Positions 1-33,684 of a stretch of DNA of 33,684 bases are shown here, one piece after another. Source of the DNA: a virus; IMG/VR virus record IMGVR_UViG_3300006192_000019, positions 1 through 33,684 of that record, one strand, 5' to 3'. Each line of letters starts with the position of its first letter. Within the stretch, counting starts at the first letter, position 1. A program made the translations under genes and the position numbers. Below the pieces are notes generated by a model. That model was not told the origin of the DNA, did not search any database, and saw only the letters and a list, made by a program, of their open reading frames with translations.

Positions 1-364
1 TATATATATCTTCTAGTTTTTTGCCTTTATTTACATCAAGATTTTTGATTAAACTAATGACTTCATTAATAAAGATAACAAAAGTGGTTAATCTTTGTTG
101 GCCATCAACAACATGAAAAGGCTTATAGCCAAAATCATTAATTAGCCACCTCTCACTAACCCAGTTTCCATTATTGTATTCAGAACTTGGAACTTCCTTT
201 AGTGAAAGCAGTCCTGTGTAATGATATCTGTCCTTTGGTAAATTAGTAATGTCTTCCCAAAAGTCTTTTAATTGTTCTTTTTGCCATGCATACCCTCTTT
301 GATAGTCAGGAATCTTAAAAATTCTTTCTTTAAAAATGCTCTTCAATGATTCTAAACTTTTCAT
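1..364 (-). CDS. DUF262 / GmrSD N-terminal-like protein, 3' part outside window
   Basis: The window cuts this gene: only the first 121 codons are visible. The protein begins MKSLESLKSIF, followed by IPDYQRGYAW at about residues 18-27 and VVDGQQRLTTF at about 88-98. These are the two signature motifs of the DUF262 (ParB-like, GmrS-type) domain, which in GmrSD enzymes belongs to NTP-dependent type IV restriction of modified DNA. The ATG sits after a GGGGGT ribosome-site-like run, 15 bases past the upstream stop, so it is the third gene of a short operon with the 81-aa and ImmA-like genes. Whether a GmrD-type HNH half follows cannot be seen. The family call is firm; a defence role is inferred from the family. 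Confidence 0.82.
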   Translation of the reverse strand, partial: MKSLESLKSIFKERIFKIPDYQRGYAWQKEQLKDFWEDITNLPKDRYHYTGLLSLKEVPSSEYNNGNWVSERWLINDFGYKPFHVVDGQQRLTTFVIFINEVISLIKNLDVNKGKKLEDIY

Positions 365-379
365 GATTTATAACCCCCG

Positions 380-625
380 TTAGTGTTTGTGATTCTTCTT
401 GTAATATCTTATTTTCAAAGTAGCTCCATTACCTTTTTTTGGTGAATAAAGTACTTCATCATCGTTGTACATGAGATCTCTCATTGCGTTACAACAAGAA
501 GGCATCCTGTGATTTGAGCCTGGATATCCACCAATTTCTCGATGAATGTCGCCGGATACAAGTTCTACATATTCACCATTCATGTTTTTAATTTTCCTCA
601 TTATTAATTCTTTAAAATCAATCAT
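380..625 (-). CDS. Small conserved-looking protein of unknown function (81 aa)
   Basis: The ATG is preceded by GGGAGG at a spacing of 8 bases. The protein is 81 aa, without membrane segment or signal peptide. Its core carries GDIHREIGGYPG at about residues 25-36, then NHRMPSCCNAM, and ends with a basic KGNGATLKIRYYKK stretch. I remember similar short proteins near restriction and mobile genes, but I cannot assign a domain or function. It lies between an ImmA/IrrE-like gene and a DUF262 gene in one operon, with 13 and 15 bases between the genes. A small DNA-binding fold is possible but is speculation. Confidence 0.7.
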   Translation of the reverse strand: MIDFKELIMRKIKNMNGEYVELVSGDIHREIGGYPGSNHRMPSCCNAMRDLMYNDDEVLYSPKKGNGATLKIRYYKKNHKH

Positions 626-638
626 TAAGCAAACCTCC

Positions 639-1103
639 CTATATGAATCCCTTGATACAATCAGGAATCACAGTTTTTATACCAAAATGTTCTAACATCA
701 TCTTATGTGCAAATGCTATTGCATCAATCTCAATCTCCTGCTTTAGATATTCTTTTTCTGGAATGTCTTTTTTTGTAGGCGAGTTATAGTTACTCATTTC
801 ATCTTTCCATTTTTGAATAGTAATTGAATCCTCAACTTCAGTTCCAGAATAATCACCATTTATCACTTTCCATTGAAAAGCATGTCTACTCTCATGGAAA
901 CAAGTAACCTGGATCTCCATTGGATTTGCTTGTTCTATCCACTCTTCATTAAATGCTATGATATATTTTTCCTTTAAGAATATGGAGTTGATTCCTTTTT
1001 CCGTTAAATCTTGGTTATAAAAAAACTGCACGTTAGGAGTTTCTATACCTAGAATCCGTGCAGCTAAAGTAGTCCCATTGATCGCAACTTCGTAGTTATC
1101 CAT
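639..1103 (-). CDS. ImmA/IrrE-like zinc metallopeptidase (154 aa)
   Basis: HESRH at about residues 91-95 fits the HExxH zinc-protease motif, and a downstream EIEIDAIAFA helix could supply the third ligand, as in ImmA/IrrE peptidases. ImmA-type proteases cleave phage or ICE repressors; IrrE-type ones cleave stress repressors. No Xre-type repressor gene lies beside it, so the substrate is unknown. I chose ATG 1103, because GGAGGAG lies 6 bases before it; an in-frame TTG at 1118 overlaps that ribosome site. It is the first gene of a three-gene operon with its own extended -10 promoter, just beyond the recombinase terminator. It could be host sequence or prophage cargo. Confidence 0.7.
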   Translation of the reverse strand: MDNYEVAINGTTLAARILGIETPNVQFFYNQDLTEKGINSIFLKEKYIIAFNEEWIEQANPMEIQVTCFHESRHAFQWKVINGDYSGTEVEDSITIQKWKDEMSNYNSPTKKDIPEKEYLKQEIEIDAIAFAHKMMLEHFGIKTVIPDCIKGFI

Positions 1104-1136
1104 GATGTGCTCCTCCAAGATATTCTCTTAACTAAA

Positions 1137-1165
1137 ATTATAACATATTTTCTTAATTATAAAAA
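1137..1165 (-). promoter_or_regulatory. Promoter of the ImmA/81-aa/DUF262 operon
   Basis: On the minus strand TGTTATAAT gives a perfect -10 with a TGn extension (-10 at 1137-1142). The -35 region around 1160-1165 is T-rich and weak. The site lies 34 bases upstream of the ImmA-like ATG and just past the recombinase terminator, so this operon can be expressed independently. Confidence 0.6.
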
Positions 1166-1168
1166 TAC

Positions 1169-1195
1169 AAAAAAGCCGCCTTTTTAATAAGCGAC
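1169..1195 (-). terminator. Terminator of the recombinase operon
   Basis: Directly after the stop of the second recombinase, the minus strand reads GTCGCTT, a short A-rich loop, AAGGCGGC (one bulge and one G-U pair), then TTTTTTG. This is a rho-independent terminator shape. Confidence 0.65.
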
Positions 1196-2779
1196 TTAAC
1201 TCGTTTTAATTGTTACACCACTATGAAACTTAAACGTGATACTTTGATTTCTATGTACAACTGCACTTTCCACCATAAGCATCCATATTCGTTCATTCCA
1301 ATCAACTAGTTCGTCTTCTGATTCTATTAAATTGTTGATGAACGTTTGCATCGTTTTCTTTTGTCCTAATTTAGACTCTTTTTCAGTGATTAACCCATCT
1401 AAATAATCCTTTAATTTATCATAACGAGCCGACAACTTTTCATATTTCTTGTTATAGGCATCAATGTCCGTGTCTGTCTTAGAATTTTCCATTACCAGTT
1501 TATTAACGAGTTCTGTAATTACTACCATCTCATCATCTATTTTGGTAATTTCTGAATCAATCTTGGTAGTATCCGTCAGTAGTTTAATAATGTCTTTAGT
1601 ATCTTTTATGACTCGTTGTTTGTCTTTGGCCATTAGATTGTATGCTTTAATAAACTGTCTCTTAATGTCATCTTCATTGAGGTGTGGTGTTTTACATTTA
1701 TCTTTTCCTTTGTGAAACTTACTATTACATTGATACACAAATCGTTCATATTTAGTATTCGTGTGCCATTTCTTCTTCCCATAGAAACTCCCGCAATCTT
1801 CACATATAAGCTTTGATGCAAAAACATCAGATGAAGAGTAATGTGCACCAAGCTTATTACGTCGTTCAATTTCAATTTGAACTTGCTCCCATGTATCTCT
1901 ATCGATAATGGCTGGATGATTGTTTTCTACATAGTACTGTGGTATCTGTCCTGTATTAATTGCTTTGGAGTGATCTAGATAATTTACTGTGTATGTTTTT
2001 TGAAGTAGTGCATCACCTTTATACTTTTCATTAGTAAGAATCGATGTCACCACATTTGTTTGCCATTTCGTTGATTTACCACTTGGCGTTTTAATATGTT
2101 GTGATTTAAGATACTTTGCTATGCCTGTTGGTGTTTTACCTTCAACAAGAAACATTCGATAAATATCCCTAACGATTACTGCTTGGTCTTCATCAATCAC
2201 AATCTTGTCATCTTCCTTCTTGTATCCGAGAAATCTTTTATATGCAAACGATACTTTACCTTCCTGGAAACCAACTCGTTTTCCCCAAGTTACGTTTTGA
2301 CTAATGGAGCGTGATTCCTCTTGGGCTATTGATGCCATAATGGTTAAGATAAGTTCACTCTTTGGATCCAGTGTCCATAGATTTTCCTTTTCAAAGAAGA
2401 CTTCAATACCTTTTGCTTTAAGTTTACGCACAAATGAGATTGTATCTAGTGTGTTTCTAGCAAAACGTGAGATTGATTTAGTGATGATCAGATTGATTTT
2501 ACCGTTTAGTGCATCTTTAATCATTCTATTAAACTCAGTACGCTTTTTGGTTGTTGTTCCGGATAATCCTTCATCAGCGTAAACTTCGGTATACTCCCAG
2601 TCAGGTTTTTCTTGAATGTATTTTTTATAGAAATTCACCTGAGCCTCGTAACTCGTGTACTGTTCATCGCTGTTTGTTGAAACCCTAGCGTATGCGGCTA
2701 CTTTCTTAACATGATTCGCATGGATAGGCATTTGTGTAATAGGATTAATTGTTGATGGTATGACTGTGACTTTAGGCAT
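1196..2779 (-). CDS. Large serine recombinase, second of a pair (527 aa)
   Basis: The N-terminal resolvase domain contains VAAYARVST with the presumed nucleophile Ser34. It is followed by the Recombinase domain, a zinc ribbon (CEDCG near residue 330, later cysteines at CNSKFHKGKDKC) and a long coiled coil at about residues 400-470, as in phage and ICE large serine integrases. ATG 2779 is chosen because GGAGGTGGAGAAA precedes it; the in-frame ATG at 2794 would contain that ribosome site. The start overlaps the stop of the upstream recombinase (ATGCCTAA), so translation is probably coupled. It likely acts in integration or excision; the partner relationship is inferred from the tandem arrangement. 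Confidence 0.93.
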   Translation of the reverse strand: MPKVTVIPSTINPITQMPIHANHVKKVAAYARVSTNSDEQYTSYEAQVNFYKKYIQEKPDWEYTEVYADEGLSGTTTKKRTEFNRMIKDALNGKINLIITKSISRFARNTLDTISFVRKLKAKGIEVFFEKENLWTLDPKSELILTIMASIAQEESRSISQNVTWGKRVGFQEGKVSFAYKRFLGYKKEDDKIVIDEDQAVIVRDIYRMFLVEGKTPTGIAKYLKSQHIKTPSGKSTKWQTNVVTSILTNEKYKGDALLQKTYTVNYLDHSKAINTGQIPQYYVENNHPAIIDRDTWEQVQIEIERRNKLGAHYSSSDVFASKLICEDCGSFYGKKKWHTNTKYERFVYQCNSKFHKGKDKCKTPHLNEDDIKRQFIKAYNLMAKDKQRVIKDTKDIIKLLTDTTKIDSEITKIDDEMVVITELVNKLVMENSKTDTDIDAYNKKYEKLSARYDKLKDYLDGLITEKESKLGQKKTMQTFINNLIESEDELVDWNERIWMLMVESAVVHRNQSITFKFHSGVTIKTS

Positions 2780-4085
2780 TTTCTCCACCTCCATGATGCT
2801 GTTCTAGTGCTCTTAATCGTGCTTGTTCTTTCATTTCAGGTGTCCAACTCTTACTTCTAGACTTATGTTTCCATCGGTAGTTTAATATCTTCCCGTCTTT
2901 CATATGAAATTCTAACATCCTATTTTCTTGAACGATTATCTTGGTTACCTTTGATTTGAATGTAGCCTCATTATTTTGGTCCATCTCTAAAATGTGATTA
3001 GAAGCTTCAACGATGATGTTGTGTGGGACTAGTTTAGAATCACAAACATCTTGACCTTTACTTGCTGATTTCGAACAAATCCAAATGTCCTTCTTTCTCA
3101 TTTTCTTAGGTGTATAAGTTGAACCACAAATTCCACATTGTATTAATCCATGTAGAAACGTCTTTTTCTTTGGTAGATTAGATTTGTTTTTAATGGCTCG
3201 TTGATGTTTAAGTTTTTGTACTTTGTCGAATAGTTCATTGCTTATGATTGCCTCATGGTTTCCTTTAACCAGATACCGATCCAGTTCTCCTTTATTAATA
3301 ACCTGTTTCTTTGATAAGTGATTATTCAAGTATGTCTTTTGTAATAGTAAATCACCTGTATAATTACGATTTGAGAGAATCTTTATAATCGATGTTGGAC
3401 CCCACTTTTTAGATTCTTTTGGTTTTATACCCTTTGCATCTAGTATTTGACAAATTGCTTCAGCACCATTACCATCAACATATAGTTTGTAGATGAGCTG
3501 CACCAATTCAGCTTCTTTAGGAATCACACGAAACGCCTTATTCTTTAAGTTATACCCAAGAGGCGATCGTCCTCCCCAAATCTCACCTTGCTGAAATTCC
3601 TTCTTAATGCGCCATTTCATATTTTCTGAAACACTTCTTGATTCTTCCTGTGCTACAGATGCCAATAACGTAAGTACCATTTCTCCTTCGCTGCTTATTG
3701 AGTGAATATTCTGTTCTTCAAAAAATACATCAACATTTAGTTTATCAAGTTCTCTTACAGTCTCAAGAAGTGTCATTGTATTTCTTGCAAACCTTGATAT
3801 AGACTTTGTAATAATCATATCAATTTTCCCTGCTTTGGAATCTTCTAATAACTGTTGAAACTCTTCTCTTGAATCTTTGGTTCCTGTGAGAGCTTCATCT
3901 GCATACACGCCAGCAAACTGCCAATCATTATTATCTTGAATCATTTTCTTATAATAATTAATTTGAGCAGATAAGGAATGTAACATTGCATCTTTACCAT
4001 TAGATACTCTCGCATAAGCAGCGACTCTAGTTTTCTTTGGTAATTTGGATAATGCTTCGATTTTGGTTATCTTCTTTTCCTTCAT
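2772..4085 (-). CDS. Large serine recombinase, first of a pair (437 aa)
   Basis: The N-terminus contains RVAAYARVSNGKD, with the presumed catalytic Ser28, then the resolvase core (MIITKSISRFARN), a Recombinase domain and a zinc ribbon starting CGICGSTY. Unlike its neighbour it lacks a long coiled coil after the zinc ribbon and ends with a basic tail, making it about 90 residues shorter. GAGGAGG stands 5 bases before the ATG. The two proteins are alike but clearly diverged, as in the CcrA/CcrB pair of staphylococcal cassettes. Either both are needed for excision, or one is the integrase and the other a second-element relic; the sequence does not decide. Confidence 0.93.
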   Translation of the reverse strand: MKEKKITKIEALSKLPKKTRVAAYARVSNGKDAMLHSLSAQINYYKKMIQDNNDWQFAGVYADEALTGTKDSREEFQQLLEDSKAGKIDMIITKSISRFARNTMTLLETVRELDKLNVDVFFEEQNIHSISSEGEMVLTLLASVAQEESRSVSENMKWRIKKEFQQGEIWGGRSPLGYNLKNKAFRVIPKEAELVQLIYKLYVDGNGAEAICQILDAKGIKPKESKKWGPTSIIKILSNRNYTGDLLLQKTYLNNHLSKKQVINKGELDRYLVKGNHEAIISNELFDKVQKLKHQRAIKNKSNLPKKKTFLHGLIQCGICGSTYTPKKMRKKDIWICSKSASKGQDVCDSKLVPHNIIVEASNHILEMDQNNEATFKSKVTKIIVQENRMLEFHMKDGKILNYRWKHKSRSKSWTPEMKEQARLRALEQHHGGGENA

Positions 4086-4299
4086 CTTTTACCTCCTCTT
4101 TGGTTACACCATATATCACTCTTTTAGGGGGTTTAGTCAAGTTGTTAAGACGATGAATGTTACCTTTATTGATACAATATTTGTCTGCTAAAAATGCTTC
4201 TGCTTTAAGATATTCAGATTTACTCAAAATCGCCTCCTCAAACATTGATTTAACGGGTGTGATGGATAAGTAATACATTTCTAAATTAGATCGATTCAT
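4027..4299 (-). CDS. SHOCT-like small protein of the recombinase operon (90 aa)
   Basis: A helical protein with ILSKSEYLKAEAFLADKYCI at about residues 24-43, matching the pattern of SHOCT-like small proteins that accompany serine recombinases in Firmicutes elements, followed by NIHRLNNL and a charged tail. It starts within the stop region of the zinc-finger gene (AATGAATC) and its 3' end overlaps the first recombinase by 59 bases, so all four genes are tightly coupled. No enzymatic motif is present. A role in recombination control or directionality is a guess from context. Confidence 0.7.
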   Translation of the reverse strand: MNRSNLEMYYLSITPVKSMFEEAILSKSEYLKAEAFLADKYCINKGNIHRLNNLTKPPKRVIYGVTKEEVKDEGKEDNQNRSIIQITKEN

Positions 4300-4552
4300 T
4301 GTGACTTGATCCTTTTCTTTTTACGTTCCACCATTGCCATCTGCATCTATCTGAACAGAATATCTTTTTCTTTTTCCCTTTTACAGACTTCATCTCAAGA
4401 CCACAGTTTTTGCAATAACCAACAAGGCTTTCCTCTTCCATTCTCAAACAAGCATAACGAACAGTATCAACTTTTAGATCCAGCTCATTAGCAATCTTTT
4501 TGTATCCATATCCTTTGTCTCTTAACTCTTTAATTAATGTGTCATTATTCAT
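4286..4552 (-). CDS. HTH plus zinc-finger helper protein of the recombinase operon (88 aa)
   Basis: Residues 5-40 form a helix-turn-helix (ELRDKGYGYKKIANELDLK, then VDTVRYACLR). Residues 47-75 hold a CxxC...CxxxC zinc finger (CKNCG, then CSDRCRWQWW). Such proteins, often labelled sigma-70-like, stand immediately before serine recombinase pairs in Firmicutes phages and conjugative elements. GGAGG lies 9 bases before the ATG, inside the end of the 35-codon gene. It likely binds DNA and may regulate the operon or the recombination reaction; this role is inferred. Confidence 0.78.
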   Translation of the reverse strand: MNNDTLIKELRDKGYGYKKIANELDLKVDTVRYACLRMEEESLVGYCKNCGLEMKSVKGKKKKIFCSDRCRWQWWNVKRKGSSHNESI

Positions 4553-4652
4553 ACGAACTACCTCCTAAATCATAGTCCGCAGAAATCGTGTAAAAGTTCG
4601 GGTCTGTAATAAAAATATTAGTAATATCTGTTTTTCTTATAATTAATTTCAT
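4545..4652 (-). CDS. Small leader gene of the recombinase operon (35 aa)
   Basis: A short open frame starts at ATG 4652 with AAGGAGG eight bases upstream, the best ribosome site in this region. It encodes MKLIIRKTDIT, then TDPNFYTISADYDLGG, and ends SSYE. Its stop TAA overlaps the start of the zinc-finger gene (TATGAATAATGA), and that gene's GGAGG lies within it, so coupling is likely. The product is unrecognised and has no membrane segment. Its 3' half carries one copy of the 47-nt repeat also found near 32.8 kb. It could be a real microprotein or a leader that sets translation of the operon. Confidence 0.6.
   Translation of the reverse strand: MKLIIRKTDITNIFITDPNFYTISADYDLGGSSYE
4561..4607. 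repeat. Bipartite 47-nt repeat, copy A
   Basis: Ungapped match to 32766-32812 in the same orientation: 33 of 47 bases agree. Two conserved blocks, one ending TAGTCCGCA (19/21) and the other AAAAGTTCGGGT (12/12), flank a 10-base block that differs completely. This copy is inside the 35-codon gene. Confidence 0.7.
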
Positions 4653-4715
4653 GTGTGATACCTCCTTCATCAGTTAAATGGCGAGGTATAACACGATTTG
4701 CCAATAAACATTGAA
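4583..4715 (-). promoter_or_regulatory. Putative recombinase-operon promoter with a 9-bp inverted repeat
   Basis: On the minus strand TGTTATAC gives an extended -10-like sequence (4686-4691), with a weak TTCAAT at 4710-4715, 18 bases upstream. AAATCGTGT at 4583-4591 and ACACGATTT at 4691-4699 form a perfect 9-bp inverted repeat; one arm overlaps the spacer and the other lies about 100 bases downstream in the transcript. Binding by a regulator or a recombinase is possible. Confidence 0.35.
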
Positions 4716-4727
4716 AAATATGCAAAT

Positions 4728-4758
4728 AAAAAAAGCCGTACCTTTTTACCAGTACGGC
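4728..4758 (-). terminator. Strong rho-independent terminator after the SSB-like gene
   Basis: The minus strand reads GCCGTAC, loop TGGTAAAAAG, GTACGGC, then seven T. A perfect 7-bp GC-rich stem with a T-run closes the SSB-like unit and insulates it from the recombinase operon. Confidence 0.88.
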
Positions 4759-4776
4759 CAATTTCTAAATCTATGC

Positions 4777-5034
4777 TTATTCTTTTGCGTTAATGAATGT
4801 TACTTTTTCTCCAACAATCCTTAAGATGTTGTCATCAATATAAAGTGATGCTTTAACTCCTATCGTTGAGTTTTCGGAAAGGTACTCCATAACATTTTCC
4901 ATGATGCCATCACTTAAGGTGACAGGAATCAAATCTGAATCCTTTTCATTAGGTCTCTTGATATCGATTGAAACAATACCTGCTAACTTATCGAGTTTCT
5001 TAACTCGTCCTACTAAAATCACTTGATTCAACAT
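4777..5034 (-). CDS. Short SSB-like OB-fold protein (85 aa)
   Basis: The N-terminus MLNQVILVGRVKK matches the start of bacterial single-stranded-DNA-binding proteins, and the ENVMEYLSENSTIGV segment matches the helix-plus-strand region of the OB fold. The protein is only 85 aa against about 110-180 for usual SSBs. It lacks tryptophans and the acidic C-terminal tail that recruits partners. It is monocistronic, with its own promoter (5063-5091) and terminator (4728-4758), and sits between the holin-like genes and the recombinases, far from the replication genes. That layout suggests expression in the lysogen. Function beyond nucleic-acid binding is unknown. Confidence 0.68.
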   Translation of the reverse strand: MLNQVILVGRVKKLDKLAGIVSIDIKRPNEKDSDLIPVTLSDGIMENVMEYLSENSTIGVKASLYIDDNILRIVGEKVTFINAKE

Positions 5035-5062
5035 GCTTTTCCTCCTTGATTTGGTATGTCAC

Positions 5063-5091
5063 ATATTACCTAAATAAAGGCACTATAGCAA
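5063..5091 (-). promoter_or_regulatory. Promoter of the SSB-like gene
   Basis: The minus strand shows TTGCTA (5086-5091), a 17-base spacer and TAATAT (5063-5068), each matching four of six consensus bases. It lies directly after the preceding stop and about 30 bases before the SSB-like ATG, which has its own AAGGAGG. Confidence 0.5.
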
Positions 5092-5094
5092 GTA

Positions 5095-5589
5095 TTATTG
5101 AGCTTTCTTATTGAGCTTTTCAGCAATGATTTTCTCGGCTTCAGATAAGGTTTCTTTACCTTGCATTTTATTACTGAAAGAGATGTAGTCATCGATAATT
5201 GATTCAATTCTAGACTGATTCGTTTCTACAAACTCTACAGCCTTTTCAGTAGATCCTGTAACATTACTTACCCACTCACTAAAACGCGATATAACGGCAA
5301 GTTTCTTCTCATCACCTGCAAGGAAAGCTTCACCCTTTTGTTTGGCAATCTGATTCTTCTCTTCTACAATCATAATAAATTCTTTGATTGTTTTTTGAAC
5401 ACTCTCATCAAACACTACATTAGTTGCCTTGCTGACAAGATCATATACGTTTTCTGCAGTATTCTTCAAATCATCTTTTACTTCTTTGATTACCTCATCC
5501 AATGATTGGTCTTTTCTGAACTTTGATGTTACATAAAGTGCAAGTAGGCCTAGTGATGTGATGAGTAAAATTATCTCAAGTGTTGTCAT
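5095..5589 (-). CDS. Membrane-anchored holin-like protein (164 aa)
   Basis: Residues 4-20 are a single hydrophobic segment (IILLITSLGLLALYV) followed by a basic KFRKD, so the rest is expected in the cytoplasm. The remaining 140 residues are helical and charged. This design resembles LL-H-type phage holins (phage_holin_6_1), although single-segment holins are hard to prove by sequence. It is the last gene of the late operon, overlapping the previous gene by 14 bases, in the position of the lysis cassette. No endolysin accompanies it. A structural membrane-bound role is the alternative. Confidence 0.5.
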   Translation of the reverse strand: MTTLEIILLITSLGLLALYVTSKFRKDQSLDEVIKEVKDDLKNTAENVYDLVSKATNVVFDESVQKTIKEFIMIVEEKNQIAKQKGEAFLAGDEKKLAVISRFSEWVSNVTGSTEKAVEFVETNQSRIESIIDDYISFSNKMQGKETLSEAEKIIAEKLNKKAQ

Positions 5590-5902
5590 TTTCTTTTCCT
5601 CCTATATGTCGATAAATATTAACTTGTGAATCCTCTAATCTAGTTACTCGATGTTCAAGTACATTTACATCCTTCTTTAACGATTTAATGTCCTTTGAAT
5701 GCATTTCCAGAAGGTTGATCATCTTCACATTTTGTTTATCGATTTTTTGTAAGTTTTCCATTATTTCATCGTTCTTTGACTTGTTGTTTTTCTCTTGTCT
5801 GTTGAATTGCTTTATTGTAGTAAGGATAACAACTACCATCGTAACAACCCAGTATATTAAATTTTCCATTCTGAATAGGTTTAAAAGGTTATCCCAGTCC
5901 AC
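5576..5902 (-). CDS. Membrane segment plus coiled-coil protein, holin/XhlA-like (108 aa)
   Basis: A hydrophobic segment at about residues 14-30 (LIYWVVTMVVVILTTI) is followed by a long heptad-rich coiled coil (residues 40-95, ending HRVTRLEDSQ). The layout recalls XhlA-type haemolysin/holin accessory proteins, with order of parts reversed from XhlA. It overlaps the nucleotidyltransferase by 14 bases and the next membrane protein by 14 bases, so the three are co-translated. It probably acts with the 164-aa protein in lysis or membrane anchoring; the assignment is by context. Confidence 0.5.
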   Translation of the reverse strand: MDWDNLLNLFRMENLIYWVVTMVVVILTTIKQFNRQEKNNKSKNDEIMENLQKIDKQNVKMINLLEMHSKDIKSLKKDVNVLEHRVTRLEDSQVNIYRHIGGKENDNT

Positions 5903-6527
5903 TTTGCATCATCTCATTTCGGTAATTTTCTAAGTAGTCCAGTTGATCTTTAATCTCCTCTACATAGTTTTGTGCTATTTCGTTATCCCAGTTATTTTTA
6001 AAATCCATCATTTTTGTATACCACGGTTCCTCTACAACAAGTTCATATTTTCCGGTTTTTTCATAATGTTCAACCATACCTCTAATCCTAAACACATGAT
6101 AATGCGTTTTAAATGATGGATTTACTTCAAATCTGCTTCTTGTATAATCTAAAAATGACGATAGGTGATTGAGTATAAACACTTCATCAACTTGAGATAG
6201 CAAATCATCTACTTCCTTTTCAAACGAGGCTTGAATATAGTGTTCATATTTATCTAACACTAACAACGTATCGGCTGCTTGTTTGTAGTACGGAATCACT
6301 GTCTCATCGAATGTTTGCCTTTTTATAAATTCTTCTTTTGAAAATATAAAAAAATCTATCGTACCAATATATAGATGAAGGGTACCATTAAATCCTTCTA
6401 AGACTACTGTGACATCTTTATCACTTGAGTCACTGTTGATCCCATATGCTATTGATCCACCATAATAAATAAGGAGTATCTCCGTATTTGGAAACACTCC
6501 TTCAACTATTCGATATAACTCATTCAT
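5889..6527 (-). CDS. DNA-polymerase-beta-type nucleotidyltransferase (212 aa)
   Basis: The protein shows YYGGSIAYGINSDSSDKDV at residues 21-39: the GGS motif, then the metal-binding pair Asp36 and Asp38. A third acidic residue is in GTIDFF (Asp58), so the catalytic set looks complete. The GSxAYGxxxxxSDxD spacing is that of the COG3541/RlaP-like group, some of which act in RNA repair. ATG 6527 is chosen: GAGGAGG lies upstream in the previous gene and the overlap is 8 bases, whereas longer frames upstream run through that gene. It occupies the position normally held by an endolysin. Substrate unknown; it is a cargo gene candidate. Confidence 0.75.
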   Translation of the reverse strand: MNELYRIVEGVFPNTEILLIYYGGSIAYGINSDSSDKDVTVVLEGFNGTLHLYIGTIDFFIFSKEEFIKRQTFDETVIPYYKQAADTLLVLDKYEHYIQASFEKEVDDLLSQVDEVFILNHLSSFLDYTRSRFEVNPSFKTHYHVFRIRGMVEHYEKTGKYELVVEEPWYTKMMDFKNNWDNEIAQNYVEEIKDQLDYLENYRNEMMQSGLG

Positions 6528-6858
6528 TAGGCTCAACCTCCTCTGGTATTTCTGGAAGAGGTGGTTCAACGACATCATAATCATCGACCGCCTCTTCAAA
6601 TCCAATGACATTTTGTTTGAGCCAACCATATCCTGCTTCAATCGGATTCACTCCCAAAAATAACTTAAAATCAGCGATTGGAATTGATATATCAACTTCT
6701 TCTATTGGCTCACTCTTACCCGCTCTTGCTTCTTTTGTTAAGTATGAGGCTACGCAAATGGTGATTTTCTTATTGGAGTAACTGATGTTGAATGCTGTAA
6801 TTCGGTGATATGATGCACCAACTCCAAACTTCGTATTTAGTTCTTTAATAATTGCCAT
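6520..6858 (-). CDS. Phage protein of unknown function (112 aa)
   Basis: This protein begins MAIIKELNTKFGVGASYHRIT, is predicted to be beta-rich at the start and ends in an acidic proline-rich tail (EPPLPEIPEEVEPNE). I have seen similar small proteins after tail-fibre genes in Firmicutes prophages, but know no function. It is 8 bases downstream of the tail protein gene and overlaps the nucleotidyltransferase start. It may be a tail-tip or fibre-assembly accessory. Confidence 0.65.
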   Translation of the reverse strand: MAIIKELNTKFGVGASYHRITAFNISYSNKKITICVASYLTKEARAGKSEPIEEVDISIPIADFKLFLGVNPIEAGYGWLKQNVIGFEEAVDDYDVVEPPLPEIPEEVEPNE

Positions 6859-6866
6859 AATGACTC

Positions 6867-7547
6867 CTACTTTCTTTTCATTCTATAAATTGTTACTGAA
6901 ATACTATCAGGTGAGCCCACAGACATACCTGGATTGATATACAAAGCACCTAAATCTCCATATGCTGTATGTACAAAATCGACCATCTTAATCGATCCAT
7001 TACCTTGTCCAGAAAGTGTCGTCATACTTTTTCCATATGCTACCCAGACTTGTGTATCAACATAGTTCGCTTTAAATGTCGGTGAAATCTCAAAATCAAT
7101 GACTTTCGTAATTCCACTCGTAATTGTTGGACCGGTTGCATAACTATCCTCGATGTATTTTGCGGTCGTATTAGTGCTAGATCTTTTATCATGAACAGTA
7201 TCTTCGGTATTTAAGTGATGATTGATATATGCCCCATATAAACTTGAGTTACTAGATGTTCGATAGTAAATGTACGTATCAGAAGTATCGACTGATGTTC
7301 CTTGAGTTGATGCAATTACATGAACTTTATAAATGTAGTCCGGATCAAATGGATATGTCAAACTGTGATAATAGGAGTATCCTTGATAAAAATATACTTG
7401 TTCTAAAGCACCGCCTATTTTTACTACAGATGATGTTCCTCTTGCGTATAATGCTTCGTTTGAATAGTCAAATGCAAGCTCACCTAAGTATGATAGGTTA
7501 GATGTTGTTGGAGTTGTAGTACCACGTTTGACTCTGATAATAGCCAT
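6867..7547 (-). CDS. Tail protein with Mtd-type N-terminal module (226 aa)
   Basis: The first 40 residues (MAIIRVKRGTTTPTTSN, then GELAFDYSNEALY) match the pattern of the major-tropism-determinant N-terminal module, which trimerises and attaches host-binding proteins to the tail. The C-terminal part is beta-rich and contains many Ser, Thr, Tyr and Gly, as in receptor-binding domains. The same N-terminal pattern opens the upstream gene, so the two are likely a pair. There is no reverse transcriptase or template repeat nearby. Role: probable host recognition. Confidence 0.65.
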   Translation of the reverse strand: MAIIRVKRGTTTPTTSNLSYLGELAFDYSNEALYARGTSSVVKIGGALEQVYFYQGYSYYHSLTYPFDPDYIYKVHVIASTQGTSVDTSDTYIYYRTSSNSSLYGAYINHHLNTEDTVHDKRSSTNTTAKYIEDSYATGPTITSGITKVIDFEISPTFKANYVDTQVWVAYGKSMTTLSGQGNGSIKMVDFVHTAYGDLGALYINPGMSVGSPDSISVTIYRMKRK

Positions 7548-8398
7548 TAATATGTACCACCATCAATAATTGAGGATGGTTGTAGAACTTTGGTTTCATC
7601 AATACCCAACTTATATGTAATTCTAGTTGGTGTGTAGTTTGAGTCGACAATTGGGTAATATATTAATCCATCAACAATTACCGAATTTGCATAGTCTGTT
7701 ACTGATGACGCCAGGCTTATACCATCGGTATCAAAAATTTGAACATCTTTTACATTATTAAGTATAGTTCTTTGGTCAGATGTTAAATGAAGGTTAGATG
7801 CAACGTGAGTATTGTAAGTTGATGCTGCAACACCACCAAGTCCAGCTAGTGAAATCGTTACTGCACCAGTAGACCCATTGACACTCGTTACAGCATCGGT
7901 AGGTGTTAAAAGTTCTTGCCAGTTAGCAAGCGTTGAATAAGGTGATGCCTTTAGGATAAAAGACTTATTTAAGTCGGTTCTTACGGCAACGTCACCCTCC
8001 TGTGCATTGGATAAAGCAAGCATGGCTGTTTGACTTGCCACAACATAAGTATTCGTCATCGCAATCTTCGGTACAACACTGTCTGCTAGTTTCCCGCTCG
8101 CATCAAGAATAGGAACATTCCCACTACCAGTCCCTGTATTCTTTGTTGATGCAGTTCCTAAATTTAATGCAGTAATCTTTGTATCAATCTGATTGTCAAC
8201 TTTGTCTACACCGGGTATTTTTAGATAGTCTGATTCAGCAAGCGGTACAGAAACACTCGCGACTTTATCTGCTTTTGCGATGTATAAATGTTCTCCATTA
8301 AAATCAACTTGTGGTTCCCCAGCTTTTACCGTTCCTGTTGTACCTGTGAGGGGTCCAGTTCCCGCAGTTGTTCTTCTTTTTATTTGAATTGTAGCCAT
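7547..8398 (-). CDS. Tail fibre-like protein with Mtd-type N-terminal module (283 aa)
   Basis: The N-terminus MATIQIKRRTTAGTGPLTGT, with AGEPQVDFNGEHLYI further on, is the Mtd-like module. The middle contains tail-fibre-type repeats (VTSVNGSTGAVTISLAGLG, then HVASNLHLTSDQ) found in many phage fibre shafts and baseplate appendages. Its stop overlaps the ATG of the next gene by one base. Likely a shaft or receptor-binding component of the tail tip. Confidence 0.72.
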   Translation of the reverse strand: MATIQIKRRTTAGTGPLTGTTGTVKAGEPQVDFNGEHLYIAKADKVASVSVPLAESDYLKIPGVDKVDNQIDTKITALNLGTASTKNTGTGSGNVPILDASGKLADSVVPKIAMTNTYVVASQTAMLALSNAQEGDVAVRTDLNKSFILKASPYSTLANWQELLTPTDAVTSVNGSTGAVTISLAGLGGVAASTYNTHVASNLHLTSDQRTILNNVKDVQIFDTDGISLASSVTDYANSVIVDGLIYYPIVDSNYTPTRITYKLGIDETKVLQPSSIIDGGTY

Positions 8399-8409
8399 TT
8401 AAATTCCTC

Positions 8410-9183
8410 CTATTTCTTCATAAACACACTTGTGATGTTGTGTGTCGTGTTACCCGTTGTTAATGTGACAACGCCATTTTCATAAACAACATTTAGTGAA
8501 TAATCTCCTGACGCATAACGATATGATATCGAGGTATTAGATCCTACGAACAAGAATATCTGCTCTCCAGGAAACGTCACTACTGTATGATTGTTTATTG
8601 TAACGTAAAGTATTGATTCACTTAATTCCACAGAGTTTGTACCAGAGAAGCGGTATGTACCGGCGGTCACTAAAGTAAGTGATTTTCTCATCGGTAAATA
8701 GTGATCGAATATCTCATCATCAAGAATGTCTACTCGAGTTTTGTCATTACTAATAAGCTTTCTCGAATAACTTGTCAGTGTCACTGATGTTGTCGTTTTC
8801 GTATAAGCACACAATGCCAGTTCATAAAGTCCATCAGTTGTCAGAAGATTGGTAACTGTTAGTGAGGGATAACTACCGGTCTGCTCTTTCAAATATAAGC
8901 TGACTGTGTTATCAGATGTATTTACTCCTAAAACAACATATCCATACTTACTTGAATCTGGTGTCACACCAATCGTTGTCTGATTTTCAACATAGATGAT
9001 TCGTCCATATACTGAAACATAGCCATCACTGAATGTAATGGTGTTATTGGCTAAGGTATAACCACATTCACTTTTTAATCCTTTTAAGATTCCTACATCA
9101 CTTGAAAATAGAAAATGATATAAATCAGAATCTATCTTTGATGTTACATTCCCACCTTCAAATGTGATTTTTTGTAACCCCAT
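8410..9183 (-). CDS. Baseplate/tail-tip structural protein (257 aa)
   Basis: The protein begins MGLQKITFEGGNVTSKIDSD and has a run of short beta strands with many Thr, Ser and Tyr (for example GYVSVYGRIIYVENQTTIGV). There is no enzymatic motif. N-terminal resemblance to baseplate upper-type proteins (DGYVSVYGR patterns) and its place between the tail hub and the fibre genes support a baseplate adaptor role. It shares one base with the upstream stop/start (ATGA-type junction), so it belongs to the tail operon. Confidence 0.65.
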   Translation of the reverse strand: MGLQKITFEGGNVTSKIDSDLYHFLFSSDVGILKGLKSECGYTLANNTITFSDGYVSVYGRIIYVENQTTIGVTPDSSKYGYVVLGVNTSDNTVSLYLKEQTGSYPSLTVTNLLTTDGLYELALCAYTKTTTSVTLTSYSRKLISNDKTRVDILDDEIFDHYLPMRKSLTLVTAGTYRFSGTNSVELSESILYVTINNHTVVTFPGEQIFLFVGSNTSISYRYASGDYSLNVVYENGVVTLTTGNTTHNITSVFMKK

Positions 9184-10301
9184 CAGAACTCACCTCCATC
9201 GATATCTGTGTTTGTAATCGTTATATTGCTTGTTGAACCACTACCAGTATTCTTACTAAGTAGCTGTATTTTTTCTGTTAGCTTCACTCGGTACTCTCCT
9301 AACGTTATCGTTGCATAATTTAATGAATCTTTAAACGTGATTCCTGTTATCACTGATTCGTATGTTTTCTCTTTATGAATGAAAGAGACATAATCACCAA
9401 GATAGATATTCTCAAACGGTATAAATACCTTGTTTTTCATGTCAATTGTAAATGTTATATTGTGATCTAGTTTGGATGTTACCATTTCACTTCTTGCTTT
9501 GGTTTCTAGTGTTTCATAATCGTTATCGATATAAATATAACTCTTGGCCATGACACTTGTGTATCTATCATCTGAGGTGCCATCTTCCGTGATTTCTCCA
9601 GTTGTAAGCAAATAGTATGTCTTGATTGTTTGATAGATTTGATTGTCGCTTCTTGGATAGTAAATCACTTTATTGACAAGTTGGCTGGTTGAATCATTGG
9701 TTTCAACATTCAAGATAGATGAAAAATCACTCTTGATGACCATCCCTTGATTTACACTAAAAATTCTAAAGATGATACCTGTAATGCGACCTCTTAAATA
9801 AGTGACGTCTGTGCTAAAGCTGATTCCATATCCTTTTGAAACAAGCTCAAATATTTTTGACATATTGATGATGTTATCCGTTTCAAAACTAAGACTACCT
9901 GATACACTGGTTTCTTTGCTTACTGTCAAATAGGATAAGTTTTGTTTTAGATCTGAATTGTTTTTGAAATAGTCTGTGATTATTTGATATAGGTAATCCG
10001 CAAGGTCACCTGAATAACTTGTAGCAGGTATATCCAAATTAAAAATCTCCCTGAAATCGAGAGACTTAATGTTCGTTGTATAATCATCATTTAACTCGAT
10101 GCTTTCCAAGATTCCTATATATGAATAGATGTCATTCTTAAGAACAACGATATCACCAATGGTGCAATTAATGTTCGTTTTGTTTACTTTGAAGGTTGAT
10201 CTCTTTATGAGCACCATATCAAGAACGAGTTCAAACTGACTACTGACATAAGCGTTATCTTTATACTGCAGCGTGCTACGATCAAGAAATAATAGTTTCA
10301 T
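9183..10301 (-). CDS. Tail hub/baseplate protein, Gp37-like (372 aa)
   Basis: The N-terminal half includes FELVLDMVLIKRSTF and a SLDFREIFNLDIP segment; the C-terminal part has LGDYVSFIHKEKTYESVITGI, which resembles an OB-like hub domain. The order Dit, then this protein, then fibres, is that of tail-associated hub proteins (siphovirus ReqiPepy6 Gp37-like family) in Gram-positive siphophages. No lysozyme or peptidase module is attached. It likely forms the tail-tip ring. Family name is moderately sure, position very consistent. Confidence 0.65.
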   Translation of the reverse strand: MKLLFLDRSTLQYKDNAYVSSQFELVLDMVLIKRSTFKVNKTNINCTIGDIVVLKNDIYSYIGILESIELNDDYTTNIKSLDFREIFNLDIPATSYSGDLADYLYQIITDYFKNNSDLKQNLSYLTVSKETSVSGSLSFETDNIINMSKIFELVSKGYGISFSTDVTYLRGRITGIIFRIFSVNQGMVIKSDFSSILNVETNDSTSQLVNKVIYYPRSDNQIYQTIKTYYLLTTGEITEDGTSDDRYTSVMAKSYIYIDNDYETLETKARSEMVTSKLDHNITFTIDMKNKVFIPFENIYLGDYVSFIHKEKTYESVITGITFKDSLNYATITLGEYRVKLTEKIQLLSKNTGSGSTSNITITNTDIDGGEF

Positions 10302-10304
10302 ATC

Positions 10305-11135
10305 CTATATGCCTAAATAACCTTCTAGTATGGTTACTCTGCAAATCGATTCTGTAGCTACGCCTGGTTTGAATTCAATTTCATAATCTCCATGTTCTAG
10401 GAAAATAAAGTTGTCTTCTTCAAAGTCCTGCAATCCATAAATGTCAGTAACAACACCTGATTCATCCATCACCATTTCTTGTTTACTTGGAATAGAGTTG
10501 ACGGTAATAGTTATATCTTCTGCAGTTAAATATAAACGTAATACAGATACCACTTCTCCATTCTTCTTGATTAGCACTTCTGGATCAATAACACTTCCTA
10601 TCATTTCTATGACAGTTGGTGCATCATTTAACCCTTCATTTCTAATAAATACCTTACCTTCATATGAACTTGAATAGTAATATGGATAAGAATATGGATA
10701 AACCTTACCACTTGAAGATCCATTTGCGATAATTTCATATGATTTTTCTTTTAACCAAAGTGACAATTTTTTAAACACGATGTTACTTTGAATGGTACCT
10801 GCGATCAACTCAGCTTTCGATAAACTAGCAATATCAACATAACAGTACGCGCTGAATGCATCGTTTTGATAATGCAGTTTATATTCTTTATTGCTTTTAC
10901 TAATAAAATCCACGAAGGACTTATATCCCTGATATCCCTTTAGAAAGATTAATGTTTCAGAAATCTCTGACAAAGGAATGTTATATTCTGATCGAGAATA
11001 AAAACGACTATATTCTAAATACTTCATATCCAAAGAAAAACCAAGACCACTCACTTGAGCAATTAGAGTCTGATTCTTATGATTGAAATAATATATATCG
11101 CCATACTCGTTTTCTAGATAAAATTGTCTGATCAT
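10305..11135 (-). CDS. Distal tail protein, Dit-like (276 aa)
   Basis: It starts MIRQFYLENEYGDIYYFN, contains ISETLIFLKGYQGYKSFVDFI and an all-beta second half. It follows the tape measure gene directly (4-base overlap), the standard place for Dit (Sipho_tail, PF05709), which forms the hexameric collar joining the tail tube to the baseplate. A tyrosine/serine-rich loop (SYPYYYSSS) near residue 150 probably lies between the two domains. Confidence 0.72.
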   Translation of the reverse strand: MIRQFYLENEYGDIYYFNHKNQTLIAQVSGLGFSLDMKYLEYSRFYSRSEYNIPLSEISETLIFLKGYQGYKSFVDFISKSNKEYKLHYQNDAFSAYCYVDIASLSKAELIAGTIQSNIVFKKLSLWLKEKSYEIIANGSSSGKVYPYSYPYYYSSSYEGKVFIRNEGLNDAPTVIEMIGSVIDPEVLIKKNGEVVSVLRLYLTAEDITITVNSIPSKQEMVMDESGVVTDIYGLQDFEEDNFIFLEHGDYEIEFKPGVATESICRVTILEGYLGI

Positions 11136-13141
11136 ATCACACTACCTCCTAATGCCTTATTGATGGAATCCACATCAAAGGTTGGTGATGTTGTATTTAT
11201 AGTGATATTGTTTGTATTGCTTGTTGATGAACTAGAGTTTGAATTGTTAACTGTACTCGATCCTTTTAAGTTAAATGTATCAGAAAAGAAATCTCCAATA
11301 CCTCCAAAAAATCCACTGACTTTATCTGCTGCATTTGAAGCAAAGTCACTAATCCCATCCGTTACTTTATTCGCAATGTTCGAGATGCCTTCAGTCACGT
11401 TTGAAAATGTATCTTTTACTTTACCACCAAAATCACCAATCTTTGAAGGTAGATCTCCAATCCACTCGAATATTTTCTGGATAAATTCAACAATCTTCTG
11501 AACAACATTAAGTACTGGTTCAAGTACTGTCTTGAGTACATTAATCGCTGGAACTAGTATTGCATTCAACACTTCACCTACAACGGTAATCAGTGGTGCT
11601 AATAATCCTAGTATCTCAGCAAACATTTGAATTTGTGTGATGAGTGGCGTAAGGATAACATCTAGAATTGGAACTAATAGATCAACTAACATAACAACTA
11701 AATCAATAATCACATCTAGGATAGGTTGAAGAGCCGTCATCAAACTATCAACAATCGCTAAAATAGGTGGAAGTAACTGCATGAATGTTTCCATAAGTCT
11801 TCCTAATAATGCTTTGAACTCTTCACTTTGGAACAAGGCTACTGCTAATATTGCAATGAGAGCTCCAATACCTAATGTAGCTGCATTGATTCCTACACCT
11901 GCAAATATTCCGGATGTTCCCACAGCCTTAAGTGCCATCGAGCCAGCATTCAAAAGTGGTCCTACTTTACCTACAACAGATAAAACTGGTCCTATTGCAG
12001 CTACGAGTCCAGTCAAAGTAGCAATAATTTTCTTTGTACCTGAATCCATATTATTCCATTTATCAATCCAGTCTTTCAATGTAGGAATTACATTGTCTCT
12101 GACTTTGATGATCAGTTCCTGGATAACTGGTAAAAGTGTACTTGCTAGATCAATACCTAAACTTGATACAGCTTGTTTTGTGCGATCTAGTGCATCGGTA
12201 AACTCACCCGCTTGAGCTGCTTGTTCATTTGTAACAATACCAAGTTCTCTAGCTTCATTTCTTAAATCATTTATTGTAGATGCTTCTTGAGTTAACACCG
12301 GAATGATATCAGCTGCAACTCTTTCACTTAATAAATCATTAGCTACACCAAGTCGTACAGCTTCATCTTCTACTTCACTTAAAGCATCTCGAATTAGATT
12401 GAATGCTTCATCTGTATTTTTTCCTTCTAAATCATCAAGTGATAATCCAATTAAAGCTAGACTTTCAGCATACTTATCACCATTACCTGTTGCAATGTCA
12501 CCAAGAATACCATTTACCTTAACAAACGCACGTTCCATTCTTTCAGTTGATACACCTAAAATGGTCGCAGTATGATTCCACTCTTGAAAGGCTTCAGCAG
12601 ATAACCCAATCTTCTCAGCTGTGTCTCCAATTTCATCAGCAGTATAGGCAGCCTTCACCGAGAATGCTGTTAAAGCAGAAACGGCACCCAATATAGGTAA
12701 CGTCACACTTTTCGTTAATGTCGAACCAAGTTTACCAATCTTCTCGAAATTAGCATTACTTAGTTGTTTAATCTTATCTGATGTTTTTTCCAACTGTCCA
12801 TTCATCTTAGCTATTTCAGCTTCGGTGTATATGACGTTTCGTTTGAGCTTATTAAACTCTTCTTGACTCATATCACCGACTTGGACAGCTTTTTTCGCAC
12901 GATCAAGTTCCTGATTTTGAGTTTCAAGTTTCTTCTTGGTTTGAACTAAAATGTCGTTTAGCTTTGACTGTTTTTGTTTCCATAGATCGAGATTGCTACT
13001 ATCGTATCGAAGGTTGGTATTAATCGCTCTTAAGTCTTTGTTTTGTTCCTTGAGTTCTTTCTTGATACCGTTTAATTCATTTTCTAAATCTTTACCATCA
13101 AGGGTTAGTTTGATATTTAGTCCTTTGACTGTTTCTGCCAT
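11132..13141 (-). CDS. Tape measure protein (669 aa)
   Basis: The first 150 residues are coiled coil (KNELNGIKKELKEQNKDLR pattern). A long hydrophobic alpha-helical middle follows (residues about 375-560, with repeated LLVPILDVI and LMTALQPIL type segments), then amphipathic helices and a Ser/Asn-rich end. This is the usual build of a siphophage tape measure, which sets tail length and is delivered into the membrane during infection. At 669 aa it implies a tail of about 100 nm by the usual rule. It lies between the tail chaperone genes and Dit. Confidence 0.9.
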   Translation of the reverse strand: MAETVKGLNIKLTLDGKDLENELNGIKKELKEQNKDLRAINTNLRYDSSNLDLWKQKQSKLNDILVQTKKKLETQNQELDRAKKAVQVGDMSQEEFNKLKRNVIYTEAEIAKMNGQLEKTSDKIKQLSNANFEKIGKLGSTLTKSVTLPILGAVSALTAFSVKAAYTADEIGDTAEKIGLSAEAFQEWNHTATILGVSTERMERAFVKVNGILGDIATGNGDKYAESLALIGLSLDDLEGKNTDEAFNLIRDALSEVEDEAVRLGVANDLLSERVAADIIPVLTQEASTINDLRNEARELGIVTNEQAAQAGEFTDALDRTKQAVSSLGIDLASTLLPVIQELIIKVRDNVIPTLKDWIDKWNNMDSGTKKIIATLTGLVAAIGPVLSVVGKVGPLLNAGSMALKAVGTSGIFAGVGINAATLGIGALIAILAVALFQSEEFKALLGRLMETFMQLLPPILAIVDSLMTALQPILDVIIDLVVMLVDLLVPILDVILTPLITQIQMFAEILGLLAPLITVVGEVLNAILVPAINVLKTVLEPVLNVVQKIVEFIQKIFEWIGDLPSKIGDFGGKVKDTFSNVTEGISNIANKVTDGISDFASNAADKVSGFFGGIGDFFSDTFNLKGSSTVNNSNSSSSTSNTNNITINTTSPTFDVDSINKALGGSVI

Positions 13142-13154
13142 TAATATTCACCTC

Positions 13155-13397
13155 CTATAACAGGAATTTATCTATATCTCTTTGCGTTGCTCTTTTTGAT
13201 GACTGTTCCCCTGTAATAACATTCATTTCAAGTTCTACAATCTCAAAATAGGTATTTATATCAAAGCTCTTTGTGTCTTCAATAGAGATTCCTAAATGAG
13301 CAAGATTGAATATGATGTTCGCTGTTATGTTTACCTCATCACTTCTTTGTGGGTAGTTTGACTGTACTTCCTTTTTGAAACGTACCCAGCATTTCAC
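13155..13397 (-). CDS. Tail assembly chaperone, frameshifted downstream part
   Basis: This frame overlaps the 3' end of the 117-aa chaperone gene by 59 bases and is offset by +1 (equal to -2). The open frame begins with GTG 13397, which has no convincing Shine-Dalgarno sequence, so an independent start is doubtful. In tailed phages the two genes before the tape measure make chaperones G and, by ribosomal frameshift, the longer GT; T binds the tail tube and G the tape measure. The unique part beyond the upstream stop is about 60 residues (from about SDEVNITANI). The product is probably a fusion of the 117-aa protein and this segment. Confidence 0.62.
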   Translation of the reverse strand: MKCWVRFKKEVQSNYPQRSDEVNITANIIFNLAHLGISIEDTKSFDINTYFEIVELEMNVITGEQSSKRATQRDIDKFLL

Positions 13398-13692
13398 CTA
13401 TCGTATTCGTCAGATTTTCCAGTTCACTCTGATTGCTTAGTACAGAGAAATCCAATGACATCAAGAAGTCATTATAGGATTGTTTGCTGAAAGGCCGATG
13501 CAATACATAGATAATTCTGAAGATGGTGTCAATCACTGTGGATATATCATCTTCTTTTTTGATGTTCGTTTTTTCTAGTTTCTTGATATCACTAAATAAT
13601 TCAGTTGAGAATACATTACGATAATCAATTATCGTAAATAGCGATGAGTGAAGTCGATAATCCTTGTCACCTAGTTTTAGTGTTTTTTCCAT
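13339..13692 (-). CDS. Tail assembly chaperone G-like protein (117 aa)
   Basis: A small helical protein (MEKTLKLGDKDYRLHSSL, then IDTIFRIIYVLHRPF) lying between the major tail protein and the tape measure gene, as chaperone G does. It begins 14 bases downstream of the major tail protein stop. Its C-terminal end (GTFQKGSTVKLPTKK) overlaps another open frame, consistent with frameshift expression of a longer GT form. Sequence families for this group are very diverse, so the call leans on position and size. Confidence 0.68.
   Translation of the reverse strand: MEKTLKLGDKDYRLHSSLFTIIDYRNVFSTELFSDIKKLEKTNIKKEDDISTVIDTIFRIIYVLHRPFSKQSYNDFLMSLDFSVLSNQSELENLTNTIGEMLGTFQKGSTVKLPTKK
13350..13378 (-). 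other. Candidate programmed frameshift window in the tail chaperone genes
   Basis: The minus strand offers three possibilities within the overlap for moving to the +1 frame: ACG-TTT-C (+1), CAA-AAA-G (tRNA on AAA can re-pair two bases back, a -2 shift, 13371-13377) and CTA-CCC-A (+1, 13350-13353, a CCC-A context like those used in some Listeria phages). A lambda-type -1 shift would not reach the downstream frame. Confidence 0.45.
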
Positions 13693-13706
13693 GTTAGATT
13701 ATCTCC

Positions 13707-14273
13707 TTAAATAAATGTAGGTAATGCTGGTGCTGTGGTTAAGAATGCTGCATAGTTCGCATCTCCTACACCTGCGATTACTCTGAGAATAAGATTGTCT
13801 CCGGATTCTATTGGTCTTGCTGTAATGTTTAGTGTGATTGAGTTTGCTTCAATAGAATCAGCTTTAGATTTGCTTGCATCTCCTGAAGGTGTCGCTGTAC
13901 ATAAGAAATACCAAATACGTCTCGCTTTGATATCACCCTGAATTTCATAGCCTAAAGCAAATGTCTTAGTTTCGCCATTTACAACTTCTACTAGATTTCC
14001 ATTTGTATCTTCTAGAACACCAAAGATGTCCTTTTTGAACACGTCATCAATCTCCGTAAATTTAAGTGTAACGTTAGAGCCTGAATTGGATACTAATGTA
14101 GCAATCACTTTATCATCTGCATACACTTGTGTACTACCACCAATAGCTTCTGTTGTAATTTCCTGTGCACCTTCTAAGCGTTTAGGTGTTGCAAAGGTCC
14201 AACTACCATCTTCGGCTTGAGTAGCTAATGCATAATGTACGTTTGTTAAACCAAATGTGACTTTATTACTCAT
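13707..14273 (-). CDS. Major tail protein, phi13 family (188 aa)
   Basis: The start MSNKVTFGLTNVHYAL, the central QVYADDKVIATL and the GYEIQGDIKARRIWYFLC segment are typical of the phi13-type major tail proteins that polymerise into the tail tube. It stands between the tail terminator and the chaperone genes. The length of 188 aa is usual. No immunoglobulin-like C-terminal add-on is present. Confidence 0.88.
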   Translation of the reverse strand: MSNKVTFGLTNVHYALATQAEDGSWTFATPKRLEGAQEITTEAIGGSTQVYADDKVIATLVSNSGSNVTLKFTEIDDVFKKDIFGVLEDTNGNLVEVVNGETKTFALGYEIQGDIKARRIWYFLCTATPSGDASKSKADSIEANSITLNITARPIESGDNLILRVIAGVGDANYAAFLTTAPALPTFI

Positions 14274-14609
14274 TTAAAATACCTCCTGTTTGATTTCATA
14301 TACTCTGTTAACTGAACTGTCTTCATTGACAATTTCAGACAATAATTCAAATTCATATCCCATGAAATAAAGGGATGCTTCTAGTTGTTCTTCTATTCCT
14401 AAGTTCTTCTTTTCAGTAATTAAACTGACTTGAAATGTAGTTACCTTTGCGACCACTCTATCATCAGCATAAACAATTGAACGGTTGCTGATTTCTTGAT
14501 AGATGATATAGTTAGGATCACTTTCTAATCCTACTCTGGTTCCATATGATACCTTACCAGGTAAAACAGAATTCAAAGTATCATATAATGCTTCTAACTT
14601 TTCCTGCAT
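14274..14609 (-). CDS. Tail terminator/completion protein (111 aa)
   Basis: The small protein (MQEKLEALYDTLNSVLPG, then VYADDRVVAKVTTFQVSL) directly precedes the major tail protein and follows the HK97 gp10-like gene, the site of the tail terminator that caps the tube and joins it to the head. DDRVVAKVT resembles DUF3168/tail-terminator patterns. Its GCA-type junction with the gp10-like gene shares one base. Assignment by position and weak similarity. Confidence 0.65.
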   Translation of the reverse strand: MQEKLEALYDTLNSVLPGKVSYGTRVGLESDPNYIIYQEISNRSIVYADDRVVAKVTTFQVSLITEKKNLGIEEQLEASLYFMGYEFELLSEIVNEDSSVNRVYEIKQEVF

Positions 14610-15001
14610 TAACTATCACCCTTTTCAATAATCGATTTGATGTCTTCTAGCATCTTCGGTGTAAACAAATCATAGGCTGGACGCATAAATGGTCTAGGTC
14701 CTACATACTTACCACTACGATGTGTAAAACCAAATTCAAGTAGGTGTGTCAACTTTCCTTTTTCATTTGAAAAGATAACTATCGTCTTATTGATTCCACT
14801 ACCTATTGGCTCAGCAACAAAAGAATCCGCGAATGGTTTTGATCCACCACTTCTAGGTGCATGTGTACTGATATATTTCACGATTTCCTGAGCCGTTTCA
14901 TCAAGTCGCTTTTCAAGTTTTTGAGTAATATCTTCAGCATACTCTTCTACCATATTTAAAATGGCAACACCAAGTTCATCAAGCGTAACCAATGATATCA
15001 C
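14609..15001 (-). CDS. HK97 gp10-like head-tail joining protein (130 aa)
   Basis: An N-terminal coiled region (ITQKLEKRLDETAQEIVKYI) is followed by HAPRSGG and a C-terminal LTHLLEFGFTHRSGKYVGPRPFMRPA, the hallmark of the HK97 gp10 family. The start codon is GTG 15001 within the end of the previous gene, with only a weak upstream ribosome site (AGAAAGAG); an alternative TTG lies nine bases on. It acts in neck or tail completion. Confidence 0.85.
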   Translation of the reverse strand: MISLVTLDELGVAILNMVEEYAEDITQKLEKRLDETAQEIVKYISTHAPRSGGSKPFADSFVAEPIGSGINKTIVIFSNEKGKLTHLLEFGFTHRSGKYVGPRPFMRPAYDLFTPKMLEDIKSIIEKGDS

Positions 15002-15314
15002 TCTTTCTGATCTTAGATTTACTCAAATATAACTCAATGAATTGTCCGATTTGATACGTTCGTTCAATCTTGTAAATGTCTCCTGCAATGTCAGCGTATT
15101 TGCTACCATCATACAAGAAACTTTGAATCTTTACGGCAATATCAATCCTAATGTCTGATCGTTTGCTTTCATAGTATTCGTTTGATGTAATGCTGAAATT
15201 GATTCCGATTATTTCTTTTGAGTGTTGAAGTTGATAGGTTGAAGAACCGATAGAATTTTGAACCAAATCAATGGTTAGCAACTTGATGGAAATATTCGGT
15301 GAATTAGGATACAT
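14979..15314 (-). CDS. Head-tail adaptor/stopper-like protein (111 aa)
   Basis: A mostly beta protein (ISIKLLTIDLVQNSI, then SDIRIDIAVKIQSFLYDG) that overlaps both neighbours. It sits between the connector and the gp10-like protein, where the head-tail stopper (SPP1 gp16-like, phage head-tail joining family) is found. Neck proteins at this point close the head after packaging. The sequence itself is not strongly diagnostic. Confidence 0.6.
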   Translation of the reverse strand: MYPNSPNISIKLLTIDLVQNSIGSSTYQLQHSKEIIGINFSITSNEYYESKRSDIRIDIAVKIQSFLYDGSKYADIAGDIYKIERTYQIGQFIELYLSKSKIRKSDIIGYA

Positions 15315-15600
15315 TTTCTTCTGCTCCTTTAGTTAATGCAATTTGTCCTACCAGCATATCAAATGTCTTCGGCAGTTCTTTTGCACTCCCATCATTCTTA
15401 AAACCAAAGAATGTCTTCACATAAATAATAATTACGGTACTAACCATTGGATTTGATTCGTCATTGATGTAAGTCGGATCGATCCCACAACTCGTCAAAT
15501 ATGCTTTACAACTACTAATATGAGTTGAAAGCTCATCGTCAGCATATGATTCTGTCAAGGGGATAAGCAATGCTTTTTTTACGATATCAAGTATAGCCAT
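15304..15600 (-). CDS. Head-tail connector, gp6-like (98 aa)
   Basis: All-helical small protein starting MAILDIVKKALLIPL, then DDELSTHISSCKAYLTSCGI and a late helix FDMLVGQIALTKG. This fits the HK97 gp6-like connector family (PF05135) that forms a ring below the portal. It follows the major capsid gene in the standard order. The spacing to the capsid gene stop is 40 bases. Confidence 0.78.
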   Translation of the reverse strand: MAILDIVKKALLIPLTESYADDELSTHISSCKAYLTSCGIDPTYINDESNPMVSTVIIIYVKTFFGFKNDGSAKELPKTFDMLVGQIALTKGAEENVS

Positions 15601-15640
15601 GAGATCAATCCTTTCTTACTTTGTTATCAAGCGTTAGCTA

Positions 15641-16774
15641 TTAGGCTGCGGCTTTCTTTTTGATACGTAGGAATCCGTTGTATCCGACTACGTTACCACC
15701 TGTGAACACAGATGCTTTGTAGCTGATGATTCCATCTTTGAATTTGTAATCAGTAGATTTACCAATTTCTACTGGCGAGAACACTGGTACTTCATAGTTT
15801 TTAAGTGCACCATAAGCGATACCATATTCACCAGCTGCAGTATTACTATCAGAGATAGCTTTACAGTTCGAGTTGATGATATAAGGAATACCGTCGATTG
15901 TTTTGTTGACATAATCGATTGAATGGACTTTTCTACCTTCTGGTGTTTTCAGTCCGGCAAATGCACGTAAGTCATTCTTATTTAAGATAAGAACTGCTCC
16001 ACCTTCTACTTCTTCATCTCCACCATAAGCAAAGACAATGTCATCAAGTGTAGAATCAGTGATTGCTTCAATTTCAAGTGGAGTAGTATCCGCTAAAGCT
16101 ACTGCTGCATCACTAAAGATACCAGTGAAAGTATTAGTCGTTCCAGCACCACGTAAGATTTGTTCACTGATTTTCTTTTTCAGTGAAATATTGATGTTAC
16201 GCAACACTTCTGCTTGATATGGAATAGCAGGTAGTTTTTCAAGTTCCTCTGTAATTTCTGTATACGCAGTAATCTTTACTTTGGAAATTGTCAAATAACC
16301 AAATGCAGGTTCAGTTTCACTATAAGGTTGTCCTTCAAGTGTTGTTCCAGCGATACCATTGCTCTTAACAAATGATTTCTTGTACGTTTCTCCACCGTTT
16401 AAGTTGATTACATTAACACGATCAACAAGTGTCGATACTTGTGCAAATGGAACTGGTGCTAATCCTGAAGCAGTGTGATCCGGTAACAAGATCTCTTCAC
16501 TTGATACTTGGATAACACGACTTTCACGTAAACTAGCAGCTCGTTGTTCCAATTTTTCTTTATCTACTTTAGTACGGTTATCGATTACAATTGGTTTGAT
16601 TTCAGTTTTACTTGCAATCGCCATTTTTTTATCAATAACACTTCGTTCTTCTTGAAGCTCAGTGGTTTCAGTTTCAAATGCTTCAAGTTTGGTAATATCT
16701 GTTTCATTATCGACAAGACCTCTGATCTCAGTCAGTCTTGACTCGATTTCTTTTCGTCTTAATTCTAAATTCAT
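15641..16774 (-). CDS. Major capsid protein, HK97 fold (377 aa)
   Basis: Residues 1-100 form a coiled-coil scaffold (delta) domain (MNLELRRKEIESRLTEIRG). The HK97-type shell domain follows, with TAYTEITEELEKLPAIPY (E-loop/spine region), ISEQILRGAG and FTGGNVVGYNGFLRI at the end. The delta domain is normally removed by the protease encoded just upstream; the cut probably falls near residues 95-110. Gene order portal, protease, capsid is that of HK97-like phages. Family assignment is firm. Confidence 0.94.
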   Translation of the reverse strand: MNLELRRKEIESRLTEIRGLVDNETDITKLEAFETETTELQEERSVIDKKMAIASKTEIKPIVIDNRTKVDKEKLEQRAASLRESRVIQVSSEEILLPDHTASGLAPVPFAQVSTLVDRVNVINLNGGETYKKSFVKSNGIAGTTLEGQPYSETEPAFGYLTISKVKITAYTEITEELEKLPAIPYQAEVLRNINISLKKKISEQILRGAGTTNTFTGIFSDAAVALADTTPLEIEAITDSTLDDIVFAYGGDEEVEGGAVLILNKNDLRAFAGLKTPEGRKVHSIDYVNKTIDGIPYIINSNCKAISDSNTAAGEYGIAYGALKNYEVPVFSPVEIGKSTDYKFKDGIISYKASVFTGGNVVGYNGFLRIKKKAAA

Positions 16775-16787
16775 GATTTTTTCTCCT

Positions 16788-17378
16788 TTAAATTTGTGAT
16801 TTGATTTTGATGCGTTTTTTGATAATTCTTGATTGTTCTTCTTGCTCTGCTAACTCCATAGCCTTTAGTTCTAACTCCATAGATTCTAAAGAACGAGCGT
16901 ATATACTAGTTGCATCATATGCCGGAGTATCCACAACCGACACATCATACAAACGTTCTATCTTTGTAATAGTTCTTTTTGGAACTCTACCTTCACGATT
17001 CCATACTTGTTCATCAACCGTAAAAGCAAAACTCATCTTATCCAATAACCCACTTCTTACCATTTTGTAGATATCTTGATTGGTGTTTGTATCTAGTAAT
17101 TCAGCACGTACTTTTAAACCGATGCTATCTACAGTAAGTGATAAGGATTGATTCTTGGTTCTGGCAATAATTAAAAAGGAGTCCATATGATTGTATTTCA
17201 TTGGAACATCCTTCATTTTGGTTTCCGATAGTGCTCTTGAATCAATTTCTTCTAGGAACCCATATTCTTCATCACCTATTAATGTTTCATTGTTGAAGAC
17301 TAATGCATAGCCTTCTAATATCATCTTGTCATCTTCTTCATGAAGTGTGACATCTGCTAATCTAGTTTCCTTTATCAT
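16788..17378 (-). CDS. HK97 prohead protease (196 aa)
   Basis: Caudovirus prohead protease family: the N-terminal EGYALVFNNETLIG strand, the presumed catalytic His in MKYNHM (near residue 64), the Ser in MSFAFTV (near residue 115), and YDVSVVDTPAYDATSIYAR near the end. It matures the capsid by cleaving the scaffold domain. It starts inside the 71-aa gene (17-base overlap) and its stop is 13 bases before the capsid gene. Confidence 0.92.
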   Translation of the reverse strand: MIKETRLADVTLHEEDDKMILEGYALVFNNETLIGDEEYGFLEEIDSRALSETKMKDVPMKYNHMDSFLIIARTKNQSLSLTVDSIGLKVRAELLDTNTNQDIYKMVRSGLLDKMSFAFTVDEQVWNREGRVPKRTITKIERLYDVSVVDTPAYDATSIYARSLESMELELKAMELAEQEEQSRIIKKRIKIKSQI

Positions 17379-17577
17379 CTTTACGAGTCTCTACTTTCTT
17401 TGGTTTTGTTGTTGATTGTTTTTGGTATTCATATTCAAGCTCTGAGTCTTTGTAAAACAGTGACTCGAGTTTTTCTTTTTTACAGTAATCATCAATGATG
17501 ATTGTCTTTTTCTTTTGGGTTTCTAAGATAACCTTAAGTGCATCTTCTGATATCTTTCCATTAACTGTTATTTTCAT
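17362..17577 (-). CDS. Small phage protein between portal and protease (71 aa)
   Basis: Starts MKITVNGKISEDALKVIL, then a helix and a Lys-rich end. It overlaps the portal stop by 17 bases and the protease start by 17 bases, so it is translated within the head operon. I do not recognise the family. The short beta hairpin followed by charged tail could suggest a portal or scaffold accessory, but this is speculation. Confidence 0.65.
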   Translation of the reverse strand: MKITVNGKISEDALKVILETQKKKTIIIDDYCKKEKLESLFYKDSELEYEYQKQSTTKPKKVETRKDDKGN

Positions 17578-18778
17578 CTTCAGGTTCCTCCGTTCCTACT
17601 TGATATTGATTCGCTTTGTCTGCATCGACAAAGTTTAATGATTGAAGTCGTTTGTTTCCACCTTCGATAGGTTCTAGTCCTAACAGTGCTCTTGATTCAT
17701 TAAGTGACATAATGCCTAAACTCATGAGTTTCTCAATTGCAGCTACTTTTGTATTCCATGAAGCGTATTGAAGTCTTTCACTGTAGAAGATGATTTCTTC
17801 TCCACGTTCAAGTTGATTATCCGTTAGTAAACCTAAAGAAAAAGCCTCGCTAAGTTGAATAGCTAAAGGCTCTATCGTTGACTCATAGAATGAGTTATAT
17901 TCATCTTCAGTATACTTGCTTGTAAATATTGGCACTGATACTCCAAAGTAATCTAGGATCTTTGCTTGTAAGAATTCAAGTGTATCTTTATCAATCAGTT
18001 TCGGATCAACATCTAAAGGTATGTACTCTGACTTCAAGTCAATCGGTATAATTGAACTACCTTTAAGACTCACTGATTCTGAAAGTGCAGCATCAAATAG
18101 TTCACGTTGTTTCTTCTTATCTGATTCTGATAACATGCCATTCATCTTCAAGATACCCTTTATCTGCATGGACGACTTCACAGCATTATCGATTCCTTGC
18201 AGTAAGCTGTCATTGATGGATATTGTTTTGAGAATTGCTTCATGATCACCTGTAGATCCAGTACCACCAAAAATATCGTTTTGTCCAAAATGACGTCTTA
18301 AGTGAATGATGTTCTCATATGGCAAAATATATGATTCTCCATTATCAAATAAAAACTTGATGAAATAAGTATCCGAACTATCGACTATCATTTCCACTGT
18401 TATTGGTCTTAATGGATATATGCCTTTGAGTTCACCTGTATCTTTATCGAACTTAGGATAAACAAACGCATTATCATTCAGCAAAAGTAATGTAATTGTT
18501 TTGTATATAAAATCGTAAGGCGTCATGATCTCGTTCGGTTTATACTTCAAAAGAAAAGACAGCCTACCTTTTTTCTCGGTTACTGTCTTATCATTTTCGG
18601 TTTTGATAAATCTTGGTTTGAGTTTCGCAGATTGGCTAGCAACTCGATCAATACATATTTTTACTACATCACTCTTTGATATATTCGTACCAAATGGTGT
18701 ATAAAATGTATTTAAATTACTGATTAACTGGAGTGCATCAAATGATCCAGTCTTTTTTCTTCTCTTAAATATGGCCAT
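17561..18778 (-). CDS. Portal protein, HK97 type (405 aa)
   Basis: A phage portal family protein: N-terminal MAIFKRRKKTGSF, central LLLNDNAFVYPKFD, the NIIHLRRHFGQND segment and, near the end, IEKLMSLGIMSLNESRALLGLEPIEGG, the typical C-terminal motif with the NE-R pair. It forms the dodecameric channel for DNA packaging. ATG 18778 is chosen with GGAGG five bases before it; an in-frame GTG six bases earlier overlaps this site. It follows the terminase large subunit by nine bases. Confidence 0.92.
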   Translation of the reverse strand: MAIFKRRKKTGSFDALQLISNLNTFYTPFGTNISKSDVVKICIDRVASQSAKLKPRFIKTENDKTVTEKKGRLSFLLKYKPNEIMTPYDFIYKTITLLLLNDNAFVYPKFDKDTGELKGIYPLRPITVEMIVDSSDTYFIKFLFDNGESYILPYENIIHLRRHFGQNDIFGGTGSTGDHEAILKTISINDSLLQGIDNAVKSSMQIKGILKMNGMLSESDKKKQRELFDAALSESVSLKGSSIIPIDLKSEYIPLDVDPKLIDKDTLEFLQAKILDYFGVSVPIFTSKYTEDEYNSFYESTIEPLAIQLSEAFSLGLLTDNQLERGEEIIFYSERLQYASWNTKVAAIEKLMSLGIMSLNESRALLGLEPIEGGNKRLQSLNFVDADKANQYQVGTEEPEDENNS

Positions 18779-18787
18779 GTGCACCTC

Positions 18788-20431
18788 CTATATCATATTC
18801 TCGTAATCTGTCTTGAATCTATTTAAAACAACATATGCAATGATTAATGCAACTGTTCCATCAATTCGTTTGTACTTAGAGTTTAGTTTTGATGGTTGGA
18901 TGTTTCCATTTAAATCAACCTTTGCTTGTGTGTTAGCAAGACACCATTTCAAGATGGGATTGTTATTATAGTTCACAACATTGTTTTTTAGGTCAGCTTC
19001 TAGTATTTTCATTGGTTCTGATAATGAGTAGATACCTTGTCTTACCTTCTCCATATTAAAACCTAAGTCTTCCATTTCTTTGATCCAATACTGAGAATTC
19101 CAGGGATCATACCCTACCCAAAGAGGTCGGATTCCATAAGTTTGAATCATCTTCATAAACCACTGTGTAACTAAACTAAAGTCGTTTTGGTGTCCGTCAG
19201 TAAGTGTCACAAAACCTTTCTTAATCCAAATATCATATGGCACGTTATCTTCCTTGATTCTCTTTTCCACCACTTCACTTGGCATAAAGAAATGCGGAAC
19301 GACATATTTTCTGTTACTGTCTCGTTTTTGAATAACTAGAACTGCAGCTGTTAAGTCTGTTGTCGAAGATAAATCCACTCCACCAACTGCGTAAGAATCT
19401 CTTAAATCATCGATTGAATATTTATCCTCATTATTTAAATCGTCAAAAGATAACCATGAACCAGAGTCAGCTTGTTTGATATTGAAGTCTTTACAAAGCA
19501 TCGTCACCCTTGTGGAAAGGTCATACTTCGATTTATTCATAACATCCTCAAGATAATTGTTTAACTTTACTACTCCTATACTTGGATTCGACTTTTGCCA
19601 TGTGGTTGGATCTTCGTAAATTTCTTTAGTTGAGTCTTGAGTATAAAGCCAGGGAAGTACTCTGTTATCTTGTATTTCACCTTTTAACATCTTTCTAGCA
19701 TAATCTAATTTGCCATCTAAAAAACCACCAACGGTTGTCCCTTCAGTGGTTATGATAAATATAAGTGGTTCTTTCTTTGTTGATTGTGATTGTTTGATAG
19801 CATCATAGACTTTTGAGTCCGTCATTTCATGGACTTCATCAATACAACCAACTTCGATATTGTAGCCATCTTTGTTTCTTGATTGAGCAGATAACTTCTT
19901 AATCTTATTCTTAGTCTTCGGAGAATAGATGTGATAGATGTTTTTCTTACTTCTAGTTTCCTTTGATAAAGCTGGAGATTGTTCTCGCATGTTGTTGATC
20001 TCTTCAAATAGGATATTCGCTTGTTCGGTTGTATTAGAGGCACATACTATATCCACACCACCTCGAGATAGAAAAAATTCAGCTAAGTCAATACCAGCAA
20101 CAAATGTCGTCTTCCCATTCTTACGAGCAATGAGTAATATAACTTCGTTAAATCTACGTAGCCCTGAGTCTGACATCTTAAATCCGTATGCTGTTTGAAG
20201 GATTGCTTTCTCCCACAATTCAAGAATAAATGGCATACCATTGAATGGAGATTTTGTATGTTTGCAAAATGTTTCAATGAAATCAATTCTAAGTTGTCCT
20301 GGTTTTTCATCAAAATAATACAATGGATTATCTAGATCTTCTATCAGTAGATCTATTTCAGTTTTTAGTTCCTCACCTACGATGATATTTCCATTTTCAA
20401 TTTCATTGTAATACTCGACTAAATAATTCAT
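18788..20431 (-). CDS. terL: Terminase large subunit (547 aa)
   Basis: ATPase: the Walker A-like ARKNGKT at 102-108, and the Walker B VGCIDEVHEM with Asp198-Glu199. The nuclease part starts with GGVDLSSTTD (Asp353) and later has GYDPWNSQYW. Length 547 aa is usual for the HK97-type (Terminase_1) family, which cleaves and pumps DNA into the prohead. Its ATG overlaps the stop of the small subunit (4 bases), so subunits are coupled. All key residues seem present. Confidence 0.95.
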   Translation of the reverse strand: MNYLVEYYNEIENGNIIVGEELKTEIDLLIEDLDNPLYYFDEKPGQLRIDFIETFCKHTKSPFNGMPFILELWEKAILQTAYGFKMSDSGLRRFNEVILLIARKNGKTTFVAGIDLAEFFLSRGGVDIVCASNTTEQANILFEEINNMREQSPALSKETRSKKNIYHIYSPKTKNKIKKLSAQSRNKDGYNIEVGCIDEVHEMTDSKVYDAIKQSQSTKKEPLIFIITTEGTTVGGFLDGKLDYARKMLKGEIQDNRVLPWLYTQDSTKEIYEDPTTWQKSNPSIGVVKLNNYLEDVMNKSKYDLSTRVTMLCKDFNIKQADSGSWLSFDDLNNEDKYSIDDLRDSYAVGGVDLSSTTDLTAAVLVIQKRDSNRKYVVPHFFMPSEVVEKRIKEDNVPYDIWIKKGFVTLTDGHQNDFSLVTQWFMKMIQTYGIRPLWVGYDPWNSQYWIKEMEDLGFNMEKVRQGIYSLSEPMKILEADLKNNVVNYNNNPILKWCLANTQAKVDLNGNIQPSKLNSKYKRIDGTVALIIAYVVLNRFKTDYENMI

Positions 20432-20748
20432 TCGTTTGCTCTCTTAAGAAATTCATCAAATGCATCATCTCCATCATCTACTTGTGTTCCAAGAATACTG
20501 TTCAGCGTTTTGATTACTGTTCCATATGAGTTCACTAATTTTGTGTAATACTTGGCTGCTTCAGTCTGACGTTGTGCGCCTTTGCTTGAAGTTTGAACAG
20601 CACCATATTTTCTTATTTGCTTTTGTAACTTATCAAGTTCCACTTTCATAAATGCAGCTTGATAAATTAAGTTATCTACTAATTCAGTCTTTGATTCATC
20701 AACCAAAGAAAAAAGCGACTTTAATCGCTCATATTCTATATTAATCAT
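20428..20748 (-). CDS. terS: Terminase small subunit, P27-like (106 aa)
   Basis: All-helical small protein: a repeat of helices including NLIYQAAFMKVELDKLQKQI, then EAAKYYTKLVNSYGTVIKTL, which matches the P27 small terminase pattern, and an acidic end (DDGDDAFDEF) for contact with the large subunit. It is directly before the large subunit and right after the GC-rich cos-like segment it is expected to bind. The upstream ribosome site is weak (GAGG at a long spacing). Confidence 0.78.
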   Translation of the reverse strand: MINIEYERLKSLFSLVDESKTELVDNLIYQAAFMKVELDKLQKQIRKYGAVQTSSKGAQRQTEAAKYYTKLVNSYGTVIKTLNSILGTQVDDGDDAFDEFLKRANE

Positions 20749-20802
20749 AACTTGAAAACCTCTTTTCCGATTTTCAAAAAATCTGCTTTGTGTTTCTTAA
20801 TT

Positions 20803-20855
20803 GCCCCCTTACGCGGTACCCTTCGTATATAAAAAACAGTCATTGGGGCGGGGGC
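20803..20855. other. Candidate cos (packaging) site
   Basis: In an otherwise AT-rich genome this 53-base segment has GCCCCC (20803-20808), CGCGGTACC (20812-20820) and GGGGCGGGGGC (20845-20855), with GCCCCC and GGGGGC forming an inverted repeat. It lies between the HNH nuclease and the terminase small subunit, which is where cos lies in HK97-like phages of Gram-positives. The cut position cannot be read from sequence. Confidence 0.45.
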
Positions 20856-21193
20856 TACCAATTAGCAGGATATTGAATTACTTTTAAATCAATACCCCAA
20901 GTCTCTATCTTCCCTCTATTATTATTTCTCGTTACCTCTAAAATAAATTCAGTATCTGGTGCACCCATGTTTTCAACTAATTGAGTTACTTGAACACCTG
21001 GTTTCAACTCATTAAAATACTTCTTAAATTCATCGTTGTCTTTGTATCTGATGTTCACACTAAACAAAGGATTTTGATTATTGTTATATTTAAATATATT
21101 TCGACTATAATGGGCATAAAAACAGACATCTATCTGTTTCTTTGTACCTGATTCAATATAACTAAAAGTAAAAGTACCATTTGTTGTAGCCAT
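20855..21193 (-). CDS. Unknown protein between HNH nuclease and terminase (112 aa)
   Basis: Start ATG 21193 (MATTNGTFTF) is chosen with GGAAGTGG upstream; an in-frame TTG at 21211 overlaps it. The protein is soluble and beta-rich (KKQIDVCFYAHYSRNIF, then FILEVTRNNNRGKIETW) without recognised motif. It ends QYPANW, with its stop within the GC-rich cos-like segment. Position suggests an accessory to packaging, but nothing in the sequence shows it. Confidence 0.6.
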   Translation of the reverse strand: MATTNGTFTFSYIESGTKKQIDVCFYAHYSRNIFKYNNNQNPLFSVNIRYKDNDEFKKYFNELKPGVQVTQLVENMGAPDTEFILEVTRNNNRGKIETWGIDLKVIQYPANW

Positions 21194-21236
21194 ATTACCA
21201 CTTCCTTTCAAAAGGTATTATAACACGATTGAACAT

Positions 21237-21521
21237 TTAACTCATTACCAAATTGCCATCTTCATCAAATTGCTGTGACTTTGAGAAACGTTTGTGTTGT
21301 TCGTTATGACACTTCTTACATAACAGTTCTAAGTTCTCTTGATTCAAACTGATCGCTGGATCCTTAACGTTATGTATTGTCAGCTTGATTATGTGATGAA
21401 CTTCTTCTCCAAGAGCAACACACTTCTCACATTTACCATTAGCATCTCTTATCTTAATCTCTCTTGCTACTTGCCATGCTACTGATTTGTAGAATCGATG
21501 TAATTCTTTAGGCTTTCTCAT
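21237..21521 (-). CDS. HNH endonuclease, packaging-associated (94 aa)
   Basis: HNH nuclease: zinc cysteines C31-xx-C34 and C68-xx-C71, catalytic H42-H43 in the VHHI motif, Asn63 in the LNQENLELLC segment and H72/H76 in CHNEQHK. Small HNH proteins next to terminase genes assist the terminase in cos cleavage in HK97-like phages. It starts 14 bases inside the metK stop region (overlap). All HNH residues are present. Confidence 0.92.
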   Translation of the reverse strand: MRKPKELHRFYKSVAWQVAREIKIRDANGKCEKCVALGEEVHHIIKLTIHNVKDPAISLNQENLELLCKKCHNEQHKRFSKSQQFDEDGNLVMS

Positions 21522-22638
21522 ATAGTTTTCTCAATTCTGTGATTTTATCATCAACATGTTCCCATCGAACATCTAAATCTTCTCTACCAAAGTGTCCATA
21601 CTTTGCTAACTCCTGGAACTTGATTTTATCAAGGTTGAGTTCTTTTCTTATACTTTCTGGTCTAAAATCAAATACATAATTCACAAGTGCTTGTATCTCT
21701 TCATCAGATGTTACACCAGTATCAAAGGTATTAACTAAAACACTCACTGGTTTTGCTACGCCAATTGCATAGCTCAAATGAACCTCGCAATGTGTGGCCA
21801 AACCTGCCCCTACAACTGCTTTTGCTACGTATCTGGCATAATAAGCCGCACTGCGATCAACCTTGCTTACGTCCTTGCCAGAAAAGGCTCCTCCGCCATG
21901 TTTTGCGTAGCCACCATAAGTATCAACGATAATCTTTCTTCCTGTTAATCCAGAATCAGCATAAGGACCACCAATCACAAACTCACCTGTAGGATTGATT
22001 AATACTTCTGCATCTATAATCGTATCGAAATCAAATACTTTGGTTAGGACTTCATTGATAATGATATCCTCATATAACTCTCGATTTACTCCCTCTTTTG
22101 TTTGAGCTGATACTACAATGGTTTGTACTTTCTTAGGTCTTCCGTTTTCATAGCCAACAGACACCTGACATTTACCATCTGGTTCAAAGATGTGCGAGTA
22201 TTTCTCTTTGCGAATTTTATCCATCTCTTTTGAGATTTGGTTTGCTAACATGATTGGTAACGGCATAAATTCTTGTGTTTCATTACAAGCATAACCAAAC
22301 ATGATCCCTTGATCGCCTGCGCCTTGCTCATGTGACTCGGTTGAATTCACACCAAGAGCAATATCAGCTGATTGTTTAGATATCTTTTCCATTACTACAA
22401 ATTCATCTTCATAACCTATCTCTATGAGTTTTTGTTTTGCTATATTTGCATAGTCTACTTTCACAGTTGTAGTTACTTCACCAAAGACAAACACTAAATC
22501 ATCCTTGATTGCTGTTTCTACTGCTACTCGAGCGTTTTTATCTTGTTCTAAAATTGCATCTAATATGGCATCACTGATTTGGTCACAGACCTTATCCGGA
22601 TGTCCACTAAATACGGATTCACTTGTTATTACTTGCAT
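21508..22638 (-). CDS. metK: S-adenosylmethionine synthetase (376 aa)
   Basis: Makes S-adenosylmethionine from methionine and ATP. GHPDKVCDQISDAILD stands near the N-terminus (methionine/ATP site), GAGDQGIMFGYA near residue 110 and GGGAFSGKDVSKVDRS near 250, the P-loop-like signature. Full length for the family (about 380). Start ATG 22638 has AAAGGAG upstream; the frame continues earlier to 22740 but runs through a terminator hairpin. It is near a DNA methyltransferase, the likely consumer of its product. A short terminator just upstream suggests reduced or separately controlled expression. Confidence 0.95.
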   Translation of the reverse strand: MQVITSESVFSGHPDKVCDQISDAILDAILEQDKNARVAVETAIKDDLVFVFGEVTTTVKVDYANIAKQKLIEIGYEDEFVVMEKISKQSADIALGVNSTESHEQGAGDQGIMFGYACNETQEFMPLPIMLANQISKEMDKIRKEKYSHIFEPDGKCQVSVGYENGRPKKVQTIVVSAQTKEGVNRELYEDIIINEVLTKVFDFDTIIDAEVLINPTGEFVIGGPYADSGLTGRKIIVDTYGGYAKHGGGAFSGKDVSKVDRSAAYYARYVAKAVVGAGLATHCEVHLSYAIGVAKPVSVLVNTFDTGVTSDEEIQALVNYVFDFRPESIRKELNLDKIKFQELAKYGHFGREDLDVRWEHVDDKITELRKLYEKA

Positions 22639-22663
22639 TACTTCATCTCCTTTATCAACTAGT

Positions 22664-22683
22664 AAAAAAGGAGCTTTCGCTCC
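22664..22683 (-). terminator. Short terminator/attenuator before metK
   Basis: The minus strand reads GGAGC, GAAA tetraloop, GCTCC, then six T, between the papain-like gene stop and the metK ribosome site. The 5-bp stem is short, so read-through may be partial. Confidence 0.6.
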
Positions 22684-22688
22684 AGTTG

Positions 22689-23066
22689 TTATTTTGTTAT
22701 CTCCCATGCTGTGTAAACTGATCGGTATGAACAATCCCAAGTATCAAGAATTACTCCATCTACACAAGCTGTAATATGTCCAGCCATTTTTAAGATGTAA
22801 GTACCCTTTGGATGCAACTCTGTAAAGTCACTACCTTTAATTCTTGGTTCTCCTTTGATTGCTTTGAAAATCAGTCTAGGATAATCCTTCAAATAATCGT
22901 ATAAAAACTTCGTGACTTTGTAACTTGTATATCCGAGTTCTCGTTTCTTGCGATTCAATTCTCTACGGCACTCTAGGTAATCAGTGTCTGTCGCTGTTGC
23001 GATTGCTCGAACAACACAATCTGATGTTTTGATTCCTTTTGGATGTACGTTAAATTCCTTAAACAT
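22689..23066 (-). CDS. Papain-like cysteine protease-fold phage protein (125 aa)
   Basis: TSDCVVRAIATATD at residues 14-27 offers a conserved Cys17 at the start of a helix; GTYILKMAGHITACVDG near 88-104 offers a His, and VILDTWDCS an Asp. This is the C-H-D order of papain-like or transglutaminase-like folds, and I remember similar phage proteins annotated hypothetical (pattern GTYIvrmaxHl...DTWDcs). AAAGGAGG is 6 bases before the ATG. Whether it is active, and on what substrate, is not known. It lies between methyltransferase and metK genes. Confidence 0.6.
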   Translation of the reverse strand: MFKEFNVHPKGIKTSDCVVRAIATATDTDYLECRRELNRKKRELGYTSYKVTKFLYDYLKDYPRLIFKAIKGEPRIKGSDFTELHPKGTYILKMAGHITACVDGVILDTWDCSYRSVYTAWEITK

Positions 23067-23136
23067 AAATAGCCTCCTTTGTTTTGGTTACTATATATAT
23101 CACTCTAAAGAGACTAAATAGCAAGTTATATTTCCA

Positions 23137-24348
23137 CTATAGTGACTTATTTTCAAAATAATCGAAATCGCTAAGTGGAGACCTTTTTCCATCTCTGATC
23201 AAATAGCAATCTTTATTCGTTCCTTTATGTTTGATATAACGTTTTACAGTCACATCAATAAACTTCTCATCAAGTTCCATTAAGAATGATTTACGATCCA
23301 GTTGATCAGCTGCAATCATCGTTGAACCAGAGCCACCAAATAGATCCAATATGGATTCATGACGTCTTGAGGAATTACTGATTGCTTTTCCTACAAGTTC
23401 AAGAGGTTTCATAGTTGGATGTTCTTCATTCTTTCGAGGCTTGTTATATTCCCAAATAGTATCTTGAGAACGATCATCTACAAAATAATGAGCTGCTCCC
23501 TCTTTCCATCCATACAGAATCGGTTCATGTCTCCAGTGATAATCTTGTCTACCAAGTACCAAAGCATTCTTAACCCAAATCAAACATTCAGCAAGTTTAT
23601 ATCCAGCATTCTTGAATGCATTTCTAAAGTTGAGTCCTTCTGTATCTGCATGGCAACAATATATCGCTCCACCAGGCTTTGTATGTTCAAACATATTCTT
23701 GAACGCATCCAATAAAAAAAGATAGAAAGTGTCATCTTCCATCTTATCATTTTTAATCTTTCCAGCCGTTCCTTCATAATCAACATTATATGGAGGATCG
23801 GTAAAAATCATATCTACTTCTTTTCCATCAACCAATATTTTTACTTGCTCACTATCAGTGGAATCTCCACACATTAATCGATGAGGTCCTAGCTCATAAA
23901 TGTCTCCTGGTTGTGAGAATGGTACTTCAGGGATTTCATCATCAACATCAAAATCATCATCAGCTGCATTCTCGGGAAGCAGTTCTTCCATTTCCTCAAA
24001 CCCAAACTGTAGCATATCCATATCTAGGTTTGCTAGTTCATCTTCTAACTTCGATAAATCCCATGTAGCAAGTTCAGCTGTTTTGTTATCGGCTAAGCGA
24101 AATGCTTTGATTTGTTCGTCGTTTAAATCGTCTGCGATAATACATGGCACTTCTTCTAAACCAAGCGATACAGAGGCTTTTAATCGGGTATGTCCGGCTA
24201 TAATGACGTTATCACTGGTAATAACAATCGGAACTTTAAATCCGAACTCTCTGATTGAATTAGCAACCGCCTTGATTGCCTCATCGTTGTTTCTTGGATT
24301 GTTTTCGTACTCTTGGAGTGTTGATACTGATTTCATCACTATATTCAT
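23137..24348 (-). CDS. ParB-domain DNA methyltransferase, N6-adenine/N4-cytosine type (403 aa)
   Basis: The N-terminal ParB/sulfiredoxin-like domain has NNPRNND and AGHTRLKA (about 52-59). The C-terminal methyltransferase has DPPY at 184-187 before FGGSGST at 337-343, the order of beta-class enzymes, plus HPTMKPLELV. It transfers a methyl group from S-adenosylmethionine to adenine N6 or cytosine N4. ATG 24348 is preferred, with GAGGAGG nine bases before; longer frames reach 24366. No restriction partner is next to it, so it is probably an orphan modification enzyme that protects phage DNA or marks it for packaging. Confidence 0.92.
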   Translation of the reverse strand: MNIVMKSVSTLQEYENNPRNNDEAIKAVANSIREFGFKVPIVITSDNVIIAGHTRLKASVSLGLEEVPCIIADDLNDEQIKAFRLADNKTAELATWDLSKLEDELANLDMDMLQFGFEEMEELLPENAADDDFDVDDEIPEVPFSQPGDIYELGPHRLMCGDSTDSEQVKILVDGKEVDMIFTDPPYNVDYEGTAGKIKNDKMEDDTFYLFLLDAFKNMFEHTKPGGAIYCCHADTEGLNFRNAFKNAGYKLAECLIWVKNALVLGRQDYHWRHEPILYGWKEGAAHYFVDDRSQDTIWEYNKPRKNEEHPTMKPLELVGKAISNSSRRHESILDLFGGSGSTMIAADQLDRKSFLMELDEKFIDVTVKRYIKHKGTNKDCYLIRDGKRSPLSDFDYFENKSL

Positions 24349-24808
24349 TCGTCCAAACCTCCTCACCTTTTTCTAGGCGTTTCTCCATTAGTTCTATTTC
24401 TACTTTCTTTTCGTTGTATTCGATACCAAACTTCGTAATCAACAAATACTTTATTGCTTGAATATCAGGTAACGATTGCTTCTTGTATTTTGTGATCCGT
24501 TTCTTCGTACCTGTTTTTGTTTCCTCGATTACTGTTTGTGTCTCTTCATATTCAAAACCGATCGCTCGTTGATAGATAGCATCAACTAACTTCAGTTTTA
24601 GTTCTTCATCACCAAACTGAAACGCATCGTCTAGTCGTTTATGTGCTTTACGTAACTTGATGACTGTTTTTTCTGTGATACCCAAATACTCAGCGACTTG
24701 TTTTTGAGTTGCTCTTTTGGATACCATTTCCGATATTGCTTTTAATTTGTTCTCTAAATGTCCAGATTTCTCCCAACGCTCATACGTGTCAAGCATCTTT
24801 CCTTTCAT
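24281..24808 (-). CDS. HTH protein resembling a terminase small subunit (175 aa)
   Basis: Residues 32-58 form a helix-turn-helix (KRATQKQVAEYLGI, TEKTVIKLRKAH). After that ELKLKLVDAIYQRAIGFEYEE and later QSLPDIQAIKYLLITKFG match a pattern common in small terminase subunits and related phage DNA-binding proteins. A separate P27-like subunit lies beside terL, so this one may be a second packaging factor or a regulator. It is the first gene of the late operon; GGAG of its ribosome site lies within an operator-like inverted repeat, so it may bind its own promoter. Confidence 0.65.
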   Translation of the reverse strand: MKGKMLDTYERWEKSGHLENKLKAISEMVSKRATQKQVAEYLGITEKTVIKLRKAHKRLDDAFQFGDEELKLKLVDAIYQRAIGFEYEETQTVIEETKTGTKKRITKYKKQSLPDIQAIKYLLITKFGIEYNEKKVEIELMEKRLEKGEEVWTNEYSDEISINTPRVRKQSKKQR

Positions 24809-24818
24809 AAAAAATCAC

Positions 24819-24870
24819 TCCAACTGTATCAAAAAATTGTAATTATATACCAGTTGGAATACTACAAGTA
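24819..24870 (-). promoter_or_regulatory. Putative late promoter with operator-like inverted repeat
   Basis: The minus strand has TGGTATATAAT, giving a -10 TATAAT at 24842-24847 and no clear -35, as expected for an activated promoter. TCCAACTG at 24819-24826 and CAGTTGGA at 24851-24858 form an 8-bp inverted repeat on both sides of the -10. The ArpU-like regulator encoded upstream is a natural candidate activator. Confidence 0.5.
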
Positions 24871-25077
24871 TCTCTGCAAAAACAAAAAAGAACCCATTTA
24901 ACTGAATTCTTAATCGTTTCTAGGCTGGTTGTTAAGCCAGTATTCCATTTTGTTTCCACCTTTGCTCATTATAATACTATCACACCCTTGACAGTTTCAC
25001 AATATATCAACCTTGCTCAACCTTGTCATTTTACCCTCGCAGATTTTACACATACTGTTATGAGAGGAGTTGATAGT

Positions 25078-25263
25078 ATGAATGAAACAATTGTGGAATT
25101 CAACATTAAAGGTTATCATGTGAAAATTGATAATGAATCGACTACTATTACTGAAGGTGAAGAATTATTACTTAGAGTAGATCACCAACATGTAAAAAGT
25201 ATCGTAACATTCGTTATTCAGAAGATTAACCAAATCAAGAAACAAATCGAAACTAAGGAGTAG
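25078..25263 (+). CDS. Lone plus-strand protein of unknown function (61 aa)
   Basis: The only well-supported plus-strand gene. GAGGAG lies eight bases before ATG 25078. The product begins MNETIVEFNIKGYHVKIDNE and ends with a charged helix (IVTFVIQKINQIKKQIE). An in-frame ATG at 24988 has no ribosome site. It faces the late regulator tail-to-tail with a shared terminator. Upstream lie CACCCTTG and two CAACCTTG repeats (24983, 25008, 25018). It may be a regulator or lysogenic gene, but nothing identifies its function. Confidence 0.65.
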   Translation: MNETIVEFNIKGYHVKIDNESTTITEGEELLLRVDHQHVKSIVTFVIQKINQIKKQIETKE

Positions 25264-25280
25264 CTACAAACTCCTTTAGT
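25252..25280. terminator. Bidirectional terminator between convergent genes
   Basis: ACTAAGGAGT (25252-25261) and ACTCCTTTAGT (25270-25280) pair over ten bases with one bulge, loop of 8 bases. T-rich sequence follows on both strands. It covers the stop of the plus-strand gene and lies six bases past the ArpU-like stop. Confidence 0.65.
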
Positions 25281-25285
25281 TCTTG

Positions 25286-25699
25286 TTAAGGTAGTTCAAT
25301 CTGCAGTAATGCTTTGTCATGCCATCTTCTTATTGTAGCTGATGAAAAGAACATTCTATCAGCAATTTGTCTCCAGCTTAGCCAATCAATATACCTATGA
25401 ACTAATATCAATCGGTAATCTTTGTCTTCAATTTGCTCTATGGCTTGAAGTACTTCTTTCTTGTAACAGGGCAACAATCGTTTCATTTCTTTGATCTCGA
25501 GTTCGTAATCGAGAGTCTTAAGTATCCACTTCTCGAATGGAGCTTTTAGATTCTTACCACCATCAACTCGAATTGCATCAAATTTAATTCCTGGTATCTC
25601 ATTAGCCAAACGAATATATTCATCCACTAAAGCTTGTAGTTTTTGAATCTTCACTTTTGTATTATGATATCGGCTTAGGTATTCTTTCACATCGTTCAT
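25286..25699 (-). CDS. ArpU/DUF1492-like late transcription regulator (137 aa)
   Basis: A coiled N-terminal half (KVKIQKLQALVDEYIRLANE) and a C-terminal sigma-70 region-4-like HTH (LILVHRYIDWLSWRQIADRM, SSATIRRWHDKAL), the pattern of ArpU/DUF1492/RinA-type regulators that start late transcription in Gram-positive phages. It is the last early gene, overlapping rusA by four bases, and lies just before the late promoter. Regulation of the head and tail operon is inferred from this position. Confidence 0.78.
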   Translation of the reverse strand: MNDVKEYLSRYHNTKVKIQKLQALVDEYIRLANEIPGIKFDAIRVDGGKNLKAPFEKWILKTLDYELEIKEMKRLLPCYKKEVLQAIEQIEDKDYRLILVHRYIDWLSWRQIADRMFFSSATIRRWHDKALLQIELP

Positions 25700-26109
25700 A
25701 GCTCCTCCTTCAGTTTACTTAACACATTGATTTCGATTGATATCCCAGTTGGATCATCGGACCATAACTTCTCCACATGTTCAACTACCACTTGTGCGTC
25801 ATCATTCCAGAATCCAACTTCCGTCATGCAATCTTTCAGCATCTTCTCCAAGTTATCTGTATCTGGTCTAGTGACTCGCCACTCTTGATGCTTATGTCTT
25901 TTGCCTCTTGGGAATCTCCATATCACATCAAGTCTGATTGGACCTTGTATCGGTTCCTTTGGTTTGAATGGTTTCAGATGTTTGATAATCATTCGTCTTG
26001 CTTTCTTTAGTTTTTCAGGTTTATAGAAAACTGGTTTGTTGTTCACCAGTGTTACTTTATTTTGCTGTGCAGTAATTGTAGGTGGATCTAGTAGTAGAAA
26101 TATTTTCAT
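25696..26109 (-). CDS. rusA: RusA-like Holliday junction resolvase (137 aa)
   Basis: RPDTDNLEKMLKDCMTEVGF and WNDDAQVVVEHVEKLW are the RusA signature; the aspartates in DTDN, KDC and NDD form the metal site that cuts branched DNA. Such enzymes trim replication or recombination branches before packaging. ATG 26109 has AAGGAGG six bases upstream; the frame extends earlier to 26190 but through the noncoding origin-like region. It overlaps the ArpU-like start by four bases. Confidence 0.92.
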   Translation of the reverse strand: MKIFLLLDPPTITAQQNKVTLVNNKPVFYKPEKLKKARRMIIKHLKPFKPKEPIQGPIRLDVIWRFPRGKRHKHQEWRVTRPDTDNLEKMLKDCMTEVGFWNDDAQVVVEHVEKLWSDDPTGISIEINVLSKLKEEL

Positions 26110-26154
26110 AATTTCCTCCTTTTTCAATTTTTCATTAGTTTCAGAAAGGCAGTT

Positions 26155-26221
26155 GCTGACGTTGATGCATTTGTTTGGGATAGGGCTCATTTAATGCCCT
26201 ATCCTACAAACATGCGTCAGC
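26155..26221. repeat. 67-bp imperfect palindrome
   Basis: Outer arms GCTGACG (26155-26161) and CGTCAGC (26215-26221); inner arms GGATAGGGC (26178-26186) and GCCCTATCC (26196-26204) with a 9-base loop; partly matching GCATTTGTTTG/CAAACATGC between. There is no T-run on the minus side. Next to it GTGTTACGTACAACAC (26222-26237) is another inverted repeat. Part of a likely origin or regulatory region. Confidence 0.65.
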
Positions 26222-26253
26222 GTGTTACGTACAACACATATATAAGGCCATTC

Positions 26254-26363
26254 CGTAACATTTACGTATAGGTAATTTCACCCTATTTACACCGTAAATG
26301 CGTAATATTTACAGATAGGTGATTTTTGCCTTTCTGTACGTATTATTTACGTCGGTAAACTTT
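26254..26363. repeat. Direct repeats (iteron-like) before the primase-helicase stop
   Basis: A 25-base unit at 26254-26278 recurs at 26301-26325 (21 of 25 identical: CGTAA-ATTTAC-ATAGGT-ATTT with four changes), with a weaker third version from 26339. Each includes CGTAA...TTAC half-palindromes. Spacing is 47 and 38 bases. Such units are typical of replication origins or operators; they lie between rusA and the primase-helicase gene, whose stop is at 26343. Confidence 0.6.
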
Positions 26364-28325
26364 ACCTTTTGAGTATTTATAGTCGTCATCAAATTCCCGA
26401 ATTCGATCTCTCACTGTCCGCTCTTTCACACCTAAATACTCTGCAAGTTCATCTACATCACACACACCATCTACATCTATATTGATATCAAATGCGGTAT
26501 CGAATTCTTCTTTTCTTGATTCTGGAGTCTGATTCCGTTTACCACTTTTTTCTAGGTTTGCCTTTGGATCTCCATCTGCATAATTTTTAGCTAAAACGCC
26601 AGTATCATCGATTCTGTGTATCGGATATTCAAACCAAAAATTCACTGGCTTGAAGTTTTGAAATTCACGTAAACTACTCTCCAAACGCCATGCAGTTGAA
26701 GTCATTACATCAGCGTTTTGTGCCATGAATTCTTCTGACGTTTCAAGTTGAATCATATCGAGCTGTGCATCTGGATCACGAGCAAACACACCCGAACCTG
26801 AAGCCCTATCCATTGCTCTTTTGAATCCTTGTGAGCCTTTTGAATGATGATGACTATATATTGCAGTACATCCTGTTTCATTGCATATCTTGTCAAACTG
26901 GTTACTGAATTTACCCATTTCTGAAGCATTGTTTTCATCTCCAGTGATAACCTTATAAATTGGATCAATGATAATGGCATCAAAGTCTTGATTTGCTACT
27001 TTTCTGATCAGTTTCGGAACTAACTTATCAAGTGGCATTGCACGACCTCTAAGGTTCCAGATAACTACGTCATGACTGTATTTGGGTTTTATCTTCATAG
27101 CCTTATATATTACTGCGAATCGATTAATCGCACTTGGTTCATCAATTTCCAAATTCACATACAATACCTTTGATTTTTTACATTGAAATCCAAGCCATTT
27201 GATTCCTTCAGCAAGAGCGATTGCGAGTTCCATCAATAGAAAACTCTTCCCTGCTTTGGATGAACCAGATATAAGCATTTTATGTCCAACACGAACGACT
27301 CCTTCTATAAGTTCATCAGGTAATTTAGGTTGATTTGCAAGTGCTTCATCTAAGTATCTTAGACTAGGCATTTCATCATTGACACCTTCAGCATAATCCA
27401 ACCATTCGTTCCAATTGCGTCTACCTATGTTTGTATCTACTAATGTTTGAATAACACCATTTCTAGTTACTCCTGGTAATCTTGACAATCTTGATGGATT
27501 ACGATTTGCGGTATCTACTTTAAAGTCATGCTTAGCTAAAAAGCCGTACAAGTACTCCACTCGTTTTCGATATTCTTGATAATTTGGAGCATCCACCTTA
27601 ACGATTGCGTGTAAGCTCTTTGAACCACTATGAACCAAACAAGCAATCGGTAACTCTAGTCTTCTGTATAATGCATCTTGATCTGGAATAGGCATGTCAT
27701 CTGATTCAATTAATGCATAGGTAAATCTAGTAATATTTTCATTTTTAACACCTGTTCCATCAACCGGATTAAACCTTATCCAAGCACCACATTCATCTTT
27801 CCAATCACCAATCACAGCACCAATGTCATCAGGATACTTTTTGAGTTCATTGATCAGTTCTTTCGCAGTTCGATCATATTGCCCTTTTCCTGGAACCCAC
27901 CTTCCATCTTTGTTCCATACATCATTTGTGACATAGGCAACTAACTCATCGTCTTTAAATAATGTCTCAAGATATTTGACGAGTTGTTCAGAAGGTGTGA
28001 GGTTTGTTATAGGATCATAAATTAAACCGTCACCATCGTATTCAATCGTGTCGTCCCAATCCATTACTCCACCATATGGTTCCCATCCTGTATCTTTTGC
28101 CATTTTGATAATTGTTCCACCTGATATGGGAATAGAGGAACCTTTGAAAGTTCCCCATTTCCTATCGCATTCACCATCTTTATAACGACTATCATTCTTG
28201 CTCCAGTCATCCCATACTGAACAATCATATCCTTCGGCTTTGAGTGCCATGCCTATTTGAATCCATTCTTCATATGTTGTGTTTGATGCGTTTATTTGAT
28301 TTAAAGCTTCTAATATACTGTCCAT
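26343..28325 (-). CDS. Primase-helicase fusion, AEP plus RepA-like ATPase (660 aa)
   Basis: Domains in order: PriCT_2-like N-terminus (residues 1-85, TYEEWIQIGMALKAEGYD); archaeo-eukaryotic primase-like core with LIESDD at 205-210, SGSKSLHA at 233-240 and NPSRLSRLPG near 276-285; RecA-fold ATPase with Walker A GSSKAGKS (354-361) and Walker B IIIDP (451-455), plus SHHHSKG; a winged helix at about 615-655 (DELAEYLGVKERTVRDRI). It probably synthesises primers and unwinds DNA at the origin. Initiator function is inferred from the origin-like repeats at its 3' end. RNA- or DNA-primer activity is not proved. Confidence 0.88.
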   Translation of the reverse strand: MDSILEALNQINASNTTYEEWIQIGMALKAEGYDCSVWDDWSKNDSRYKDGECDRKWGTFKGSSIPISGGTIIKMAKDTGWEPYGGVMDWDDTIEYDGDGLIYDPITNLTPSEQLVKYLETLFKDDELVAYVTNDVWNKDGRWVPGKGQYDRTAKELINELKKYPDDIGAVIGDWKDECGAWIRFNPVDGTGVKNENITRFTYALIESDDMPIPDQDALYRRLELPIACLVHSGSKSLHAIVKVDAPNYQEYRKRVEYLYGFLAKHDFKVDTANRNPSRLSRLPGVTRNGVIQTLVDTNIGRRNWNEWLDYAEGVNDEMPSLRYLDEALANQPKLPDELIEGVVRVGHKMLISGSSKAGKSFLLMELAIALAEGIKWLGFQCKKSKVLYVNLEIDEPSAINRFAVIYKAMKIKPKYSHDVVIWNLRGRAMPLDKLVPKLIRKVANQDFDAIIIDPIYKVITGDENNASEMGKFSNQFDKICNETGCTAIYSHHHSKGSQGFKRAMDRASGSGVFARDPDAQLDMIQLETSEEFMAQNADVMTSTAWRLESSLREFQNFKPVNFWFEYPIHRIDDTGVLAKNYADGDPKANLEKSGKRNQTPESRKEEFDTAFDINIDVDGVCDVDELAEYLGVKERTVRDRIREFDDDYKYSKGKVYRRK

Positions 28326-28335
28326 TTACATCCTC

Positions 28336-29913
28336 CTACGGTCTATATGTTGCAGCATTGACAGTTCTTGGTAACATCCAATGATTATCTGCAATTCGTG
28401 TTATCATTTTGCTTGCTGCTTCAAATGCCCACATACCGACATGTAAGAATCCGTATCGTTCTAAGAAGCGTATTTGTTTTGGTGTTGCTAAGCCTTCGAT
28501 TTGTCTGTTTTTCAACTTTTCAATGAGCATACTTGCCATACCACAACTTGTAACTGCATCAGGATATATTCCATGTTTTTCTAAGTAACTTAGTTGTCTT
28601 TCAGTGGCTGGTCCCATTTCCCATACAAAGGTAGGTTCGTAACTAGCCAAGTCTTCGGCTGAAATGGAGAATGCATATTGGATTGGATCTACAAGTTTCG
28701 ATTTTCGTTTTCGCATCGCTGCAAGTTCACGAGCTAATGCATCTTCTCGTTCTTGAATGGCATCACGTTCTGCTTCTACTTCAGCTTCCAGTAAATCAAT
28801 ACCACTTTCTTGATCCATCATTTTCTGATCGATACGTTTCGCTAATTCTTCATCTTTTGAAACAAGTGCGGAAGGTCTACATAAATCATGGCGTTCAGTC
28901 ATCCATAAGAAATCTAGTAACAATAACTCTTTCTTTCCTGGATGTAACCTCATACCACGTCCGACCATTTGTTGATATAAGCTTCTTACTTTAGTCGGTC
29001 TCAACACAACAATGGTATCCACTGATGGACAATCCCAACCTTCTGTTAAAAGCATTGAGTTACATAGCACATCGTATTCTCCAGCTTCAAAGTCAGCTAA
29101 GATTTCATCCCTGTCAGGACTATTTCCATTCACTTCAGCTGCTCTTATTCCATGTAGGTTAAGTAGTTCACAAAACTTCTGAGATGTCTTTACTAATGGT
29201 AAGAATACAACTGTTTTTCTACCTTTACAGTAGTTGAGCATCTCTAGTGCGATTTGGTTAAGATATGGTTCTAATGCTGAGCCAACTTCTCCCACTGCAT
29301 AATCACCATTTGATACACCAACACTATGGATATCTAGTTCAAGCGGAATCATCTGTGCTCTAACTGGTGCAAGGTATCCTTCTTTAATAGCCTGATGTAA
29401 TGAATATTCATAGGCTTTTGAATCAAAGTACTTTCCTAGATTCTTCTGATCTGATCTATCTGGAGTAGCAGTTACTCCTAGTACATTTGCACCTTCAAAA
29501 TGCGTCAGTATACGTTGATAAGTATTACTCATCGAATGGTGTGCTTCGTCTACAACGATTGTCTTAAAGTAATCACTTGGAAAGTTTGTTAGTCTTTTGT
29601 GTTGTGATAATGTCTGAACAGATGCAACAGTTACTTGTTCTGATGCGCCAATGGCAGAGGACTCAGCTTTTTCTAAAGCCGAATCCAATCCACTGGTTTC
29701 AAATAATTTCTCTGAAGCTTGATCGAGTAACTCTCCACGATGTGCAAGGATAAGTGCTTTACTTCCATCTTTCGTTTCTTCTTCCACTACTTTTGAAAAT
29801 ACGATTGTTTTCCCTGTACCAGTAGGAAGTACTAATAACGTTTTTTGATGCCCCTGAATCCATTCGTTTCTAATTGCCTCAACTGCTTCATTTTGATAAG
29901 GTCTTAGTTCCAT
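28336..29913 (-). CDS. Superfamily 2 DEAD/DEAH-box helicase (525 aa)
   Basis: RecA-like domain 1 has the Q-motif-like LRPYQNEAV, Walker A PTGTGKT (30-36) and DEAH (122-125), then GVTATPDR. Domain 2 has LTEGWDCPSVD and QMVGRGMR (315-322). This is the RAD3/UvsW-like phage helicase class that remodels branched DNA. A C-terminal helical region (from about 440) contains LSYLEKHGIYP and LRFLERYGF-type repeats of a small DNA-binding module. ATG 29913 preferred: AGGAGG eight bases before; another ATG is too close. Confidence 0.92.
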   Translation of the reverse strand: MELRPYQNEAVEAIRNEWIQGHQKTLLVLPTGTGKTIVFSKVVEEETKDGSKALILAHRGELLDQASEKLFETSGLDSALEKAESSAIGASEQVTVASVQTLSQHKRLTNFPSDYFKTIVVDEAHHSMSNTYQRILTHFEGANVLGVTATPDRSDQKNLGKYFDSKAYEYSLHQAIKEGYLAPVRAQMIPLELDIHSVGVSNGDYAVGEVGSALEPYLNQIALEMLNYCKGRKTVVFLPLVKTSQKFCELLNLHGIRAAEVNGNSPDRDEILADFEAGEYDVLCNSMLLTEGWDCPSVDTIVVLRPTKVRSLYQQMVGRGMRLHPGKKELLLLDFLWMTERHDLCRPSALVSKDEELAKRIDQKMMDQESGIDLLEAEVEAERDAIQEREDALARELAAMRKRKSKLVDPIQYAFSISAEDLASYEPTFVWEMGPATERQLSYLEKHGIYPDAVTSCGMASMLIEKLKNRQIEGLATPKQIRFLERYGFLHVGMWAFEAASKMITRIADNHWMLPRTVNAATYRP

Positions 29914-29925
29914 AACCATTACCTC

Positions 29926-30381
29926 CTAGAAAGGAAGATCGTCTGGAATGAAGAACTCTTCGTTGTAGTCGATAAAGCGATCAATGTCATTAGTTGTTTT
30001 TTCATCACCATAGGAATTGATGTATTTACGAGGTTTGAAATGAGCACGACCTTTGGAACCAACAACTTTATTCCAATCCATCGTTAATTTCTCACCATGT
30101 TTTTTCTGTCCGATACATCTAAAGAATGATGAAATACGCCATTCGATAGTACGATATAATAGCAAATCAAACTTCACTACAGCACGTCCTTCTTCTGATT
30201 CGACTTGAACGGTAATTGTCGCTTTATTACATGCAGGAATTTTAGCTCCACCAGGAAATCTACCTCGTTCAAAATGAGTGACTGTAAAGTTGTAATCACC
30301 TTCTGGTAATATGACTAACTCCTGTCCGTCTTCTTCGATGGAATCATTCCAATCCATCAACATGTTTTTATTTTCTTCCAT
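29926..30381 (-). CDS. DUF669 protein with SSB-like acidic C-terminus (151 aa)
   Basis: DUF669 family: LPEGDYNFTVTHFERGRFPG, then KATITVQVESEEGRAVVKFD and SFFRCIGQKKHG. It ends FFIPDDLPF, like the DD-x-PF tail by which SSB recruits repair proteins. It lies between the Sak4-like ATPase and the helicase, where phages often carry a single-strand-binding protein. A role as the phage SSB is therefore likely; this is an inference from the tail and context. Confidence 0.78.
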   Translation of the reverse strand: MEENKNMLMDWNDSIEEDGQELVILPEGDYNFTVTHFERGRFPGGAKIPACNKATITVQVESEEGRAVVKFDLLLYRTIEWRISSFFRCIGQKKHGEKLTMDWNKVVGSKGRAHFKPRKYINSYGDEKTTNDIDRFIDYNEEFFIPDDLPF

Positions 30382-30383
30382 AA

Positions 30384-31352
30384 TTATTGTTCTCCTTTTT
30401 CATTTTTTATCGTTTCTACAATCTTCTTCCAATTCGGGATAATCCAGCGTGTAATGAAATCATCTGAATATTCACTGATAGGTGTTTCTAGTTCATAGTG
30501 TCCTTTTGCGGCTACTACTTTTTGCAACTGTTCTTCTGTAATGTCATCTTCTACAATTTTCTTCTTCAACTGTTCAACGAATGCTAAGGTTGTTACATCT
30601 TTTGAATCGTAGTCCATCACTTGTTCAGCTGGTACATCATACGTTTCAAATAGGTGTGCAATCGCTTTGAAATCAAGTTCTAGTTCTTCAGGTAAATCGA
30701 ATCTGTTCTTTGCATCGTAAGTTGGATTATGTGTGGTATATAGAACACGTTTGCCACCTTGTGCTTTTTTCTTATTGGTATCAGTTGTGACGACATAGAT
30801 CTTGTAGTTCACAAAGAATAATGCGTCACTCCATTCTTTAATAAGTGGTGCTACTTGTCTTGATAGTTTCATCTCGTATCGATCGAATGATCCTTGTTCT
30901 TCTGGCAACTCGAATTTTCGTGGTTTGGCATGTGCTGTAATCACGACATTGATACCCACTTCGATTAACTGGTCAAGCAGTGATAACAGTCTTGCATACT
31001 CATCAACTAAGTAGACATAGCCTTTGCCGTATCCGAAGTCTTCGATATTGTTTTTACGATACTTTTCACATACAGCATTCGTACATAACGTTTCCGACCA
31101 GTCAGCTGTATCAAGTACGACTGTCTTACAAATATGTGGATTCGCATGGATCTCTTTTACTATTGTGATTAGTTCATTCCATGATTTGTTACATTTGATT
31201 CTTCTTACATCTAAATTACTTGTTCCACCCTCTGTATCAAGAAATAATGGTTCTGGAAATTGACTAGCGAATGTGGACTTCCCGATTCCTTCCGGTCCAT
31301 AGATGACGATTTTCTTAGGGCGTTGTTCTTTTCCTTCAATAATATTCAACAT
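30384..31352 (-). CDS. Sak4-like RecA-fold ATPase, annealing/recombination protein (322 aa)
   Basis: Walker A GPEGIGKS at 19-26 follows a KKIVIY strand, then FLDTEGGTSNLDV; later VVLDTADW (Walker B-like) and INVVITAHAKPRKFE. This is the AAA_24/Sak4 group of single-strand annealing proteins. The operon neighbours (DUF2800 nuclease upstream, DUF669 downstream) make a nuclease-annealer-SSB set for phage recombination. The gene is separated from DUF2800 by a single base, so coupling is expected. Confidence 0.85.
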   Translation of the reverse strand: MLNIIEGKEQRPKKIVIYGPEGIGKSTFASQFPEPLFLDTEGGTSNLDVRRIKCNKSWNELITIVKEIHANPHICKTVVLDTADWSETLCTNAVCEKYRKNNIEDFGYGKGYVYLVDEYARLLSLLDQLIEVGINVVITAHAKPRKFELPEEQGSFDRYEMKLSRQVAPLIKEWSDALFFVNYKIYVVTTDTNKKKAQGGKRVLYTTHNPTYDAKNRFDLPEELELDFKAIAHLFETYDVPAEQVMDYDSKDVTTLAFVEQLKKKIVEDDITEEQLQKVVAAKGHYELETPISEYSDDFITRWIIPNWKKIVETIKNEKGEQ

Positions 31353-31353
31353 T

Positions 31354-32535
31354 TTATTTTTCTCCTTTTTCTATTGTTATTACCTCTTCACGAGGATCTG
31401 TGTTTGGTACTAGAATCATTGAACCTGTTTGCATTGTGATATATGGTCCGATAATGCTAGTAACTTTGTCTTTACCGATTCGTTTGGTCAGTTCAGTAAT
31501 GCCTGCAACTTTCTGTGCTGTGTATGGATTAATTCCTACTTCTTCACAAGCCTTAATCAATCCTGGTTCATCTGTAATCTTTCTTGAAACTCGAGCGTGA
31601 ACCAATTTATAATCAGGCCACTTATATCCACGCTTTGCTTTCTTTAGTGCGTAAGATTTGATGTCTTCAGCAAACTGGATCATTTCATCTAGTTTAGGTA
31701 GTAAAGATTCAATATCACTATCTGTAAGTTGAGCGATAGATTTGTTAGAATTACTGAATGTTTCCATCATGGCATTCGCTCTAACTGCACACGTTTCTCT
31801 ACCGGAACAATAACGACAATGTTTACCTGGATTTCCATGTGGCGTCTCTACTCTTGTACTCAATACTGCTGGGATTAATACTTCTGATTCAAACTTCAAT
31901 AAATCATCAATCGACATTTCGTAATCATTCGTGTTATTGATGACAGGTTGGTAAATTGCAAGTCGTATGTGTTTCACTGGGTATAGATCCTTGTATGCCT
32001 TGTAAAAGTAAAGAGCATAGATAGCAAGTTGTGTATTAAAAGTTCCAGCTTCATGATCAAATGCATACACCGGTGAGCGTCCTGTCTTTAAATCAATAAC
32101 TGTGAGCGTCCCACCATCCACACCGGAGATAATGCCACAGTCTAACGTTCCTCTTGCATCTTCATCAAAATCCATATCCAGCAACTGTTCGATAACAACA
32201 AATGGTTCTGTTTCAGATCGCTTTTTCTCATATTCAATGGTGTTAACAATGTAATCTGCATATCCATCAGCAATGTCCTGCATTTCATCTGAATACATAT
32301 CGAGTTCTTTGATTAGTTCATCGATTGGTTTTACTTCACTGTCATAATCAACTAGACCTAATGACTTACTAACAAGTGCTGCACCTAGCTCATGACATTG
32401 CGTACCAAACTCTGCTTGTGGACTCGACTCTTGGTTTGAACCATCATTGAATACAGTGCTTAATGGACAATTTAACCAGATACTACTTTTACTTGGACTA
32501 TACTTTCTACTGTGAATTGTTGGACTTCTTGACAT
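31354..32535 (-). CDS. DUF2800 protein, PD-(D/E)XK exonuclease-like (393 aa)
   Basis: RecB/Cas4-like nuclease fold: His at FGTQCHELG (residue 48), GTLDCG (129-134), VIDLKTG (146-152; D and K of the active site) and a C-terminal cysteine cluster HCRYCSGRETC that could bind an iron-sulfur cluster, as in Cas4/AddB. It likely resects double-strand ends for the Sak4 annealer. ATG 32535 is chosen after AGGTAGGTGAAAAAA; a GTG at 32544 would leave too little space for the ribosome site. It overlaps the 75-aa gene by 29 bases. Confidence 0.85.
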   Translation of the reverse strand: MSRSPTIHSRKYSPSKSSIWLNCPLSTVFNDGSNQESSPQAEFGTQCHELGAALVSKSLGLVDYDSEVKPIDELIKELDMYSDEMQDIADGYADYIVNTIEYEKKRSETEPFVVIEQLLDMDFDEDARGTLDCGIISGVDGGTLTVIDLKTGRSPVYAFDHEAGTFNTQLAIYALYFYKAYKDLYPVKHIRLAIYQPVINNTNDYEMSIDDLLKFESEVLIPAVLSTRVETPHGNPGKHCRYCSGRETCAVRANAMMETFSNSNKSIAQLTDSDIESLLPKLDEMIQFAEDIKSYALKKAKRGYKWPDYKLVHARVSRKITDEPGLIKACEEVGINPYTAQKVAGITELTKRIGKDKVTSIIGPYITMQTGSMILVPNTDPREEVITIEKGEK

Positions 32536-32734
32536 TTTTTTCACCTACCTCTTCATAAATTTCAATGCCTGTTACCGAATCACTTGGTGCAATGATCAAG
32601 ACTCGTTTTTTCTTACCAAATAACTTATTGAATAGTTTCTTTGGAAGTGTCTCATCCATTGTCTCGATGATGTTGGTATTCCTACTCCTTTTGTCCGCTA
32701 AGTTAATGCGAACCCTATGCTTTTTGTCTTGCAT
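32507..32734 (-). CDS. Small basic protein of unknown function (75 aa)
   Basis: The protein starts MQDKKHRVRINLADKRSRN and is strongly charged, with KKLFNKLFGKKKRVLIIA in the middle. GAGG lies six bases before the ATG. I do not recognise it. A short hairpin (TAGAAG/CTTCTA, 32749-32771) precedes the ribosome site. The frame remains open upstream through the repeat copy B, without a start codon. It may be a nucleic-acid-binding accessory of the recombination set. Confidence 0.6.
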   Translation of the reverse strand: MQDKKHRVRINLADKRSRNTNIIETMDETLPKKLFNKLFGKKKRVLIIAPSDSVTGIEIYEEVGEKNVKKSNNSQ

Positions 32735-32765
32735 ATTTTTCCTCTTTTCTAGAAGTGCCTTTTTG

Positions 32766-32812
32766 CCTTCTAAATCTTAGTCCGCATTTTCATCTCAAAA
32801 GTTCGGGTTGGT
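32766..32812. repeat. Bipartite 47-nt repeat, copy B
   Basis: Partner of 4561-4607, same orientation. The conserved blocks again flank a wholly different 10-base block. This copy spans the stop of the sigma-like gene and the gap before the 75-aa gene, so at least half is noncoding here, unlike copy A. Confidence 0.7.
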
Positions 32813-33422
32813 TTGAAAAATGTTCAATTATTTTTTTCTCAAGTGTTTTTACACGTTCTGATACTGTGCTTTTTGATATACCTAATATCGAGCTAACATC
32901 TGATTGTTTTAGTTCTTGAATATAGATAAGGTCAAACATCTCTTGCATGGTAGATGGTAATGTAGCAACAAACTCTTTGATGATCTCGAGTTTTTCATAA
33001 TTATCATTAGAATTGATTTGCTCTGAGTAAATAGAAGCTTGATACAACAGGCTGCTTTTATCGTCCTGTGAATTTTCATCACCATTAAATGCATTAAGAT
33101 TCATGATTCTTGGTGGTTTGTCATATGGATTAACTTCTTCAGGATGTTCTTTCGCCCACTTCTTTTTATTTGCTATGCGTGTTTGTCGCTCTGTATTTGT
33201 TTCACAGTTGATGTATTTAAGGTTTGATCTTACTTCAGCATCATCTTGTCTATGAAGTTCGGTAATTGTTATTTCAGTGATAGACTCATCGACTAGAATG
33301 GATCTATCACCGGATGCATGAATTGTTGTTGATTTACCAGGTTCAAGGATGACCTTATCTCCATTAGCAAAAAAATAGGTGTATGTCGTTCTTTTCGAAG
33401 TTGGTGTTTTACGTAATTTCAT
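32790..33422 (-). CDS. Sigma-70-like HTH regulator (210 aa)
   Basis: The C-terminal HTH, about residues 160-205 (QELKQSDVSSILGISKSTVS, then ERVKTLEKKI), is like sigma-70 region 4; the N-terminal 100 residues are beta-rich (FFANGDKVILEPGKSTTIH) and hold a charged linker (KKKWAKEHPEEVNPYD). Proteins of this kind begin early operons in Firmicutes phages and mobile elements. It is the first gene visible in the early operon. The ribosome site GGAGG is inside a hairpin that can be masked, with an upstream alternative partner, so translation is likely regulated. Confidence 0.78.
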   Translation of the reverse strand: MKLRKTPTSKRTTYTYFFANGDKVILEPGKSTTIHASGDRSILVDESITEITITELHRQDDAEVRSNLKYINCETNTERQTRIANKKKWAKEHPEEVNPYDKPPRIMNLNAFNGDENSQDDKSSLLYQASIYSEQINSNDNYEKLEIIKEFVATLPSTMQEMFDLIYIQELKQSDVSSILGISKSTVSERVKTLEKKIIEHFSNQPELLR

Positions 33423-33429
33423 AAAAAAA

Positions 33430-33466
33430 TACCTCCAAATCAGATTTTTATTCTGAAATGGAGGTA
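33430..33466 (-). promoter_or_regulatory. Hairpin masking the Shine-Dalgarno of the sigma-like gene
   Basis: The minus strand pairs TACCTCCA with TGGAGGTA (8 bp) and, inside a symmetrical 2-base internal loop, TCAGA with TCTGA (5 bp), loop of 7 bases. GGAGG, nine bases before the ATG, is in the 3' arm and would be inaccessible in this fold. It could also act as a DNA operator. Confidence 0.75.
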
Positions 33467-33486
33467 CTCTTCTCGTATATTGTAGT

Positions 33487-33566
33487 CAGTTCAGTGGCGT
33501 AGTAAAGAGAACGGATATGTACATCCATTTCAATTTACAGGCCACTCTTCACATTAGAATGAACTG
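33487..33566 (-). promoter_or_regulatory. Nested-stem leader RNA upstream of the sigma-like gene
   Basis: Four nested pairings on the minus strand: CAGTTCA/TGAACTG (33560-33566 with 33487-33493), GTGGC/GCCAC (33541-33545 with 33494-33498), GTAAA/TTTAC (33534-33538 with 33502-33506) and the hairpin AATGGAT/ATCCGTT with one G-U pair. The terminal hairpin holds a segment (33519-33530) complementary in 11 of 12 positions to the anti-Shine-Dalgarno arm at 33456-33467. No coding frame was found here. I see no known riboswitch class. Confidence 0.5.
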
Positions 33567-33684
33567 TACTATTTAATTGATTTGCACTTCAATGTGATCA
33601 GCTGAGCAAAGGCTGTGAAGTACTGGCTAGGTTAGCTAAATCCTAATTCGATACTAGTATAAATGTTCTACACGATTAATAACA

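Follow-up and report, generated by a model that had tools for sequence, protein, structure and literature searches.

The leader RNA of a sigma-region-4-like gene in the window (the whole stretch of 33,684 nucleotides analysed in this work, IMG/VR virus record IMGVR_UViG_3300006192_000019) is best read as a divergent DUF2800-type cis-regulatory RNA comprising a sensor, a mimic of the SD arm and one switching arm, a reading to which we assign a probability of about 0.72. At its tip, hairpin P3 of the sensor would display a sequence that nearly copies the SD arm, and a single anti-SD arm would choose between this copy and the SD arm itself. An earlier note on the same DNA had placed a riboswitch-like element at 33423-33570. 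This range is too short, as a second domain with P1, P1b and one strand of a pseudoknot lies upstream and extends the element to 33626. Besides this P1 domain and the pseudoknot, the earlier note overlooked the likeness to the Rfam family RF02960 (DUF2800 RNA) and the possibility that the hairpin and the U-tract behind it terminate transcription.

Architecture of the leader and its three arms

The minus-strand leader (33626-33423) is located 5' of the gene for the 210-aa protein and has a minimum-energy fold of -59.2 kcal/mol, as compared with -32.7 +/- 3.8 kcal/mol for shuffled sequences (z -6.9), none of 200 shuffles being as good. The homologues speak for a fold of two domains that includes a pseudoknot. 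Domain 1 (33584-33623, minus strand), predicted from the fold, consists of P1 (33623-33617 with 33590-33584), which encloses P1b (33615-33612 with 33602-33599); in the homologue alignment compensatory changes occur at 7/7 pairs of P1 and 4/4 pairs of P1b, with 98.6% and 97.3% of the cells paired, respectively. Domain 2 (33487-33566, minus strand), delimited by the fold and by pair counts in homologues, is built from the nested P2 stems (33566-33561 with 33492-33487, 33546-33541 with 33498-33493 and 33538-33534 with 33506-33502), which are 73-98% paired depending on the helix, and ends in the hairpin P3 (33509-33531, minus strand), the lower helix of which is 92% paired in homologues. The pseudoknot is formed by UCACAUU (33591-33597, minus strand) and AAUGUGA (33549-33555, minus strand). 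It is 92.3% paired versus 27-50% in slid controls (0/500 shuffles), with compensatory changes at five of seven pairs, figures that come from a column test on an alignment not fitted to the pseudoknot, which is also absent from the covariance model. The two-domain pseudoknotted sensor would span 33623-33487. Altogether, 23 of 36 pairs show compensatory changes and 88.9% of the cells are paired, compared with 33-45% in slid controls; these controls carry more weight than the 88.9% because the alignment was fitted to the structure. The upstream arm is very probably transcribed since it resides inside a domain in which compensatory changes preserve the helices; promoter scans revealed nothing clear.

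The anti-SD or switching arm GUACCUCCAUUUCAGA (33452-33467, minus strand) and the SD arm UCUGAUUUGGAGGUA (33430-33444, minus strand) follow downstream. Paired as GTACCTCCATTTCAGA (33467-33452) and TCTGATTTGGAGGTA (33444-33430), they yield the 13-bp hairpin of the earlier note at the place given there, composed of 8 + 5 bp with two U-U mismatches and burying GGAGG (33436-33432), which at equilibrium is unpaired with a probability of about 0. In homologues, aligned without reference to structure, this helix is 89.7% paired versus 33-49% when slid (0/500). Seven U (33423-33429, minus strand) separate the hairpin from the ATG (33422), and a run of usually six to nine U, with minor interruptions, follows the hairpin in all leaders of the clade, where it is at the same time the spacer to the start codon. 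The succession of 13 bp and U7 was read by eye; a strict terminator pattern scan makes no call, probably because it misses the hairpin on account of the U-U mismatches. Judged from the sequence, hairpin and U-tract could also terminate transcription in this clade. The more distant leaders L031, L032, L034 and L077 lack the U-tract, so that SD masking would be the output common to all, and termination would be confined to part of the family.

The third arm is the mimic UUGAAAUGGAUGUAC (33519-33533, minus strand), situated at the apex of P3 and the alternative partner of the anti-SD arm. The proposed pairing of 33456-33467 with 33519-33530 at 11 of 12 positions was recovered and grows to 14 of 15, one of them G-U, when extended to 33533 with 33453; that the mimic is locked in the hairpin at the end of the nested stems holds for the minimum-energy and the centroid fold alike. 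Among 300 shuffled upstream sequences none contained a segment that pairs as well to the arm, and in 20/20 distinct leaders the P3 apex is the upstream segment that pairs best with the arm. Cognate mimic and arm pair at -14.8 kcal/mol versus -10.8 kcal/mol for permuted combinations, none of 20,000 permutations being as good (p <= 5e-5, a value that ignores the relatedness of the leaders and includes segments of L031, L034, L044 and L049 that were placed by hand). In homologues, again aligned without structure, mimic and arm are 83.7% paired versus 34-52% when slid. Covariation between the two is modest inside the close clade (five pairs, eight cells), where several pairs fail in some members. 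In L059 the mimic CUGAUAUG and the arm CAUAUCAG have changed together and the SD arm keeps CUGAUUUGG, in L044 all three arms have changed together (AUGGAAGU with ACUUCCAU), and the divergent L031, L033, L034 and L077 possess quite different triplets that keep the relation; a search for the mimic in L032 yielded none that is clear. The earlier note would have abandoned its proposal had the three arms failed to covary. All three are conserved and covary in the homologues, and the three-arm switch is well supported.

Homologous leaders and the operon behind them

A covariance model built from four leaders detects this RNA in another 24 or so phage contigs (E 1e-4 to 1e-37), nearly always about 1 kb upstream of a DUF2800 gene and ahead of the gene that opens a DUF2800/Sak4 recombination operon. 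In the window, this first gene (32790-33422, minus strand) encodes the 210-aa protein, whose C-terminal end bears a sigma-70 region 4-like HTH recognized by Pfam Sigma70_r4_2 (1.8e-6, passing the curated cut-off) and by PHROG sigma-factor families; its designation as sigma-like holds for region 4 only. The third gene (31354-32544, minus strand) specifies a DUF2800 protein, a PD-(D/E)XK nuclease (Pfam DUF2800, 9.6e-81) of the family from which RF02960 takes its name, and is followed by the gene for a Sak4-like annealing protein (30384-31352, minus strand; PHROG 124, 1.5e-66; AAA_24). The host group of the phage is mollicute-like bacteria. One relative sits in the 2.2 Mb genome of Tenericutes bacterium MO-XQ and is therefore a prophage. 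Annotated phages gave no DNA match to the window, and the one distant protein match among them, NatCom_43819 (30%), has a leader matched neither by the DUF2800 RNA nor by the R2 model. Nor was such an RNA found near the DUF2800 gene in phages of Streptococcus, Paenibacillus and Staphylococcus that encode a DUF2800 protein. Gut phages of Oscillospirales and Acutalibacteraceae share this type of operon and have different leaders (L090, 2101-2510; L091, 1921-2095), in which a strong GACGGCC-type hairpin is combined with a T-run; another kind of control RNA may occupy this site there.

At least three kinds of first gene, encoding proteins of 210, 194 and 130 aa, are found behind the homologous RNA. 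Sigma region 4 is supported by Pfam for the 210-aa type, and the other two types have weaker HTH or sigma-family matches. The distant leaders L031, L033 and L034, found by RF02960, and L077, found by the R2 model, each precede a gene that by visual inspection is of the HTH type. The presence of a DNA-binding-type regulator behind the RNA in the cases examined is what would be expected for autogenous control in phage early operons, and the sensor might accordingly bind a protein, be it the sigma-like product or another protein of phage or host, and act through the same three arms. We consider such protein-dependent control unlikely, though worth keeping in view; the product as ligand is difficult to reconcile with the finding that operons behind this RNA begin with at least three quite different proteins.

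Several further features of these genomes deserve mention. The window contains a complete three-domain S-adenosylmethionine synthetase gene (21508-22740) near a ParB/DNA-methylase fusion (23137-24366), a pair unusual for a phage. A second sigma-region-4/DUF1492-like protein (25286-25699), perhaps a late regulator, adjoins RusA at the opposite end of the replication genes. Divergent from the leader, L005 carries a match to an ABC-3C three-component system (2371-5647; CTD6, MC2, AAA) where L011 has three other genes (878-3645), and this position may be a variable cargo site. In the prophage L011 the reading frame of the gene extends without a stop across most of the leader (3791-4633; 280-aa ORF from TTG), so that automatic annotation would misplace the gene start.

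Relation to the DUF2800 RNA

At gathering scores Rfam gave no match in the window. A permissive search aligned RF02960 with 33623-33480 at 18.8 bits; the Rfam match envisaged earlier thus exists from end to end but does not reach the gathering score of 60.2. The model is aligned in full (1-158, both domains) in the window and in L003, L005, L006 and L054, the five records in which the best RF02960 match falls on the leader, with scores (18.4, 23, 17.5 and 27.6 bits, respectively, for the latter four) that are all below 60.2. A scan of six other loci with E up to 1 returned a single match across all families, namely RF02960 on the leader of L054, and in the 2.2 Mb genome of Tenericutes bacterium MO-XQ the leader is the top match. 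In the RF02960 consensus, the loop GCUCAA of the P1 domain is complementary to the bulge UUGAGC of domain 2, and the equivalent strands covary here. Two-domain layout, linker, position of the pseudoknot, the motif UGCAA...GAAAYGGAG with GAAAYGGAG in the terminal hairpin, and the operon with the DUF2800 gene are common to both RNAs. The leader studied here differs from RF02960 in its low score, in preceding a sigma-like gene with DUF2800 in third place, in an SD hairpin and arm that lie downstream of the Rfam model, and in the putative U-tract terminator of this clade. The R2 model gives no match on L031-L034, whereas L077 is matched by R2 and not by Rfam. An exact DNA motif derived from the RF02960 consensus matched no viral contig.

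The leader could also be an unrelated structured RNA that merely resembles RF02960, as all scores are below gathering and RF02960 also has chance matches of 25-28 bits at other places (L029, L088 and L089), which were discarded because a supporting context was missing. We judge this improbable in view of the five records in which the best match coincides with the leader, its top rank in a 2.2 Mb genome, and the shared pseudoknot position, linker, motif and operon. On sequence grounds, the leader is probably a divergent member of the DUF2800 RNA kind; membership is termed probable rather than proven because the cut-off is not attained and no sequence cleanly bridges both models. The family was reportedly described by Weinberg and colleagues in NAR in 2017. 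In the open-access literature searched no paper on the function of DUF2800 RNA was found.

Switching model and what the sensor may recognize

From the three arms we infer switching in vivo and the direction of the response. In the OFF state the sensor, stabilized by a signal, would be folded, P3 would hold the mimic and the arm would pair with GGAGG, thereby masking the SD; in this clade the U-tract after the hairpin should add termination of transcription. In the ON state P3 would be open and the mimic would capture the arm, leaving GGAGG free for translation of the sigma-region-4-like first gene. The folded sensor is most likely OFF because P3 and the pairing of mimic and arm exclude each other. 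As long as the transcript ends at the arm, there is little difference in energy between the two states in the window, the sensor at -43.3 kcal/mol and the captured state at -40.4 kcal/mol when nested or -48.9 kcal/mol as an unpenalized pseudoknot. Once the SD arm has been made, OFF is favoured over the nested ON state by 5-27 kcal/mol. The hairpin of arm and SD is strong enough to hold the gene off regardless, so that ON is reached only through a kinetic or active step. On these modelled energies the choice would have to precede the appearance of the SD arm, or something would have to hold the captured state, which fits a co-transcriptional decision.

It might be argued that the hairpin is a plain SD-masking device or attenuator, thermometer-like or providing constitutive low expression, with an incidental likeness of the P3 apex: arm and SD arm alone account for masking, and GGAGG is virtually never unpaired at equilibrium. 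We judge this improbable too, since such a hairpin explains neither the best-partner rule in 20/20 leaders nor the coordinated changes nor the cognate preference, and would not need a covarying 140-nt sensor with a pseudoknot. Attenuation by a leader peptide, in which ribosome movement along a short ORF that begins at an AUG in P3 (33528-33448, 26 codons) would govern the hairpin, is very improbable and was rejected: an AUG is present in P3 of most leaders and the ORF of the window stops in the hairpin loop, but the ORF varies from 3 to 36 codons and is sometimes in frame with the gene, in the clade no SD precedes it, the peptide is not conserved beyond close relatives and the AUG is missing in L065 and L033. 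T-box and leader-peptide attenuators share with the RNA studied here a choice between antiterminator and terminator; they differ in that no T-box covariance model of Rfam matches here even at E up to 10 and in that a conserved leader peptide is lacking here.

Riboswitches with SD-sequestering or terminator expression platforms are an established general class. Like them, the DUF2800-type switch proposed here combines an aptamer-like upstream domain with mutually exclusive helices and one switching arm; it differs in that what competes with the SD arm is a sequence closely resembling it, carried by the apex of a hairpin of the sensor itself, and in that its ligand is hypothetical. The riboswitch-like layout claimed by the earlier note stands as far as sequence and energy reach, which yield mutually exclusive helices linking the sensor to SD and terminator, while the strict sense of the term, the sensing of a small molecule, goes beyond that support. 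Only tentatively do we put forward a phage-borne riboswitch class in which the SD arm is copied in the hairpin of the aptamer itself and binding of a host or phage metabolite directly decides the synthesis of the regulator at the head of the operon. Phage-encoded RNA switches that gate a replication/recombination operon are little described in the literature searched. DUF2800 RNA is a catalogued orphan, and the leader analysed here, with a concrete proposed mechanism, about 25 phage homologues and a predicted switching arm, suggests how that family probably works. If the riboswitch reading is true, the same logic would apply to DUF2800 RNAs in general.
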